The translations under genes and the position numbers were made by a program. The notes under the pieces were generated by a model that saw only the letters and a program-made list of their open reading frames with translations, had not been told where the DNA came from and ran no database searches. A DNA stretch of 64,000 bases from Actinosynnema sp. ALI-1.44 (GTDB lineage Bacteria; Actinomycetota; Actinomycetes; Mycobacteriales; Pseudonocardiaceae), in assembly GCF_001984155.1 (NCBI RefSeq), contig NZ_MTQO01000045.1:1-64000 (forward strand). The letters run 5' to 3'. Below, piece by piece: positions 1 through 64,000 of this stretch. The stretch's first letter is position 1. The number at the start of each line of letters is the position of its first letter.

Positions 1-213
1 TTCAGCGACGGCGCGCAAGCAGGCGACGGGCCCTGGGCGTCCGGTCCTACCCCGGACGGCAAGGGCGAGTTCAGCTACCACGACGGCCCCACCACCAGTG
101 TGCCGATGCCCCCGCCCACCCACCCGGACGTGCGCTTCTACGGCACCACCGAGATCCCGAACGTCGTGGAGAAGGTCGCGGGCACCGTGCAGGACAAGCT
201 CAAGAAGGAGTGA
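1..213 (+). CDS. C-terminal end of an unidentified protein (start lies before the window)
   Basis: An open frame runs from the first base to a TGA at 211-213, giving the last 70 residues of a protein. The visible part is rich in Gly, Pro and Asp, contains a run PMPPPTHPDVRFYGTTEIP, and ends in a charged helix (VVEKVAGTVQDKLKKE). The third codon position is strongly G/C, as in the rest of the window, so this is genuine coding sequence. I do not recognise a domain in this fragment and assign no function. Confidence 0.6.
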   Translation, partial: FSDGAQAGDGPWASGPTPDGKGEFSYHDGPTTSVPMPPPTHPDVRFYGTTEIPNVVEKVAGTVQDKLKKE

Positions 214-295
214 CGCGACAACTGGTGAACCGATGGGTCCTCGTGGGCATGCCCGTGAGGGCCTGTCCGTTTGTCCATCCCGGGGTCCGCGCAGG

Positions 296-778
296 TCACC
301 GACGGTCCATCGGTCCCCATTCGGGGGAGTCCTGTTCCTGGATCAGCTGCTCGGCCTGACCGAGCACGTTCTCCGTCACCCACGCCACCGGCCGCTCACA
401 CCGGACAAGTGGCTCGTTGTCAGGGCCGCGAGCCACTTCGACACCTCGGAGCACCCAGGGCCGCACTGCCGGGCCGCGCAGATCCGGCAGATGCCGGTAG
501 TCGTACAGCCTCCTGGCCAACCACAGCCTCAGCGAGCGGTCCCACCACGGCTCCACGCGCAGCGGGCTGGCCGACAAGCCCGGCAACGCGACGCCGGTAA
601 GCCCGTCGCGGCTGGATTGTCCCTGGCGGAGGTCGACGTCCGGCCCTGCGGACCAGCGGATGTACAACGAGTCGCTGTCCTCGGCTCGCACGAGGGCGAC
701 CAGTTCGTCGAGACTCGCGATCGTTCGGGTCAACGTGCTGTCGTTCGGCGTGGATTCACTGTTCGGTGCGGTAGACAC
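296..778 (-). CDS. DUF6098 family protein
   Basis: 160 residues starting at ATG 778. The features are an opening LDELVALVR helix, a YIRWSAGPDVD segment, a short ELPGLS-like turn (here ALPGLSASPL), and an EPWWDRSLRLWLARRLYDY stretch. The C-terminal half carries WVLRGVEVARGPDNEPLV. This pattern matches, from memory, the actinobacterial DUF6098 family of small cytoplasmic proteins of unknown function. It stands alone: the gene to its left runs on the other strand, and the manganese transporter gene diverges from it on the right. The family name rests on recall of the consensus, not on a search. Confidence 0.65.
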   Translation of the reverse strand: MSTAPNSESTPNDSTLTRTIASLDELVALVRAEDSDSLYIRWSAGPDVDLRQGQSSRDGLTGVALPGLSASPLRVEPWWDRSLRLWLARRLYDYRHLPDLRGPAVRPWVLRGVEVARGPDNEPLVRCERPVAWVTENVLGQAEQLIQEQDSPEWGPMDRR

Positions 779-1083
779 GGATCACCACCCACTCCCTGGT
801 AGGTCTGTCCGTACAGTCGGCCACATAGGACTGCGAATACCACGTTCCGCTCCACCGAAACGCCGAGTCACGATGTCACGTCCGCACGGTGGCGGTCGTC
901 CTGGCCGGAAATCCGAAGAACGCGTGTAGCTGCTCGAAACCCGGGTAGATGCTCGGGTGACCGCTCTCCCCCCTGATCCAGCTCCGGGCCGCACACCGTG
1001 TGGCCCGGAGCTGGCGGAGTCCGGGGATGGTCGGTTGCGTCAACTGGGGCTAGTCGATCGGTTCACTGCTGTGGGAGGTCCGT
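779..1083. other. Intergenic region between DUF6098 gene and NRAMP gene
   Basis: 305 bases separate two divergent genes. No convincing protein gene is seen here. It must hold both promoters, and it contains the strong hairpin at 980-1012 listed separately. No classical -35/-10 pair stands out, which is usual for actinomycetes. Confidence 0.5.
980..1012. terminator. Long inverted repeat upstream of the NRAMP gene
   Basis: The arms AGCTCCGGGCC and GGCCCGGAGCT pair over 11 bases. A further CACA/TGTG pairing inside (one bulged G) leaves a tiny loop. It sits 72 bases before the transporter start. It lacks a U-tract. It could act as a factor-independent terminator of the GC-rich actinobacterial type, or as a structured 5' leader of the transporter mRNA. 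The sequence alone does not separate these. Confidence 0.4.
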
Positions 1084-2322
1084 TTGTCGCTCGCCAGTGC
1101 CATCAAACCCAGGATCACCCGCTTCCGAGCCGGAGCCGCGCTCCTGGGACCGGCGTTCGTCGCGGCCATCGCCTACGTGGACCCCGGCAACGTGGCCACC
1201 AACACCGCAGCCGGTGCCACCTACGGCTACCTGCTCGTGTGGGTCGTGGTCGTGGCGAACGTCATGGCCGGACTCGTGCAATACCTGTCCGCCAAACTCG
1301 GGCTGGTCACCGGACAGTCACTACCCGAAGCAGTCCGCGACCGGCTGTCCACCCCGACCCGGCTGGCCTACTGGGCACAGGCCGAGATCGTGGCGATGGC
1401 AACCGACCTGGCCGAGGTACTCGGCGGCGCGATCGCCCTGAACCTCCTGTTCGACCTCCCCCTCCTGCTCGGCGGACTGATCACCGGCGTGGTGTCCACC
1501 GCACTGCTGCTCATCCAGGACCGCGCCGGGCAACGACCGTTCGAACGAGTCATCACCGGACTACTCCTGATCATCGCGATCGGTTTCGCCGCCGGACTGT
1601 TCGTCTCACCCCCATCCGGACCCGGCGTACTCGGCGGACTCCTGCCGCAGTTCGCCGGATCCGACAGCGTCCTGCTGGCCGCGGGAATGCTGGGCGCGAC
1701 CGTGATGCCCCACGCGGTGTACCTGCACTCAGCCCTGTCCCGCGACCGGCACGGCCGCCAGACCGGCCCCCGACTGGGTCGCCTACTGGGCGCCACCCGG
1801 TACGACGTCGGCGTCGCCATGGTCTTCGCCGGGGCGGTCAACCTCGCAATGCTGCTGCTCGCCGCCAGCGCACTGTCCGGCTTCGACGGCGTGGACTCGC
1901 TGTCCGGCGTGCACAACGCCATCGGGCAACACCTCGGCAACGGCATCGCGTTGCTGTTCGCGGTAGGACTGCTGGCCTCCGGCCTGGCATCCACCTCCGT
2001 CGGCTGCTACGCCGGAGCCGTGGTGATGGGCGGACTGCTGCACAGGCGAATCCCCCTACTGGCACGCCGACTGCTCACACTCCTGCCCGCGGTCGTACTG
2101 CTGGCACTCAACGTGGACCCGTCATGGGCCCTGGTGATCTCCCAAGTAGTGCTGTCGTTCGGCATCCCGTTCGCACTGATCCCCTTGGTACGGCTGACCT
2201 CCGCACGCGGGCTGATGGGCGACAACGTCAACCACCGGATCACCACCGCGCTGGCCTGGGTGATCGCCGCACTGGTCATCGCGTTGAACCTCGCGTTGAT
2301 CTACCTGACCGTCACCGGGTAG
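1084..2322 (+). CDS. mntH: NRAMP family divalent metal (Mn2+/Fe2+) transporter
   Basis: 412 residues, the usual NRAMP/MntH length, hydrophobic with about 11 membrane spans. It carries the family signatures: DPGN in TM1 (AYVDPGNVATN, metal-binding Asp and Asn) and MPHAVYLHS in TM6 (metal-binding Met and the conserved His). NRAMP proteins are proton-coupled importers of manganese and iron in the plasma membrane. The start is a TTG at 1084 with GGGAGG five bases upstream; no ATG lies nearby. The gene is monocistronic: 140 bases separate it from the next gene, which encodes a probable diiron enzyme, so a metal-supply link is conceivable but not shown. Confidence 0.92.
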   Translation: MSLASAIKPRITRFRAGAALLGPAFVAAIAYVDPGNVATNTAAGATYGYLLVWVVVVANVMAGLVQYLSAKLGLVTGQSLPEAVRDRLSTPTRLAYWAQAEIVAMATDLAEVLGGAIALNLLFDLPLLLGGLITGVVSTALLLIQDRAGQRPFERVITGLLLIIAIGFAAGLFVSPPSGPGVLGGLLPQFAGSDSVLLAAGMLGATVMPHAVYLHSALSRDRHGRQTGPRLGRLLGATRYDVGVAMVFAGAVNLAMLLLAASALSGFDGVDSLSGVHNAIGQHLGNGIALLFAVGLLASGLASTSVGCYAGAVVMGGLLHRRIPLLARRLLTLLPAVVLLALNVDPSWALVISQVVLSFGIPFALIPLVRLTSARGLMGDNVNHRITTALAWVIAALVIALNLALIYLTVTG

Positions 2323-2462
2323 CTGACCAGTTCGGACGGTCCGACTCCTTTCAGGTGTGCCGCCGCTCATCGCGGGTATGCAGTCATAGTGACGTGTTAC
2401 GAACGAGTCGGCGCCTTGCGCGACCACCAGGCCTCGGCTTCCTCGGCGACCGTGGAGGAGAT

Positions 2463-3443
2463 GTGAAGCCCTCCGCGCTGCCCGAGGTTCGGGGCGAACT
2501 GTCGGCAGTCGTCGTGGAGGCGTTGCGCGGGGAGCCCGCCGACCAGTCGTATCCGCTTGACACGGCCCGCCACGCGGACCCATACGGTGACGATCTCCAG
2601 CTCGCCCTGCATGTCTGCTACGAGCTGCACTACCACGGTTTCGACTCGGTGGATCCGCGCTGGGAGTGGAATCCCGAGCTGCTGCGGCTGCGTTCAGCCA
2701 TGGAACAGAACTTCCTGGCTGCCTTGCGGCGAGACGTGCCTGGTGATGAGGCTCTCACCGACATCCTCGACGACCTGCTCGTCGAACCGGTCGACGGTAC
2801 GGGTGTCAGTCACTTCCTCCGGGACGAGGGGGAATGGTGGCAGGTGCGGGAGTACTTCGTGCACAGGTCGATCTACCACCACAAGGAAGCTGATCCGCAC
2901 GCGTGGGTGATCCCACGGCTGCACGGGCACGCCAAGGCAGCGTTGGTCGCCGTGGAGTTCGACGAGTTCGGGGGCGGTCGCGGCGACCGGATGCACTCGC
3001 GGCTCTACGTCGACCTCCTGGCGGGCGCCGGACTCGAAACCGGGTATCTGCACTACCTCGACGACGTTCCGGCGTCGATGATCGCCGTGGTGAACATGAT
3101 GTCGATGTTCGGCTTGCACCGAGCCCTGCGGGGCGCGCTGGTCGGCCACTTCGCCGCGGCGGAGATCACGACCGCTCCCAGCGCGCAGCGCATGGTGAAC
3201 GCTTTGCAGCGGCTTGAGGCCGACCCGGCTTGTGTCGAGTTCTTCGACGAGCACGTGGAAGCGGACGCTGTCCACGAGCAACTCATGCGACGGGACGTGA
3301 TCGGCACCCTGCTGCGTGACGAACCCGAGCTCACCGAGTCCGTGGTGTTCGGTGTCCAGGCCACCACTCTGCTGGAAGAACGGTTCGCCGACGAACTGCT
3401 GGGCTCCTGGCGTGAAGGCCGTACGTCACTGCGTCACTCCTGA
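2463..3443 (+). CDS. Iron-containing redox enzyme (haem-oxygenase-like diiron oxidase fold)
   Basis: 326 residues from GTG 2463, with GGAGGAG immediately upstream. The protein is helical and His/Glu rich, e.g. HVCYELHYHGF, VREYFVHRSIYHHKEADPHAW, ALVAVEFDEFGGG, and FFDEHVEADAVHEQ near the end. These spaced E-x6-H / D-x3-H motifs fit the haem-oxygenase-like diiron oxidase (HDO) superfamily, in which a di-iron site activates O2. The substrate is unknown. The gene overlaps the end of a CDGSH iron-sulfur gene by 10 bases, tail to tail, and a methylase gene follows; this trio recurs in actinomycetes as I remember it. The frame stays open far upstream, but only from 2463 on does the protein look real. 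Confidence 0.8.
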   Translation: MKPSALPEVRGELSAVVVEALRGEPADQSYPLDTARHADPYGDDLQLALHVCYELHYHGFDSVDPRWEWNPELLRLRSAMEQNFLAALRRDVPGDEALTDILDDLLVEPVDGTGVSHFLRDEGEWWQVREYFVHRSIYHHKEADPHAWVIPRLHGHAKAALVAVEFDEFGGGRGDRMHSRLYVDLLAGAGLETGYLHYLDDVPASMIAVVNMMSMFGLHRALRGALVGHFAAAEITTAPSAQRMVNALQRLEADPACVEFFDEHVEADAVHEQLMRRDVIGTLLRDEPELTESVVFGVQATTLLEERFADELLGSWREGRTSLRHS

Positions 3444-3652
3444 GAACCGCCACGCCGGACCCGCCGCCGGTGGCTGGTGTCACACAGCGGGAACCGCTTG
3501 CTGCGCCGACACGCACACACCGCGACCACAACACGATCGGACCGCACCACCGTGCCGTCCTCGGTCACCAACTCGACGGGCCCGTCCACCAGGACGGGCC
3601 CTCCTTGCGTGACGACGACCCTGGTCGCCTCACGGCGTGATTCGGTCGGCAC
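3434..3652 (-). CDS. CDGSH iron-sulfur domain protein
   Basis: 72 residues from GTG 3652. It has the mitoNEET-type ligand motif C-x-C-x2-S-x3-P-x-C-D-x-S-H, seen as CACRRSKRFPLCDTSH, which binds a [2Fe-2S] cluster through three Cys and one His. The protein is a single CDGSH domain with a short basic tail. Its start overlaps the end of the upstream methylase gene by 23 bases, so the two are translated from one mRNA. Its stop overlaps the convergent diiron-enzyme gene. A likely role is electron transfer, perhaps to the neighbouring redox enzyme; that link is inferred from position only. Confidence 0.85.
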   Translation of the reverse strand: MPTESRREATRVVVTQGGPVLVDGPVELVTEDGTVVRSDRVVVAVCACRRSKRFPLCDTSHRRRVRRGGSQE

Positions 3653-4283
3653 GGATCACCACCAGCTCCTCATGTCGTTGCCCCGGTTCGACAAGCCCGG
3701 CGGACTCGAGCCATTCGGCGCGACCGCGCATGACCGGGCCGAAGGGGATCATCTGCCTGGCCACCACGGAAGCTTTGAGACCGCTGCCACGCAACTGGTC
3801 CAGCGTGGTGTCGATCCCGCACAACCGCGAGTGCACGATCAACGCGGTCCCTTGTGGGCTGAGCAGATGGGGAAGGATCGGGCACAGCCTGTCCAGGACG
3901 GCCCGGCCGCGGGGACCCGCGTCCCACGCGCGTCGACGGCCACGGGTCGGCGTGGTCGCCTGTTGGCACGGCACGTACGGCGGATTGGACACCACGACGT
4001 CGAAACTCCGCACGCCCACCAGCTCGGTGAAGTCTCCGCGAATGAGCTCGACAGGCAGCTTGCGCAGGCGGCTGTTGAGCCACGCCGCGGCGATAGCCTG
4101 TGGCGAGACGTCGACCGCTGTCACCCTGGCCGCCCCGGCCCGAGCAGCCGAGATCGCCACCGCGCCGGTTCCCGAGCAGATGTCGAGCACCGTCGCCTTG
4201 GGCGAAAGCGCGGCCTCGGACATGGTTCTGACCAGGAGGTCGGTATCTTCCTGCGGGCGGTACACCCCAGGAGAGCGAATCAT
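3630..4283 (-). CDS. HemK2/MTQ2-type class I SAM-dependent methyltransferase
   Basis: 217 residues from the ATG at 4283, chosen because the family opens with a (S)PGVYxPQEDTxLL motif, here MIRSPGVYRPQEDTDLL. The SAM-binding motif is VLDICSGTGAVAIS. The catalytic NPPY motif appears as VVVSNPPYVPC, typical of N5-glutamine and related N-methyltransferases (HemK, PrmB, MTQ2). Earlier in-frame starts would add a basic, non-conserved leader. The gene heads a two-gene unit with the CDGSH gene. Eukaryotic MTQ2 methylates a release factor; in actinomycetes the substrate of this clade is not known to me. Confidence 0.85.
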   Translation of the reverse strand: MIRSPGVYRPQEDTDLLVRTMSEAALSPKATVLDICSGTGAVAISAARAGAARVTAVDVSPQAIAAAWLNSRLRKLPVELIRGDFTELVGVRSFDVVVSNPPYVPCQQATTPTRGRRRAWDAGPRGRAVLDRLCPILPHLLSPQGTALIVHSRLCGIDTTLDQLRGSGLKASVVARQMIPFGPVMRGRAEWLESAGLVEPGQRHEELVVIRADRITP

Positions 4284-4526
4284 CCACACAGGACGTTTAT
4301 TACCCGCGACGCACGCCGTCAACCGCAATGGATTGACATGTGTGGCAACCGATTGAGGGGGTACATGACCTGGCAAGAGCCGGACCGGTCTTGTGCGCGC
4401 TCGGCGTGGCCAGGAAGCCGCCTAGAGGGTGGGGAGCGGCGGGCCGGGAGTACGGGCGATCAGCGCGGCGGTGGCGATCAGGTCCCATACCAAGGCCATA
4501 CAAGGTCATCGGCGTACATCGGCACG

Positions 4527-5447
4527 TCACCGTCCCCGTGGGTCGCCATCAGAAACATGCCCGGTGACGTCCTGAACGGACTTTTGCCCCTCATTGGCTC
4601 GCGATACCAGCGAATCTCGGTAACGACACACCCATGCCGCCACATAGGGCGCGATCGGTGCCAGGACAAGGTCGAGTGCGTTGCTCAGCGGAGGCAACCC
4701 GGCTACCCGTGCCGGTCCAAGCCAGCGCGGCACAGTGACGGTGCGGTGCCGGTGCCCGGTAAGGCACCGGTGCACCTCGTCCGCGACGCGTTCGGGCCGG
4801 ACGCCGAATGTGAGCCCGCGCCGCCCTTGTTCGCGGTTCGGCCGGACACCAGCCGCCCGCAGGAGCCACTCCGTCCGCGCTGGACCAGGATTGACGCTGT
4901 GGATGCGCAGGCCAGGCGTTGATTCGCGCCGCAGAGCGTGCACGAGCCCGTCGACTGCCGCTTTGGTGGCCGAGTACAGCGACAGCGACGGAACCGGCAC
5001 CCACCCGGCGACGGAGGAGATCATCACCACGTCACCGCGACGATCCGCGAGGTAAGGCAGGGCCAGGCGGGTCAGGTCCGCGACCGCGATGACGTTCAGC
5101 GCCACCACATCGTGCACAGAGTCCGCGTCCAGATCGGTGAACAGCCCGACCCGGCCCTGCCCCGCGTTGTTGACGAGCGTGTCAAGCCGACCATGGCGCT
5201 CGATGACGTAGCCGATCAACTCACGCCGTTGCCGGGGATCGGTGAGATCACACCCGACCGGGTCGACGACTCCGGGGAGGCGACTGAATGCTGTTCTCAA
5301 CCTCGCCTCGTCGCGAGCGCAGGCCACGACAGTCAGGCCAGCGGCCACAAGCCGAGCCACAACCGAGTGCCCGATCCCGGCGGAACCGCCGGTCACCAGC
5401 GCGACTCGACCAGCGACTGACCGCCTGCACCACAAGCTCATGACCAT
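4527..5447 (-). CDS. Short-chain dehydrogenase/reductase at the end of the lasso operon
   Basis: About 306 residues. It is a classical SDR: the cofactor motif TGGSAGIG (TGxxxGIG) near residue 20, NNAG, catalytic Ser in ISSVAGW, and YSATK (YxxxK). The C-terminal 60 residues form a long hydrophobic tail, so membrane association is possible. ATG 5447 and ATG 5441 are both possible starts. It lies 48 bases downstream of the second lasso cyclase on the same strand with no terminator between, so it is probably the last gene of that transcript. An SDR could oxidise or reduce a side chain of the lasso peptide, or be unrelated; the sequence gives no substrate clue. Confidence 0.85.
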   Translation of the reverse strand: MVMSLWCRRSVAGRVALVTGGSAGIGHSVVARLVAAGLTVVACARDEARLRTAFSRLPGVVDPVGCDLTDPRQRRELIGYVIERHGRLDTLVNNAGQGRVGLFTDLDADSVHDVVALNVIAVADLTRLALPYLADRRGDVVMISSVAGWVPVPSLSLYSATKAAVDGLVHALRRESTPGLRIHSVNPGPARTEWLLRAAGVRPNREQGRRGLTFGVRPERVADEVHRCLTGHRHRTVTVPRWLGPARVAGLPPLSNALDLVLAPIAPYVAAWVCRYRDSLVSRANEGQKSVQDVTGHVSDGDPRGR

Positions 5448-5495
5448 GGCGTACCCGTTCCATGTCGGTCGACGCGTACGCCCGGCAAACAACCA

Positions 5496-7316
5496 CTAGC
5501 CCCGAATCCGCTGACGCACGCCCACACCGCGTAACCACATCTCGCAGGCCGTTGCCTGCCACACGCCCTGTGCTTCGCCGACTTGCGCCGCCGGACGCTG
5601 ACACAGCGCACGCAAAGCCCGCGCGTCGACCAGGCCGAGACGGGCCAGATACGGGTCTTCCCACAGCTCCAGCAGGTCGCCGCGGTGCCATCGGAGCCCC
5701 ACATAGGTGTCCGCGGACGTCTCGGCCTTGGTGGTCCGGTTGAACACCGAGTCGGGCACAAGGCCGCGCATCGCCTCGACGATCAGCGGTTTGTGTCGCC
5801 ACGGCGTGGTGCGCTCCTCGGGGCGTACGGCCAGGCAGGCGTCCACCACCCGGTCGTCGAGGTACGGCGAAGCCACCCGCAGGCCGAGCCTGGCCATCAC
5901 CTGTTCGCCAAGGCGGAAATCGTAGGCACTGCGCCGCAACGCCAGCAGTGCGGTGTGTCCGCCTCTGGTCGGGGCGAGCGGTTCGGCGCCCTGTGCGGCG
6001 TCCCGCACCAACTCCCTTACCGCGTCGACAGCGTCACGCGTTGCCCATGGCGGGAGGCGCAGCGGGTGTCCCCAACCGTCCAGCGGGTCACGTCCCGGCG
6101 GCGGCGGTGTGGTCAACAGGTTCGCCTCGTCGGCCAGCCACTCGCGGTATGACCTGCGGTCGAACAACATGCGCAGGGTGGCGGCCAACGGCCAACGGAA
6201 GACCGCGCGATTGCCGCGGACATGGGCCAGCGCGCGAAGCGGGTGCCGGCGTACGAGGTCGTTGAGGTACTGCTCCCAGTTCACCAGCACCTCGTCCCCG
6301 CCCAGGCCGGTGAGGTGCACGCGCTGGCCGTGCGTCACCAGCCGACGACCTACCTGGACCGCCCTGGTGATCTCGGTGGCCATGCCCATCGGCTCGTCCA
6401 TCGGTACCTCGGCGGTCAGGATGTCCTGGTACGGCGGCGGCAGGTCAGCCGGATCCAGCACGTCGCGTTGCACCTCGTGCAGACCGGCAGCGGCATGGCC
6501 GGCCCAGGACATGTCGTCGTCGCCCGGGTTGCGGCTGCCCGTGGTGAACGTGACCAGGCGAGCCGGGCCACGCGCGGCGAGGTAGCACAGCGGCGTGGAG
6601 TCCAGTCCGCCCGACAGGTCGCAGCTCACCGTGCCACCTGCGCGGGTGCGCACGTCCACCGCTGTCCGCAACGCCGCGCGTAGGCCTTGGGCGCCCTCGG
6701 CCAGCGACAGCACCGGATCCGGCGGGTACCACCAGCGCACCGATCTGGCCCGGCCGTCGCCGTCCAGTTGCAGGAAGCTGTCCGGTGGCACCGCGGTGAT
6801 GCCGTGCCATGGGGACATGTCCGCCAGCGGATACGGCACCATGCCGAGCAGACGCAGCGCCAGCACCCGTTCGTCCACAACGGACTCCGTCAGCGCCGCG
6901 AGCACGTCCGCGCGGTTCGCGGCCACCCGCACGTCGCCGATCCGGGCGTGGAACACCCGGCGCAGCCCCGAAACCGTGCCCTGCACGCGAACCTGGCCCG
7001 CGATGCTGGCCACCAGGTGGACACTCCCGGGCATCGCGGACGTGAGCCGGTCCAGGCCACGGACGTTGCGCACCGGCGCAGGCAGGTACCCGCTCGGGTC
7101 CACCGGGCACGGGCCCAGCACTGCCACCGTGCCATCGCCGGAGTCGGCGAAGGCCGCCTGGTCGTCCGCCCATGTCCCGACCAGCCAAGGACGGCCGGAA
7201 GCGTGGCGGAGCACGCAGGACGCGTGTCCGGCCAACGCCGACAGGACCGGTAGGGCCGCCGTGCAGTCCGGGAGCGCCACGAACCACGTCTGGCCCGCGG
7301 CGGGGAAGCCGGTCAT
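5496..7316 (-). CDS. Second asparagine synthetase-like lasso peptide cyclase
   Basis: 606 residues from ATG 7316, whose ATGA overlaps the exporter stop. The fold follows AsnB: a degenerate N-terminal glutaminase-like domain (no N-terminal Cys nucleophile), then a synthetase domain with the ATP-pyrophosphatase loop SGGLDS (235-240) and a GGDEV motif (GLGGDEVLVNW). Lasso C proteins adenylate an Asp/Glu side chain of the core and close the macrolactam onto the N-terminal amine. It aligns closely along its length with the cyclase at 9778-11661 (shared SPWHG/CPWHG, SLAEGA, VRTRAGG, SCDLSGGLDSTP blocks). Both look intact, so this is a paralogue and not a remnant. What it acts on is unknown. Confidence 0.88.
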   Translation of the reverse strand: MTGFPAAGQTWFVALPDCTAALPVLSALAGHASCVLRHASGRPWLVGTWADDQAAFADSGDGTVAVLGPCPVDPSGYLPAPVRNVRGLDRLTSAMPGSVHLVASIAGQVRVQGTVSGLRRVFHARIGDVRVAANRADVLAALTESVVDERVLALRLLGMVPYPLADMSPWHGITAVPPDSFLQLDGDGRARSVRWWYPPDPVLSLAEGAQGLRAALRTAVDVRTRAGGTVSCDLSGGLDSTPLCYLAARGPARLVTFTTGSRNPGDDDMSWAGHAAAGLHEVQRDVLDPADLPPPYQDILTAEVPMDEPMGMATEITRAVQVGRRLVTHGQRVHLTGLGGDEVLVNWEQYLNDLVRRHPLRALAHVRGNRAVFRWPLAATLRMLFDRRSYREWLADEANLLTTPPPPGRDPLDGWGHPLRLPPWATRDAVDAVRELVRDAAQGAEPLAPTRGGHTALLALRRSAYDFRLGEQVMARLGLRVASPYLDDRVVDACLAVRPEERTTPWRHKPLIVEAMRGLVPDSVFNRTTKAETSADTYVGLRWHRGDLLELWEDPYLARLGLVDARALRALCQRPAAQVGEAQGVWQATACEMWLRGVGVRQRIRG

Positions 7317-9112
7317 CGCCGGTCTCCGTGGTCGCCGATCAGCAACTGGCCCGAGGCCAGCTCCCGGTAGAGCTCGCTGGTGCGGACCAACTCGTCGTGT
7401 GTTCCCGTTGCCGCGAGGATTCCCTGATCCAGCACCATGATCCGGTCGGCCATCCGCACGGTGGAGATCCGGTGCGCGATGATCAGCAACGAGCACTCCG
7501 CTGAGACCTGGTCGATGGCCCGGTTGAGCGCGGTCTCGTTGACCGCGTCGAGTTGGGACGTCGGTTCGTCCAACAGCAACAGGCTCGGCCGAGGCAGCAA
7601 CGCCCGGGCGATCGCGACCCGTTGCCGTTCTCCACCGGAGAGCATCGTGCCGTGCTCGCCCACTTCGGTGTCCAGTCCGTCGGGCAGCCGCCGGACCAGT
7701 TCGGCCAGGTTGACCAGCTCGACAACTCGCTGGACCTCGTCGTCGTCCGCGTCCGGCGCGGCGTAGACGAGGTTCTCCCGCAGCGTGCCGTGCAGCACCG
7801 GGGCGTGCTGTTCCACCAGTCCGATCCGGGCCCGGCAGTCCGCCGGGCTCACTCCGGCCGTGTCGACGCCGTCGAGCAGGATCGTCCCGCGCTCCGGTTG
7901 GTAGAACCGTTCCACCAGTGCGAAGATCGTCGACTTGCCCGCGCCGGACCGCCCGACGATGGCCACCTTGGCCAGTGGCGGCACCTGGAACGAGACATCG
8001 CGCAGCACCGGCCTCTCGTCGTAGCGGAACCGCACGTCGCGCAACTCGAGCACCGTGTCTACACTGTCCTTTTCGGATACCTTGGCGACCTTGCTGACCT
8101 GCTGCTCCACCGGCAGGCGCATCGCGTCGGAGATCCGCTGGAGCGCACCGAGTCCCTTTTGAACGGCACTGGCCGTGTTGAACAAACCCGCTAGCGGGAG
8201 CACGAGGTAAGTCAGGTACAGCAGGAATCCCACCAGGTCGGCGAGCGAGATGGAACCAGCCGACGCGCGGATGCCGCCGACGATGAGCACCAGGATCAGC
8301 GACCCGTTCACCGCGAGTTCGACGGCGGGGCTCACCAGCGCGTTCAACTTCGCCGCTCGGACCCCGGACGCGTAGGCGCCCTCGGCGTGCCGCGTGATCC
8401 GCGCGGTTTCACGGTCCTCGGCCCGGCAGGCTCGCACGGTCCTGACGGCGCCGAGCGCGCGCTCCAGATCGGCGGCCATCACGCCGATCCGGTCCTGGCC
8501 GGTTTCGGTGGCCACCCGGATTCCGCGCAGCACCGTGGAGACGAACACACCCGCGATCACCACCGTGGCGATGACGACGAGGAACAGCACCCAGTCCAGC
8601 CAGATCATCATCGCGACGGCACCGACGACCGCGATGACCCCGGTCGCCGCGTTGACCATGCTGAGAGCGACCACGTCCCGCAGCACAGTGGTGTCCGTGC
8701 TGGTGCGGGAGATCAGGTCGCCCAGTCGTTGCGTGTCGTAGACCCGCAGGCGCAGCCGCAGCAGCCTGGCGATCAGGCCACGACGCAGACTGAGCACTAT
8801 CCCTTCACCGCTGCGTTCCAGCAGGTAGTTCCCCACACTGTCCACAGTGGCCTGAACGATGAACAGGGCGATCAGCCCTGCCAGCAGCAGGCCGATCCCC
8901 TGGCCCGTGCCGGTCGCCTCGATCGTGCGCATGGCGAGCAAAGGTTGCAGCAGCCGGAGCCCGGCGCCGAGCACCGTCAGCGCGATCGCGGCGACGACCG
9001 GCTTGCGGTGGCTGCCGACAGTGCGCAGCAGGTCGCGCAGCCCGACTCGGTGTGGCGCCGGGTCCTCGTCGACGGAGCGTTCCGGCGGGGCCGCCGACGC
9101 CACGGCCGTCAT
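7313..9112 (-). CDS. Lasso peptide ABC exporter (fused membrane and ATPase domains)
   Basis: 599 residues. Six membrane helices occupy roughly residues 35-315, followed by an ATPase domain with Walker A GRSGAGKST (387-395), the signature LSGGERQ (491-497) and Walker B LLLLDEPTS (from about 511). This is the homodimeric type I exporter (lasso D protein) that secretes the mature peptide and usually confers self-immunity. It begins at ATG 9112 with a 4-base overlap with the leader peptidase gene, and ends in a 4-base overlap with the second cyclase, so the whole block is translationally coupled. Confidence 0.93.
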   Translation of the reverse strand: MTAVASAAPPERSVDEDPAPHRVGLRDLLRTVGSHRKPVVAAIALTVLGAGLRLLQPLLAMRTIEATGTGQGIGLLLAGLIALFIVQATVDSVGNYLLERSGEGIVLSLRRGLIARLLRLRLRVYDTQRLGDLISRTSTDTTVLRDVVALSMVNAATGVIAVVGAVAMMIWLDWVLFLVVIATVVIAGVFVSTVLRGIRVATETGQDRIGVMAADLERALGAVRTVRACRAEDRETARITRHAEGAYASGVRAAKLNALVSPAVELAVNGSLILVLIVGGIRASAGSISLADLVGFLLYLTYLVLPLAGLFNTASAVQKGLGALQRISDAMRLPVEQQVSKVAKVSEKDSVDTVLELRDVRFRYDERPVLRDVSFQVPPLAKVAIVGRSGAGKSTIFALVERFYQPERGTILLDGVDTAGVSPADCRARIGLVEQHAPVLHGTLRENLVYAAPDADDDEVQRVVELVNLAELVRRLPDGLDTEVGEHGTMLSGGERQRVAIARALLPRPSLLLLDEPTSQLDAVNETALNRAIDQVSAECSLLIIAHRISTVRMADRIMVLDQGILAATGTHDELVRTSELYRELASGQLLIGDHGDRR

Positions 9113-9546
9113 GGTCCGACGCCCCGTCCGTTCGTGGGCGCGACGCTCATCAACACCCGGAAGTAGCCAGGCTGGAACGACTCATCGACAGCCCGACCCT
9201 CAGCCTCTACCCACGCGTGTGCGTAGAAGGGCTCAGCTCGCACTCCCACGCACCAGGTCGGCCACGTGCCCCGGACCCGGCACAGCAGTGCCGTGGCGAT
9301 CGACCGGGGCACGCACCCCTGGCCCGCGCACACCACGCTCGTCGCGACCACGGCGGCCCTGGCCGCCTTCGCCTGCTCGTAGCCGGCCGGCCGTGCACCC
9401 ATGCGAACGACATCGAGCAGCTTCCGGATGCGGTGCGGCGGGAGCTTGCCGACCAGCCTCGCCAGGCCGACGAACGGCTTGGCAGCCAGGCGCCGGGACA
9501 GTGACACCGAACCGCGATCGCGGTGGATCACCAGTGGTGTGCTCAC
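9109..9546 (-). CDS. Lasso peptide leader peptidase (B2, transglutaminase-like)
   Basis: 145 residues from GTG 9546. The catalytic triad of the B2 cysteine protease family is visible: Cys78 in GQGCVPRS, His110 in YAHAWVE, and Asp121 in AVDESF. B2 proteins cut the leader from the precursor after the RRE protein has delivered it, normally two residues after the conserved Thr. The stand-alone B1 plus B2 arrangement is the actinobacterial form; proteobacteria have a fused B. The start codon overlaps the stop of the B1 gene by four bases (GTGA). Confidence 0.93.
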   Translation of the reverse strand: MSTPLVIHRDRGSVSLSRRLAAKPFVGLARLVGKLPPHRIRKLLDVVRMGARPAGYEQAKAARAAVVATSVVCAGQGCVPRSIATALLCRVRGTWPTWCVGVRAEPFYAHAWVEAEGRAVDESFQPGYFRVLMSVAPTNGRGVGP

Positions 9547-9797
9547 GAGATCACCAATCCGGCTGCCCGCAGATCCGCCACCAGTGCCATGACGTCCTTC
9601 CCGGCCCGTTCACCGTCCACATCGAACTGTTCGGTGAGTGCGCGCACCGCCTGGTCCGGCGTGCCGCCGTCGAGCAGGGTGCGCAGCGCGAGGGCGCCGC
9701 TCGGGTTGAGCTGGAAGTACTCGCCGGCACGTTCGTCCAGCAGCACCACGTTGTCCTCGGATTCCGCGATGGATACGTTATCGCGCAGTCGCAGCAT
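9543..9797 (-). CDS. Lasso peptide RRE protein (B1, PqqD-like)
   Basis: 84 residues from ATG 9797, preceded by AAAGGAA. It is a PqqD-like RiPP recognition element: a beta-strand start (MLRLRDNVSIAESEDNVVLLDERAGEYFQLN), then three helices and an AGLVIS end. The typical D-x-x-x-G-x-Y-x-x-L-N motif is present as DERAGEYFQLN. B1 proteins bind the YxxPxLxxxGxF segment of the leader and present the precursor to B2 and C. The gene starts 20 bases inside the end of the upstream cyclase gene. Confidence 0.92.
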   Translation of the reverse strand: MLRLRDNVSIAESEDNVVLLDERAGEYFQLNPSGALALRTLLDGGTPDQAVRALTEQFDVDGERAGKDVMALVADLRAAGLVIS

Positions 9798-11661
9798 TTC
9801 CGCGTTCCTTTCCGGTGGTGGCCCGTTCGGCTGCTCGCAGCCAGAGTTCGACGGCCACCGTGTCCAGCACGGCGGGCTGGTTCACGTCGTGGGGATCGGG
9901 CTGGGTACAGGCCGCGCGCAGCCGATCGGCGTCGACCAGCCCGTGCTTGGCCAGCCGTGAGTCCTCCCACAGAGCGAGCACATCCGCGCGATACCGCCGA
10001 AACCCCTGGTACTCGTCGATCGTCGGGGTGCCCTTGGTGTTGCGCCGCAGCAGGTGGTCGGGCATCACTCCGCGCATCGCGGCGAGGGTCAGCGGTTTGA
10101 ACCGCCATGGCGTGATGCGCTCGTGTTCGCGCACCGCCAGGCCCGCCTCCACCACCCGGTCGTCGAAGAACGGAGCGTCGTAGCGGACGCCGGTCCTGGC
10201 GATCACGCTCGCCAGGACGCGGTGCATCCCGGAGGTGCGCCGCAGACCGTGCACCGAGCCGTGTTGGCCGCGGGAGCCGGCCAAGGGCCGCGCTCCGGCG
10301 GCGGCCTCGACGATTCGCGTTCGGGCCGCGTGTTCGGCGTGCGCGGTGGCGTACGGCGGCAGCCGCGGCGGCAAGTCCCATTCCAGCGGCGGATACGTCT
10401 CGGAGATGAGCGGCCCGGTCAGGTCTCGTGCGCTGTCCGCGAGCCATGCGCCATACGGACGGCGGTCGGCGAGCGCCCGCACGGTCGGCAGCAGCGGCCA
10501 GCGGAACAGCGATCGGTAGGCACGCAGGTAATGCGCGGCCAGCAACGGGCGCTTGCGCACGAGCGTGTGCATGAACCCCGGCCAGCCCTGGACGACCTCG
10601 TCGCCGCCGGATCCGGTCAGGTGGATCCGGGACGCGGTCGCGGCCATCCGGCGACCCAGTTCCAGGATCAACTCGATCTGGAAGGCGTTCGGGAACGGCT
10701 GCTCCAACGGCACCCGCACGTCGAGCAGTCCGGCCACCGGCAGGGGCAGCCCGTCCGAGGCCATCACTTCGTGCCGTACGCCGGGTAGTTCGGCCGCGGC
10801 GCGTTCGGCCCACACCGTGTCGTCGCTGCTCTCGTCCCGGAACACACGGGTGAACGCGGTCAGTTCGACGTCCGCGCGGGCGGCCAGGAAACAGATCGGC
10901 GTGGAGTCGAGTCCACCGGACAGATCGCAGCTCACCAACCCACCCGCCCGAGTCCGCACCGCCACCGCGGTGCTCAGCGCGTCTCGCAGCTTCGCCGCGC
11001 CCTCGGCCAACGAGAGCTCCGGCTCGGGCGGATGCCACCATCGCACAGTCCGGCTCGCCGTACCGTTCTCCACAAGCAAGTAGCTGTCCGCGGGCACCGT
11101 TTCGACGCCGTGCCACGGGCACACTTCGTCCAGCGGGTGCGGCGGAAGTGTCAGCAGACAGGTGTCCAGCCACCGCTGGCTGATCCCGGCACCGGTCGCG
11201 GTGGCCAGCAGCCGCGCGTGATCGGCGGCCACCGTCACCCCGGAAACCCTGGTGTGGAAGACCTTCCGCAGACCGGAGGCACTGCCTTGGACCCGCAGCC
11301 GTCCGGCGACGACCGCGATGAGGTGGAAACTGCCCGGCAGGGTGAGCGCCAGCCGGTCGAGGTCGGCCGGGGTACGGACGCGGGCGGCGGCTTTGGCCAG
11401 CTCGGCGGCGGTGATCGGGCAGTGGCCCACGATCGCCAGCCGGGTGTCGCCTGCCTCGGCGAGCACGACTTCCTCGTCCGGCCACTGGCCGACGAGCCAC
11501 GGCCGGGTGGAGGGGTACGACACGGTCCGGTTGGCGTGCGCGCCCGTCAATCCAGCCGCGGCGTGCGCGGCCGGGTGGTCGGGAAGGACCGCGAACCACG
11601 TCTCACCGCGGCCGTGCAGGGCGTTCTCGGGCCGGGTGTCACGGGAATCGGCTTCGTACAC
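9778..11661 (-). CDS. Lasso peptide cyclase (asparagine synthetase-like C protein)
   Basis: 627 residues from GTG 11661. This start is chosen because GAGGAAGGA sits about eight bases upstream; an ATG at 11739 would add a Trp/Arg-rich leader not seen in the paralogue. The N-terminal glutaminase-like domain starts at GETWFAVLPD. The synthetase domain has the PP-loop SGGLDS (248-253) and GGDEV (GSGGDEVVQGW). It activates the ring-forming acidic side chain with ATP and joins it to the N-terminal amine of the core. It directly follows the precursor gene, so it is the likelier partner of that precursor. Confidence 0.92.
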   Translation of the reverse strand: MYEADSRDTRPENALHGRGETWFAVLPDHPAAHAAAGLTGAHANRTVSYPSTRPWLVGQWPDEEVVLAEAGDTRLAIVGHCPITAAELAKAAARVRTPADLDRLALTLPGSFHLIAVVAGRLRVQGSASGLRKVFHTRVSGVTVAADHARLLATATGAGISQRWLDTCLLTLPPHPLDEVCPWHGVETVPADSYLLVENGTASRTVRWWHPPEPELSLAEGAAKLRDALSTAVAVRTRAGGLVSCDLSGGLDSTPICFLAARADVELTAFTRVFRDESSDDTVWAERAAAELPGVRHEVMASDGLPLPVAGLLDVRVPLEQPFPNAFQIELILELGRRMAATASRIHLTGSGGDEVVQGWPGFMHTLVRKRPLLAAHYLRAYRSLFRWPLLPTVRALADRRPYGAWLADSARDLTGPLISETYPPLEWDLPPRLPPYATAHAEHAARTRIVEAAAGARPLAGSRGQHGSVHGLRRTSGMHRVLASVIARTGVRYDAPFFDDRVVEAGLAVREHERITPWRFKPLTLAAMRGVMPDHLLRRNTKGTPTIDEYQGFRRYRADVLALWEDSRLAKHGLVDADRLRAACTQPDPHDVNQPAVLDTVAVELWLRAAERATTGKERGNAATAR

Positions 11662-11785
11662 GAAAAGTCCTTCCTCGGCTGCGTCTTTCCCACGGCGTCT
11701 TGCACAGCGAACCGCGGCGAGCCAGGGCATCCATGGCAACCCTGACTCGCCGAGGTCTTCGTCAACACATGGGAATCACTTCACG

Positions 11786-11905
11786 TCACGGGAACCAACG
11801 GCCCTGGACGTTGTCCCTCGGACCCTTCCGGTCACCAATACCCGTGCGCTCGCTGAAGGAGCCAGCACGAACCAGAACCGGCGTCTCGTAGACACGCTTC
11901 TGCAT
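11786..11905 (-). CDS. Lasso peptide precursor (leader plus 17-18-residue core)
   Basis: A 39-residue ORF from ATG 11905, preceded by GGGAGGGAAAGGAA. The leader holds the exact YxxPxLxxxGxF recognition motif (YETPVLVRAGSF, residues 6-17) and a Thr at 21. If Thr is at -2, as in most lasso precursors, the core is IGDRKGPRDNVQGRWFP. Its Asp31 is then position 9, giving a nine-residue ring and a tail NVQGRWFP. A cut one residue later, before Gly24, would put Asp at position 8. Longer in-frame starts exist up to 11992 but lack a good ribosome site. The gap to the cyclase gene is 124 bases. Confidence 0.9.
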   Translation of the reverse strand: MQKRVYETPVLVRAGSFSERTGIGDRKGPRDNVQGRWFP

Positions 11906-12279
11906 TTCCTTTCCCTCCCCTCCACGAAAGAGCTCTGCGATCCCTGATACATCGGCACCCCGGGCAGAACCACTGCACAGCATGAACTCCAATGGTCACA
12001 AGACAGACCTCGATGCTCGCAACGTTCCGGAACGTTCCACGCCGGTGACGACGGAAAACGGCGACGACACGGAACGACTCGTGAGACGCGGTTCCCCATC
12101 GCGTTCAACCGTGATACTACGGGAGTGGATTGCGACGGATGGGTCAGCGGTGGCCGCGTTCGGCCGATTTACTTGCTAACCCGGAGTACCGTATGAAGAG
12201 CTGGTTCCGTTGTGGCGCAAGCCAAACGTCTGTAACAACGTGATCGGTCTGAAAAGTGCGACATGCCAAGGGGAGAGCA
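11906..12279. other. Divergent control region of the lasso operon
   Basis: 374 bases between the lasso precursor gene (leftward) and a HTH regulator gene (rightward). No second precursor-like ORF with a YxxPxL motif was found on either strand. The region contains the perfect 16-base palindrome at 12021-12036. It is somewhat less GC-rich than its surroundings, as expected for promoters. Confidence 0.55.
12021..12036. promoter_or_regulatory. 16-base perfect palindrome, candidate operator
   Basis: AACGTTCCGGAACGTT is its own reverse complement and lies about 116 bases upstream of the precursor start and 244 bases upstream of the facing HTH gene. A perfect palindrome of this length in an intergenic region is a good candidate binding site for a dimeric regulator. 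The protein that would bind it is not known; the neighbouring HTH protein is the first guess. Confidence 0.4.
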
Positions 12280-12789
12280 GTGGATCGTCCACACTGGAAG
12301 CCATTGCCAGCTGATACGCGGGACGCGGCGGTGAATCTGGCCCGGTATATGCGTTCGTTACTGGACCAACACAGCCTGAGCCTGCGGAAACTGGCAGGCG
12401 ATGACGAAGTGCACTACAGCCTGACCACACTGCATCGGTACTTCTCGGGGCGGGCTTTACCGCCCCGGCATCTGGTCGAACTGATATCCCGCCGGTGCGG
12501 TGGCGACCTGTGCGAGATGTCCGAGTTGCACGACCGGGCACGTCGGGAGGGATCGAATTCCGGCGATCTTCAACTTCGGGTGGCGGTCAGCTCGGACGAC
12601 GCCGACTCCGGCGGTACCGGACTTTCCACGAGCGTTCCGGTCGACCCGCTCACCAGGAGCCTGTCCTTGCGGCTCACCTTCCACTTCGACGGCACCACGC
12701 CGGACGACGCCGCCGACATTCTCTCAGGCCGCCGGGCCGGGCACGCGCGCGTCGAACCCGTGCTGGATCCCCCGTACTCCTCGGCATAG
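12280..12789 (+). CDS. HTH (XRE-like) DNA-binding regulator
   Basis: 169 residues from GTG 12280, with AAGGGGAGA just upstream; an earlier GTG at 12256 has no such site. The N-terminal 75 residues look like a Cro/CI-type domain common in actinomycetes: LARYMRSLLDQHSLSLRKLAG, then YSLTTLHRYFSGRALPPRHLVELISRRCGG. The rest (from about residue 80) is Asp/Ser/Thr-rich with no recognised domain. It faces the lasso operon across a 374-base region and is a plausible regulator of it, but this is inference. Confidence 0.75.
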   Translation: MDRPHWKPLPADTRDAAVNLARYMRSLLDQHSLSLRKLAGDDEVHYSLTTLHRYFSGRALPPRHLVELISRRCGGDLCEMSELHDRARREGSNSGDLQLRVAVSSDDADSGGTGLSTSVPVDPLTRSLSLRLTFHFDGTTPDDAADILSGRRAGHARVEPVLDPPYSSA

Positions 12790-12967
12790 CCGCTCAGGCT
12801 GAAGATCCGCGTCGGACACCGGCGAAATTCGGATCACCGTCCCCATGATCTTGTGCGCGGTCACCGGACCTGCGGCGCGAGAAGGTTTTCCTCTTCTTCG
12901 TTGGGTCGCACTCAACGAAATGGACGACTCGCAGCGTGTGGGGTGTGACGAGCTGGAAGGGGTGGCC

Positions 12968-13456
12968 GTGACGTTCGAAGAATTCGCCGAGACCCGGACG
13001 CCGGGCCTGCTGCGCTACGCCATCGTGCTGACGTGCGACCGGCATCTGGCCGAGGATATCGTCCAGGAGGTTCTTGTACGGGTGTTCCGCAAGTGGAAAC
13101 GCATCAGCGCGTTGGATCTGCCGGAGACGTACGTCCGGCGCATGATCACCAACGAGTTCCTGTCGTGGCGCAGGCGCAAGGCGTCGACGGACGTGCCTTT
13201 CTCACCGGAGGCGATCGCCGAACTCGGCCTGGCGGCGGGTGACTCCGCGTCCCGGTACGACGAACGCGACATGCTGCTTCGTGACATTGCGACATTGCCA
13301 CGTAAACAAAGGGCAGTACTGGTGCTTCGCTATTTCTGCGACCTCCCGGACGAGCAGATCGCCGAGTCGCTCGACTGCGGCGTGACAACCGTGCGCAGTC
13401 ACGCGTCGAGAGCCCTGGCCACCTTGCGAATCACGCCGACGCCGAGCCAAGTCTGA
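12968..13456 (+). CDS. ECF sigma factor (SigE-family, actinobacterial type)
   Basis: 162 residues from GTG 12968, with GGAAGGGG ahead of it and the family opening VTFEEFAETRTPGLLRYA. Region 2 is seen in AEDIVQEVLVRVFRKW, and region 4 in LPRKQRAVLVLRYFCDLPDEQIAESLDCGVTTVRSHASRAL (given here as the stretch around residues 108-148). It would direct RNA polymerase to a specific promoter set. The next gene, 8 bases downstream, encodes a one-TM protein likely to be its partner. Upstream in-frame codons add a poorly conserved leader and are not used. Confidence 0.88.
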   Translation: MTFEEFAETRTPGLLRYAIVLTCDRHLAEDIVQEVLVRVFRKWKRISALDLPETYVRRMITNEFLSWRRRKASTDVPFSPEAIAELGLAAGDSASRYDERDMLLRDIATLPRKQRAVLVLRYFCDLPDEQIAESLDCGVTTVRSHASRALATLRITPTPSQV

Positions 13457-13464
13457 GGAACGCG

Positions 13465-14469
13465 ATGAACACTGAAGAACTGATCAAGCAGGCGTTCACC
13501 CGCCAGGCCGAGAGTGCCGGGGACCACCGCGAGGTACTGACCGAGGTCTACAAAGCAACCGCCCGGCGCCGGATTGGCGGGTGGACGATCGGCCTCATCA
13601 GTGCGGGCGTGGCGGCGGTGGTCGTCGCCCCCATCGTGCTGTTCTCGGGTGGGCGGCCCGACGGGGCCGCGCCCGCCGATTCCACTGCGACAACGCTGCC
13701 GCTGCCGCCGGCACCGAAGGATTCGGCCAAACACGCGGGCGAGGACGTGATCATGCTTCGGTACCAGCCGAGTTGGTTGCCGGAAGGCGCATACGAATCA
13801 GGCCGTTCCTTCGCCGGCCGTGGCTCACTGGCACGGACCTGGAATCTGCCAGGAGGCGGCGAGGGCAGGCACAAATCGGTCACCCTCTCCCTGGTGAACC
13901 AAGCTCCACTGCCCGCGGAAGGCAAAACGGTCGACATCAACGGCGTCACCGGCAAAGTGGTCACGGACCACCTGACAACCTTCGTGGCATGGATGCCCAC
14001 ACCCGGCGAACGCCTCTCGGTGAGCATTCTGGGAACGGGCGACGTCACGGAAACCGTGCTGCGGATCGCACGCTCGGTCAACCACGACGGGAACGCCGAG
14101 TACGAGTGGCCCCTCGCATTCGACTGGCTGCCGAACCAGGCCCAGCCGAGCGGATTCAACATTTCCGGCAGCAGCCCGAATGACGTGGATGTGTCGGTCA
14201 GCGCCGACTTCACCACGCAGCCACACGGACAGGACGCCATCTGGGCGGACATCGGCCCGTTGCCGGAGCCACCGGAAGGCGAATCAGTGACTGTGCGCGG
14301 CAAGCAGGGCTTCTTCATCCCCGGTGAATCGAGCGGCGAAATCGACGTGGAACTCGAACCGAACCGATGGCTGCGGGTCAGCGGCCCGCTGTCACGAGAG
14401 GATCTGGTCAAGGTGGTCGACTCGATCAAGATCGGCCCGTTGCACTACCCGTGGCTCGGCACGCGCTGA
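13465..14469 (+). CDS. Membrane protein paired with the ECF sigma factor (possible anti-sigma)
   Basis: 334 residues. A cytoplasmic N-terminus of about 38 residues (MNTEELIKQAFTRQAES...) precedes one membrane helix (about residues 39-60, WTIGLISAGVAAVVVAPIVLF). A Pro/Thr linker and a 250-residue extracytoplasmic domain of unknown fold follow. The gene lies 8 bases after the sigma gene. The layout matches the second gene of many actinobacterial SigE-family operons, where the short N-terminus restrains the sigma factor. No zinc-binding HxxxCxxC is present, so it is not a ZAS-type anti-sigma factor. Confidence 0.7.
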   Translation: MNTEELIKQAFTRQAESAGDHREVLTEVYKATARRRIGGWTIGLISAGVAAVVVAPIVLFSGGRPDGAAPADSTATTLPLPPAPKDSAKHAGEDVIMLRYQPSWLPEGAYESGRSFAGRGSLARTWNLPGGGEGRHKSVTLSLVNQAPLPAEGKTVDINGVTGKVVTDHLTTFVAWMPTPGERLSVSILGTGDVTETVLRIARSVNHDGNAEYEWPLAFDWLPNQAQPSGFNISGSSPNDVDVSVSADFTTQPHGQDAIWADIGPLPEPPEGESVTVRGKQGFFIPGESSGEIDVELEPNRWLRVSGPLSREDLVKVVDSIKIGPLHYPWLGTR

Positions 14470-14483
14470 TCTCATCACCCCGG

Positions 14484-14515
14484 AAGCGCAGGTCAATCGA
14501 GATTGACCTGCGCTT
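14484..14515 (+). terminator. Hairpin terminator after the sigma/membrane-protein pair
   Basis: The arms AAGCGCAGGTCAAT and ATTGACCTGCGCTT pair perfectly over 14 bases around a CGAG loop, 15 bases after the stop codon, and are followed by a TC-rich stretch. It should end the sigma operon before the acyl-CoA synthetase gene. Confidence 0.7.
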
Positions 14516-14582
14516 TCGGCATCACCCGCGGGGCTGTTCGGTCGTTGGGTCTGTGTCGACCTCGCTGACAGGAGGCCTGTCC

Positions 14583-16175
14583 ATGAACCAGCCATCCGAC
14601 GCGGTCGCGCGGGCACGGCAGAACTCGGTCGGTGACCTGTTGCGCCGGACTGCCCGGCGCTGTCCGGACAAGACGGCTGTTGTGGCAGGCGATCTCCGGG
14701 TCACCTACGCCGAGTTCGACGTGGCCGTCAACCGGGCCGCGCACGCTCTGGCCGCGCGTGGGCTCGCGAAGGGCGACCGACTCGCGTTGCTCAGTCACAA
14801 CTGCTGGCAGTACGCCGTGCTCACCTACGCCACGGCTCGGTTGGGCGTACTGCTCGTGCCGATCAATTTCATGCTCACCGCCGACGAGATCGCCTACATC
14901 CTGCGGCACTCGGGTTCGAGCGGACTGGTCACCGAGGACACACTCGCCGCCACGGCCGACAAAGCTCTTGCCGCGGCAGGCATCCAGGGAGTGCGCGGCT
15001 GGATCCCGGTCTCCGGCGCCGCGCCGCACGACGAGTGGGAGGACGTCGACCCGTGGTGGCAGGAGGGACCGGTCACGCCGCCTGACGTCGCCGTGGCCGA
15101 CGACGACCCGCTGCGGCTGATGTACACCTCCGGCACGGAGTCACGGCCCAAGGGCGTGTTGCTGTCCAGCCGCTCCCTGATCGCCCAGTACGCCAGTTGC
15201 GCCGTCGACGGCGGGATGAGCGGGGACGACATCGAAGTGCACGCCCTGCCGCTGTACCACTGCGCCCAGCTCGACGTCTGCTTCAACGTCGACGTCTACC
15301 TCGGTGCCACCAGCGTCGTCCTGCCCGGCCCGGACCCGGCCACCCTGCTGGCCACCATCGCGCGCGAGCAGGCCACCAAGCTGTTCGCCCCGCCCACCGT
15401 GTGGATCTCGCTGCTGCGGCACCCCGACTTCGACCGCACCGACCTGTCCAGTCTGCGCAAGGCGTACTACGGCGCCTCCCCCATGCCTGTCGAGGTGCTC
15501 CGTGAGATGCGGCAGCGGCTGCCCGGTGTGCGGTTGTGGAACCTGTACGGGCAGACCGAACTCGCTCCGGTGGCCACCGTGCTGGGCCCGGACGAGCAGT
15601 TGAGCCACATCGGCAGCGCGGGACGCCCCGCGCTGCACGTCGAAACGATGATCGTCGACGATGACGACAACCCGGTCCCTGCCGGGGTGGTCGGCGAGAT
15701 CGTGCATCGCAGTCCACACGCCACACTCGGCTACTACCACGACGAGGACAAGACTGCCGAGGCGTTCCGCAACGGCTGGTTCCACAGCGGCGACCTCGGC
15801 GTCGCCGACAGCGACGGCTATCTGACCATTGTGGACCGCAAGAAGGACATGATCAAAACCGGCGGGGAGAACGTCGCCAGCCGCGAGGTGGAGGAAGCCC
15901 TCTACCGGCACGAGGGCGTCGCCGAGGTCGCCGTGTTCGGCGTGCCGCACCCGCGGTGGGTCGAGGCGGTCGCCGCCGTCGTGGTGCCGAAGCCCGGCAC
16001 GGATCTCACGTCCGGCGACGTCATCGGTTTCGCGCGGTCGGTGCTGGCGGGGTACAAGTGCCCCAAGTACGTCGTCGTCACCGACCGGATCCCGAAGAAC
16101 CCCAGCGGGAAGATCGTCAAACGGACGCTCAGGGACAGCTACCACGACCTGGCCGCGGGCGACCAGAACTCGTGA
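14583..16175 (+). CDS. AMP-binding fatty acid/acyl-CoA ligase
   Basis: 530 residues from ATG 14583, which has AGGAGG eight bases upstream. It belongs to the ANL superfamily: P-loop-like motif MYTSGTESRPKGVLLS, YGQTE (A5), SGDLG (A7, motif ending YLTIVDRKKDMIKTGGENV), and the C-terminal lysine in NPSGKIVKR (A10). It adenylates a carboxylic acid and transfers it to CoA. The A5 region (LWNLYGQTELAPV) and overall length fit medium/long-chain fatty acid-CoA ligases. The exact substrate cannot be read from the sequence. The TetR gene downstream is convergent. Confidence 0.9.
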   Translation: MNQPSDAVARARQNSVGDLLRRTARRCPDKTAVVAGDLRVTYAEFDVAVNRAAHALAARGLAKGDRLALLSHNCWQYAVLTYATARLGVLLVPINFMLTADEIAYILRHSGSSGLVTEDTLAATADKALAAAGIQGVRGWIPVSGAAPHDEWEDVDPWWQEGPVTPPDVAVADDDPLRLMYTSGTESRPKGVLLSSRSLIAQYASCAVDGGMSGDDIEVHALPLYHCAQLDVCFNVDVYLGATSVVLPGPDPATLLATIAREQATKLFAPPTVWISLLRHPDFDRTDLSSLRKAYYGASPMPVEVLREMRQRLPGVRLWNLYGQTELAPVATVLGPDEQLSHIGSAGRPALHVETMIVDDDDNPVPAGVVGEIVHRSPHATLGYYHDEDKTAEAFRNGWFHSGDLGVADSDGYLTIVDRKKDMIKTGGENVASREVEEALYRHEGVAEVAVFGVPHPRWVEAVAAVVVPKPGTDLTSGDVIGFARSVLAGYKCPKYVVVTDRIPKNPSGKIVKRTLRDSYHDLAAGDQNS

Positions 16176-16193
16176 GGATCTTCTCGCGACCAG

Positions 16194-16784
16194 TCAGTCC
16201 GCGCGATGCCGGTCGAGGAAACGCTGGGCGTACTGCCGCCACTGCGCCCGGGTTCGGGCCGGGGCGCCGAGCAGCACCCGGTACAGGATCGGTCCGACGA
16301 GCTCAGTGACCGCGTCCTGCGTGTTCGCCGAGGCCGGGATGTCCCCCCTGGCGACGGCACGCTCGATGACCGCGCGGGCGCTGGGCCCCAGCAGGTCGGC
16401 CGAGCCGACCAGGTCGGCGACCTTCGGGTCGTGCTGCGCCTCGCCGACCAGGGCCCGGTAGGCCAGGCCGGCGTGGGACGTGGTGAGGAAGGTGGCCAGG
16501 GTTTCCGCGTACGCCACCAGGTCCGTGCGGGAGTCCTTGGCGGCCGGGACGTCCAGTTCGTGCGCGGCGTCGAAGGTCGCGGCCTCGATGAGGATCTCCG
16601 CCTTCGACGACCACCACCGGTAGACCGTCTGCTTGCCGACCCCGGCCCGCTCGGCGATGCCTTTCATGGTCATCGCCGCGTACCCGTCCTCGACGAGCAT
16701 GTCGTCCACAGCATGGAGCACCGCCAGGCGCGCCGCCTCGCTGCGCGGACGGCCGGTGGTGGGAGTCTCCCCTGGGGTGCTCAT
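16194..16784 (-). CDS. TetR family repressor, likely controlling the adjacent MFS pump
   Basis: 196 residues. The N-terminal HTH is typical: AARLAVLHAVDDMLVEDGYAA then MTMKGIAERAGVGKQTVYRWW. The C-terminal domain resembles the TetR_C_11/SACE_7040-like ligand domain (LATFLTTSHAGLAYRALVGEAQHDP). It is the second gene of an operon with the MFS gene, 10 bases upstream on the same strand. Two matching palindromes precede that operon, so autoregulation together with the pump is likely. Confidence 0.9.
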   Translation of the reverse strand: MSTPGETPTTGRPRSEAARLAVLHAVDDMLVEDGYAAMTMKGIAERAGVGKQTVYRWWSSKAEILIEAATFDAAHELDVPAAKDSRTDLVAYAETLATFLTTSHAGLAYRALVGEAQHDPKVADLVGSADLLGPSARAVIERAVARGDIPASANTQDAVTELVGPILYRVLLGAPARTRAQWRQYAQRFLDRHRAD

Positions 16785-16794
16785 GCCGGGAACC

Positions 16795-17979
16795 CTATCG
16801 CCGTGCCGTCGCGCGTTCGGCGATGCCGACGAGCAGTGCCAGCACCGCGACGACGCCGGTGAAGATCAGCCCGGCGGTCCGCAGGTCGGTGAGCACGGCC
16901 AGGACGCCGACGCCGATCGCAGGCACCGCGAGCATGCTGTACAGCCCCGCGAAGAACGACGACGAGACCTCGCCCCGGTGCGTCGGCGGTGTCTGCTCGA
17001 CGGTCGTGGCGATCCCGGCGTACAGGCACAGTCCACTGGACACACCGACGACCACCGCGGCGATCAGCAACGGCAGCAACAGGGTCGCGGCCAGCGCCCA
17101 CGCCAGCAACGCGGCCGCCACGACTGTCCCGGCACATCCGAGGGGCAACGCGGTACGGGCCGCGATGCCCTTGCCGAGCAGCTGGCCGATCGCGATCCCG
17201 GCGAACGCGAGGAAGACGAGGAATCCCGCCAGGGTGTGGCTGGTCGTGTGCAACGACCTGACCAGGAACAGCGCGCCGATCGCGGTCAGCACCCCGGCGA
17301 CCGCGAACCCGCATCCGGTGGCGAGCACCCCACGGGTGAACGCCCCACGCAGTCGCGCGGGAACACGCAGCCGGTGTGGCCGGATCCGGAACTTCCCGCC
17401 GACCGCGGTGCGCTCGGTCGACGTCCACAAGGCCACGACCGCGAGGATGGTGAGCACCAGGTGGACGACGTACGGCGCGACCAGCGGATCCGACAGCGCG
17501 TCCGCGAGCACCCCGGACAGCAACGTCCCCATCGCGAGGCCGCCCGCGTTGACCCCGATGGCGAGCGCCCCGGCCGTGGCCTTGCGTTTGGGCGTGAACA
17601 GGTCGATCACCGCGGCCGTCCCCGTCCCGCTCATCAGGCCCGCGCCGAGTCCGGAAAGGACCCTGGCGACCACGAGAACGGGCAGTGACGGCGGGAGCAG
17701 GAAGAGCACCGCGCTCAGCAGCGAGCACGCGACGGCCGCCAACAGGACGGGACGCCTGCCGACTTCGTCGGACAAGCGTCCGAACAGCGACAGCGTCGCC
17801 ACGACGCCGATCGCGTAGACCGCGAACAGCGCGGTGACGGTCAACGGGCTCAGTGCCAGCTTGGCCGCGTAGATCGAGTACAGCGGTGTGGGCAGTGTGG
17901 TGCCCATCATCGTGACGGCGAAGGCGAACGCGGTGGCGGCGACCGCCACCCGACTGCGCCGGGAAACCATCGTGGTCAT
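16795..17979 (-). CDS. MFS family drug/metabolite efflux transporter
   Basis: 394 residues with about 12 membrane helices. The MFS motif between TM2 and TM3 is present as GRLSDEVGRRPVLL (G-x3-D-x2-GR+P). TM1 contains GTTLPTPLYSIY, typical of DHA-type exporters of actinomycetes. It probably exports a small hydrophobic compound by proton antiport. Start ATG 17979 (MTTMVSRRSR); a second ATG three codons on is equally usable. The upstream operators suggest induction when the TetR protein binds a ligand. Confidence 0.88.
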   Translation of the reverse strand: MTTMVSRRSRVAVAATAFAFAVTMMGTTLPTPLYSIYAAKLALSPLTVTALFAVYAIGVVATLSLFGRLSDEVGRRPVLLAAVACSLLSAVLFLLPPSLPVLVVARVLSGLGAGLMSGTGTAAVIDLFTPKRKATAGALAIGVNAGGLAMGTLLSGVLADALSDPLVAPYVVHLVLTILAVVALWTSTERTAVGGKFRIRPHRLRVPARLRGAFTRGVLATGCGFAVAGVLTAIGALFLVRSLHTTSHTLAGFLVFLAFAGIAIGQLLGKGIAARTALPLGCAGTVVAAALLAWALAATLLLPLLIAAVVVGVSSGLCLYAGIATTVEQTPPTHRGEVSSSFFAGLYSMLAVPAIGVGVLAVLTDLRTAGLIFTGVVAVLALLVGIAERATARR

Positions 17980-17996
17980 GCGGACAACCTCCGAAC

Positions 17997-18057
17997 ATAA
18001 CGAGACACCATGTCTCGTTATTCGGACGGTAACATCTTACGAGTCACCCTGTCTCGA
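17997..18057. promoter_or_regulatory. Pair of related palindromic operators upstream of the MFS-TetR operon
   Basis: The first site (17997-18021) is a perfect inverted repeat with 11-base arms ATAACGAGACA and TGTCTCGTTAT around CCA. The second (18039-18057) is an imperfect copy, ACGAGTCACCCTGTCTCGA. Their centres are 39 bases apart. They begin 18 bases before the MFS start codon, placing them on the promoter and leader. TetR-type repressors bind such palindromes, so these are probably the sites of the TetR encoded downstream. Confidence 0.75.
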
Positions 18058-18097
18058 TACGCCGGGAGCTCGTCACGCGGATCACAGCGGCGAGCCG

Positions 18098-18132
18098 GTA
18101 TAAACCGAGCGTATAAACCGTGTGTATAGTCG
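18098..18132 (+). repeat. Three 13-base iterons upstream of the ABC exporter genes
   Basis: GTATAAACCG (18098), GTATAAACCG (18111) and GTATAGTCG (18124) recur with an exact 13-base period, ending 37 bases before the ATPase start. The repeats resemble a stack of regulator half-sites or overlapping -10 elements. No regulator is encoded next to the exporter other than the TetR protein on the opposite strand. Confidence 0.55.
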
Positions 18133-18169
18133 TTCACGAGCCCCGGTCAGCCAGCCAAGGAGACCCCCT

Positions 18170-18862
18170 GTGACCCACCTGTCCGATCCGCCCCTGCTGG
18201 AAGCGGATCAGCTGCACAAGGCCTTCGGGCAGACACCGGCGCTGACCGGCGCGAGCGCACGGGTCGACACCGGCGAGGTGCTGGCGGTGATGGGACCGTC
18301 CGGCTCGGGGAAGTCCACTTTGCTGCACTGCCTCGCCGGGATCGTCCGGCCGGACGCCGGGCACGTCCGCTACCGGGGCGCGGACCTCGGCGAGATGCCG
18401 GACACCGAGCGGTCCGCGCTGCGGCGCACCGACTTCGGCTTCGTGTTCCAGTTCGGGCAACTGGTGCCCGAGCTGACGTTCCTGGAGAACGTGGCCCTGC
18501 CGCTGCGGTTGAACGGCACACCGCGACGTGTGGCCGTGCAGCGGGCGACCGAACTGCTCGACCGGCTGTACCTCGCGGACCTGGCGGCCAAGCGGCCCGG
18601 CGAGGCCTCCGGCGGCCAGGGACAGCGGGTCGCGGTCGCGCGGGCGTTGATCACCGGACCGAAGGTCATCTTCGCCGACGAGCCGACCGGTGCGCTGGAC
18701 TCGCTCAACGGTGAACACGTCATGCGGTTGCTCGTCTCCACAGCCAAGGAGTCGCAGGCCGCGGTGGTCCTGGTGACGCACGACCCCAAGGTCGCGGCCT
18801 ACGCCGACCGCGAGATCGTCGTCCGGGACGGCGCGGTCAGGCACCTGGAGGTGAGCCAGTGA
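18170..18862 (+). CDS. ABC exporter ATPase (MacB/LolD type)
   Basis: 230 residues from GTG 18170, preceded by AAGGAGA. Walker A is GPSGSGKST, the Q-loop is FVFQFGQLVPELTFLENV, the signature is degenerate as ASGGQGQRVAVARAL, and Walker B is VIFADEPTGALD. The LTFLENVALPL and DEPTGALDS features are those of ATPases that power FtsX-like permeases. The stop overlaps the permease start by four bases (GTGA), so the two are co-translated. Confidence 0.92.
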   Translation: MTHLSDPPLLEADQLHKAFGQTPALTGASARVDTGEVLAVMGPSGSGKSTLLHCLAGIVRPDAGHVRYRGADLGEMPDTERSALRRTDFGFVFQFGQLVPELTFLENVALPLRLNGTPRRVAVQRATELLDRLYLADLAAKRPGEASGGQGQRVAVARALITGPKVIFADEPTGALDSLNGEHVMRLLVSTAKESQAAVVLVTHDPKVAAYADREIVVRDGAVRHLEVSQ

Positions 18863-21102
18863 TCTCCCGCGTGCTCAACGACATCGTCATCGGCGTCCGG
18901 CTGACCGTGGCCGGTGGCCGCGATTCGCTGGTCCGGCTGGCGTTGACCGCGCTCGGTGTCGGGCTCGGGGTGGCGGTGCTGCTGTCCGCGACGGCCGTGC
19001 CGCACATGCTTGACGCCCGCAACGAGCGCGGCGCGGCCCGGAGCGTCGACTGGCTGGACTCGAACCCGTCGCCCCGACCCGGAGTCGATCCGGTGTACGT
19101 CACGCAGCGCAACGACGAGTTCCGCGGCCGAGGGCTGCAGGGATTCCTCGTCGGGACGACCGGGCCGCACTCGCCGCGCGTTCCCGGCGTGGACCGCCTG
19201 CCCGGCCCCGGTGAGGTCGTGCTGTCCCCCGGGCTGGCGCGGCTGCTCGCGTCACCGGACGGCGAACTGCTGCGGCCCCGCTTCTCCCAGCGGCTGATCG
19301 GCACCATCGGCGACGAAGGGCTGACCGGCCCGAACGAGCTGTACTTCATCATCGGATCGGAGAACGCCTCGGTGCTGCCCGGCGCACGCATGGTCAGCCA
19401 GTTCGGCACGACATCGCCGAGTCGTGAGCTGACCACGCTGCAATGGCTGTTGATCGTGCTCGGCGCGACGTCGTTCCTGATCCCGGTCATCGTGTTCGTG
19501 GCCACCAGCACCCGGCTCGCCGCGTCGGTGCGGGACCGACGGCTGGCGGCGCTGCGGCTGATCGGCGCGAGCGGCAGCCAGGTCAGGCGGATCGCCGCGG
19601 GCGAGGCGTTCATCGGCGCCGTCGCCGGGCTGTTCGTCGGCGCGGGCCTGTTCCTGCTGATCCGCGCCCTCGTCCCGGAGATCACGGTCGCGGCCTTCCG
19701 CGGCGGCATCTTCGCGGCGGACGTCCGGCCGGACTGGGTGCTGGCCGTGGTGATCGCCGTCGGGCTGCCCGTGGTGGCGATCGTGGTGGCGATCATGTCG
19801 TTGCGGCGCACGATCATCGAGCCGCTCGGGGTGGTCAGGCAGTCCTCCGGCGCACCCCGCAGGCTGTGGTGGCGCCTGCTGCCGCCGCTCGTCGGCGGCG
19901 TGCTCGTCCTGGTGTCCACAGCGGAACGGCAACTTCCCCTGATCGCGGGCATCGCCCTGCTGCTGACGTGGGTTCCCGTGCTGCTGCCGTGGATCGTCGA
20001 ACGGGTGACCCGGCGGATCGACGGCGGCTGGTCGCCCGCGTTCCAGTTGGCCGTCCGCCGGTTGCAGATGGACAGCGGCACAGCCGCCCGTGTCGTCGCG
20101 GGTGTCGCGGTCGTGCTGGCCGGATCGATCGCGCTGCAGACCGTGTACGACCGCGCCGACGAGGAAACCGCGCCGAGCACGTCCGGCCAGGTCACCGTCA
20201 CGTACATGTCCAAGTCGCTCACGCAGTTGCGTGACTTCGAGGCGGCCATGCACGGCATCAACGGCATGGCCGGTGTCCCCGTCAGAACCTGGGGACGGCT
20301 CGCCGACCAAGCCGGTAGGCACCTGGAGATGCGGCTTTCGCCGTGCCGCGACATCGCCGCGACGCCTTGCACGGACGGTGACGTCTTCTACCAGCCCGGT
20401 GGCCAGTCGCAGCCGGACCAATTCGTCCCGGCCGCGAGGCAGGCGGTGTGGTTCGACAAGACCGAAGGCTCTCCACAGTGGACACTGCCGCGCCTGCGCG
20501 CGTTGCCGTCCGACACCGAAGGGTTGGGCCTGCTGGTGGTCACGCCCGGCGCGCTGGCCGACGCCACCGGCACGCTGCGGCTGTTGTCGACCGTGACCAC
20601 ACAGCAACCGCCTGGCGATCCCCTGTTCGCGGAGAACGTGCGCAACGCCGTCGGCAGCCTCGGGTGGAACGGCAACGTCATGACGCTGGGCACGGGCAAG
20701 GACTCCACCTACCTGCTGATCAGCCGGGTGTTGCAGATCGGCGCGTTCATCACGCTGCTGATCGCGGTGGCGAGCCTGATCGTGGTGGCGCTCGAGCAGA
20801 TGCGCGAACGCCGCCGCTCGCTCGCGGTGCTCACCGCGAACGGCGTGCCACGGTCGGTTCTCGCCAAGGCACTGCTGTGGCAGACCAGCATCCCGGTCGC
20901 CGTCGCCGTGCTGGTCGCGTCGGTCGCCGGTGTGCTGCTGGCCGCGCTGCTGCTGGTGGCCACCGCTCGCCCGGTCGTGTTCGACTGGATGACCGTGGCC
21001 CTGTCCGGCGGTGCGGCGCTCGGGTCGGTCCTGGTGGTCACCGTCCTCACCCTGCCCGCGCTCTGGCAGGCGACCAGCACCACAGCCCTGCGAGAGGTGT
21101 GA
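18859..21102 (+). CDS. FtsX-like ABC permease
   Basis: 747 residues from GTG 18859. It has the duplicated FtsX arrangement. TM1 is near residues 20-45, followed by a large extracytoplasmic domain; three helices lie near 190-320 (ATSTRLAASVRDRRLAALRLIGASGSQVRRI is the first FtsX box), then two helices near 330-370. A second extracytoplasmic domain follows, and three last helices lie near 610-740 with the repeat of the box (LEQMRERRRSLAVLTANGVPRSVLAKAL). Such permeases act mechanically on envelope substrates or peptides, and in actinomycetes often give resistance to antibiotics. The substrate is unknown. Confidence 0.88.
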   Translation: MISRVLNDIVIGVRLTVAGGRDSLVRLALTALGVGLGVAVLLSATAVPHMLDARNERGAARSVDWLDSNPSPRPGVDPVYVTQRNDEFRGRGLQGFLVGTTGPHSPRVPGVDRLPGPGEVVLSPGLARLLASPDGELLRPRFSQRLIGTIGDEGLTGPNELYFIIGSENASVLPGARMVSQFGTTSPSRELTTLQWLLIVLGATSFLIPVIVFVATSTRLAASVRDRRLAALRLIGASGSQVRRIAAGEAFIGAVAGLFVGAGLFLLIRALVPEITVAAFRGGIFAADVRPDWVLAVVIAVGLPVVAIVVAIMSLRRTIIEPLGVVRQSSGAPRRLWWRLLPPLVGGVLVLVSTAERQLPLIAGIALLLTWVPVLLPWIVERVTRRIDGGWSPAFQLAVRRLQMDSGTAARVVAGVAVVLAGSIALQTVYDRADEETAPSTSGQVTVTYMSKSLTQLRDFEAAMHGINGMAGVPVRTWGRLADQAGRHLEMRLSPCRDIAATPCTDGDVFYQPGGQSQPDQFVPAARQAVWFDKTEGSPQWTLPRLRALPSDTEGLGLLVVTPGALADATGTLRLLSTVTTQQPPGDPLFAENVRNAVGSLGWNGNVMTLGTGKDSTYLLISRVLQIGAFITLLIAVASLIVVALEQMRERRRSLAVLTANGVPRSVLAKALLWQTSIPVAVAVLVASVAGVLLAALLLVATARPVVFDWMTVALSGGAALGSVLVVTVLTLPALWQATSTTALREV

Positions 21103-21135
21103 CTGTCAGCTGAGCAGGACGTATACCGTCCAAGC

Positions 21136-22386
21136 GTGACCACGTACTCGGCTGTCACCACCACCGGCATCTACTGCCGCCCGGGGTGTGGTGCCAAGCC
21201 GCTGGCGAAGAACAACGTGACCTACGAGCTGGCGGCGGCCGCTGAGGCCGCGGGATTCCGCGCGTGCCTGCGGTGCCGCCCGTACCGGGTCGCCGGTCCG
21301 GTCAACGCCGACGCGCCGGAACTGGTGTGCCACGCCGTGCAGCTGATCATCGGCGGAGAGCTGGATCGCGGCACGGAGTCCGCGCTCGCCGAGCGCGTCG
21401 GGGTGTCGCCGAGGCACCTGCGGCGGCTGTTCCTCAAGCACCTCGGTGCGAGCCCGGATCAACTGGCGCGCTCACGGCGGGCGCATTTCGCCCGCAGGCT
21501 GCTGGACGACACGGACCTGACGATCCTGGATGTCGCGTTCGCGTCGGGGTTCGGCAGTCTGCGGCAGTTCAACCGGACCATGCGGGAGGTCTTCCGCGCG
21601 GCACCGTCCGAACTGCGGGACCGGCGGCGGCGCGCGGACCGGCTGGCGGCGGACGGCGGGCTGGCACTGCGCCTGCCGGTCCCACCGGGCTACGACTGGC
21701 CCGCGATCCGCGCTTATCTTGCGGCGCACGCGATCGCCGGTGTCGAAGTGGTCGACGGTGACACGTACCGCCGCACGATCACGGTGGACGGCGAACCGGG
21801 CCTGCTGGAGATCTCACCCGGCGACCCGGGCAACCTCCTGCTGCGCGCGCACCTGCCGTACTGGGAAGGCCTGATCCACGTGGTGGGGCGCGCCGGGCGG
21901 CTGCTGGGGATCGACGTCGACCACAGCGCGGGTGTCGCCGTGCTGTCGGGCGATCCCGTGCTGGGTCCGTTGGTGCGCGAGCGCCCCGGGTTGACCGTCC
22001 CCGGGGCGTGGAATCCGCTGGAGATCAGCGCCAAGGCCGTCGCCGGTGACACCGCGCGCATCGTGACCGAGCTGGGCACGCCTGTGCCCGGCCTGCCCAG
22101 CGGCCTGACCCACACGTTCCCCGACGCGCTGGACGTGGCCGGTCTCGTCGGGATCGGCCTGCCGGTGGACGAGGCGAGCGAGATCGCCGGTGGGTGGGGT
22201 TCAACGCGGCCCGATGTCGGTTTCCGGCTCGGCCAGCGGGACGCGTTTCCCCAGAAAGACCCGGCATTGGTGGCCGCGCTGCGCGACCTGGGCGGCCGGA
22301 TGCCGCCCACATGGCGCGCTTTGGCCGCCATGCACCTCATGGTTCACGGCGCTGCGACTAGCGTCCCAGGTACATGCCGCCGCTGA
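21136..22386 (+). CDS. Ada/AlkA-like methylation-repair regulator with a degenerate glycosylase domain
   Basis: 416 residues from GTG 21136; this frame is closed by the permease stop just upstream, so no longer start is possible. The Ada zinc domain is seen as TTGIYCRPGC and FRACLRCRP (four Cys; the first is the methyl acceptor), but the usual 20-25 residues before it are absent. Then comes an AraC-type double HTH (residues about 70-165). An AlkA-like part follows (GLALRLPVPPGYDW to the end). In that part the helix-hairpin-helix block (LxxxPGIGxWTA), expected between GLVGIGLP and RDAFPQKD, is missing although the frame is intact. An Asp in the position of the AlkA catalytic Asp seems present (QKDPAL). 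The protein is about 80 residues shorter than usual. Confidence 0.8.
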   Translation: MTTYSAVTTTGIYCRPGCGAKPLAKNNVTYELAAAAEAAGFRACLRCRPYRVAGPVNADAPELVCHAVQLIIGGELDRGTESALAERVGVSPRHLRRLFLKHLGASPDQLARSRRAHFARRLLDDTDLTILDVAFASGFGSLRQFNRTMREVFRAAPSELRDRRRRADRLAADGGLALRLPVPPGYDWPAIRAYLAAHAIAGVEVVDGDTYRRTITVDGEPGLLEISPGDPGNLLLRAHLPYWEGLIHVVGRAGRLLGIDVDHSAGVAVLSGDPVLGPLVRERPGLTVPGAWNPLEISAKAVAGDTARIVTELGTPVPGLPSGLTHTFPDALDVAGLVGIGLPVDEASEIAGGWGSTRPDVGFRLGQRDAFPQKDPALVAALRDLGGRMPPTWRALAAMHLMVHGAATSVPGTCRR

Positions 22387-23086
22387 CATGGATCACCTGG
22401 CCGGTGACGTGGGACGCCGCCGGGGAGGCGAGGAACTCGATGGTCGCCGCGACCTCGTCGGCCTGGCCGAGCCGTCCGTTCGCGGTCCTCGTGCGGACGA
22501 ACTCCCGCCGCGCGGCCGGGAAGTCGCCGCCGCGGAAGAGGTCCGTGCCCTCGGTCGGGCCGGGGGACACGACGTTCGCGGTGATCCCCCGCGCGCCGAG
22601 CCGGAACGCCAGCTCCGAGGTCCACGGCTCCAGCGTCGCCTTGACCGCACCGTAGGCGCCCTGCCCGGAGCGGGCCGTGACGGAGCCGAGGTTCACGATC
22701 CTGGCGTGGTCGGCGAGCCTGGGCAGCAGCGCGGTCGTGACCAGGACGGCGCTCAGCACGTTGCTCTCGAAGTTGCCGAGCCAGGAGGCGCGCACGGCCT
22801 CGAGGTCGTTCTCGTCCGGCGGCCCGCCAGCCAGGTCGGCGAGTCCACCCGCCGCGTTGACCAGCACGTCCACCCGCTCGGGCAGGTCGGCGAGGGCGGC
22901 GGCGACCCCGTCGGTGTCCGTCGCGTCGAACGGGACCGCGGTCGCGCCGATCTCGGCGGCGGCCTCGGCCAGGACGTCCTTGCGGCGCCCGGTGATCACC
23001 ACCTGGTCTCCTGCGGCGGCCAGCCGAGCGGCCACCGCGCGGCCGATGCCGGTGCCTCCTCCGGTCACCACGGCGATGCGGGACAT
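22358..23086 (-). CDS. SDR family oxidoreductase controlled by the adjacent MarR gene
   Basis: 242 residues. Classical SDR motifs are present: TGGGTGIG, NAAGG, and a C-terminal GQVIHVSGGMYLGR. At the active-site Ser/Tyr/Lys the sequence is LGSVTARSGQGAYGAVKATLEPW, so the YxxxK motif is intact (YGAVK). The gene diverges from a MarR gene and shares twin operators with it. Its 3' end overlaps the convergent Ada-like gene by 29 bases. The substrate is unknown. Confidence 0.88.
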   Translation of the reverse strand: MSRIAVVTGGGTGIGRAVAARLAAAGDQVVITGRRKDVLAEAAAEIGATAVPFDATDTDGVAAALADLPERVDVLVNAAGGLADLAGGPPDENDLEAVRASWLGNFESNVLSAVLVTTALLPRLADHARIVNLGSVTARSGQGAYGAVKATLEPWTSELAFRLGARGITANVVSPGPTEGTDLFRGGDFPAARREFVRTRTANGRLGQADEVAATIEFLASPAASHVTGQVIHVSGGMYLGR

Positions 23087-23095
23087 GAAACCCTC

Positions 23096-23154
23096 CTCTT
23101 TAGGTCTAAAGATCTACTCTCGCCACGGTAGCACAGTTCTTTAGACCTAAAGAG
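23096..23154. promoter_or_regulatory. Twin inverted MarR-type operators between the SDR and MarR genes
   Basis: CTCTTTAGGTCTAAAGA (23096-23112) and its exact reverse complement TCTTTAGACCTAAAGAG (23138-23154) face each other, 42 bases centre to centre. Each is itself nearly palindromic (TTTAG-GT-CTAAA). They lie 10 bases before the SDR start on one side and 18 bases before the MarR start on the other. This is the standard layout for a MarR protein that represses both divergent genes. Confidence 0.8.
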
Positions 23155-23171
23155 CAGATTAGGGTGGAGCG

Positions 23172-23663
23172 ATGGAACCGGATGCCGTCGACGAGATCAC
23201 CCGGCAGTGGGCACGGGAGCGGCCGGACATGCCGCTGGATTCGATCGGCGTCGTCGCCCGGATACTGCGGATCGCCAAGCTGCTGATGGACGAACGCCGC
23301 CGCACGCTGTCCACACTGGACATCGACAACGCCACGTTCGACCTGCTCGCGGCGCTGCGCCGGGCGGGCCACCCCTACCGGCTGAGCCCGACCGAACTGA
23401 CCGAGTGGTGCCTGGTCAGCGGCGGGGCGATCACGCAGCGGGTGACCCGCGCCGAGAACGCCGGGCTCGTGCGCACCGCCAGGACTGACTCCGGCAAGCG
23501 GACGCTGACCGTCGAGCTCACCGAGCAAGGCCACCAGGCCATCGAAAACGGCGTGGAAACCCTGATCGGCCGGGAACACGAGCTGGTCAGCCACCTGTCC
23601 GAAGAGGACCGCGACCAGCTGGCGAACCTGCTGCGCGCCCTGCTCGGCGGGCTGACCCGCTAG
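23172..23663 (+). CDS. MarR family transcriptional regulator
   Basis: 163 residues. The winged helix core is visible: LDIDNATFDLLAALRRAG, LSPTELTEWCLVSGGAITQRVTRAENAGLV, and the wing RTDSGKRTLTVELTEQG. N- and C-terminal helices would form the dimer. It sits head-to-head with an SDR gene and twin palindromes, so it probably represses both and is released by a small aromatic or phenolic ligand or by oxidation. The ligand is inference from the family. Confidence 0.9.
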   Translation: MEPDAVDEITRQWARERPDMPLDSIGVVARILRIAKLLMDERRRTLSTLDIDNATFDLLAALRRAGHPYRLSPTELTEWCLVSGGAITQRVTRAENAGLVRTARTDSGKRTLTVELTEQGHQAIENGVETLIGREHELVSHLSEEDRDQLANLLRALLGGLTR

Positions 23664-23681
23664 CTGCGCGGCCGGACAGGT

Positions 23682-23736
23682 TGCAACCAATGTGGCCTTC
23701 GTTGCGTTTTTCGCAACGAAGGCCACATTGGTTGCA
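23682..23736. terminator. Perfect 25-base-pair hairpin with a five-T loop
   Basis: The left arm 23682-23706 begins TGCAACCAATGTGG and ends CGTTGCG. The right arm 23712-23736 is its exact reverse complement, and the loop is TTTTT. It lies 18 bases after the MarR stop and 64 bases before the next gene on the same strand. It can work as a terminator in either direction. The perfection and size of the stem also fit a dispersed repeat element; see the findings. Confidence 0.65.
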
Positions 23737-23800
23737 CGGGGCCGGGGATTTCACGCTGGGCTACGGTCGTAGGCTTGATCCGATCCAACTGGGGGCGTGT

Positions 23801-24676
23801 ATGGACACCAACGAGGCGAAGCGCATCGAGACCACGAACCACGAGCGCTACCAACTGGCGACGAGTTCGGGCTGGCAGTTCTGGGCGGACATGCCCGACC
23901 TGCTCACCCGCTGGCAGGTGCTGCCGTTCAACCAGCGCGGCGACAAGCGGATGGCGTTCGGCGTGATCCAGGGCGCCTTCCACGGCCTGCAGTTCACCAT
24001 GTTCGACTTCCACCGGCGCCCCACGGTGACCAGCGTGCACACCCGCTGGACCAACAAGAAGGTCAACGAGCTCGACACGATCACCATCGACAGCGTCTGG
24101 GTGATCACGCTGCCCGCCGCGATGCCGTTCTTCCAGATCGTGTCCAGCATCGACTCCGCGTTCGACACCGAGCAGTACCCCGAGCCGCCGACGCCGGACC
24201 GCAAGTTCAACCGCTGGTACAAGCTGATCGACACCGACCCGAACGCGGCCATGCAGGTCCTCACACCGCCGGTGATGAGCACGATGCGGCAGTTGAAGGT
24301 GCACAACTGGTCGCTGGTCGGCACCGACCTCGTCTACGCGGAGAACCCGTTCTTCCGCACCAAACCGGACGACATCGTCGACGTGCTCGGCAAGCTGGCG
24401 AGCCTGGTGGCGGTGCTGCCGGTCAACCAGCCCGCTCCCCCGCCGATGCAGCCTCCGGCGCCGCAGCAGTACCAACAGCCGTATCAACAGCCGTACCCGC
24501 CGCAGGGCTACCCGCAGCAGCCGCCGCAATACCCGCAGTACCAGCAGCCGTATCCGCAACAGCCATACCGGCAGCCCTACCCGCCGCAGCACTATCCCCA
24601 GCAGCCTTACCCGCCGCAGCAGCCGTATCCGCCGCAGCAGCCCTACGGTTACCCGCCGCAGCAGGGTGGCTACTAG
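23801..24676 (+). CDS. Hypothetical protein with a Pro/Gln/Tyr-rich repeat tail
   Basis: 291 residues from ATG 23801. Residues 1-205 form a globular domain with no signal peptide or membrane helix (NHERYQLATSSGWQFW; FDFHRRPTVTSVHTRW). The domain is known to me only as an actinobacterial hypothetical. Residues about 208-291 are a low-complexity tail built on PYPPQ / QQPYP units, ending in PYGYPPQQGGY. Such tails promote protein-protein contacts or phase separation. The gene ends in a 4-base overlap with the convergent kinase gene. No function assigned. Confidence 0.7.
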   Translation: MDTNEAKRIETTNHERYQLATSSGWQFWADMPDLLTRWQVLPFNQRGDKRMAFGVIQGAFHGLQFTMFDFHRRPTVTSVHTRWTNKKVNELDTITIDSVWVITLPAAMPFFQIVSSIDSAFDTEQYPEPPTPDRKFNRWYKLIDTDPNAAMQVLTPPVMSTMRQLKVHNWSLVGTDLVYAENPFFRTKPDDIVDVLGKLASLVAVLPVNQPAPPPMQPPAPQQYQQPYQQPYPPQGYPQQPPQYPQYQQPYPQQPYRQPYPPQHYPQQPYPPQQPYPPQQPYGYPPQQGGY

Positions 24677-25212
24677 TCCACGGACCCTTCTGTCCACACG
24701 CGGCTGAGGATCTCGTCCACGGTCTGGTCAGGGGTCTGGTCCGATGTGTCCAGCCACAGCCCGATCCTCGGGGTTTCCTCGCGCAGCCCCTTGTCGAGCA
24801 GTTCGATCGTCCACTCGTCGTAGGTGTCGGCCTTCGACCTGCCCTTCTCCCTGGCCAGGACGGCATCGGGACGGGGCGCGAGGACCACGACGAGCAGCGG
24901 CCGCTGTTTGACCAGGCGCACCATCTCGCCCAGTGGCGCGCCGAGGATGACGTCCTGGGCGACCACCGTGAAGCCTTCCCGGAAGTACTCGTCGCACGCC
25001 ATCGCGGTGAGCCGGTAGCGCAGCCGCAGTTGCCGCCACGCCTCGTCCGACGGGTCCGGCGTCATGTCGGCCCGGCCGTTGACGATCGAGCGCCGGAACG
25101 CGTCACCCCGCACGTGCACCGAGCGGTCCAGCCGCTCGGCCAGCAGTTGCGCGATGGTCGACTTCCCCGCCGCCTGGATGCCCGTGATCAGGATGATCGC
25201 CTGGTTGGTCAT
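24673..25212 (-). CDS. P-loop small-molecule kinase (chloramphenicol phosphotransferase/zeta-like)
   Basis: 179 residues from ATG 25212. Walker A is GIQAAGKST, followed by the RSVHVRGDAFRRSIVNGRADM segment typical of CPT-like and Zeta-type kinases. A second conserved patch is VVAQDVILG then VVVLAPRPDAVLAREKGR. It transfers phosphate from ATP to a small molecule; the target is unknown. The start region lies in a 139-base tandem duplication (25208-25485), so the promoter or leader is present twice. No antitoxin gene adjoins, which speaks against a toxin. Confidence 0.75.
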   Translation of the reverse strand: MTNQAIILITGIQAAGKSTIAQLLAERLDRSVHVRGDAFRRSIVNGRADMTPDPSDEAWRQLRLRYRLTAMACDEYFREGFTVVAQDVILGAPLGEMVRLVKQRPLLVVVLAPRPDAVLAREKGRSKADTYDEWTIELLDKGLREETPRIGLWLDTSDQTPDQTVDEILSRVWTEGSVD

Positions 25213-25485
25213 GGCTGTTCCGCCTCCCCGGCATTTCGCCGCTTGGTCACCTTGTGCTGACACCGCTCAGCTCAGTACGTACCGGTGGCTGGTTCGCGCC
25301 ACGTTCCCCTGAGGTGCGGCTGGGTGGCCACGTGGCCTGCGTTGGGGTCATGGCTGTTCCGCCTCCCCGACATTTCGACGCTTGGTCACCTTATGCTGGC
25401 ACCGCTCAGTTCAGTGCGTACCGGTGGCTGGTTCGCGCCACGTTCCCCTGAGGTGCGGCTGGGTGGCCACGTGGCCTGCGTTGGG
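25208..25485. repeat. 139-base tandem duplication over the kinase start region
   Basis: Copy 1 is 25208-25346 and copy 2 is 25347-25485; a third partial copy begins at 25486 (GTCATG). The copies differ at only a few positions (for example CCCCGGCATTTCGCC versus CCCCGACATTTCGAC). Copy 1 contains the kinase start codon on the minus strand, so copy 2 carries a second upstream start-like ATG. The repeat holds no gene of its own that I can support. Confidence 0.9.
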
Positions 25486-25537
25486 GTCATGACCGACATG
25501 ATGCCAATCCCCCGCAAATCCATTACCCCGGGCTCCG

Positions 25538-26323
25538 TCACCTCAGGGGCAGGCGGATGACCTTGCCCGTGCCGGGGCAGGCACCGCAGTCGGAGACGTA
25601 GGCCGCGCCCCCGGCCACCGTGAGGCCGCCTGGTGCGGTGAGCGCGGTCGTGACGACCTGGTGCGATCCGTCCCGCTTGACCCGGATCAACGCACCGGTC
25701 ATGTCCCCGGACAACAGGCCGTTGTGCGCGACCTCCAGCACGTACAACGAACCGTCCTGGTCGAACGCCAGGTCGACGGCGTTGGTGAAACCGGTCGCGT
25801 ACACCGTCGGCGCCTGTCCCGGCACCACACGGAAAACGCTTGCGCGCCCGGTGGGGAACGGGAATCCGGTGAGCTGGCTGACGTAGTACGCGCCGTCCGG
25901 GCCCTGGACCACCGAGGTCGGCACCGCCTGGGCCGGGATCTTCGTGCCAGGCGGCAGGCCGAGCTGCGGCGGCGCGTCGACCAGCTGCCCCGGGAACACC
26001 GCGAGCGTCGAGACTGTCCCGTTGGGTGCGACCCTGACCAGGGAATTGCCCGCCGCGTCGACCACGACGGCGCCCGCCGGGGTCACGGCCACCGAGTTCG
26101 GGTTGGTCTCCGCGCCCGCGCCGTCCGGGTCGGCTTGTCCTTCGTGGCCCGCGATGTCGGCGAGACGCACGACGTGCCCACCGGCCGCGAGCAGCGTCCC
26201 GTCGTGCGAGAACGCCAGTCCACGCGGGTTGTCCAGGCCGGAGGCGACTGTCGTGACGCCTTCGGCCTGTGCCACGGCAGGAGTCAGCGCGATTGTCAGC
26301 AGTGCGACCGCGAGCGCTCTCAT
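25538..26323 (-). CDS. Secreted ScyD/ScyE-family beta-propeller protein
   Basis: 261 residues from ATG 26323, with GGAAGGGGAA upstream. The signal peptide is MRALAVALLTIALTPAVAQA, cut before EGVTTV. The mature part is a six-bladed propeller of the ScyD/SMP-30-like type, with repeats such as GLDNPRGLAFSHDGTLLAAG, PNSVAVTPAGAVVVDAAGNSLVRV and PTSVVQGPDGAYYVSQL. A Cys pair in SDCGACPGTG closes the last blade. Exported; enzymatic activity or ligand is unknown. The usual family length is 340-400, so this is a short form. Confidence 0.8.
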   Translation of the reverse strand: MRALAVALLTIALTPAVAQAEGVTTVASGLDNPRGLAFSHDGTLLAAGGHVVRLADIAGHEGQADPDGAGAETNPNSVAVTPAGAVVVDAAGNSLVRVAPNGTVSTLAVFPGQLVDAPPQLGLPPGTKIPAQAVPTSVVQGPDGAYYVSQLTGFPFPTGRASVFRVVPGQAPTVYATGFTNAVDLAFDQDGSLYVLEVAHNGLLSGDMTGALIRVKRDGSHQVVTTALTAPGGLTVAGGAAYVSDCGACPGTGKVIRLPLR

Positions 26324-26389
26324 CTTCGGGTTCCCCTTCCGCCGAACAGCAGTCCAGCTCAAGGGAATACCGGCGGTCGCGCCACCCGG

Positions 26390-27094
26390 TCAGCCCCTTT
26401 CGGCCCCTACCAGGCGATCGCGCAGCACCGGCAGGTCGTCCGCACTCACGTACTTGCCCATGTCCAAGCGGCGCACGGTTTCCAGCACCAGCTCACGCGG
26501 GGACGTGCCGTGGTCGGCCACCATCGCCGCGATCACCGGTTCCAGGTCGATGCGCCCCTGTGCCTTCGCCGCTGCCGACAGCCGCGAGGAACTGGCCTCG
26601 TAGTCGTCGGCGATCGCCGTCGCGGACACGCCCGCCAACGCCAGCAACAGGATCACGACGAGCCCGGTGCGGTCCCGGCCCGCGGCGCAGTTGACCAGCA
26701 CCCCGCCGGGCTTGGCGTGCGTGATGGCACGCAACGCCGCCCACAGCAGGTGCGGGCACCTTTCCAGGTATGGCTGGAAGTACAGCGCTGTGCCGTGCAG
26801 GCCGTTGCCCCACTGGTTCCAGAACTCCGTGTCGTCCAGCGGATCCAGTGGCACGTTGAGCACGTCGATGTCGGTCAGCTGCGGCATTCCCGTTCGCTCG
26901 TCCGGGTTTCGCAGGTCCACGATGGTTCGGATGCCGTACGCGCGCAGCGCCGCCCAGCCGTCCTCGGTCAGTTTCTCCGGCGCGTCGGCGCGCACCACGG
27001 CCCGCGTCCTGGTGCGGAAGCCGCCGGTGGTGGCCAGTCCGCCGAGATCGCGGACGTTCACCAGGCCGGGCCAGTCCAGGTCTCTGCCCTCCAT
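26390..27094 (-). CDS. Tyrosine/dual-specificity protein phosphatase
   Basis: 234 residues. The phosphatase P-loop HC-x5-R appears as NCAAGRDRTG (Cys nucleophile and Arg), with the family opening NVRDLGGL and an upstream TIVDLRNPDER. This is the Y_phosphatase3 (IphP/LipA-like) type that dephosphorylates phosphotyrosine or phosphoinositides. No signal peptide is seen, so it acts in the cytoplasm. It diverges from an SDR gene to its right. Confidence 0.85.
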   Translation of the reverse strand: MEGRDLDWPGLVNVRDLGGLATTGGFRTRTRAVVRADAPEKLTEDGWAALRAYGIRTIVDLRNPDERTGMPQLTDIDVLNVPLDPLDDTEFWNQWGNGLHGTALYFQPYLERCPHLLWAALRAITHAKPGGVLVNCAAGRDRTGLVVILLLALAGVSATAIADDYEASSSRLSAAAKAQGRIDLEPVIAAMVADHGTSPRELVLETVRRLDMGKYVSADDLPVLRDRLVGAERG

Positions 27095-27176
27095 GCCCAC
27101 ACCAGACGCCGGACTGCGTGATCAGGTTGCGTGCCGGATGATGGACGGACCGACTTCGGCAGAAGGGGACTGGGTC

Positions 27177-27959
27177 ATGCGGCTGGACCTTTCCGGCAGG
27201 ACCGCGCTGGTCACAGGATCGACGCAGGGCATCGGCGCGGCCATCGCGACCGGGCTGGCGTCGGCGGGCGCGCGGGTGGCGGTCAACGGTCGCAGCGCCG
27301 GGAAGGTGGCCGCCGCGATCGAGGAGTTCGGCGGCACCGGCTTCGTCGCCGCGCCCGGCGACGTCTCGACCGACGAGGGCACCCGCCAGGTGCTCGACGC
27401 CGTGCCCGACGTGGACATCCTGGTCAACAACCTCGGGATCTTCGGCGCGCAGGAGCCGTTGGACATCAGCGACGACGACTGGCGCCGCTACTTCGAGGTG
27501 AACGTGCTCGCCGCGATCCGGCTGACCCGCGCGTACCTGCCGGGCATGACCGGGCGGCAGTGGGGCCGGATCCAGTACATCGCCAGCGATTCGGCCATCG
27601 TCACCCCGGCGGAGATGATCCACTACGGCGTGTCCAAGACGGCGTTGCTCGGCGTGTCCCGCGGCTTCGCCAAGGCCGCCGCGGGCACCGGCGTGACGGT
27701 CAACTCGGTGATCGCCGGGCCGACGCACACCGGCGGCGTCGAGGACTTCGTGTATCAACTTGTCGACAAGAACCTGCCGTGGGACCAGGCACAGCGCGAG
27801 TTCATGCGGCTGCACCGGCCTCAGTCTTTGCTGCAGCGGCTGATCGAGCCGGAGGAGATCGCGAACATGGTCGTGTACCTCAGTTCCCCGCTCTCCTCGG
27901 CGACCACCGGCGGCGCGATTCGGGTGGATGGTGGTTACGTGGACTCGATCCTGCCCTGA
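27177..27959 (+). CDS. SDR family oxidoreductase
   Basis: 260 residues from ATG 27177, preceded by AGAAGGGG. Motifs: TGSTQGIG (cofactor), NNLG, catalytic Ser/Tyr/Lys in ASDSAIVTPAEMIHYGVSK, and the end GGAIRVDGGYVDSILP. The TGSTQGIG opening and the length are typical of the 3-oxoacyl-ACP-reductase-like branch. Thirty-three bases downstream lies the cobF gene on the same strand, possibly in one transcript. Substrate unknown. Confidence 0.88.
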   Translation: MRLDLSGRTALVTGSTQGIGAAIATGLASAGARVAVNGRSAGKVAAAIEEFGGTGFVAAPGDVSTDEGTRQVLDAVPDVDILVNNLGIFGAQEPLDISDDDWRRYFEVNVLAAIRLTRAYLPGMTGRQWGRIQYIASDSAIVTPAEMIHYGVSKTALLGVSRGFAKAAAGTGVTVNSVIAGPTHTGGVEDFVYQLVDKNLPWDQAQREFMRLHRPQSLLQRLIEPEEIANMVVYLSSPLSSATTGGAIRVDGGYVDSILP

Positions 27960-27992
27960 GCTGGGTCGATGCCGTGGGGGACACTGGTGGCC

Positions 27993-28745
27993 ATGCGGAA
28001 GATCCTGGTAATCGGCATCGGCGCGGGTGACCCCGAGCACATCACGATGCAGGCTGTCGGCGCTCTTGGCCGGGTCGACGTGTTCTTCGTGCTGGACAAG
28101 GGCGAGGTCAAGCAGGACCTGGTCGACCTGCGGCGGGAGATCCTGCGGCGGTACGCGCCCGCCGACGGCTACCGCGTGGTCCACGGCCGTGACCCGGAAC
28201 GCGACCGCACCACCGACGCCTACGTCGAGGCGGTGGACGACTGGCGCAGGCGGCGCGCGGACGTCTGCCAGGAGATGCTCGACGCCGAACTGACCGACGG
28301 GCAGACCGGTGCTTTCCTGGTCTGGGGCGACCCGACGCTGTACGACAGCACACTGGCGATCCTCGACGACATCTCGGCGCGCGGGGTCGACATCGACATC
28401 GAGGTGATCCCCGGTGTCAGCAGCGTTTCCGCGTTGGTCGCGCGCCACCGGGTCCCGCTCAACCAGGTCGGCAGGCCGGTGCAGATCACCACCGGGCGCA
28501 GGCTCGCCGAGTCGTGGCCGTCCGATGTGGACGATGTGGTGGTGATGCTCGACGCGCGGACCGCCTTCGCCGCGCACACCGAGCAGGACGCGACCATCTA
28601 CTGGGGCGCCTACATCGGCACGCCGGACGAGATCCTGATCAGCGGCCGACTGTCCGAAGTGGCCGACCAGATCGTCGAGGCACGGGCGGAGGCACGCGCC
28701 CGCAAGGGGTGGATCATGGACACGTATCTGTTGCGACGCCAATGA
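27993..28745 (+). CDS. cobF: Precorrin-6A synthase (deacetylating)
   Basis: 250 residues from ATG 27993, the usual CobF length. It is a tetrapyrrole methylase fold: VIGIGAGDPEHITMQAVGAL at the N-terminus, FLVWGDPTLYDST in the SAM site, and EVIPGVSSVSAL. CobF methylates C-1 of precorrin-5 and releases acetate in the aerobic cobalamin pathway. No other cob gene is in the window, so this is an isolated copy. It ends before a strong terminator shared with the convergent chitinase gene. Confidence 0.85.
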   Translation: MRKILVIGIGAGDPEHITMQAVGALGRVDVFFVLDKGEVKQDLVDLRREILRRYAPADGYRVVHGRDPERDRTTDAYVEAVDDWRRRRADVCQEMLDAELTDGQTGAFLVWGDPTLYDSTLAILDDISARGVDIDIEVIPGVSSVSALVARHRVPLNQVGRPVQITTGRRLAESWPSDVDDVVVMLDARTAFAAHTEQDATIYWGAYIGTPDEILISGRLSEVADQIVEARAEARARKGWIMDTYLLRRQ

Positions 28746-28763
28746 AACCAAAGCAGTGGAGAC

Positions 28764-28800
28764 CAGGGCGCCCCGTCCGCGTCCGATCCGGGGCGCCCTG
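28764..28800. terminator. Bidirectional hairpin terminator between cobF and the chitinase gene
   Basis: CAGGGCGCCCCG and CGGGGCGCCCTG pair over 12 bases around a 13-base loop, between two convergent genes (stop codons at 28745 and 28810). It can serve both. Confidence 0.75.
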
Positions 28801-28809
28801 ACCTCGTCT

Positions 28810-29865
28810 CTACCTTCCCTGCAACGACTTGACGTTGTTGCCGAACGAGAAGCTCCGCGAGCCGTCCCAGTTGATGGACCACGTCATCAGGCCCTTGAGC
28901 TGGCCGTTGAACGCCCGCCACGCCTGGGAGACCAGGCCCGTCGACATGTAGCCGCCGCCCGCGCCCGGCTGCGCGGGCAGGCCCGGCACCTGCTTGTCGT
29001 AGGGCACCCTGATCGTGGTGCCCTGGATCACCAGGCCGGTGTTGAGGCACTGGGTCTGCACCTGGAACCCCTGCACGGTACCGGCCTGGTACGAGTCGCC
29101 CTTGCAGCCGTACATGCTTCCGTTGTAGTACTGCATGTTCAGCCACCACAGGCGGCCGTTGTCCGCGTACTTCTTCACGATCGGCAGGTAGGCGCCCCAG
29201 ATCGAGCCGTAGACGACGCTGCCGCCGGTCACGTACGCGGTCTCCGGCGCCATCGACAGGCCGAAGTTCGACGGCATCTGCGCCAGCACGCCGTCGATGA
29301 TCCGGATCAGGTTGGACTGGGACGGCGACAGGGAGTTGATGTTGCCGCTGCCGACCAGGCCGGTCTCGATGTCGATGTCGATGCCGTCGAAGTTGTACTT
29401 CTTCAGGATCGGCACGATCGTGGCGACGAACCGGTCGGCCACGGCGGCCGAGTTGAGGTCGATCCCGGCCGCGGCACCGCCGATGGACATCAGGATGGTG
29501 GCGCCCGCGTCCTTGGCCGCGCACATCTCGGCCGGGGTCGAGACCTTCACCGTCGCGTCCATGCCGTCTTCCCACAGCACGGTGCCGTCGCCGCGGATCA
29601 CCGGGAACGCCGCGTTGATGACGTTGTAGCCCGCGTTCTTGATCCGCGCGTCGTTGATGGGGACCCAGCCGAACGGCGGGTGCACGCCGTTGGCGGCACC
29701 GTCCCAGTTCTCCCAGTAGCCTTGGAGCACTTTTCCGCTCGGCCTGGACTTGACCGCGCAGACGTCGGCCTGGACGCCCGGTGCGGAGGCGGCTGCGGGG
29801 ACCTGGACGGCCGCCGCGAGCACCAGGCCTAGACCTAGGCCGAGTAGACGTGACAAACGAGCCAT
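28810..29865 (-). CDS. Secreted GH18 chitinase
   Basis: 351 residues from ATG 29865, with GAAGGGAG upstream. A signal peptide (MARLSRLLGLGLGLVLAAAVQVPAA) is followed by a GH18 barrel: GYWENWDG, the SxGG-like MSIGG, and the catalytic DGIDIDIE (160-167, Glu as acid). Substrate-site residues are in SMAPE and MTWSINWDG. No chitin-binding or fibronectin domain is attached. It hydrolyses chitin outside the cell. A DasR-like box lies about 92 bases upstream of the start, suggesting control by N-acetylglucosamine. Confidence 0.92.
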   Translation of the reverse strand: MARLSRLLGLGLGLVLAAAVQVPAAASAPGVQADVCAVKSRPSGKVLQGYWENWDGAANGVHPPFGWVPINDARIKNAGYNVINAAFPVIRGDGTVLWEDGMDATVKVSTPAEMCAAKDAGATILMSIGGAAAGIDLNSAAVADRFVATIVPILKKYNFDGIDIDIETGLVGSGNINSLSPSQSNLIRIIDGVLAQMPSNFGLSMAPETAYVTGGSVVYGSIWGAYLPIVKKYADNGRLWWLNMQYYNGSMYGCKGDSYQAGTVQGFQVQTQCLNTGLVIQGTTIRVPYDKQVPGLPAQPGAGGGYMSTGLVSQAWRAFNGQLKGLMTWSINWDGSRSFSFGNNVKSLQGR

Positions 29866-29956
29866 AACGGCTCCCTTCTGGGGCACGACCTGGCAGCCGG
29901 CGTAACCCACCACCGGCTCGCGCCGCCAGAAGTGATCTGCAGGGTCCCTTCAACGT

Positions 29957-29972
29957 AGAGGTTTAGACCACT
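29957..29972. promoter_or_regulatory. DasR-like (dre) box upstream of the chitinase
   Basis: AGAGGTTTAGACCACT matches the 16-base dre consensus AGTGGTCTAGACCACT, as I know it from Streptomyces, at 14 of 16 positions. It sits 92-107 bases upstream of the chitinase start and just behind the sialidase gene. DasR is the GntR regulator of chitin and N-acetylglucosamine use, so this is the expected place for such a site. Confidence 0.65.
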
Positions 29973-29975
29973 GGG

Positions 29976-31385
29976 TCACAACCCCGCTTTCGGCTGAACC
30001 CGGGAGATGTGCACGTCAGAGCGGTTCTCCTGGTCCTTGTTCGCCATGGCGAACAACGGGACGAACGCGTTCCCGGACGCCACCAGCCCGTAGTAGTCGC
30101 CCAGGTACAGCGAAGCGGGCTGGCCGACCACCGGCGCCCCGGCGTAGTCGAACGACGCGACGCGTTGGTGGGACCAGCGAACACCGTCGCGGGACGTGGC
30201 CAGCCGCAGGTTCGCGGGCAAGGTCGTCGGGTCGGACGTGTTGTCGCGCAGGTCGTGATAAGACACGCCGACCATCCCGTCCCGCCGGACAGCGAGCGCC
30301 GGGGCGAACGCGTTCGCACTGACCTGCACCGGAGCGCTCCACGTCGAACCGCCGTCACCGGACCGGGACACCACGACCCCGTCCCGCGTGCCGCCGGAGA
30401 ACCGGGAGTCCTGCCAGGCGATGTAGAGGTCACGGCCACCCGCCGCGACCTGGACGAAGCTGGAGCCGTCCCGGATCGGGGTACCGGTCTCGGGGTCCTT
30501 GACACCCGCCGGGGTGACGTCGGCGACCTTGCTCGGCGCGGACCAGGTGCGTCCCCTGTCCGCCGACCGGACGACCGCGGCCTCCAGCTTGAAAGTGCCG
30601 TCCGGGGCCGGGTAGTAGCGCGTGTACGCGTTGACCAGCGAGCCGTCCGGTCGCACCACGATCTTGTTGGCGACAGTCTGGCTGTTGCGGCCCGGGTCGT
30701 GGACCACCTTCGGCGGTTCCCACGTGCGCCCGCCGTCGGTGCTGCGCGCCAGCCGGGTCGTGCCGGTGAAGTCGGTGCCGCCGAGGAGTTCGATCCGCGT
30801 CCAGACCACGTAGACCAGGCGCGGGTCGAGCGGATCGGCCGTCACCGCGGGCAGGTCGTTGAAGACCGACGGGCCGCCGTCGCGCGTGAGAACCGTTGCC
30901 TGGCCCCAGGTCAGCCCACCGTCCCCGGACCGCGAGACCTGGATGGCGTGCTCCGAGCCTGGTTCGAAGAACGGCTTCGTCATGGCCAACGTGGCCAGGT
31001 ACGCGGTGGAGTCCGGCCCCACGGCGACCCAGGAGTCCGTGGCCCGCTTGAGGTTCGTCCCACCGGAACACTCCGAAGTGGGCGGAACGGATCGCCGCCA
31101 GGTGCGACCGCCGTCGAAGGACGCGGCCGCGAGCACACCCTGCGAGGCGAAAGTGGACCACCGGTCCTGCTGGTAGGTGGCAACTAGGTGTGCCGGGTTA
31201 CGCGGGTTCACCGCGAGATGCGGCTGCACCTCGGCATTGCGGTACAACGTGCCCGGCCCGGTCTCGCCGCATCCGGCGGGGAACGGCGACGGCCCGGACA
31301 CCCGCACCGAACCGTCACCGGCGTGGGCGGTTGCGCCGAACAGCAGCGAACTCACGGTCAACGCAACAAGAGTAAGCAGTCTCAT
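29976..31385 (-). CDS. Secreted sialidase-type six-bladed propeller (BNR/Asp-box protein)
   Basis: 469 residues. The signal peptide is MRLLTLVALTVSSLLFGATAHA. Five Asp boxes (S-x-D-x-G-x-T-W) are seen: SFDGGRTW, SGDGGLTW, STDGGRTW, SADRGRTW, SGDGGSTW. The N-terminal FRIP-like arginine motif of true sialidases is not evident, so this is better called a BNR-repeat glycosyl hydrolase-like protein than a proven sialidase. It lies directly upstream of the chitinase gene on the same strand with a DasR-like box between. Both may act on extracellular glycans. Confidence 0.8.
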   Translation of the reverse strand: MRLLTLVALTVSSLLFGATAHAGDGSVRVSGPSPFPAGCGETGPGTLYRNAEVQPHLAVNPRNPAHLVATYQQDRWSTFASQGVLAAASFDGGRTWRRSVPPTSECSGGTNLKRATDSWVAVGPDSTAYLATLAMTKPFFEPGSEHAIQVSRSGDGGLTWGQATVLTRDGGPSVFNDLPAVTADPLDPRLVYVVWTRIELLGGTDFTGTTRLARSTDGGRTWEPPKVVHDPGRNSQTVANKIVVRPDGSLVNAYTRYYPAPDGTFKLEAAVVRSADRGRTWSAPSKVADVTPAGVKDPETGTPIRDGSSFVQVAAGGRDLYIAWQDSRFSGGTRDGVVVSRSGDGGSTWSAPVQVSANAFAPALAVRRDGMVGVSYHDLRDNTSDPTTLPANLRLATSRDGVRWSHQRVASFDYAGAPVVGQPASLYLGDYYGLVASGNAFVPLFAMANKDQENRSDVHISRVQPKAGL

Positions 31386-31495
31386 CGTCAGGATCCCCCT
31401 GTCCCGCTGCTTGGCGTCGTCAGGCTAACCCGGCCCGTCCCCGCTGACCAGGGGTTGCTGCCCGGCCAACTGCGGGCCATGGCAAGGTTTCAGGC

Positions 31496-32338
31496 ATGGA
31501 CGAAGTGCGGGGGCGCGACGCGACGTGGACGTTCGACCTGGAGAACCTGCGGATAGTGCCGGGGCACGGACGTGGTGTGCACAAGCTCCGGCAGGCCATC
31601 GGCGAGCTGTCCGTCCCGGTCGAGGCGATCGCGGGCATGTCCTACGAGTCCGGCCGCAAGGGCGGCCGGTTGCGGCTGCGGCTGCGTGAAGGCGCGGATC
31701 CGCTGGTGCAGGCGACCGGTGGGCAGCTCGGCGACGGCGCCGACCCCTACCTGCTGGCCGTGGACACCGACCAGACCGCCACCGGCCAGTACTTCGCCGA
31801 GGCCGTGCGGACGGCGTTGCTGGTCCAGCAGGTGTCCCCGGAGCCGACGACCGAGTACCTGCTGCCCGCGCCCGGCGTGCCGATCTCGGCCACCGCCGGT
31901 GACGGCACCGCGACGTTCGACGGCGAGTTCATCCGGTTGGACTGGGGCTGGATGGCCAAGGAGAGCAAGCAGGAAGCCGGTCCTGTCCAATTGGCACTGT
32001 CCGATGTGACGTCGGTCGAATGGCGGCCGCAGAGCGGTTTCGGCTACGGGTATCTGCGGTTCCAGACCCGGGGCGTCACCACGCTGCCCTCCCCCGAGCA
32101 CGACCGGAACTCCCTGTCATGGGGTGTCCAGCGAGAAGGCGGGACCACGGCGCTGGTCGCCGCCGCCGTGGTGTCCCGACTGCCGCACCCCATGGGCAGC
32201 CCGGCCGTGGCTGCCCCCGTCGCGGACGATCCGGACGCCATGCTCCGGCGGTTGCGTGAACTCGGGGACCTGCACAAGGCCGGTGTGCTCACCGACGCCG
32301 AGTTCACCGCGGCCAAACAACGGCTCCTCGGCCTGTGA
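31496..32338 (+). CDS. DUF4429 protein with a C-terminal SHOCT domain
   Basis: 280 residues from ATG 31496. Two DUF4429-type PH-like halves are visible: ATWTFDLENLRIVPGHGRG...IAGMSYESGRKGGRLRLRLR, and GTATFDGEFIRLDWGWMAKESKQ...VTSVEWRPQSGFGYGYLRFQ. A Pro/Ala linker and a SHOCT helix pair follow at the end (MLRRLRELGDLHKAGVLTDAEFTAAKQRLL, near residues 248-278). SHOCT domains mediate oligomerisation. No catalytic motif; cytoplasmic. Function unknown. Confidence 0.85.
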   Translation: MDEVRGRDATWTFDLENLRIVPGHGRGVHKLRQAIGELSVPVEAIAGMSYESGRKGGRLRLRLREGADPLVQATGGQLGDGADPYLLAVDTDQTATGQYFAEAVRTALLVQQVSPEPTTEYLLPAPGVPISATAGDGTATFDGEFIRLDWGWMAKESKQEAGPVQLALSDVTSVEWRPQSGFGYGYLRFQTRGVTTLPSPEHDRNSLSWGVQREGGTTALVAAAVVSRLPHPMGSPAVAAPVADDPDAMLRRLRELGDLHKAGVLTDAEFTAAKQRLLGL

Positions 32339-32345
32339 CCGACGG

Positions 32346-32660
32346 TCACCCCCATGGCGGGAACTGTTCGACCGGTTTGTCCTTCAGGTAGTCGTTCATG
32401 AACGTCTGCCAGGCTTTTCCGGCCGCGCTCTTCCCCGTCAGCACGGTGCCGCCGCTGTCCTTCAGCGCCGAGTTGTCGTTCGAGCCGACCCATACCGCTG
32501 TCGAGATCTGCGGCGTGTAACCCACCATCCAGGTCAAGCAGTTGTCCTTGATTTCGGTTTTCCTCGTCACCGCACAGCCGTGGTTTCCCGGTTTGCCCGC
32601 GCAGGGGCGATTTTCCGCGCACGGCAGGGTCGCGGCCCCATGCGGCTGGATCAGGACGCG
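32346..32660 (-). pseudogene. C-terminal remnant of a class A penicillin-binding protein
   Basis: Only about 105 codons remain, reading CAGKPGNHGCAVTRKT, then TWMVGYTPQISTAVWVG, then GKAWQTFMNDYLKDKP, and ending at TGA 32346. This is the end of the transpeptidase domain of a bifunctional PBP. The catalytic KTG triad position reads RKTEI, so the Gly is lost. There is no start codon and no N-terminal part; the frame abuts the stop codon of the upstream enzyme gene directly and in phase. It is a recombination leftover and not a working gene. Confidence 0.8.
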
Positions 32661-35027
32661 TCAGTATGCCAGTCGGGTGACCGTTCCCCTGCCGCCGTCC
32701 ACCCGGATCCGATCGCCCGTGGACAGCAGCGCGGTGGCGTTCCCGCAGCCGACGACGGCGGGGACACCGAGTTCACGGGCGACGATGGCGGCGTGCGAGA
32801 GTGGCGCGCCGATGTCGGTGACCACGGCGGCCGCACGCGGGAACAGCGGCGTCCACCCGATGTTGGTCACCGTCGTGACCAGGATCTCGCCCTCGCGCAA
32901 CGCCTCCGCTTCCTCCACAGTGGACACGACACGTGCCGTGCCTTCCACCACACCGGGCACACCGGCGAACCCGGTGATCACCGAGGCGTCCGGGACGTCC
33001 ACCGAGGAGTTCTCCGGCTCGAACCGGCCGCTGATCAGCGTCGGGTACGGCGGCAGCGCCGAGTAGTGCGCGTACGCGGCCCGCCGGGCGGGGATCGCGG
33101 CCACCGGTTGCGTCGCGCCGTCCAGGACGTCGACGATCTCGTCGAACCCCAGGAAGAACATGTCGTGCCCGGTGAGCTCGCTCGCCCGCTGCGCGAAGGC
33201 GCGGAACACCCAGAAGGACCGCGCGAACTCCGAACGGGCCCGTTCCCGCTTGCGCGCCGACTCGGCCGCGCGCTCCAGCTTCCCGGCCAGGCCACGGGCC
33301 GCGCGCGGATGTGCGGCTCGCAGCCGTTCCCACGCCTCGGCACGGGCGTTCGCCTGACGGGTGAGCAGATCCTCCGGCGACGACGTCATACCGTCGAGCA
33401 ACCGGTTGACCCACGCGGGGTCCTCGCCCGCCCGCGGCACCGAGATCTCGAACTCGTCGTGCCCGCGGTGCCCCCACGCCTCCAGGTATTCGTCCTCCGT
33501 GATCTCGCCGCGCCGCAGCCGCGCGAGACCCATCACCGGACCGAGGCTGACCAACTCGTCCGACGAGGTGTGCAAGCCGGACAACAACAACGCGGCGTCG
33601 GACGGGCCGACGAGCTCACCGAGCCGGACGCTCAGACGCGCCGCGCCCGCCTGCCGCGCACCGGCGTCGAACGTCCGGCAGGCCACCAGGAGGTCCGCGA
33701 TGTCCGAACGCCACAACGCGGCCAGTTCGCGAGCGGTCGACGTCGCGGAGATCCTTTCGCGCAACGAAGAGCAGCGCCGCGGGTTCGCGGCGACCAACGC
33801 GTCGAGGTTCCTGCTGTACGCGCGGAAATCCCGTGCGAGCCGGACAGCGGCCGACACGGTCGCCCGCAGCACCGCCACCCTCGAGACCGGCAGCCGGGGA
33901 ATGGGCATGTCGTCGGGGATCGTGCCGAACATCTGCCCGGCTGTGCGGCGCGCGACGCCCGCGAGGCCGAGCGCGGTCAGCACCGCCATGGCCGTGCTGA
34001 CGTTCAGGTAGAACCGGCCGCCGATGTTGCCCGACGTCGGGTGCCCCGCGATCGGCGGCAGCGCGAACGACCGCGCCAGCGACCACGTCGCCGGTGTCAT
34101 CACGCTCGGCACGGCCTCACGCAGGTTGGCGCACGTCCACAGGTAGTCGCCGAGCAGCGTGTCGTTCCAGACCTCGAACGACTCGGCCGGCGCGGTGGTG
34201 ATCGGCCGCGCCTGCAGGATCGTGAACTGTCCATCGTGGACGGCCCACTCGACGTCCATCGGCGTGCCGTACAGCTCCTCGATCCGCCTGCCGAGCGCGC
34301 CGAGTTCACGGACCTGATCGTCGGAAAGCACGGCCTGGGAGCGCTTCGAGACCGGTACCGGCGCGGTCGCCGTGCCGTCGGCGGTGAGCACGGTCATCAC
34401 GGTCTTCTCCGCGATGGTCGACCGCACCGCGTCGCCCGTCAGGACGTAGGTGTCCGGCGTGACGTCCCCGCTCACGACGGCCTCACCGACACCCCACGCG
34501 GCGTTGATCATGATGGAGCCGCGCGATCCGCTGACCGGGTCGGCCGTGAACATCACGCCCGCGGCCGTGGCGGGCACCATCACCTGCACCACGACCGCCA
34601 TGTCCGTCGACGCCACGTCGTTGGTGGAGCGGTAGTGAACGGACCGCTCGGTCCACAGTGACATCCAGCAGCGGCGGACCGCGTCGAGCACCTCGTCGGC
34701 TCCGGTCACGTTGAGGAACGTGTCGTGCTGCCCGGCGAAGGACAGCTCCGGGGAATCCTCGGCCGTCGCCGACGAACGCACCGCCACCGCCAACGGATTT
34801 CCGTGCGACAGCGCGGAATAGGCCGAACGGATGACATCGGCCACCGCCGACGGGACCACATCGGTGCAAGCTGATACGAAATCGCGATGTGCGCTGGTCG
34901 TGACGCAGAAACCGGCCGGAACCGGGATGCCCGCGGCCGTCAGCCGCGCCAGCGACGCCCCCTTGCCGCCGACTGTGACCAGGTCGGCACCGGCGTCGGA
35001 CAGCGAAAGGATCAGCGGATGGGTCAT
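32661..35027 (-). CDS. PEP synthase-like/rifampin phosphotransferase-like enzyme
   Basis: 788 residues from ATG 35027 (ATGs at 35036 and 35039 are alternatives). Domain order: ATP-grasp (residues 1-310, with GGKGASLARLTAAGIPVPAGF, VRSSATAEDSPELSFAGQHDT and the end FTILQARPIT), a helical middle domain (about 320-680), and a C-terminal swivelling phosphohistidine domain with TDIGAPLSHAAIVARE (His745). This three-part layout without a PEP-binding barrel is that of rifampin phosphotransferase, which moves the beta-phosphate of ATP onto the antibiotic. True PEP synthase has an extra C-terminal barrel, absent here. The substrate may be another compound. Confidence 0.8.
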   Translation of the reverse strand: MTHPLILSLSDAGADLVTVGGKGASLARLTAAGIPVPAGFCVTTSAHRDFVSACTDVVPSAVADVIRSAYSALSHGNPLAVAVRSSATAEDSPELSFAGQHDTFLNVTGADEVLDAVRRCWMSLWTERSVHYRSTNDVASTDMAVVVQVMVPATAAGVMFTADPVSGSRGSIMINAAWGVGEAVVSGDVTPDTYVLTGDAVRSTIAEKTVMTVLTADGTATAPVPVSKRSQAVLSDDQVRELGALGRRIEELYGTPMDVEWAVHDGQFTILQARPITTAPAESFEVWNDTLLGDYLWTCANLREAVPSVMTPATWSLARSFALPPIAGHPTSGNIGGRFYLNVSTAMAVLTALGLAGVARRTAGQMFGTIPDDMPIPRLPVSRVAVLRATVSAAVRLARDFRAYSRNLDALVAANPRRCSSLRERISATSTARELAALWRSDIADLLVACRTFDAGARQAGAARLSVRLGELVGPSDAALLLSGLHTSSDELVSLGPVMGLARLRRGEITEDEYLEAWGHRGHDEFEISVPRAGEDPAWVNRLLDGMTSSPEDLLTRQANARAEAWERLRAAHPRAARGLAGKLERAAESARKRERARSEFARSFWVFRAFAQRASELTGHDMFFLGFDEIVDVLDGATQPVAAIPARRAAYAHYSALPPYPTLISGRFEPENSSVDVPDASVITGFAGVPGVVEGTARVVSTVEEAEALREGEILVTTVTNIGWTPLFPRAAAVVTDIGAPLSHAAIVARELGVPAVVGCGNATALLSTGDRIRVDGGRGTVTRLAY

Positions 35028-35888
35028 GACCCACATCATCCCAGGTGAGGTGTCCGCTAACCGGACGCGGGCGGGCGGACACCGGGGACGGAAATCCCAG
35101 CCAATTCCGCCATCCGGCAGCATCCGCGCTGCGTGCGTACGGCGTCGGGCTCTTGCGCTGGTCGCTAAGCTGTCCGCCGGGAGGCGAAGGGCGTCGGGCT
35201 CTGCGCACGGTTCGCTAGGTATTCACGAGGGAGCGACCGTATTTCGCAACGAGTCCTCTACGTTCGCCGGCGAGCAGCAAACGGCGTGGAGGGTAGACCA
35301 GAATGACCAGGTCTGGTGACGCTCCGTTGTGCGCTGATCACGGGCCGCAGGCTCGGGTCGGCGTGGCACACGGGGCGGCGCTGCCTACGACCGGATGGCA
35401 CAGCGGGGGCGCGGGCGAAGTCGGCACGCTCCTCAATGCACCGTACGGTGAGGACTTTCCCACCAGGCCATGCGCCATGCGCATTCCCGGTCGCGTTCGG
35501 CCATATGGCGGCGCGACACTCCCAACGCGGACGAATCGGGACCATCCACTTCGTTTGCCAAGTGGACACTCGGCGAACCGCTCTGGACGAACGGACGCAC
35601 ACCACGCCGTCCGGGTCACCCCCGGTCGGTTGCTTTCCCACGAAGTACCCCCGCTCGGCCATCCCGTCGCCGGGGTGCCGGAGCACCGCTCGCTGGACGG
35701 CCGCCTGGACAACCACACCGGACACCCGCACGGGGATCACGCGGTGATCGCCGTGTGGGTCGCCGCGCCGGCTGTCCGAGTGGCGCCCGGTTCGTCCCGT
35801 CCGGACCGGACAGCCGCCTGAAGGCCGGACACCCGCTGGAAAACCCAACAATCCGGAACTCCCCTACCCCGTCCCCCTGGAGTTCGTT
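35028..35888. other. Long region without a confident gene
   Basis: 861 bases between divergent genes. Several ORFs cross it on both strands (for example 35258-35851 minus and 35303-35821 plus), but none has steady third-position GC or a recognisable fold. The part 35600-35760, read on the minus strand, opens MAERGYFVGKQPTGG and looks briefly coding. Imperfect direct repeats with GGCGTCGGGCTCT occur at 35141-35168 and 35190-35219. It may hold a decayed small gene plus two promoters. Confidence 0.4.
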
Positions 35889-36899
35889 GTGCGATCCCGT
35901 CCCCTTACCCGTCTACTGACCGCGGTCCTCTGCGCCGTCGGAATGCTCGGCGTGGCAGGCCTTTCCGGCTGCTCGTCGTCGCCCGCCGGGTCGTCGACCA
36001 AGATCACCGTCGGCTTCTCGGCGTGGCCCGGCTGGATCCCGTGGCAGGTCGCCCAGGAACAGGGCCTGTTCAAGAAGAACGGCATCGAAGTCGACCTGAA
36101 GTGGTTCGACAGCTACACCGACAGCATCAACGCGCTGAACAGCGGCGCGATCGACGCCAACTGCCAGACCCTCAACGACACGCTGTCCTCGGTCAGCGGT
36201 GGCGCGAAGCAGACCATCGTGCTCGTCAACGACAACTCGACGGGCAACGACAAGATCATCGCCAGGGAAGGCATCTCCAGCGTCGGCGACCTGAAGGGCA
36301 AGAAGGTCGCGGTCGAGCAGGGCACCGTGGACCACTACCTGCTGCTGCTCGCCCTGGCCGAGGCGAAGCTGACCGAAAAGGACATCGAGCTGACGCCGAT
36401 GACCACCGACGCGGCCGCGAACGCGTTCCTCACGGGCAAGGTCGACGCGGTCGGCGCGTTCGCCCCGTTCACCACGACGGCGCTCGGGCGGCCGGGCAGC
36501 CGCGCGATCGCCACGTCCGCCGAGTTCCCCGGCGCCATCCCGGACCACCTGGTGTTCAAGGCCGAGATCGTCAAGAACAACCCGCAGGTCGTGCAGGCCA
36601 TGGTGAACACCTGGTTCGAGACCACGGCGTGGATCAAGGCCAACCGCTCGCAGGCGATGGACATCATGTCCAAGCGCGGCGGTGTGTCCGTCAAGGACTA
36701 CGAGGCCTACGACTCGGGCACGTCGATCTTCACGCGCAAGCAGAACCTGGACGCGTTCACTCCCGGTACCACTCCGCAGCACCTGAACCACCAGGCGCGG
36801 CTGGCGTCCGAGTTCCTCACCAACACCGGACTGGCCAAGAACCCGCCGAACCTCGACGGTCTGTTCGATGACACGTTTGTCAAGGCGGTAAAGGAGTGA
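35889..36899 (+). CDS. Substrate-binding lipoprotein of a nitrate/sulfonate/taurine-type ABC importer
   Basis: 336 residues from GTG 35889. The lipobox LSGC (GVAGLSGCSSS) puts the lipid anchor at about Cys28. The mature part is an NMT1/SsuA-like periplasmic-binding fold: KITVGFSAWPGWIPWQVAQEQGLFKKNGIEVDLKWF (around residues 39-74), then DYxxSI-type ligand contacts and AVEQGTVDHYLL. The family covers nitrate, taurine, alkanesulfonates, riboflavin and pyrimidine precursors; the ligand cannot be told here. It is the first of three coupled importer genes that lead into a conservon. Confidence 0.88.
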   Translation: MRSRPLTRLLTAVLCAVGMLGVAGLSGCSSSPAGSSTKITVGFSAWPGWIPWQVAQEQGLFKKNGIEVDLKWFDSYTDSINALNSGAIDANCQTLNDTLSSVSGGAKQTIVLVNDNSTGNDKIIAREGISSVGDLKGKKVAVEQGTVDHYLLLLALAEAKLTEKDIELTPMTTDAAANAFLTGKVDAVGAFAPFTTTALGRPGSRAIATSAEFPGAIPDHLVFKAEIVKNNPQVVQAMVNTWFETTAWIKANRSQAMDIMSKRGGVSVKDYEAYDSGTSIFTRKQNLDAFTPGTTPQHLNHQARLASEFLTNTGLAKNPPNLDGLFDDTFVKAVKE

Positions 36900-37834
36900 A
36901 ACCCGCCGAGACGAACCGCGTCTCCGCCGACGAGCAGGCCGCCCAGCGTTTCCTGGAGGCCGAACGGGCAGAGCGGGGCGGCGTCGCGACAGCGGCGCAG
37001 TCCGGCCATAACGACTGGGCGCCGTTGCCGCGGCGGTCCAGACCCAAACAGCCGTCCGCGCTGCTGACCATCCGCAAACCGATCCCGCGCCGCACGAAGC
37101 TGACGCTGAACATCCTGTCGTTCGCGGTCCCGTTGCTGGTGTGGATCCTGTTGAGCGCGACGGAGGCGGTCGACCCGAAGATGCTGCCGTCGCCGCTGGC
37201 GGCGCTGAGCGCGGGCTGGGATCTGGCCCAGTCGGGCAAGCTGTTCACCGACTGGTGGGCCACGGTCGGGCGCATCCTCTACGGGTTCGGCCTCGCCGTC
37301 GTCGTCTCGGTGCCGATCGGGATGGCGATGGGGACGTTCGCGGCGGGCCGCGCGTTCTTCGAGCCGATCATGAGCCTGCTGCGGTACCTGCCGCCGAGCG
37401 CGCTCATCCCGCTGATGATGATCTGGCTCGGTGTCGACGAGGTGCTCAAGATCGGGGTCCTGTTCATCGGAACGGTCTTCTACAACACGTTCATGACCGC
37501 CGACGTGGTTCGATCCGTTCCGCCGCAACTGGTCAACGTGTCGTACACGCTCGGGGCGCGACGTAACGAAGTACTGCGCAAGGTCATCGTGCCGCACTCG
37601 CTTCCCGGCATGATCGACGCGGTCCGCGTCAACATGGCGGCGGCGTGGAACCTCGTCGTCGTCGCCGAGGTGATCGCGTCGACGACCGGTCTCGGCCGCG
37701 GCATCGTGCAGGCGCAGCGGTTCAACTCGGTCGACGAGATCTTCGCGATGCTCTTCGTGATCGGTGTGAGTGGTGTGCTCATCGACGTCGCACTGCGGCT
37801 GCTGCGTGACCGGGTCGGGCGGTGGGCGGCATGA
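36896..37834 (+). CDS. ABC importer permease (SsuC/TauC type)
   Basis: 312 residues from GTG 36896, whose GTGA overlaps the stop of the binding-protein gene. A hydrophilic N-terminus of about 65 residues is unusually long. Six membrane helices follow. The EAA loop reads LGARRNEVLRKVIVPHSLPGMIDAVR (cytoplasmic contact with the ATPase). The family pattern LLRYLPPSALIPLMMIWLG is clear. Works with the ATPase encoded next. Confidence 0.9.
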   Translation: MKPAETNRVSADEQAAQRFLEAERAERGGVATAAQSGHNDWAPLPRRSRPKQPSALLTIRKPIPRRTKLTLNILSFAVPLLVWILLSATEAVDPKMLPSPLAALSAGWDLAQSGKLFTDWWATVGRILYGFGLAVVVSVPIGMAMGTFAAGRAFFEPIMSLLRYLPPSALIPLMMIWLGVDEVLKIGVLFIGTVFYNTFMTADVVRSVPPQLVNVSYTLGARRNEVLRKVIVPHSLPGMIDAVRVNMAAAWNLVVVAEVIASTTGLGRGIVQAQRFNSVDEIFAMLFVIGVSGVLIDVALRLLRDRVGRWAA

Positions 37835-38607
37835 GTTCGGGACTGCTCGAGATCGAGGGTGTGAGCAAGCGCTTCGCTGTCCGGGGCGGCACGATCAACG
37901 CGTTGGACGGCATCGACCTGACGGTGTCACGTGGCGACTTCGTGTGCGTCTGCGGGGCGAGCGGATCGGGCAAGTCGACCTTGTTGTCACTGGTCGCCGG
38001 GCTCGACTCGCCGTCGGACGGCCGGATCACTGTGGACGGAAACGCGGTTGTCGGTCCTGGACCGGACCGCGGGCTCGTACCACAGGCCGGCAGCCTCTAC
38101 CCGTGGCGAACGGTGGAACGCAATGTCGCTTTTGGACTAGAGCTGCTGCCGGTCGATTCGGCCGAACGGGCACGCCGGGTGGACTGGTACCTTGCCGAGA
38201 CCGGACTGACGGCCTTGCGCAAGTCGTTGCCACGGCAACTGTCCGGTGGCCAGCAGCAACGCGTGGCGATCGCGCGCGCGCTGGCCTGTGAACCGGAAGT
38301 GCTGCTGCTCGACGAACCGTTCGGGGCGCTGGACGTGCAGACCAAAGAGGACATGCAGGTGCTGATCCGTCAGGTGTGGCGGGACACCGGCACCACGGTG
38401 CTGATGGTCACCCACGACGTCGAGGAGGCCGTCTTCCTCGGTTCACGGGTGGTCGTGATGGAATCCGGGCCGGGCAGAGTCGCCTCCGACATCACGGTCG
38501 AGCTTCCCGCTGACCGGGACCTGGCGATCAAACGCACCCCCGAGTTCCTCGCGCTGCGGGCGACGATCGAAGATCTCGTCCGCGCGCAGCACCGCAAAGT
38601 CAGCTGA
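37831..38607 (+). CDS. ABC importer ATPase (SsuB/TauB type)
   Basis: 258 residues from ATG 37831, in a 4-base ATGA overlap with the permease gene. Walker A GASGSGKST, Q-loop VPQAGSLYPWRTVERNV, signature LSGGQQQRVAIARAL, Walker B VLLLDEPFGALD, and the switch His in MVTHDVEEAV. It energises uptake by the two preceding gene products. The sensor kinase gene of the conservon follows after 29 bases with no terminator between, so the five-gene and larger transcript is likely. Confidence 0.93.
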   Translation: MSSGLLEIEGVSKRFAVRGGTINALDGIDLTVSRGDFVCVCGASGSGKSTLLSLVAGLDSPSDGRITVDGNAVVGPGPDRGLVPQAGSLYPWRTVERNVAFGLELLPVDSAERARRVDWYLAETGLTALRKSLPRQLSGGQQQRVAIARALACEPEVLLLDEPFGALDVQTKEDMQVLIRQVWRDTGTTVLMVTHDVEEAVFLGSRVVVMESGPGRVASDITVELPADRDLAIKRTPEFLALRATIEDLVRAQHRKVS

Positions 38608-38636
38608 ACCGCACAGCAGCAGCAGGAGGAGGTGGC

Positions 38637-41600
38637 ATGAAGCACTTGAAACGGCCGTCGAGGCAGGACAAGGACACGAAACTGCTCGGCAAACTCGGTA
38701 TCCGGGGCAAGCTGAACCTGCTCCTCCTGTTGCCGCTGGCAGCGGTGCTGATGGTGGCGACACCGTTCGTCATCGTGCAGGCCAACAGCGCCGCGTCGGC
38801 GGGTCAGACCGCGGACGCCGCGCGGTACACCCGTGAGGTCGGCGGACTGGTCTGGGAGCTGCAGCGGGAGCGGCTGCTCACCGCGACCTACCTGGCCGTG
38901 CCGAGTGCCGACAGCGCGGCGCTGGAGAAGCAGCAGGGCAAGGTCAACGACACCATCGGGCAGGTCCGGTCCACGCTCGGCGACGAGGTGAGCGAGGAGC
39001 TCGCGACCGCGCTGACCCGCCTCGGCTCGCTCAACGAGTTGCGCCAAAGCGCCTTACGCCGCGGTACCTCGGCGGACAGTGTCGCCCGTACGTACCACGC
39101 CAACATCGACGCGATCATCAACTCGCTGCGCCTGGTCCCGCAGGTGACCAGTGACGCCGAAGGCACCCGGCAGCTGACCGCGTTGGAGGCGCTGCTGCGC
39201 GCCAACGAATACGGTGAGCTGCGCGGAATGGCGCTGATCGCGGCCGCGCTCAACCGCGCGACCGGCCAGGTTCTGCTGGACGACGCGACCCAGCAGGCCA
39301 AGATGTTCACCGAACGCTTCGTCCAACAGGCGGACGTCGAACACGCCAGTCTCGTCGTGCAGGTCGCCGAAGGCCCGCCGGCGATCGCCGTGGACAACCT
39401 CGCCACCCGGATGCCCCCGGAAGCCCCGCGCAACACCGGTGCCATCGCGACGTTCGCCAACGACGCGCTCAACACCGTCGGCGCCCAGTCGGCGCTGCGC
39501 CGCACCGTCCAGGACCGCGTCACCAGCCAGTTGACCGATGCCGCGACCTCGCGTGCCGACACCGCACAGGCCATCGCGTGGCTCGTCGGTGGCGGTGCCG
39601 CCGCCCTGTTCGCGCTGGTCGCGTTCCTCACCGTGTTCGTCAGCCGGTCGATCGCCTCGCCGCTCAAGCAGCTGACCGACGCCGCCGCGAACGTCGCCGA
39701 GCTCGCCGAGTCCGAACTGGTCCGAGTCAGCGACACCGAGACCGCCGAGGCGCAGACGCCGAGGCTGACCGAGATCAAGGTGTCGTCCAGCGACGAGATC
39801 GGGCAGCTGGCGGTCGCGTTCAACCGGGTCCAGTCGACCGCGGCCCGGCTGGTCGAGCGGCAGGCCGTGTCCCGGCACAACGTCAGTCTGATGTTCGCCA
39901 ACGTCGCGCAGCGCACCCAGAACCTGGTGGGCCGCCAGCTGGCGCTGGTGGACGAGCTGGAGCGCAACGAGCAGGATTCCCGTCTGCTGGAACGGCTCTA
40001 CCAGCTCGACCACCTCTCCACCCGGCTGCGCCGAAGCGCCGACAACCTGCTGGTGGTCGCGGGGACCCGGGTCGACACCGGGCTCGGCGGCCCGATGCTG
40101 ATGGCCAACGCGATGCGCTCGGCGCTGGCCGAGATCGAGGACTACCAGCGCGTCCGGCTCGGCGACATGAACGACGTCACCCTGGCGTCGCCGATCGGCG
40201 CCGACGTGGTGCTGGTGTTCGCCGAGCTGCTCGAGAACGCGACGTCGTTCTCCCCGCCGGACACGTTCGTCGAGGTCAACAGCACGTTCACGACCGAGGG
40301 CGCGTGCGTGATCAGCATCGTCGACCACGGCATCGGGATGAAGCCGATGCAGTTGGCCGAGGAGAACCGCCGCCTGGTCGACCGTGAACGCCTCGACGTC
40401 GCGCCGACGAGCGTGCTCGGCCTGTTCGTGGTCGGCCGCCTGGCCCGGCGGCACTCGCTGGCCGTCGACCTGATCCCGACCCACGGCGGCGGGATCACCG
40501 CGCGGGTGGCCATCCCACCGTCGCTGTACTCCCGTCCGGCCCCGGCCGCGCCGCCGCCCGAGGCTTCGGCCCGCGCTCCCCAGCAGGCCCTCAACGCCGC
40601 GCCCCACCAAGCTCACCAGCAGAGTCCCAACGGTGGTGTCACCCCGGCTCAGCAGGCCGCGGCCCAGCAGAGCGCCGCCCAGTTGGGTTCCGCCCAGCAG
40701 AGCGCCGCGCAGCAGATGGGGGCCGCCCAGCAGAGCGCCGCGCAGCAGATGGGGGCCGCGCAGCAGGGCATGGAGCAGGCCAGGCTCGAGATGCCGGACG
40801 TGCCGGAGATGCGGATCCCGCCTGCCGAGAACCTCGCGGGTTTCTCGTGGTTCCCCGACGAGTCGCCGTCCGGAGCCGGGTTCATGCCGCCGGTGCAGCA
40901 GCCGTCGCAACCGGCCACGGCGACCCCGCCGCCCGCACGGCTGCAGTCGTCGCCGGAACCACAGGTGCAGCAACAGCCTGAGGCCCCGGCGCGGCAGCAG
41001 ACACCCGCGCCGGTCGCCTCCGCCCAGCCGCAGGAGTCCCGGGGCGGCTTGAAGCGGCGGGTGGCCGGGGCGCAGATGCCCGGTGGCGCGTCGATCCCGT
41101 CGGCGGGGATCGCGGGTCCGACACTGACCACGACGCCGGTCGCCAGGCCGGAGCCGGTCGCGGCGCCGCGGCACGCCCAGCAGGACCCGGCGGCTGTCCG
41201 CGCGGATCTGGACGGTTTCCAGCAGGCGTTCGCCAAGGCGGCGGCCGTCCCGGCAGGCGCACCGGCGAAGCCGCTGGCGCCACCGCCCGCGCCCGCCGCG
41301 GCACGGACGCCCGCTCCCGTGTCGGCGCCCGCCGCACGGCATGCGGAACCGCCGCAACCAGCGCAGACGGCGGAGGCACGCGCTGGGCTGACCCGACGGG
41401 TGCCGGGAGCCAACCTCGCCCCCGGCCTGCGCACGATGAAGACGACGAGCGCACCGCCCTTACGGGTGCCCCAGAAGTTCAGGGCACGCGACCCCGAGGC
41501 CGAGAGGGCGTCGCTCGACGCGTTCTCCAGCGGTGTCGCCCGTGCCGTGGTTCGGGAGGAAGTCGTTGACACAGATCCGATGAAAGAGAGCACCACATGA
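38637..41600 (+). CDS. cvnA: Conservon sensor histidine kinase with NIT domain (CvnA-like)
   Basis: 987 residues from ATG 38637, with AGGAGGTGG upstream. TM1 is about residues 27-48. An extracytoplasmic NIT (nitrate/nitrite-sensing type) domain spans about 55-300, TM2 is about 313-337, and a HAMP-like segment follows. The kinase core has the family-typical VSRHNVSLMFANVAQRTQNLVGRQL and LDHLSTRLRRSADNLL (His459), an N-box ELLENATSFSP (530-540), and G-box DHGIGM (563-568). The tail from about 635 to 987 is Pro/Gln/Ala-rich. CvnA kinases act with the roadblock, DUF742 and GTPase proteins encoded next, as a membrane signalling complex. Confidence 0.92.
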   Translation: MKHLKRPSRQDKDTKLLGKLGIRGKLNLLLLLPLAAVLMVATPFVIVQANSAASAGQTADAARYTREVGGLVWELQRERLLTATYLAVPSADSAALEKQQGKVNDTIGQVRSTLGDEVSEELATALTRLGSLNELRQSALRRGTSADSVARTYHANIDAIINSLRLVPQVTSDAEGTRQLTALEALLRANEYGELRGMALIAAALNRATGQVLLDDATQQAKMFTERFVQQADVEHASLVVQVAEGPPAIAVDNLATRMPPEAPRNTGAIATFANDALNTVGAQSALRRTVQDRVTSQLTDAATSRADTAQAIAWLVGGGAAALFALVAFLTVFVSRSIASPLKQLTDAAANVAELAESELVRVSDTETAEAQTPRLTEIKVSSSDEIGQLAVAFNRVQSTAARLVERQAVSRHNVSLMFANVAQRTQNLVGRQLALVDELERNEQDSRLLERLYQLDHLSTRLRRSADNLLVVAGTRVDTGLGGPMLMANAMRSALAEIEDYQRVRLGDMNDVTLASPIGADVVLVFAELLENATSFSPPDTFVEVNSTFTTEGACVISIVDHGIGMKPMQLAEENRRLVDRERLDVAPTSVLGLFVVGRLARRHSLAVDLIPTHGGGITARVAIPPSLYSRPAPAAPPPEASARAPQQALNAAPHQAHQQSPNGGVTPAQQAAAQQSAAQLGSAQQSAAQQMGAAQQSAAQQMGAAQQGMEQARLEMPDVPEMRIPPAENLAGFSWFPDESPSGAGFMPPVQQPSQPATATPPPARLQSSPEPQVQQQPEAPARQQTPAPVASAQPQESRGGLKRRVAGAQMPGGASIPSAGIAGPTLTTTPVARPEPVAAPRHAQQDPAAVRADLDGFQQAFAKAAAVPAGAPAKPLAPPPAPAAARTPAPVSAPAARHAEPPQPAQTAEARAGLTRRVPGANLAPGLRTMKTTSAPPLRVPQKFRARDPEAERASLDAFSSGVARAVVREEVVDTDPMKESTT
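40692..40757 (+). repeat. 33-base in-frame tandem repeat in the kinase tail
   Basis: Two exact copies of a 33-base unit encode AQQSAAQQMGA twice, with degenerate partial copies on both sides (AAQQSAAQLGS before, AQQG after). It lies in the disordered Gln/Ala-rich tail of the sensor kinase and is prone to length change. Confidence 0.85.
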
Positions 41601-42028
41601 TCACGCCCCCCGGAGTCAGCACCGAGGCCCAGAACTTCAACTGGCTCGTGAGCCGCTTCGCACAGGGCACCGCCGGAGCGATCGCCGCGATCGCTGTTTC
41701 CGCCGACGGCCTACTGATCGCGATGTCCTCGGATCTGGCCAGGCAGAACGCGGACCGGCTCGCCGCGATCGCCTCCGCCATGCTCGGCCTCGCCAACGGT
41801 GTGTCCGACACGCACCCGCTCGGCCAGCCGGACAAGATCATCATCGAGCTGGAGCGCGGCTACCTGCTCGTCTGCACGATCAGCATCGGATGTTCGCTCG
41901 GCGTGCTCGCCACCAAGCAGGCAAGCCTTGGCACGATCGCCTACGAGATGGCAATGTTCGCCAATCGGGCCAGCGCTGTCCTGACGCCGCAGTTGATCGA
42001 GGAACTCAAGAACTCCGTCGGACAGTAG
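41597..42028 (+). CDS. cvnB: Roadblock/LC7 domain protein of the conservon (CvnB-like)
   Basis: 143 residues from ATG 41597, in an ATGA overlap with the kinase stop. The single roadblock fold is seen: NFNWLVSRFAQGTAGAIAAIAVSADGLLIAMS, LAAIASAMLGLANGV and CSLGVLATKQASLGTIAYEMAMF. Roadblock proteins bind small GTPases; in conservons the B protein is thought to link the kinase and the GTPase. Standard length for the family. Confidence 0.93.
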   Translation: MITPPGVSTEAQNFNWLVSRFAQGTAGAIAAIAVSADGLLIAMSSDLARQNADRLAAIASAMLGLANGVSDTHPLGQPDKIIIELERGYLLVCTISIGCSLGVLATKQASLGTIAYEMAMFANRASAVLTPQLIEELKNSVGQ

Positions 42029-42038
42029 GAGTTACAGC

Positions 42039-42401
42039 ATGAGTGGCAGAGCAGACGATCCAGATGTGTCGTTGTTGCGTCCCTACCTGATGACGTCGGG
42101 GCGCACCAAGCCCGTCGACCACACCATCGAGATCGAAGCACAGGTGATGACGAGCAACCTGGGCGCGACCTCGGTGCAGAACCTGACGTTCGAGCGGCGC
42201 GACATCATCTCGCTGTGCCGCCGGACGATGTCGGTCGCCGAAGTCGCCGCCATGCTCAAGCTGCACATCGGAGTGGCCCGCGTGCTCGTCGCCGACCTGG
42301 CCGCGCTGGGCTACGTCGTCATCCGCAGACCCGAAGCTGAAACCCCGCAAGACCTCCGCATGATCGAAAGGGTCATCCGTGGACTCGAATCGCTCCGCTG
42401 A
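42039..42401 (+). CDS. cvnC: DUF742 protein of the conservon (CvnC-like)
   Basis: 120 residues from ATG 42039, with TAGGAG before it. DUF742 features: VSLLRPYLMTSGRTKPVD at the N-terminus, FERRDIISLCRRTMSVAEVAAMLKLHIGVARVLVADLAALGYV (a winged-helix-like middle), and a C-terminal LRMIERVIRGLESL helix. DUF742 proteins are found almost only in conservons. Its gene overlaps the GTPase gene by 23 bases. Confidence 0.93.
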   Translation: MSGRADDPDVSLLRPYLMTSGRTKPVDHTIEIEAQVMTSNLGATSVQNLTFERRDIISLCRRTMSVAEVAAMLKLHIGVARVLVADLAALGYVVIRRPEAETPQDLRMIERVIRGLESLR

Positions 42402-42984
42402 CCCGGTGCTGGCGCCGAAGAAGCCACCGGCACCGGTCAAGATCGTCATCGCAGGCGGGTTCGGCGTTGGCAAGACCACAGCGGTTGCGTCCATCTCCGA
42501 GATCCCGCCGCTGCGCACCGAGGCGGTGATGACGTCGGCGGCTGCCGAGATCGACCGCACCGGGCACGTGCCGTCCAAGACCACGACCACGGTGGCGATG
42601 GACTTCGGCTGCATCACCATCGACGACGACGTGAAGCTGTACCTGTTCGGCACACCCGGCCAGGACAGGTTCGGCTTCATGTGGCACGACCTGGTGGTCG
42701 GCGCGCTCGGCGCGTTGGTCATCGTCGACACCCGCAGGCTCGACGACTGCTATCCGGCAGTGGACTACTTCGAGAAGGCCGGCGTGCCGTTCGTCGTCGC
42801 GGTGAACAAGTTCGACGGGATGCTCAACCACGACCTCAACGACGTCCGGTGGGCGCTGGCGGTGTCCGACGAGGTCCCGCTGGTGACCTTCGACGCCCGC
42901 GAGAAGCTCTCGGTCCGCGACGCGCTGCTGGCCGTGCTGCGCAAGGCGTTCTCCAGGGCGCAGACCCGCACCGCCGCTCCTTGA
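42379..42984 (+). CDS. cvnD: Small GTPase of the conservon (CvnD-like)
   Basis: 201 residues from GTG 42379. G1 GGFGVGKTT (26-34), G3-like FGTPGQDRF, G4 NKFDG. The MDFGCITIDDDVKLYLFGTPGQDR run is characteristic of the ATP/GTP-binding protein family of conservons. GTP hydrolysis likely switches the signalling complex. The next gene, an AfsR-like activator, starts 73 bases on in the same direction. Confidence 0.93.
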   Translation: MDSNRSADPVLAPKKPPAPVKIVIAGGFGVGKTTAVASISEIPPLRTEAVMTSAAAEIDRTGHVPSKTTTTVAMDFGCITIDDDVKLYLFGTPGQDRFGFMWHDLVVGALGALVIVDTRRLDDCYPAVDYFEKAGVPFVVAVNKFDGMLNHDLNDVRWALAVSDEVPLVTFDAREKLSVRDALLAVLRKAFSRAQTRTAAP

Positions 42985-43057
42985 TCCACACCGGCGGGTT
43001 TGTTTGATGGCATGATTGCGCCGGGAACAGACCTCTGGGGAGCAGGGAGAGGCGCTG

Positions 43058-45895
43058 GTGAGCCCAGGCGTCAGGTTCGCACTGCTGGGGCCGTTGCGGG
43101 CATGGCGTGACGGGGCCGAGATCGAACTGGGTCCGCCCCAGCAACGCCTGGTGCTGTCGCTGCTGCTCGTGCACGCGGGCAAACCGGTCGGCCTGGACAC
43201 CCTCGTCGACCTGCTCTGGGCGCACGACCCGCCGTCCAGCGCGGTCAACGTGGTGCACCGGTACGTCGGCACGCTGCGCAGGCTGTTCGAACCGGACCTG
43301 CCGACCCGGGCGACCGGGTCCTGGCTGATCAGGGACGCGGGCGCGTACCGCCTCGCGGTCACCGCCGAATCGTGCGACCTGGTTGAGTACCGCGACCACA
43401 CCGCGCGGGCACGGCAGCTGGCCGATTCGGGCGACTCCGACAGCGCGGTGGACGCGTACATCGCGGCGATGCGCCTGTGGCAGGGCCGGGTGGCGCACGG
43501 CATCGTGGCGCCCAGCCGTGCGCAGTCGATCTTCCTCGACGTGGACCACGACGGCTGCCGCACGGTCTGCGAGGCCGCCGACCTGGCGTTGCGCACCGGG
43601 CGGGGTGGCGAGATCGTGCCGTTCCTGCGCCAGGCCGTCTCGCTGGACGAGTACAACGAGGCGATGCAGGCCCGGCTGATGCGGGCGCTGACCGCGACCG
43701 GCAACCAGGCCGCCGCGCTCAAGACGTTCGAGACCGTGCGGGCCAAGCTGGCCGACGAGCTCGGCGTCACGCCCGGCCCCGAGCTGAGCGAGGCGTTCCA
43801 CGATGTGCTGACGCCGCAAGTATCTTCGCCTTCTCCGCAACCATCCGCGCGGCCCGCCGACGAGACACCGTCGATCGCGCCGATCGTCCAACCGGCACAG
43901 CTGCCGCCGGACCTGCCGTCGTTCGCGGGCCGGGCCGGTGAGCTCAAGCAGCTGGACTCGTTGCTGCCGGACCTGCCGCGCAACCTCGTCACCGTGGCGA
44001 TCGACGGGATGCCGGGCGCGGGGAAGACGACACTGGCGGTGCACTGGGCGCACTCGGTGGCGAGCCGGTTCCCGGACGGCCAGCTGTACGTCAACATGCG
44101 CGGTTTCCACCCCGATCACGTGCAGCTGACCGCGACCGAGGCGCTGCGCGGGTTCCTCGAGGCGCTGGGGATCAGCGCGAACCGGATCCCAGCCGGTGTG
44201 GACGCCCAGTCGGCGCTGTACCGCAGTGTGCTGTCGACCCGGCGGGTGCTCGTGCTGATCGACAACGCCCGTGAAGCCGCCGACATCCGGCCGTTGCTGC
44301 CCGGCGCGGCGGGGTGCCTGGTGATCGTGACCAGCCGCAACCGGTTGACCGGCCTGGTGGCCGGTGCGGGCGCCCAGGCGATGACGCTGAGCGCGTTGCC
44401 CGCCGAGGAGGCCAGGGAGACGCTGGTCCGCAGGCTCGGCCGGGAGAAGGTGGAAACCGAGGCCGGCGCGGTCGAGGAGATCATCGCACTGTGCGGCGGG
44501 CTTCCGCTGGCGCTGGCGATCGTGGCGGCGCGGGCCGCGGCGTACCCGAACTTCCCGTTGAGCGCCGTCATCGCCAAGCTCAAGCAGACGAAGGGGACAC
44601 TGCGGGGGTTCCGGGACGACGAGCTGGACGTGCACACGGTTTTCTCGTGGTCCTACCGGATCCTCAGCCCGGCGGCGGCCCGGCTGTTCCGGCTGGTGTC
44701 GTTGCACATCGGCGCGGAAACGTCGCTGGAGGCAGCCGCCAGCCTCGCCGGGCTGCCGCCTGCGCGGACCCAGGCGCTGCTGGACGACCTGGCCAGGATC
44801 CGGTTGCTCACCGAGTCCGAGCCGGGCCGGTTCGTCGCGCACGACCTGATCCGCGCGTACGCCACCGAGCAGCGCCACGAGCTCGATCCGCCGCAGCAGC
44901 AACACGAAGCACTCGGCCGGTTGCTTGACTTCTACCTGCACACGTCCTACCAGGCCTACCTGAGGATGCCGCCGCACCAGGTCTTCCCGGCGCCGCCACC
45001 GCCGCGCGCCGGGGTGGCGGCGGTGGACATCCCGGACCTCGGTGCGGCACTGCGCTGGTTCGACACCGAGCGGCACGCGATCGAACTGCTGGTGAAAACC
45101 GCCGCGGAGCACGGTTTCCTGTCGTACACCTGGTATCTGGCGATCACGATCCAGCAGTACTACCAGCGCCGCGGACTGGCGCACGAATGGGAAAGCACGA
45201 CAGAAGTCGCTCTCGAGGCGGCGGTCGAGGCCGGAGACAAACCGGCCCAGGCCCGGATGCACCGCAGCCTCGCGGGCGCCTACTTCGTGTTGAAGAAGTC
45301 GGCGCAGTCCCTGGCACATCTCGCGCGCACCGAGGCCTTGCTCCACGAACTGAACAGGACAACCGACTTCGCCTACGTGTACAGCAACTACGCCACCGTG
45401 CTGTCGGATCTCGGCCGGACCGAGGAAGCCCTTGCGTACCACCGAAGGGCGCTGGTGCTGTACGAGGAAGCCGGTGACCGCAAAGGACAAGCGATCTCGC
45501 TGCACGCGATGGCCACCGACGCGGCCGCGATCGACGCGACCGTGGACGCGATCGGGCTGGTCGACCGGGCGATGGACATCTACCGGGAGCTCGGCGACCG
45601 GCACGGCGAGGCCAACGGCTGGGAGGCGACCGGCCGGATCCACATCGGACGCGGCGACCACCGCACGGCCGTGACCTGCCTGCGGCGCGCGGTGGAGATC
45701 TACCGCGAGGTGCACGCGCTCGCCGAGGCGGCCAACGTGCTGATCCTGTTGGGCGACACCGTGAACGCGACGAGCGAGGCGACCGAGGACGCGCTGTCGG
45801 CGTGGCGGACCGCGCTGGCGATCCTCGAGGACCTCAGGCTGCCCGACCGCGATCGGGTGCGGGCCAGGCTGACCACCTACGCGGACTCGACGTAG
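43058..45895 (+). CDS. AfsR/DnrI/RedD-type SARP regulator with NB-ARC and TPR domains
   Basis: 945 residues from GTG 43058, with AGGGAGAGG just upstream; the TTG at 43016 is less likely. Order: OmpR-like winged helix (about 1-100), BTAD (100-250), NB-ARC ATPase with Walker A GMPGAGKTT (317-325) and VLVLIDNARE (Walker B), then the GLPLALAIVA motif, a winged helix, and TPRs to the end (from about 700). Such proteins activate secondary-metabolite or developmental genes once the NTPase and TPR parts sense a signal. It directly follows the conservon, so it may be its output. Confidence 0.9.
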   Translation: MSPGVRFALLGPLRAWRDGAEIELGPPQQRLVLSLLLVHAGKPVGLDTLVDLLWAHDPPSSAVNVVHRYVGTLRRLFEPDLPTRATGSWLIRDAGAYRLAVTAESCDLVEYRDHTARARQLADSGDSDSAVDAYIAAMRLWQGRVAHGIVAPSRAQSIFLDVDHDGCRTVCEAADLALRTGRGGEIVPFLRQAVSLDEYNEAMQARLMRALTATGNQAAALKTFETVRAKLADELGVTPGPELSEAFHDVLTPQVSSPSPQPSARPADETPSIAPIVQPAQLPPDLPSFAGRAGELKQLDSLLPDLPRNLVTVAIDGMPGAGKTTLAVHWAHSVASRFPDGQLYVNMRGFHPDHVQLTATEALRGFLEALGISANRIPAGVDAQSALYRSVLSTRRVLVLIDNAREAADIRPLLPGAAGCLVIVTSRNRLTGLVAGAGAQAMTLSALPAEEARETLVRRLGREKVETEAGAVEEIIALCGGLPLALAIVAARAAAYPNFPLSAVIAKLKQTKGTLRGFRDDELDVHTVFSWSYRILSPAAARLFRLVSLHIGAETSLEAAASLAGLPPARTQALLDDLARIRLLTESEPGRFVAHDLIRAYATEQRHELDPPQQQHEALGRLLDFYLHTSYQAYLRMPPHQVFPAPPPPRAGVAAVDIPDLGAALRWFDTERHAIELLVKTAAEHGFLSYTWYLAITIQQYYQRRGLAHEWESTTEVALEAAVEAGDKPAQARMHRSLAGAYFVLKKSAQSLAHLARTEALLHELNRTTDFAYVYSNYATVLSDLGRTEEALAYHRRALVLYEEAGDRKGQAISLHAMATDAAAIDATVDAIGLVDRAMDIYRELGDRHGEANGWEATGRIHIGRGDHRTAVTCLRRAVEIYREVHALAEAANVLILLGDTVNATSEATEDALSAWRTALAILEDLRLPDRDRVRARLTTYADST

Positions 45896-46611
45896 ACGTC
45901 CTCCCCGGCGAGCACCTGTGCCTGGATGCGCCGCACCGCCGGGCCGGGCTGCTTGATCTCCCGGAACAGCGCGAGCGCCTCCGCCCTGCGGCCGTCGAGG
46001 GCGAGCGCCGTCATCAGCAGTTCGCGGAACGCCTCAACGCCAGGGTACGAGCCGGCGAGGTGTTCCAGCTCCGCGATGAGCTCCCAGCCGGTGCCGATCC
46101 GCAGCTTCACGCGGTACAGCTCCTCGATGACCCGCAGGCGCCGCTGGGCCAACTGCCGTCGCTCGGCGTCCGCCAGCGGACCGGGGGCCTTCTGCAGCGC
46201 GTCGCCACGCCACAGCGCGAGGGCCGCGGTGAGCGCCTGCTCGGCTTCCCGGGGATCCCTGGCCGCCTTGCCGCGCCAGTAGAGCCGTTCGAACCGGGCG
46301 ACGTCGACCTGGTCCTCGCCGACCCGCAGCAGGTAGCCGCTGCCCCGGGTCTCCGGCACGGTCTCCAGCGCGATGTCCGGCTCCGTCCTGAGCACCCGCC
46401 GCAGCCCGGAGATGTAGCTGTGCAGGTTGCTCGCCGCGCTGGCGGGCCCGGGCTCGCCCCACACCGCGCGGATGATCGCGTCCCGTGACACCACCTGCCC
46501 GGCGTTCAGCGCCAGCACGGCGAGCACGGCACGCTGCCGTGCCGGGCCAAGCGGCAGCTCCTTGCCGTCCCGCAGCACCCTGACCGGCCCGAGAAGCTCG
46601 ATAGCTGTCAT
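45877..46611 (-). CDS. Short SARP regulator (winged helix plus BTAD)
   Basis: 244 residues from ATG 46611. Winged-helix part MTAIELLGPVRVLRDGKELPLGPARQRAVLAVLALNAGQVV, NLHSYISGLRRVL, then BTAD (VARFERLYWRGKAARD to the end). This is the classic size of a pathway-specific SARP activator. It is tail-to-tail with the AfsR-like gene (19-base overlap) and head-to-head with a P450 gene across 226 bases. The P450 is the natural first target; this is inference. Confidence 0.9.
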   Translation of the reverse strand: MTAIELLGPVRVLRDGKELPLGPARQRAVLAVLALNAGQVVSRDAIIRAVWGEPGPASAASNLHSYISGLRRVLRTEPDIALETVPETRGSGYLLRVGEDQVDVARFERLYWRGKAARDPREAEQALTAALALWRGDALQKAPGPLADAERRQLAQRRLRVIEELYRVKLRIGTGWELIAELEHLAGSYPGVEAFRELLMTALALDGRRAEALALFREIKQPGPAVRRIQAQVLAGEDVYVESA

Positions 46612-46837
46612 GGCGGGAGACTGTATGCACTCGCAGTGGACAAAGAGTGCACGCTTACTTACTACCTAAAACTAAGATAAAGACGAAGACCAGTCCCGGA
46701 AGAAGACGCTTGACGGGACCGCTGGGTTCACCCGTCCGGGTAAGCCATGCGGCCATTGGTTCATGAATTTCGTTCACCTGTGACGCCACGCCGTCCGGCG
46801 CTGATGTACTCGCAGAACCGGACACCGGGAGTGTGCG

Positions 46838-48022
46838 ATGCGCGAGACTGCCGTGATCAAGGCCGAGGACAGCAGGTTCCGGGCGTGCTCGGCCGATCCG
46901 TCGTCGTTCGGGCGCGACCTGGCCGCGCTCGGCCGCGACCACCGAACGGTCTTCGACGAACACATGGGCGCGCTGCTTGTGTTGCGGCACAGGGACGTTT
47001 CCGCGGCCTTACGTGACCACAGCACCTTCAGCACGAGTTTCTACGGTGTCGGGCCGATGGCGCAGATGATGATCGCCCACGGCGGCGAGGAGCACACGCG
47101 GCAACGACGCATCCACAACCGCTTCTTCAGCCCTGCGGCCAGTGCCCGGTACGCCGCGAGAGTCGTGCCGGTCGCCGAGCGGGTGTTCGGGAAGCTCGAT
47201 GGGCGCGACCGCGCCGAACTCGTCGACGACGTGTTCGCCCGCTACCCGATGGAGGTGTTCCTCGAACTGCTCGGGATTCCCGGCAGCCTGAACGACCAGG
47301 GGCTCGACTGGGTCCGCGCGATCGTCAAGTGGGCGGGCTCCCCGATGAACGAGGAGCTGGTCGCGCCGGGGCACCGGGCGTTCGACGAACTGCGCGCCTA
47401 CGCCGCCGAACTGGTCGCCGCCGAACGCCGCGACCCCGGGCACAGCCTGCTCGGTGAGATCGTCCGCGCGCACCTGGAGGAAGGCGGGTTCTCGGTCGAA
47501 GCCTGCACGGTCGCCGTGGTCAGCCTGCTGCTCGGCGGTCTGGAGACCACCATCCAGATGCTGTCCGCGACGATCAGCTCGCTGCTGCTCAACCCGGACG
47601 CGCTGCGCGAGGCCATGGCCAACCCGGCGTCCCGCGACGCCGCCGTCGACGAGGCGTTCCGCTGGGCCAACCCGTCCGCAGGCCTGTACCGGCTCGTGAT
47701 GTCGGACGCGGAGGTCGGCGGAACGCCAGTCGCCGCCGGGCAGATGGTGTACGTCGCGATCGCCGCCGCGCACTTCGACGAGGACGCCTACCCGCGTCCC
47801 GAGGTGTTCGACCTCGGCAGGCGGGGCGGGCACCTCGGCTTCGGGCTGGGCCCGCACTACTGCGTCGGCGCACCGCTCGCGCGCATCGAGGTCCGTGCCG
47901 CGCTGGACGCGCTGCTCGACCGGTTCCCGCGGATCCGGCTCGCCGGCCCGCTGGAGTTCCGTTACGGCGCACGCGGATTCGTCCAGCACGGCACGGAGGA
48001 AGTGCCCGTCCTGCTCAGCTGA
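46838..48022 (+). CDS. Cytochrome P450
   Basis: 394 residues from ATG 46838. Haem-binding loop FGLGPHYCVGAPLAR (F-x-x-G-x-H-x-C-x-G), I-helix LLLGGLETTIQ (the usual A-G-x-[DE]-T reads G-G-L-E-T), and the K-helix ExxR as EAFR. It is a soluble bacterial class I enzyme needing ferredoxin and reductase, neither of which is nearby. P450 genes often accompany conservons (CvnE), but here two regulators intervene. The substrate is unknown. Confidence 0.92.
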   Translation: MRETAVIKAEDSRFRACSADPSSFGRDLAALGRDHRTVFDEHMGALLVLRHRDVSAALRDHSTFSTSFYGVGPMAQMMIAHGGEEHTRQRRIHNRFFSPAASARYAARVVPVAERVFGKLDGRDRAELVDDVFARYPMEVFLELLGIPGSLNDQGLDWVRAIVKWAGSPMNEELVAPGHRAFDELRAYAAELVAAERRDPGHSLLGEIVRAHLEEGGFSVEACTVAVVSLLLGGLETTIQMLSATISSLLLNPDALREAMANPASRDAAVDEAFRWANPSAGLYRLVMSDAEVGGTPVAAGQMVYVAIAAAHFDEDAYPRPEVFDLGRRGGHLGFGLGPHYCVGAPLARIEVRAALDALLDRFPRIRLAGPLEFRYGARGFVQHGTEEVPVLLS

Positions 48023-48067
48023 CCGTCTGCGGCTCGCGCAGTTCGTCCACCGCGGACACTCTCTTCC

Positions 48068-48502
48068 TCACGGCCGCAGGTCGATCGCGGCCTGGAACGA
48101 CCCGTCCATGTGGAACGGCGTCGAGCTGTGCTCGTGCGTGACCCGCCAGTCGCCGTCGACCTTCCGCAGGCACGTCGTCACGCGGAACCACAGGTCGAAT
48201 CGCTGCGGGCTGCCCACCGGCGTCGCCGACAGCCGGTGCAGGCTGTGCGTGTAGGCCACGTCCGCGCCCGCGACCACGTCGAGGTCCTTGATCTCGTAGT
48301 CGACCGCGCCGTCGAACCCGGCGAACCAGGTCTTCAGCGCGCCCGCGTCGAGCGGGGCGACGTTGCGCAACGGCGGCGCGAGGTCGTACTTGACCATCTC
48401 CGGCGCGTACTGGCCGACCACGGCGTCCGCGTCGCCCGCCACCATCGCCTCCCGCAGTCGCGCCGAGAGCTGCCGGATGCGGGTCTCGTCCTGGCTGGTC
48501 AT
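48068..48502 (-). CDS. SnoaL-like/DUF4440 (NTF2-fold) protein
   Basis: 144 residues from ATG 48502, with AGGAGG upstream. The fold marks are IRQLSARLREAMVAGDADAVVGQYAPEMV, LRNVAPLD, WFAGFDGAVDYEIKDLDVVAG, and CLRKVDGDWRVTHEHSS. Such NTF2-like proteins of the SgcJ/EcaC type act as small enzymes or binding proteins. The gene diverges from the DGPF/ECF pair, and a TGTCGA hexamer (48570-48565 on the minus strand) lies at a promoter-like distance. It is probably part of the same regulon. Confidence 0.85.
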   Translation of the reverse strand: MTSQDETRIRQLSARLREAMVAGDADAVVGQYAPEMVKYDLAPPLRNVAPLDAGALKTWFAGFDGAVDYEIKDLDVVAGADVAYTHSLHRLSATPVGSPQRFDLWFRVTTCLRKVDGDWRVTHEHSSTPFHMDGSFQAAIDLRP

Positions 48503-48607
48503 GGTGTCCTCCTGGGTGGTTGTGAGTACCTTGCATCCGGGACGTAGAGGCAGCTCGCCTGTTCTCGACATGCCCCGCGAAAAAACTTTCCCGGGAGGGC
48601 TGAGGGC

Positions 48608-48967
48608 GTGAAGTACCTGATCATGATCCAGATGAACCCGTCGGTGCGGGCGATGTGGGAGGGCCTGACCGACGAGCAGCGCGCGGGCGGCTACCAGATC
48701 CACAAGGACATGGTGTCCCGCCTGGAGGCCTCGGGTGAGCTGGTGGCCTCCGAGTCCCTGTCGGACGTCTCGCTCGGCAAGCGGCTGGCGGTCAAGGACG
48801 GCGTGGTCACCACGACCGACGGTCCGTTCGCGGAGGTCAAGGAGTACCTGGCGGGTTTCTACCTGGTCGACTGCGAGAACATCGACCGGGCGATCGAGCA
48901 CGCGGCGCGGCTGCCGGAGGCGGAACTGGGCCTGGTGGAGGTGCGGCCCGTCGTGGAGCTGCCGTGA
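48608..48967 (+). CDS. YCII-related (DGPF) protein
   Basis: 119 residues from GTG 48608. It begins MKYLIMIQMNPSVRAMWEGL and carries the name-giving motif TTDGPFAEVKEYLAGFYLVD, then a VEVRPV ending. DGPF proteins are small ferredoxin-like dimers always found beside ECF42 sigma factors, as here: the next gene begins in a GTGA overlap. Their task may be to modulate the sigma factor; this is not settled to my knowledge. Confidence 0.92.
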   Translation: MKYLIMIQMNPSVRAMWEGLTDEQRAGGYQIHKDMVSRLEASGELVASESLSDVSLGKRLAVKDGVVTTTDGPFAEVKEYLAGFYLVDCENIDRAIEHAARLPEAELGLVEVRPVVELP

Positions 48968-50160
48968 ACGACCTCGGCCTGCGCGAGCTCGCCCCTCAGG
49001 TGCTCGGCGCGCTGGTGCGCAAGTTCGGCGACTTCGACTCCTGTGAGGACGCGGTCCAGGAGGCGCTGCTCGCCGCCTCGACGCAATGGCCGGAGCAGGG
49101 CGAGCCGGACAACCCGAAGAGCTGGCTGATCACGGTGGCCTCCCGCCGCCGGATCGAGCTGCTGCGCAGCGACACCGCTCGACAGCGCCGTGAGGAGACG
49201 GTCGCGGCGATGGCCCCGGCCGAGCCGTCCGCCGAGTCATCCACGGTGGCGGACGTGGACGACACGCTGACCTTGTTCCAGCTGTGCTGCCACCCGGCGT
49301 TGACCGAGTCCTCCCAGGTCGCGCTGACGCTCCGGGCGGTCGGCGGGCTGACCACGGCGGAGATCGCGCGTGCGTATCTCGTCCCGGAGGCGACGGTGGC
49401 CCAGCGGATCAGCCGCGCCAAGCAGAAGATCAAGGCGGCCGGTTCGTCGTTCCGCACCCCCGGCGACCTTGAAACCGTGCTGAAGGTTCTCTACCTGATC
49501 TTCAACGAGGGCTACACAGCGAGTTCCGGCGAGTCGTTGCACCGGATCGAACTGAGCACCGAGGCCATCCGGCTGGCCAGGCAGGTGCGCGACCGGGTGC
49601 CCGACGACGGCGAAGTCACCGGCCTGCTGGCGTTGATGCTGCTCACCGACGCCCGACGACCGGCGCGAACGCTGCCGGACCAGACACTGGTCCCCCTGGC
49701 GGACCAGGACCGGACGCTGTGGGACACGGCGGCCATCGCCGAAGGCGTCGCGTTGATCAGCTCGACCCTGTCGACCGCGCCGCTCGGTCCGTACCAGGTG
49801 CAGGCCGCGATCGCCGCGGTGCACTCGGAGGCGAAGACGGCCGCGGACACCGACTGGCCGCAGGTCCTGGCCCTCTACGACGTGCTGGACCGGATCGCGC
49901 CAGGTCCGATGGTCACCCTCAACCGGGTCGTGGCGCTCGCGATGGTGCAGGGACCGGCGCACGCGTTGGACCACCTGACCGCGGTGCGATCCGACCCGGC
50001 GCTCACCGACCACCACCGGGTGCACGCCGTCCGGGCGCACCTGCTCGACCTCGCCGGGGACCAGGCGGCCGCACGCGCGGAGTACGAACTGGCCGCCCGC
50101 CGCACGCTGAGCCTGCCCGAGCAGCGTTACCTGCGATCACGGGCCGCGCGACTGGGTTAG
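48964..50160 (+). CDS. ECF42-type RNA polymerase sigma factor with C-terminal extension
   Basis: 398 residues from GTG 48964. Region 2 (LVRKFGDFDSCEDAVQEALLAA), region 4 (LTLRAVGGLTTAEIARAYLVPEATVAQRISRAKQKIK), then a C-terminal TPR-like DUF6596 domain (about 190-398; VLYLIFNEGYTASSG, LLTDARRPAR, LDLAGDQAAARAEYELAARRT). The extension replaces an anti-sigma factor in ECF42 proteins. Coupled to the DGPF gene by a 4-base overlap. Confidence 0.92.
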   Translation: MNDLGLRELAPQVLGALVRKFGDFDSCEDAVQEALLAASTQWPEQGEPDNPKSWLITVASRRRIELLRSDTARQRREETVAAMAPAEPSAESSTVADVDDTLTLFQLCCHPALTESSQVALTLRAVGGLTTAEIARAYLVPEATVAQRISRAKQKIKAAGSSFRTPGDLETVLKVLYLIFNEGYTASSGESLHRIELSTEAIRLARQVRDRVPDDGEVTGLLALMLLTDARRPARTLPDQTLVPLADQDRTLWDTAAIAEGVALISSTLSTAPLGPYQVQAAIAAVHSEAKTAADTDWPQVLALYDVLDRIAPGPMVTLNRVVALAMVQGPAHALDHLTAVRSDPALTDHHRVHAVRAHLLDLAGDQAAARAEYELAARRTLSLPEQRYLRSRAARLG

Positions 50161-50169
50161 ATTCGAATC

Positions 50170-50585
50170 ATGCGTTCCTGGGCAGAGCCGGACGACATCA
50201 GGTGGATCCTGGACACCTGCCAGACGTGGGCGATCGTCGGCCTGGCCGACAACCCGCGCCGGGCCGCGCACGGTGTGGCGCGGTTCCTACAGCAGCACGG
50301 CAAACGGATCGTGCCCGTGCACCCGGCCGCGGAGACGGTGTGGGGTGAGCCCGGGTACGCGACGCTCGCGGACATCCCGTTCGCCGTGGACTGCGTCGAC
50401 GTGTTCCGCCGGGCCGGCGAGGCGGGCCAGTTCGCCGACCAGGCCGTGGACATCGGCGCGAAAGCGGTGTGGTTCCAGCTCGACGTGGTGGACGCCGCCG
50501 CGTTCGAGCGCACGACGAAAGCCGGGCTGCGGATGGTGATGGACCGCTGCCCGGCGATCGAACTGCCGCGTCACGCGAAGGGGAC

Positions 50586-50589
<4 letters not shown>
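50170..50589 (+). CDS. CoA-binding domain protein
   Basis: 139 residues from ATG 50170, ten bases after the sigma gene. Rossmann-like CoA_binding_2 domain: WAIVGLADNPRRAAHGVARFLQQHGKRIVPVHP, GYATLADIPFAVDCVDVFR, GAKAVWFQLDVVD, and the Cys-containing end VMDRCPAIELPR. The stop codon TAG overlaps that of the convergent UvrA-like gene. It binds CoA or a related nucleotide; role unknown. Confidence 0.88.
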
Positions 50590-52847
<2,258 letters not shown>

Positions 52848-52865
52848 GCCAACCCTTCTGATAGC

Positions 52866-52876
52866 TTACGCCGTAA
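52866..52876. promoter_or_regulatory. TetR-like palindrome in the UvrA-like gene promoter
   Basis: TTACGCCGTAA is an inverted repeat (TTACG-C-CGTAA) within AGCTTACGCCGTAAAG, a form often bound by TetR proteins in actinomycetes. On the minus strand a TTGACA (52903-52898) lies upstream at -35-like spacing, so the palindrome would cover the -10. No TetR gene adjoins. Confidence 0.55.
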
Positions 52877-52949
52877 AGAGAAAGCTTACCAGGTGTTTGT
52901 CAAGCCTCCAGCCGCGTAAAACCACAGGGCACGGCGGCGGGTGCCCGAG

Positions 52950-53543
52950 TTACCGGGCCACCTGGTGGACCATCTCCCGAGCCGGTTGTGCAGATACCAC
53001 GTCGGCGAGGTCGAGTTGTTCTTGTGCCGGTCGAGCCAGCGACCACACCGTGATCCCCGGCTTGTGCGAGTGCGGGACCGCACGCACTACTCGCCAGCCT
53101 TGGCGCCGGTAGTAGCGAACCAGGCCAAGGTTCGCGCCCTCACTGTCACTGAGAACACCGCGGCGCACCCACTTGTCGCCCAGCCGGGCAGCGTGGTCGA
53201 GCGCCCAAAACGCGATGACCATGCCGAGCCCGCTCCCGGCGTGCGCATGGTGAGTGAGGGTGGATTGCAGGAACGTCGCAGGCTCGACGCGTTCCTGTTC
53301 GGTCCACCCCAGATCCGGCGTGATACTCAAGGTCGTCATGCCGAGCACTTGGTCATCAGGACTGGTCAGAAGCCACACGACCGGCCGATCCGGATCGCCG
53401 ACCATGGAGGGCAGGACATCGGCGTTCCTGGCCCATCCACGCCAACGCAGATACCCGTTGTCCCGCAACCAGTGCGCCCGGCCCGTGATCATCGCGGCCA
53501 CGGCTGGCCGGTCGTCGGGAGTTCCTGGCCTGATCAGGAACAC
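52950..53543 (-). CDS. GNAT family N-acetyltransferase
   Basis: 197 residues from GTG 53543. It opens MFLIRPGTPDDRPAVAAMI. The acetyl-CoA-binding loop region is HAHAGSGLGMVIAFWALDHAARLGDKWVRRGV (the Q/R-x-x-G-x-G/A motif reads AGSGLGM). The end is GLVRYYRRQGWRVVRAV, the typical last motif. Transfers acetyl to an unknown amine. It overlaps the end of the frameshifted gene by 10 bases and was probably co-transcribed with it. Confidence 0.85.
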   Translation of the reverse strand: MFLIRPGTPDDRPAVAAMITGRAHWLRDNGYLRWRGWARNADVLPSMVGDPDRPVVWLLTSPDDQVLGMTTLSITPDLGWTEQERVEPATFLQSTLTHHAHAGSGLGMVIAFWALDHAARLGDKWVRRGVLSDSEGANLGLVRYYRRQGWRVVRAVPHSHKPGITVWSLARPAQEQLDLADVVSAQPAREMVHQVAR

Positions 53544-54284
53544 GTCACGTCCTCTCTGCCTGCGTTGTCATTCACCGCCAGGGCGCGCAACGCCAGTTCC
53601 AGCGAGATCACGGCGAACAACATCGTCTGAATGGGGCCGCCGTCGCTGACCGTGCGGTGTGTTCGGCGCAAGGCGTCGCCGTCGACGAACCCGAGATCGA
53701 CGGTGATCGCGTCCGGCAACAGCTTGTCCAGCAACGGCATACCGTATCGACGTAGGCCATGCTCCATTGTCCGGCTCCGCGAGGAAGAACTGAGTGCGCC
53801 CATCGACGGAGACCATGTAGGCACCGTCGTCGAACGCCATACCCCACCCGACGATCTGCGCATCGATCTGATCGCCGAACTCCCGCACAACAGCGAACAC
53901 CCGAGGCGCCAGGTCAGCGACCATAGCCGCCACCGCCGCGAGGCGCCCAGACGCATTGGCCGGAGACTGAAACACTCGGGCCGCCCAGCGGCGCACGACA
54001 CCACGCCGCCGATGCCGCCTGGGCCTACGCGACACCCTCGGCGGGTAAGCGGTGCACAACGCTCGACGTACACCGAGACACTCCCGACACGTCGAACGCG
54101 GCGGCTCGACCATCGCCGCCACCAACACCAGCGACCCGCACAGCACGAAGAAATGCCCGGTACCCCTGGTCACACCCGAACTGTGCTCGTTGTCGGACAC
54201 CAAATGCTCCCGGCCGTCCACACCGGTCAACCGCAACACCCGAATCCGAACCACCGATGCACGCGCTTGTTCGTTTCCCGCCAC
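53534..54284 (-). pseudogene. Frameshifted conserved actinobacterial gene
   Basis: Reading leftward, one frame (from GTG 54284) is coding-like through a zinc-type motif ([33 protein letters not shown]), then on to [33 protein letters not shown] and [10 protein letters not shown]. Near 53770 coding character moves to another frame, which reads [20 protein letters not shown] and [24 protein letters not shown] up to TGA 53534. One or more indels around 53740-53790 would join them. It is either a recent pseudogene or a sequencing error. Function unknown; possibly two fused ORFs (zinc-type N-part, DUF C-part). Confidence 0.6.
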
Positions 54285-54510
54285 GTCGAAGCCTTCCCAA
54301 GTGCATTACGCGGACCACGTGAACATCGCCAGCGAGAAGTGACCATCCGTAGTCCACGCAGGGGTCACTCCGGCTCCTTTGGGGGTCACTTGCAGTGCGG
54401 AACACCGTGGACGCACTGTGTGTCGGTCGCAAGGCTGAACACGGTCCGGCCTGGCCAAGGGCTACGCTGGGTATCCACCTCGTAACCCCCGACCCCACGG
54501 ACGGACCGAG

Positions 54511-55821
54511 ATGCCACCGAGCGATGAGACAGCGCCGGGCGGTTCGCCAGCGCCTCAGACCACACTGAAAGCGCTGCTGAAAGAGAAGCATCTCCATAGT
54601 TATCGGCGGTTCACGAAGTTCTACCGAGAGGCTGCCCGCAAGCTGGACAAAGGCCTGGTCGACGCACCTCCGAGCGAGGCCACGTACAAGCGATGGTTGA
54701 CCGGCCGAGTGAAGAACCTTCCTCGCGAGGAACACTGCGCAATTTTGGAAGCAATGTTTCCTGGCTGGAAAACCGCAGACTTGCTGTCGCCGTTCACCGC
54801 CCCTAATCACCCTCCCCTTGACGGACATCAGACGACGACCAGCGCCGAAGATCCACGGATACCACCCGACAACATCAGCCGTCCACTCATCAAACTGGAC
54901 CCGACCGATCAAGCTTCACCCGCAGCGGGCTACTCGGACGTACACATACTCGTAGACGCACACCGCCACTACGAAATTATGTATCGAAACTCTGGCGGGC
55001 TGCCAGCCAAAATACTACTTGAACGGTTCTTGCGCGAGCACGCAAACCCCATACTCGCGAGTAGCTATCGCGAGCACACCGGCCGCCAACTGTTGCGCGC
55101 GATGGGCTCACTGGTCGCACTGACTGGCATCTGCTGCTACGATTGTGAGCACTATGGGGCAGCTCAACGTCACTTCGAACACGCTCAAAGACTCGCAGAC
55201 GCAGCGGGCGACTTGCGATTCGGCAGCTACGTTTACGCGCTCATGGTGAACCAGGCGCTTGCGCTACGGGATTTCCGTCAAGCGATCGATTTCACCGAAG
55301 CAGCCGTTCACTACGCTTCGAACCACATGTCACCCGCGCTGACCGCCGATCTGCGGGCCATGCAGGCCAAAGCTTACGCCCAGATTGACGAGCCGAAGTC
55401 AACTTACCTGGCCATCACACAAGCAGAATCATCAGCGACACGGATTCACCTCGAGGAAGAACCTCCCGAAACCGGCTACGTTCAACCTGGTCTCATCGAA
55501 GCGAAACTCGGCGAAGCCCTGAGCGGCGTTGGCGACCTCAACCCCGCCTACGAGTACGCACAGAAGTCTTTGACGATCGCCGACCACCCACGTGGACGCG
55601 TCAACCGACTGGCTTCGATGGTCGATCTCGAACTGCAGGGCGGCGATGTCGAGCACGCCTCATCCCTTACCGTTGAAATGGTGGAACTCGCTACAGGAAT
55701 GGAGTCGCGGCGACTAAATTCTCGGTTCAGAGAATTGCGAACCAAGCTCAACAGCAGACGCACCAGTCTGACACACGAAGCAGTCGAACGACTTGATCGA
55801 ACTCTCCGAATCTTCCCATGA
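54511..55821 (+). CDS. HTH/TPR transcriptional regulator
   Basis: 436 residues from ATG 54511. The N-terminus (TTLKALLKEKHLHSYRRFTKFYREAARKLD, SEATYKRWLTGRVKNLPR) is an XRE-like HTH of the actinobacterial type, and from about residue 150 on it is TPR-like helices (HRHYEIMYRNSGGLPAKILLERFLREH, ALALRDFRQAIDFTEAAVHYAS). The base composition is clearly more A/T-rich than in neighbouring genes (codons such as ata, aaa, tat, tta). It sits 37 bases before a NUDIX gene in the same direction. This pair recurs in actinomycetes. Confidence 0.85.
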   Translation: MPPSDETAPGGSPAPQTTLKALLKEKHLHSYRRFTKFYREAARKLDKGLVDAPPSEATYKRWLTGRVKNLPREEHCAILEAMFPGWKTADLLSPFTAPNHPPLDGHQTTTSAEDPRIPPDNISRPLIKLDPTDQASPAAGYSDVHILVDAHRHYEIMYRNSGGLPAKILLERFLREHANPILASSYREHTGRQLLRAMGSLVALTGICCYDCEHYGAAQRHFEHAQRLADAAGDLRFGSYVYALMVNQALALRDFRQAIDFTEAAVHYASNHMSPALTADLRAMQAKAYAQIDEPKSTYLAITQAESSATRIHLEEEPPETGYVQPGLIEAKLGEALSGVGDLNPAYEYAQKSLTIADHPRGRVNRLASMVDLELQGGDVEHASSLTVEMVELATGMESRRLNSRFRELRTKLNSRRTSLTHEAVERLDRTLRIFP

Positions 55822-55858
55822 CAGCCACAGGATTAGTTGCGCGAAACGAAGGTGCTCA

Positions 55859-56389
55859 ATGGAATGGAAGAACCTCGGTGAGCAGACTGTCTACGAGAAC
55901 CGTTGGTTTCGAGTAAACCTCGCCGACGTCGAACTGCCCAACGGGCGCCACCTCGACCATTTCCTCATCCGCCAGCGGCCGGTCGCACTGACCGCAGCCG
56001 TCAACGAGCGCAACGAGGTACTGCTTCTGTGGCGTCACAGGTTTATCACAGAGACGTGGGGCTGGGAACTTCCAGCCGGAGTCGTGGATGACGGCGAAAC
56101 TGTCGAAGATGCCGCCGCGCGCGAAATGCTGGAAGAAACCGGGTGGCGCGCCGGGACCTTACACCACCTGATAACGGTCGAACCAGCCAATGGACTGTCC
56201 AACGCGTTACATCACGTATACTGGGCCGACGGGGCAGAATATGTGAGTTATCCCGAGGACGATTTCGAATCTGGGCGCCGCGAATGGGTTCCACTCAAGC
56301 TCGTTCCCGATCTCGTCCGCAAAGGTGAGATCAGATCGGCCAATACAGTGGCCGCGCTGCTACTACTTCACCACATGCGTTCAAGCTAA
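55859..56389 (+). CDS. NUDIX hydrolase
   Basis: 176 residues from ATG 55859. The NUDIX box G-x5-E-x7-R-E-U-x-E-E-x-G-U is seen as GVVDDGETVEDAAAREMLEETGW (spanning about residues 77-99; catalytic Glu in REMLEE). It begins MEWKNLGEQTVYENRWFRV, typical of ADP-ribose/ADP-sugar pyrophosphatases. It hydrolyses a nucleoside diphosphate linked to another group. The composition is again A/T-richer than average. A strong terminator follows. Confidence 0.92.
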   Translation: MEWKNLGEQTVYENRWFRVNLADVELPNGRHLDHFLIRQRPVALTAAVNERNEVLLLWRHRFITETWGWELPAGVVDDGETVEDAAAREMLEETGWRAGTLHHLITVEPANGLSNALHHVYWADGAEYVSYPEDDFESGRREWVPLKLVPDLVRKGEIRSANTVAALLLLHHMRSS

Positions 56390-56444
56390 CCCTCACTGTT
56401 CCAACAGGCCGTCACCGTCCATGAACTTTGAGGCATAATTACTA

Positions 56445-56476
56445 GAACGCCCCGCAGCAGCAGCCGCGGGGCGTTC
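56445..56476. terminator. Bidirectional hairpin terminator between NUDIX and NlpC/P60 genes
   Basis: GAACGCCCCGC and GCGGGGCGTTC pair over 11 bases around a 10-base loop (AGCAGCAGCC), between convergent genes. AT-rich sequence flanks it on the left. Confidence 0.75.
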
Positions 56477-56493
56477 GAGTACAGCGGGAAGGC

Positions 56494-57522
56494 TCAGCCG
56501 ACAGGGCGCTTGGCTCCGAAGAAGTCCTTGCCGCCCTTGGCCAGCGGTGCGGACAACACGGGAATGCCGTAGTCCGACGCGTGCACGATCATGCCGTTGC
56601 CGATGTACATCACGACGTGGTGGATCGATGCCGCGCTGGAGCCGTAGAACAGCAGGTCGCCGGGCTGCAACTGGTCCTTGCTCACCGGGCGGCCGACCTT
56701 GTACTGCTCGCGGCTGGTGCGGGGCAGTTTGTAACCGTGCTGCGCGTAGGCCCACATCATCAGGCCCGAGCAGTCGAAGACCGGGGGCTTGGTGCCGCCG
56801 AGGGCGTAGCGGTCGCCGCGGCGGCTCAACGCCGACGTCACGGCCTTGCCCGCGATGCCGTTGCCGGGGAAGTAGACACCCTTGTCCATCTCGCCCTGCA
56901 GCGCGGCGCGGTCCGCGGGCGACAGCTTGTCCAGCGAGGTGGTGATCTCGTTGATCTGCTTGTCCAGCTCGACGCGCTTGGCCTTGATGTCCTCGGCCAG
57001 CTTCGCCGCCGCGTCACGGGCCTCGGTCGCGCGTTTCTGGGCGTCGGCGCCCTTCTTCTCCGCGTCGTCGGCGGTCTTGACCGCGCCGACCAGGGCCTGA
57101 AGCGCCTTGTTGTTGTCCGTCGCCAGGACGCTCAACGCCGAGGACCGGGCGAGGAAGTCCTTCGGGGAGACGCCGGTCAGCAAGGCCGACAGTTTGTCGA
57201 ACCGGGCGCCGCGCAACGAGGCCTCCGAGAGCGCGTCGACCTGACCGCGGAACTCGTCCTCCTTGAGCTTGGCCTCGCCCTTCGCCTTGGTGGCCGCGGC
57301 GATGTCCTCGCCCGCCTTGGTGATCTCGGCCTGGCGCGCGTCGCGGTCCTCGACGGCCTGCAGGTAGTCCTCGTTGAGTTCCTTGGCCTGCGTGTTCAGT
57401 TCGCGGTAGCGCTGCAGGGTCGGGGATTCCTGCTGTGCGTACACCGGCACAGGCAGCAGCGCACCGACAAGTGTCATCACGGCGGAGGCCATCAGCGCTC
57501 CGCGCTTGAGTCTGCTGGACAC
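56494..57522 (-). CDS. Secreted NlpC/P60 peptidoglycan endopeptidase (RipA-like)
   Basis: 342 residues from GTG 57522, with AAGGAGA upstream. Signal peptide in the first 30 residues (GALMASAVMTLVGALLPVPVYAQQ). A long coiled-coil segment (about 35-210) keeps the enzyme autoinhibited in RipA-type proteins. The C-terminal NlpC/P60 domain has Cys in FDCSGLMMWAY, His in SIHHVVMYIG, and a third polar residue in IVHASDYG. It cuts the stem peptide in cell-wall peptidoglycan during cell separation. Confidence 0.9.
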   Translation of the reverse strand: MSSRLKRGALMASAVMTLVGALLPVPVYAQQESPTLQRYRELNTQAKELNEDYLQAVEDRDARQAEITKAGEDIAAATKAKGEAKLKEDEFRGQVDALSEASLRGARFDKLSALLTGVSPKDFLARSSALSVLATDNNKALQALVGAVKTADDAEKKGADAQKRATEARDAAAKLAEDIKAKRVELDKQINEITTSLDKLSPADRAALQGEMDKGVYFPGNGIAGKAVTSALSRRGDRYALGGTKPPVFDCSGLMMWAYAQHGYKLPRTSREQYKVGRPVSKDQLQPGDLLFYGSSAASIHHVVMYIGNGMIVHASDYGIPVLSAPLAKGGKDFFGAKRPVG

Positions 57523-57709
57523 GCGCGCGTGTCTCCTTCTCAGTCGATCGAGCACCTGGCCGGACACGGCGGCCAAAAGATCTCGGCAAGGTTACGGAAT
57601 CACCCAGCGTAAGTCCACAGTGGGGGCACACAGCGCATTTCCGCAGTTGCTCGACAAGCGCACGTGACCTGGTCCGAAGCGATTTCCGTCGACTCCATTC
57701 GCGGGCGTG

Positions 57710-58609
57710 CTAACGCACCGCGACCGCGGCGTCGGACAACTGCCGTATCTGCTCGCCGGTCAACCCCACGTCGAAAACGTCGGCGATCACCTTGGCCCAC
57801 CCGTGCACGAAGTAGCGCCAGCCGTCGACCACCGTCAGGTCGTCGGCGGCCTGGCGGGCGCGTGCGGTGGCCAGGAAATCCAGCGTCCCCTGGTAGTTGA
57901 TCTCCCAGACCAGGCAGCCCGACGGGAACTCGCAGGTTTCGGAGATCGGCGACCCGGGCGTGTCCTTGCCCATCCCGGTCGCGTTGACCACCATGCTGCC
58001 CGGCGGCAGCAGTTCGATCAGCCCGTCGACAGGCCCGGTGACCGGGACGGTGTCGACGTGCACGCGTACGCGCTCCCGCCGGAGCATCGCGCGCAACGCC
58101 GTGAGTCTGCTGGTCGACCTGTCGGTGCAGAAGATCCGCCGCGGCATGTCGGCGCGGTGCGCGAGGTACCAGATGATCGCCGTGCCCGCGCTGCCCGCGC
58201 CGAGGCAGAGCAGTTCGCCGCCGGTGCCGCGGAAGTGGTCCGGCGGGATGAACTCCTCCATCGCCAGGCCCGCCGTGATCGGGTCGAACGCCCGCCCGGT
58301 CAGCTTGCCGTCCTTCTTGGACAGCGAGGAGATCTCGCCGAACCGCTCGGCGTCCGGGTCGATCTCGTCGAAGAGGTCGGCCGCGGACCGGTACACCCCC
58401 GTTTTGTGCGATGTGATCAGGGCACCGGGGATCTGCGGGTCGTGTGCGATCCGCGTGATCACATCCCGGTAGTCGTCGCGCGCGGCGTCGATCGGTAAGT
58501 CGAATCCCGTCAGCTCACGGGTCGGCAATCGGAGGATCTCCGCCCATACGGGAAAGATCCGCCTGATCGACGACTCGCCGGTGCGGACCCCGACGAACCC
58601 CATGCTCAC
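57710..58609 (-). CDS. Shikimate dehydrogenase-like oxidoreductase
   Basis: 299 residues from GTG 58609 (GAGGAG upstream); ATG 58603 is the alternative. The N-terminus reads MGFVGVRTGESSIRRIFPVWAEIL, with the SxS-like substrate motif reduced. The catalytic Lys-Asp pair seems present (LITSHKTGVY, FDPITAG). Rossmann motif GAGSAGTA. The end is YQGTLDFL plus WRYFVHGW. Family members reduce 3-dehydroshikimate with NADPH or act on quinate and aminoshikimate. This branch is divergent from the biosynthetic AroE, so its substrate is open. Confidence 0.75.
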   Translation of the reverse strand: MSMGFVGVRTGESSIRRIFPVWAEILRLPTRELTGFDLPIDAARDDYRDVITRIAHDPQIPGALITSHKTGVYRSAADLFDEIDPDAERFGEISSLSKKDGKLTGRAFDPITAGLAMEEFIPPDHFRGTGGELLCLGAGSAGTAIIWYLAHRADMPRRIFCTDRSTSRLTALRAMLRRERVRVHVDTVPVTGPVDGLIELLPPGSMVVNATGMGKDTPGSPISETCEFPSGCLVWEINYQGTLDFLATARARQAADDLTVVDGWRYFVHGWAKVIADVFDVGLTGEQIRQLSDAAVAVR

Positions 58610-58886
58610 CGGTCGCTCCTCCTCGAACCGCGTGGATGCGTCTGCCGAATGACCGTAGCAGTGCGCGCCGACAGTTCTGAGGCCCCGCGAATCACCGACG
58701 AAATGCGCACGCTCCACCCCCAGCCCGTCAAGAATCTGGGTCACGCACCTGGCGCACTCGGCGGACGTGAACGCGCCCAGGATCCGCTGGCCGCAGATTT
58801 CGTTGTGTGACCCGCGTCACGACAGGTCAGCTCGGGCGTCACCCCGGTACTCACCACAGCGACACCTGGGACACCTGGAGCCAACA

Positions 58887-59249
58887 GTGAAGATCCGTGA
58901 CCGCGTCATCCCCGTCGGGCAGACTCTGCGGGTTCACGTCCTTCCCAGCGCGATCAAGAACGCCGGCAAACCCCGCGTGTACGGCTACGTGTGGGGCGCG
59001 GCCCGAGACGAGAACCAGGACCTGCTCACCTGCTGGACCCATCACCACGGCTGGTTGCTGAGCAAGGTCTTCCACGACGAACACCCCGGGTTCGGGCCGG
59101 GGATGACGGCACTGCTCGAAGCGTTGCGGACCACCGACGCGCACGCCGTCGTCGTGCCCATCCGTGACAAGTACGCGCAGGCGATCGCCCGCCAGATCGA
59201 GCGTTCGGGCACGTCCTGCCTCGTGGTCCCGAACGGGCCGCGGGCCTAG
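58887..59249 (+). CDS. Hypothetical protein, 120 residues
   Basis: 120 residues from GTG 58887, with TGGAG eight bases before. It reads VKIRDRVIPVGQTLRVHVLP, then YGYVWGAARDENQDLLTCWTHHHGWLLSKVFHDEHPG, VVVPIRDKYAQAIARQIERSGTSCLVVPNGPR. The end resembles resolvase-like or recombinase-like N-termini only weakly. Third-position GC is high, so it is coding. No function recognised. The 114-residue amyloid-motif gene follows by 9 bases and may be co-transcribed. Confidence 0.6.
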   Translation: MKIRDRVIPVGQTLRVHVLPSAIKNAGKPRVYGYVWGAARDENQDLLTCWTHHHGWLLSKVFHDEHPGFGPGMTALLEALRTTDAHAVVVPIRDKYAQAIARQIERSGTSCLVVPNGPRA

Positions 59250-59258
59250 AATGGGGCC

Positions 59259-59603
59259 ATGCCGGAACCGATCCTGGTCGCGATCTCCGCAGCACTGGCC
59301 GGCAAGGCCATCACCTCTCTCTACGACTTCGTGCGCACGAAGTTCGCCACGCGAAAGGAAGCCGCCGCGGCGCTCGAGGCGGCACAGGGCGCCGCGCCCG
59401 ACTCGCCCGAAGTCCAGCGGCTGGCCACGGAGCTGGCGAGGACCGAAGCCGCCGACCCGGAGTTCGGCGCGCAGCTGCGCACGCAGTGGCAGGCAGCTCA
59501 GCAGACAGGCGCCCGCACGGGGAACATGTCGATCTCCGGGACCATGGACAACACCAAGTTCGTGCAGGCGCAGAACATCCACGGCGACATCAACTTCGGG
59601 TGA
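59259..59603 (+). CDS. Small protein ending in a RHIM/BASS-like amyloid motif
   Basis: 114 residues from ATG 59259. The N-terminus (EPILVAISAALAGKAITSLYDFVRTKF) is one amphipathic or membrane-active helix, followed by an Ala/Glu-rich helical region (30-85). The last 26 residues, N89 to G114, carry SISGTMDN then FVQAQNIHGDINFG. The G-x-[VFM]...VQA-x-x-I-x-G-x-[VI]-x-F pattern matches bacterial amyloid signalling sequences (BASS), which resemble the RHIM of animal necroptosis. Such motifs sit on the effector and on an NLR partner. No partner NLR with this motif is in the window. Confidence 0.75.
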   Translation: MPEPILVAISAALAGKAITSLYDFVRTKFATRKEAAAALEAAQGAAPDSPEVQRLATELARTEAADPEFGAQLRTQWQAAQQTGARTGNMSISGTMDNTKFVQAQNIHGDINFG

Positions 59604-59634
59604 CACCCGCGGCTTCGGCGGGGGCGTGTTCCGG

Positions 59635-60441
59635 CTACCGGGCGGGCAGGCGAACCCCGGCGAACTGGTTCGCCTGGCCGACCACGCGGCCGCTGCTGTC
59701 CCACGCCACGGCGGTCTCGTCCATCCGGTTGTGGGTGAGGTCGCCTGCCTCCAGCCGGACCCGGACCGATCCCGGCGCGGGCAGCCGCCGGATGTAGGCG
59801 GACAACTGCAAGGTCGGCGCCCAGCCGAACACCCCGAGCTCGAGTGACACCGGCGGCACCGGGTCCAGTGCGACGAGCAGGCTCAGCGGATCCCAGTCGG
59901 AGCCGTCGGCCAGCCGCTGCCACGTCGAGATCGAGCCGGTGGCCTGGGGCTTGCCGCTGGCGAAGGCGCCGAGGACCGCGGGGTCGATGCGCGTCTCGAC
60001 GACGTCGAGGATGGGCACTTCGAAGGTGTTGCCCGGCGCTGAGCTGGGGAACCGCGCGCTGTCCTGCTCGGCGGCCATCTCCGGCTCGGTCACGCTGGTC
60101 CACCACGGGTCGCTGTCGACCAGGGTGCCCTGCGTGACCAGGGCCTCCACGCACGGCTGCCCGTTCTGCACGAGCCTGGCCCGCAGCTGGGTCAGGCTGC
60201 GAGCGGTCTGCAGGAGCTCGACCTGGACCGTGGCCGGTCCCGGCTCCGGCGCCTTCGGGAACGACGCGCTGACGGCCGTCAGGTGCGGGTGCTCGGCCAG
60301 TTCGGCCGCGGCGCGGGCGACGACGGCGAGCAGGTAGCCGCCGTGCAGCTTGTCGCCGACGGCCCACTGCGCGTCCAGGTCGGCCGTGTACTCGCCGGGA
60401 CCGGCGGCCTCGATCGCCGTCGCCTCTTTGAAGGACCCCAT
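59635..60441 (-). CDS. Thioesterase family protein (double hotdog, acyl-CoA thioesterase-like)
   Basis: 268 residues from ATG 60441. Double hotdog fold: DAQWAVGDKLHGGYLLAVVARAAAEL (the H-G-G-Y helix of TesB/4HBT-like proteins), SFPKAPEPGPATVQVELLQTARSLTQLRARLVQNGQP, and a second half with GWAPTLQLSAYIRRLP. The Asp/Gln/Thr triad of TesB is only partly visible. It probably hydrolyses a thioester of CoA or ACP; substrate unknown. Confidence 0.85.
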   Translation of the reverse strand: MGSFKEATAIEAAGPGEYTADLDAQWAVGDKLHGGYLLAVVARAAAELAEHPHLTAVSASFPKAPEPGPATVQVELLQTARSLTQLRARLVQNGQPCVEALVTQGTLVDSDPWWTSVTEPEMAAEQDSARFPSSAPGNTFEVPILDVVETRIDPAVLGAFASGKPQATGSISTWQRLADGSDWDPLSLLVALDPVPPVSLELGVFGWAPTLQLSAYIRRLPAPGSVRVRLEAGDLTHNRMDETAVAWDSSGRVVGQANQFAGVRLPAR

Positions 60442-60603
60442 GATTCTCACCCTGACACCCCAACTAGACAGTGTCAAGATATCGCGGCGAGGCTCATACA
60501 CCGGACGGGCGATCCGGCGTGACGCTGCCCGTCTCCGCAACGACCGCACCGGCTTTGAGATTCGGGGTGCCGGAACGAGGGACCACGCGAGTCGGTCGAG
60601 TGG

Positions 60604-60993
60604 TCAGGTGGAAGACGCGACCTTCCACAGGTAACCGTCCACATCGCTGAAGTACCCGACATACCCGCCCCACTCGGCGGCCTCCGCCTCCTTGACCACC
60701 GAGGCGCCCGCGGCAACGGCCGCCTGCATGACCGCGTCCACTTCCGCCCGCGAATCGGTCAGGTGGTGGAACGACACGCCCCGGAACCCCGACCCGTCGG
60801 CGGAAACGCCCGCGTCCGCCGCGGCCTCCGCCCACGAGTACAGCGCCAGGGTCGAGCCCTCGCCGAGCTTGCACGTCACGAAACCGGGGTAGTCCTGCTC
60901 GATCTCGGCGCCCATGCCCTCGGTGTAGAACTTCTTGGCACGGTCCACGTCCTGGACGCCGAGCATGATGGTGCTTGCCTTCAATGTGCTCAT
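60604..60993 (-). CDS. Glyoxalase/bleomycin-resistance fold (VOC) protein
   Basis: 129 residues from ATG 60993. VOC pattern: MLGVQDVDRAKKFYTEGMGAEI, VSFHHLTDSRAEVDAVMQAAVAAGASVV, and GGYVGYFSDVDGYLWKVA (the Y-F-x-D-x-D-G-x-x-W end). It forms a dimer with a metal or ligand site between the halves. The Asp/Glu metal ligands are present in D-x-D-G. Function not predictable. Confidence 0.88.
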   Translation of the reverse strand: MSTLKASTIMLGVQDVDRAKKFYTEGMGAEIEQDYPGFVTCKLGEGSTLALYSWAEAAADAGVSADGSGFRGVSFHHLTDSRAEVDAVMQAAVAAGASVVKEAEAAEWGGYVGYFSDVDGYLWKVASST

Positions 60994-61042
60994 GCCGGTC
61001 ACCCTAAGTACCGCGTGCCCGGCAGCGCTTCTTGAATCCTGA

Positions 61043-62269
61043 TCAGGTGTGGTCGGGCAGCACCAGGGTCGCCGTGGCGCCGCCGTCCGGCGAGTTGGCG
61101 AACGTGAGCGTGCCGCCGAGGACCTTCACCTGCGCCACCGCGATGGTCAGGCCGAGGCCGTGCCCGCTGCCGCGGTCGCTGCTGCCGGTCCGGAACCGGC
61201 TGGGTCCTTCTTTAAGCAGTTCTTCAGAGAAGCCCGGGCCGTGGTCGCGCACGGTCACCGTCAGGCCGTCCACTGTGACCTCGATCGGCGGCTTCCCGTG
61301 TTTCGCGGCGTTCACCAGGAGGTTGACCAGCACGCGCTCCAGTCGTCTCGGGTCAGTCCGCGCCGACTGCTCCGCGAGCACCGCCACCACGGCTTCCGGT
61401 GCGATTCCCGCGACCCGTCGGCGCACGAACTCGCCCAGTTCCAGTTCGGAGAGCTCGGCGCGTTCGGTCGCCGTGTCGAGCCTGGCGACTTCGAGGACGT
61501 CCTCCACCAGGACACGCAGCACACGCACCCGGTCGCGGACCAGTTCGGCCGGACGCGACGGTGGCAGCAGTTCCGCGGCCGTCACCAGGCCGGTCACCGG
61601 GGTGCGCAGTTCGTGCGCGATGTCCGCCGTCACCCGTTGTTCGGCTATCAAGCGTTCCTGCAAAGCGTCGGCCATGGAGTCCATGGCCTGCGCCAGTTCC
61701 GCCGCCTCGTCCTTGGGCCGGTCCTTGATCACGTCACGCACACGCGCCGTCATGTCCCCGTCGGCCACGCGGCGTGCCGCTCCCGCGGCCAGGCGCAACC
61801 GGCGGGACAGGCGGCTGACCAGCAGAACCCCCAGCACCGAGCTGAGGACGACCACACCGAGCGAGCTGATCAGCAGGACCTGGTCGAGGCGGGTCAGCGC
61901 CTCGTCCCTGTCGGAGTACGGACTGCGCAGCGACAGCACCTTCCCGTCCGTTTCCGCCGCCGCCCAGATCCACGACCCCTCGGGAGTCCTTTGGAGATAT
62001 GTCGCCCGCTGGCCGCCTTTCACCGCGCCCACGAGTTCCACCGGCAGGGTCGGCGAGTCCAGTTCGCTGCCGAGGGCAGCCTGGCCGGACAGCGCGTACT
62101 CGCGGATCACCAGCTGCAGCCGCTGATCCTGCAACTGCCGCGCGTCCGACAGCTGGGTCCGTGCGAACTCGGTGCGGACCAGCAGGCTCAACGCCGTCGC
62201 CACCAGCGCGCTGACCACGGCGATCGCCGCGCTCAGCCGCCACCGCATGGATGTCGGCAGGAGCTTCAT
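61043..62269 (-). CDS. cseC: Sensor histidine kinase, CseC-like
   Basis: 408 residues from ATG 62269 in an ATGA overlap with the regulator gene. TM1 is about 8-30, an extracytoplasmic sensor domain about 30-120, TM2 about 125-150, then HAMP. The H-box is IAHELRTPVTGLV, N-box NLLVNAAKH, G1 DHGPGF, G2 GHGLGL. The order lipoprotein-regulator-kinase matches cseA-cseB-cseC of Streptomyces, the cell-envelope stress system, but no sigE precedes it. Confidence 0.85.
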   Translation of the reverse strand: MKLLPTSMRWRLSAAIAVVSALVATALSLLVRTEFARTQLSDARQLQDQRLQLVIREYALSGQAALGSELDSPTLPVELVGAVKGGQRATYLQRTPEGSWIWAAAETDGKVLSLRSPYSDRDEALTRLDQVLLISSLGVVVLSSVLGVLLVSRLSRRLRLAAGAARRVADGDMTARVRDVIKDRPKDEAAELAQAMDSMADALQERLIAEQRVTADIAHELRTPVTGLVTAAELLPPSRPAELVRDRVRVLRVLVEDVLEVARLDTATERAELSELELGEFVRRRVAGIAPEAVVAVLAEQSARTDPRRLERVLVNLLVNAAKHGKPPIEVTVDGLTVTVRDHGPGFSEELLKEGPSRFRTGSSDRGSGHGLGLTIAVAQVKVLGGTLTFANSPDGGATATLVLPDHT

Positions 62270-62937
62270 GGCGCGGTCTTCAGCTTGTAGCCGAAGCCCC
62301 GCACCGTCTCGATCCTGTCCTGACCGACCTTGGCCCGCAGGCGCTGGACGTGTACGTCGACCACGCGCGAGTCGCCGCCCCACTGGTAGTCCCACACCTG
62401 CTCGAGCAGGACGTCACGGGTCAGCACGCTGCCCGGCGAGTCCACGAAGCACAGCAGCAGCCGCAGCTCGGTCGGGGTCAGCTCGACGGGCCTGCCCGCC
62501 ACGCTGACCTCGAGGCCGTCGCGTTGCACCTCCAGGTCGCCGAATCTCAGCGGCTGTTCGCCGTTGACCTCCTCGGCACGGCCAAACCGGCGCACCACCG
62601 CCCTGATCCTGGCCACCAGCACGGTGCTGTCGAACGGCTTGGTCACGTAGTCGTCCGCTCCGGCCTCCAGGCCGAGCACGACGTCGATCGGGTCGGCCCG
62701 CGCCGACATCATGATCACCGGGGTCGGGCTCTCCTCCCTGATCTGCCTGCACAGGCTGACGCCGTTCATCCCCGGCAGCATCAGGTCGAGCAGTGCCACG
62801 TCCGGCGCCAGCGACCGGAACCTCTCCAGCCCGGTGATCCCGTCCTCGGCGACCGTGACCGTGAACCCGTCGCGCTCCAGCGCGAGCTGGGTCGCCTCCC
62901 TGATCACCGCGTCGTCCTCGACCAGCAGGATGTGCAT
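62266..62937 (-). CDS. cseB: OmpR-family response regulator, CseB-like
   Basis: 223 residues from ATG 62937, 5 bases after the lipoprotein gene. Receiver: VEDD, phospho-acceptor Asp in LLDLMLPG (about residue 51), SAR, and Lys in VTKPF (about 100). Winged helix from about 128: VELTPTELRLLLCFV, RVVDVHVQRLRAKVG, VRGFGYKL. The stretch DPIDVVLGLEAGADDYVTKPFD is close to CseB. It would activate envelope-stress genes on phosphorylation by the kinase encoded next. Confidence 0.88.
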   Translation of the reverse strand: MHILLVEDDAVIREATQLALERDGFTVTVAEDGITGLERFRSLAPDVALLDLMLPGMNGVSLCRQIREESPTPVIMMSARADPIDVVLGLEAGADDYVTKPFDSTVLVARIRAVVRRFGRAEEVNGEQPLRFGDLEVQRDGLEVSVAGRPVELTPTELRLLLCFVDSPGSVLTRDVLLEQVWDYQWGGDSRVVDVHVQRLRAKVGQDRIETVRGFGYKLKTAP

Positions 62938-62942
62938 CGGGT

Positions 62943-63518
62943 TCACCGTTTCACCAGTTCGAACGCGGTCCCTGTCCACCGGTAGAACTTCGAGACCTGC
63001 TGCGACGGCCACGTCTTGTCGCTCGCCCGGTACTCCCAGTGGATCATCTGCAGGCCGCCTTTCCTGCCCACGTCGAGCAGCATCGCGGGCTCCTCGAGGG
63101 CGAACACGTCGACCGGCGGTTTGGCCACGACGTCGTACACGTAGTTCGCGATCACGCCGTTGCCGCGCACGTAGTCCGGGTTCACCGCCGGGGTTTCCGC
63201 CGTCTTCTCGTCGCAGCTCATCACCGCGACGAGCAACTCCGGGACGCCGTCGGCGGTCACGTCCGCGTAGCGCGCGTCCACCGGGAAGCGCCCCTGGTTG
63301 CACGGCGTCAGGTAGTTCTTGATCTTGTCACTGACTTTCGGGTCGGCCCTGAGCAGGGCGACCGGGTCGAACGACGGGGTCACGCCGCTGGGCGGGGGCG
63401 GGGTGGACGGCGGCGGGGTGACCTGGCTCGCGGCGCCCTCGACCCGCACCTCTCCCGCCGTCGCGCAGCCGGACAGCACCAGGAGCAGGGCGCACAGGCC
63501 CAGTTCCAGTCGCCGCAT
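62943..63518 (-). CDS. Lipoprotein at the head of the CseBC-like operon (CseA-like position)
   Basis: 191 residues from ATG 63518, with GAAGGAGGG upstream. The lipobox is VLSGC with Cys18 as lipid anchor. After a Pro-rich linker (PPPSTPPPPSG), one domain follows with RYADVTADGVPELLVAVMSCDEKT and SKFYRWTGTAFELVKR. In Streptomyces, CseA is a lipoprotein that damps the CseBC signal; the position is the same here but sequence similarity cannot be judged by eye. Confidence 0.8.
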   Translation of the reverse strand: MRRLELGLCALLLVLSGCATAGEVRVEGAASQVTPPPSTPPPPSGVTPSFDPVALLRADPKVSDKIKNYLTPCNQGRFPVDARYADVTADGVPELLVAVMSCDEKTAETPAVNPDYVRGNGVIANYVYDVVAKPPVDVFALEEPAMLLDVGRKGGLQMIHWEYRASDKTWPSQQVSKFYRWTGTAFELVKR

Positions 63519-63570
63519 TCGGCCCTCCTTCGTCACTCCATTCTGCCGACGCGGGCGCGGCGTGCCATTC

Positions 63571-63676
63571 GGCTGTTACACAGCCGCCGGACACCTGCGT
63601 GCCGGCTGTTACACGACCGTCGGCCGACCGCCGAAAAGCGTGCATAGCTTCGAAGGAGATCACGTTTGTAACACGT
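63571..63676. promoter_or_regulatory. Direct repeats in the divergent promoter region of the Cse-like operon
   Basis: GGCTGTTACAC occurs at 63571-63581 and again at 63604-63614, 33 bases apart, which is three helical turns. A related inverted copy, TTTGTAACACGT, lies at 63665-63676 before the deacetylase gene. The shared core TGTTACA/TGTAACA is a candidate binding site for the response regulator, or for another regulator of the divergent genes. Confidence 0.55.
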
Positions 63677-63687
63677 CAGAGAGCCGG

Positions 63688-64000
63688 GTGACCATGCTGG
63701 AGCGTCTCAAGCCGTTCAGGTACGTGGCACTGGCGGTGTTCGCACTGCTGGTGGCCGCGCTCTTCCTGGCCACGGAGGAGACACAGGGGCGGCCGGAACC
63801 GAAGGCCGCGCTGGAGCCGCAGCAGGCAGCGAGCCAGCCGACAACACCGCCGACAACCCCGGCGACGGGCAACTTCCGGCCGGAGCCGAAGATCGGACCG
63901 GCGCGGTTGCTCTACAAGGTCGAGACGCCCGATCCGGTGGTGTTCCTCACCATCGACGACGGCGCGCACCGCGACCCGGCGATGGCCGACATCCTCAAGC
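63688..64000 (+). CDS. Polysaccharide deacetylase (partial, cut by the window end)
   Basis: Starts at GTG 63688 (or ATG 63694). One membrane anchor (about residues 11-27, YVALAVFALLVAALFLA) is followed by a Pro/Thr-rich linker, then the NodB-type catalytic domain begins: DPVVFLTIDDGAHRDPAMADILK. The T-x-D-D-G motif is the first of the five NodB motifs (metal-binding Asp). It removes N-acetyl or O-acetyl groups from cell-wall polymers. The rest lies beyond 64000. Confidence 0.85.
   Translation, partial: MTMLERLKPFRYVALAVFALLVAALFLATEETQGRPEPKAALEPQQAASQPTTPPTTPATGNFRPEPKIGPARLLYKVETPDPVVFLTIDDGAHRDPAMADILK

Follow-up and report, generated by a model that had tools for sequence, protein, structure and literature searches.

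Two apparently competent lasso-type cyclases accompany a single precursor in an operon found in two genera

Results

The window, by which we mean the whole 64,000-nt stretch analyzed (bases 1-64000 of a contig) from an 11.7-Mb genome whose gene content and relatives point to an actinomycete, probably of the Pseudonocardiaceae, contained an operon on the minus strand with the gene order A-C1-B1-B2-D-C2 and a divergently oriented gene upstream of A.

12256..12789, plus strand: divergent helix-turn-helix protein, 177 aa, upstream of A (HTH_31, 26.1 bits; cut-off 27)
11786..11905, minus strand: A, precursor, 39 aa (leader pattern, YETPVLV...GSF...TG)
9778..11661, minus strand: C1, lasso-type macrolactam cyclase, 627 aa, GTG start (motifs and PF00733)
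9543..9797, minus strand: B1, PqqD-like leader-binding protein, 84 aa (NF033530, 108 bits; cut-off 70)
9109..9546, minus strand: B2, leader peptidase (transglutaminase-like), 145 aa (NF033537, above cut-off)
7313..9112, minus strand: D, ABC exporter, 599 aa
5496..7316, minus strand: C2, second lasso-type cyclase, 606 aa, ATG start (motifs and PF00733)

C1 and B1 shared 20 bases at their junction, and overlaps of 4 bases were present at B1/B2, B2/D, and D/C2. The last of these was an ATGA, in which the ATG of C2 (7316-7314) overlapped the TGA of D (7315-7313). The coordinates, lengths, motifs, and ATGA overlap reported in the earlier note were all correct on re-examination. No gap was left between the overlapping genes for a further precursor inside the operon, and a second leader motif was absent from the small ORFs of the flanking intergenic stretch.

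B1 and B2 exceeded the curated cut-offs of NF033530 and NF033537, respectively, the precursor combined a YxxP leader with Thr at -2, and both C1 and C2 were asparagine synthetase-like cyclases with SGGLDS and GGDE. Judged by its genes, the locus is a lasso peptide biosynthetic cluster with a predicted threaded product. The precursor consisted of the leader MQKRVYETPVLVRAGSFSERTG and the core IGDRKGPRDNVQGRWFP; the boundary was predicted from Thr at -2, and the ring is predicted to join Ile1 and Asp9.

C1 and C2 shared 47% identity over 592 aligned columns. Both belonged to the asparagine synthetase-like family PF00733 and contained DLSGGLDSTP and TGxGGDEV as well as, close to the C terminus, a TK motif, in agreement with the long shared blocks and the SGGLDS and GGDEV motifs previously noticed in the pair. 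The best NCBIfam model for both was NF033561 (albusnodin/ikarugamycin family macrolactam cyclase), although neither C2 (247 bits) nor C1 (241 bits) reached its curated cut-off of 300 bits. Neither protein had Cys2, the nucleophile at the N terminus of the glutaminase domain; they started with MTGFPAAG (C2) and MYEADSRD (C1). Because the N-terminal Cys of glutamine-dependent synthetases is missing, transfer of glutamine-derived ammonia by C2 is unlikely; C2 should instead use a peptide amine, like other lasso cyclases.

At 90 positions conserved to at least 90% in other cyclases, C2 of the window departed once and C1 eight times, which supported the claim of the earlier note that neither is a remnant. 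SGGLDS, GGDE, and the TK lysine were found in all four proteins considered, i.e. C1 and C2 of the window and of the related genome G123 described below. Because the near-invariant positions of the family and the catalytic motifs are kept, catalytic activity in ATP-dependent amide formation is expected of C2. Structures related to C2 by sequence were limited to remote asparagine and beta-lactam synthetases. An AlphaFold2 model of C2, computed with C1 as the sole other row, had a mean pLDDT of 33 and was too poor for use.

Two candidate signatures of divergence between the cyclases were rejected. The residue x in TGxGGDE, which we take to be the catalytic Glu/Tyr position of AsnB and beta-lactam synthetase, was S/H in C1 and L/R in C2 but proved uninformative, as H, I, L, F, D, and S all occur across the family. 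Complementary loss of conserved residues in C1 and C2 was not clearly unusual when compared with 4,717 matched quartets drawn from single-cyclase proteins: depending on the threshold, 19-78% of the quartets reached the loss totals of C1 plus C2, and 2-35% reached the smaller count. At conserved sites, C1 and C2 likewise differed no more than did matched pairs of single-cyclase proteins.

The genome was searched for a second precursor with two leader patterns at the DNA level, Y(E/D)xPx[hydrophobic]xxxGxF and the wider YxxPx[hydrophobic]xxxGx[FY]xxxT. On 85 related loci, the narrow pattern recovered 57 precursors and the wider one 75, the latter thus missing about 12%. In the whole genome, each pattern matched the precursor of the window alone, and a similarity search with the precursor yielded no credible second relative. 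Besides C1 and C2, no lasso-type cyclase was found in the genome at E<=1e-20, none of its other asparagine synthetase-type proteins matched C2 at this threshold, and no second B2 protease scored above the cut-off. The single visible precursor of the earlier note, which had proposed such a genome-wide search, was thus borne out by both patterns.

The search for relatives of C2 spanned about 1,930 genomes from its own genus and family, from a sampling of the order and class, and from one additional genus and one additional family. One close relative was detected, in G123, a genome of another genus of the same family; in the large searches at most three candidates were scored per genome, so that further double loci may have been missed. 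A contig scan with C2 produced a single 24-residue chance match, in Rhodococcus.

The locus of G123 (L050) had the same gene order, A-C1-B1-B2-D-C2, and its C2, if taken to start at the ATG, shared 8 bases with the end of D. Amino acid identities between the window and G123 were 62% for A, 61% for C1, 70% for B1, 67% for B2, 71% for D, and 63% for C2, and C1 and C2 within one genome were 45-47% identical. Between the two organisms, C1 had an NG86 dN/dS ratio of about 0.44 and C2 one of about 0.40, values that are rough in view of the high dS; by this measure C1 and C2 are under similar purifying selection. The wide pattern matched one precursor in the G123 genome, that of the cluster itself. 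A divergent helix-turn-helix gene was present at the same place (55% identity over 93 aa to that of the window), and the gene at 12256..12789 is a probable regulator. The next gene after C2 on the same strand of the window (4527-5492, minus) encoded a short-chain dehydrogenase. Because the gene after C2 in G123 was unrelated (DUF4262), the dehydrogenase gene probably lies outside the conserved locus.

The G123 core was SGSPKAARDPFGRRWLP. Both cores had 17 residues, Thr at -2, and Asp at position 9, and both contained Lys5 and a free C terminus (Pro17). Lys5 was the only extra amine in either core, and the C terminus was the only carboxylate common to both besides Asp9. A lysine inside the ring is not distinctive: among 63 related cores, 16 had one, mostly from single-cyclase loci.

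In trees of 92 and 40 proteins, the two C1 proteins and the two C2 proteins each formed a pair with 100% support, and the pairs were sisters. The sister placement received an SH-aLRT value of 91 in the 92-protein tree and bootstrap/SH-aLRT values of 94/92 in the careful 40-protein tree, i.e. it was well supported but just below the level starred by the tree tool. The simplest interpretation is a single duplication in the lineage of this cluster, which would predate the separation of the copies in the two genera, both copies having been kept since. The genome searches, the operon and tree placement of G123, and the conserved positions and selection together disfavour a recent duplication of the cyclase gene, a decay of C2, and a distant canonical precursor for C2. 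A distant precursor had been suggested in the earlier note and is strongly disfavoured by the single pattern match, the single B2 above the cut-off, and the likewise single precursor of G123.

Altogether 86 cyclase loci were read, most of them at 14 kb. Two full-length cyclases in one locus were unusual. They occurred in six loci, namely the window, G123, and four loci of the genus g23, in which the arrangement was different. The g23 loci resemble the window in carrying two full-length cyclase genes, here side by side and about 300 bases apart (L051:8070-11932, L052:8770-12620, L053:7676-11523, and L094:5060-8907). In contrast to C1 and C2, however, their cyclases came from two distant clades, and the second had decayed motifs, with SGGLDS, GGDE, and the TK lysine lost in four of four species. 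A, B1, and B2 were not found near the tandem cyclases in these four loci. The second g23 cyclase is possibly a conserved pseudo-cyclase, likely non-catalytic.

Other departures from the usual gene content were encountered among the loci. L108:7908-8417 contained two precursor-like ORFs ahead of one cyclase, the converse of the window. In L099:3609-5971, two B1-like (PqqD) genes flanked B2 before D. Close precursors at L081:6078-6206, L082:7746-7874, and L083:7984-8112 had cores of the type CGKCGWGRDR(F/Y)CRRGHxHWxW with three or four Cys, the predicted first residue being Cys.

Discussion

The nearest relatives of C1 and C2 are found in citrulassin-like clusters. In these and related actinobacterial split-B clusters (A-C-B1-B2-D), the genes corresponding to A, C1, B1, B2, and D are the same and stand in the same order as in the window, and the leader motif is shared. 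The window differs from them by a second full-length cyclase after D and by a predicted ring of 9 residues, mostly 8 in the nearest split-B relatives.

As outlined above, one precursor was found in each of two genomes of different genera, together with two cyclases that have the appearance of complete enzymes. Both cyclases very probably act on the same precursor. We consider it about an even chance (roughly 0.5) that C1 and C2 are both catalytic and non-redundant and that both act on A. The G123 operon with its one precursor, the intact motifs in four proteins, the paralog tree, and the dN/dS ratios count for such a division of labor. Against it count the limitation to two known members, the common occurrence of a ring lysine, and a divergence between C1 and C2 that lies within the matched control.

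In this scheme, the cyclase gene would have been duplicated long ago, and both copies would have been kept as competent enzymes for one precursor. By analogy with their families, B1 would bind the leader and B2 would remove it. One cyclase, probably C1, which occupies the standard place after A, would adenylate Asp9 and close the ring between residue 1 and Asp9, and D would export the product. In the least certain step, C2 would not repeat the first amide but would form another one, again ATP-dependent, on this peptide. If the same chemistry applied in both organisms, the shared groups would allow this amide only between Lys5 and the C-terminal carboxyl or by a swap to Lys5-Asp9 with head-to-tail closure. 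Because Lys5 is the sole extra amine and the C terminus the sole shared extra carboxylate, a second amide would give a two-ring lasso. That C2 specifically forms a second amide is nevertheless doubtful, and its designation as a dedicated second cyclase for either of these bonds can only be offered tentatively.

Partial parallels to such a scheme exist. MdnB and MdnC, the related ligases of microviridin biosynthesis, act on one precursor. Two ATP-grasp ligase genes occur in some microviridin-like graspetide loci (PMC8939145), and such loci, with two related ATP-dependent ligases, offer a parallel for division of labor between paralogs; enzyme fold and peptide class are unrelated, and the comparison is an analogy only. 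In lariocidin B, a class V lasso peptide, the ring Lys is joined to the C terminus, and the clostripain-like protease LrcF, which trims the C terminus, is required for LAR-B formation (PMC11451635). A ring Lys and a C-terminal carboxyl are likewise available in the core of the window, in which the second bond is hypothetical. LrcF, not a second cyclase, is required in the lariocidin system, whereas the window has a second cyclase and no clostripain-like protease of the LrcF type among its operon genes.

A heteromer with C1 and a further amide or ligase reaction on the product were the other two options of the earlier note, which is supported in part. Two other explanations leave one precursor in place. 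C1 and C2 might form an obligate heteromer, or C2 might serve as a threading partner, so that both jointly make one ordinary macrolactam. Related synthetases such as Escherichia coli AsnB are dimers, and paralogs of dimeric enzymes often pair with each other. In both genera the two genes have stayed together in a single operon whose coding ends overlap, and the long co-retention of C1 and C2 could also reflect heteromer formation. A non-catalytic partner, however, usually sheds its catalytic residues, as exemplified by the second g23 cyclase, but C2 keeps its own. That both paralogs retain all of the motifs in two genera favours a catalytic over a purely structural C2, and we regard a heteromer as unlikely.

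The two cyclases might also be largely interchangeable, C2 providing extra cyclase dosage or catalyzing formation of that same bond when conditions differ. Each has the look of a complete cyclase, and their divergence stays within the background of single-cyclase relatives. On the other hand, fully redundant copies are seldom both kept under similar constraint, each at about 62% identity to its ortholog, and a location coupled behind D rather than beside C1 would bring no obvious gain in dosage. Simple redundancy thus appears improbable as well. A precursor elsewhere with a non-canonical leader as partner of C2 is the least probable explanation, since the share of loci missed by the wider pattern and the known ability of lasso precursors to escape motif searches (PMC12670498) are opposed by the lack of further genome matches by pattern or precursor similarity, the single B2 above the cut-off, the one pattern match in G123, and the lack of room inside the operon.

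Lasso peptides normally need one cyclase. No case of two, duplicated, or tandem competent lasso cyclases for one precursor was described in the open-access literature searched, which does not establish absence from the wider literature. The retention of two seemingly competent cyclases alongside a single precursor in both genera would point to a second amide-forming step or a heteromeric cyclase, neither of which was found described for lasso peptides in the same literature. With one probable regulator, one precursor, and five further operon genes, the locus would be a compact system for finding out whether a second ring can be closed by a cyclase of the asparagine synthetase type. Formation of a second isopeptide bond by C2, if true, would yield a genetically programmed two-ring lasso peptide, and closure of a second ring in this manner would be useful for the construction of more rigid peptide scaffolds.
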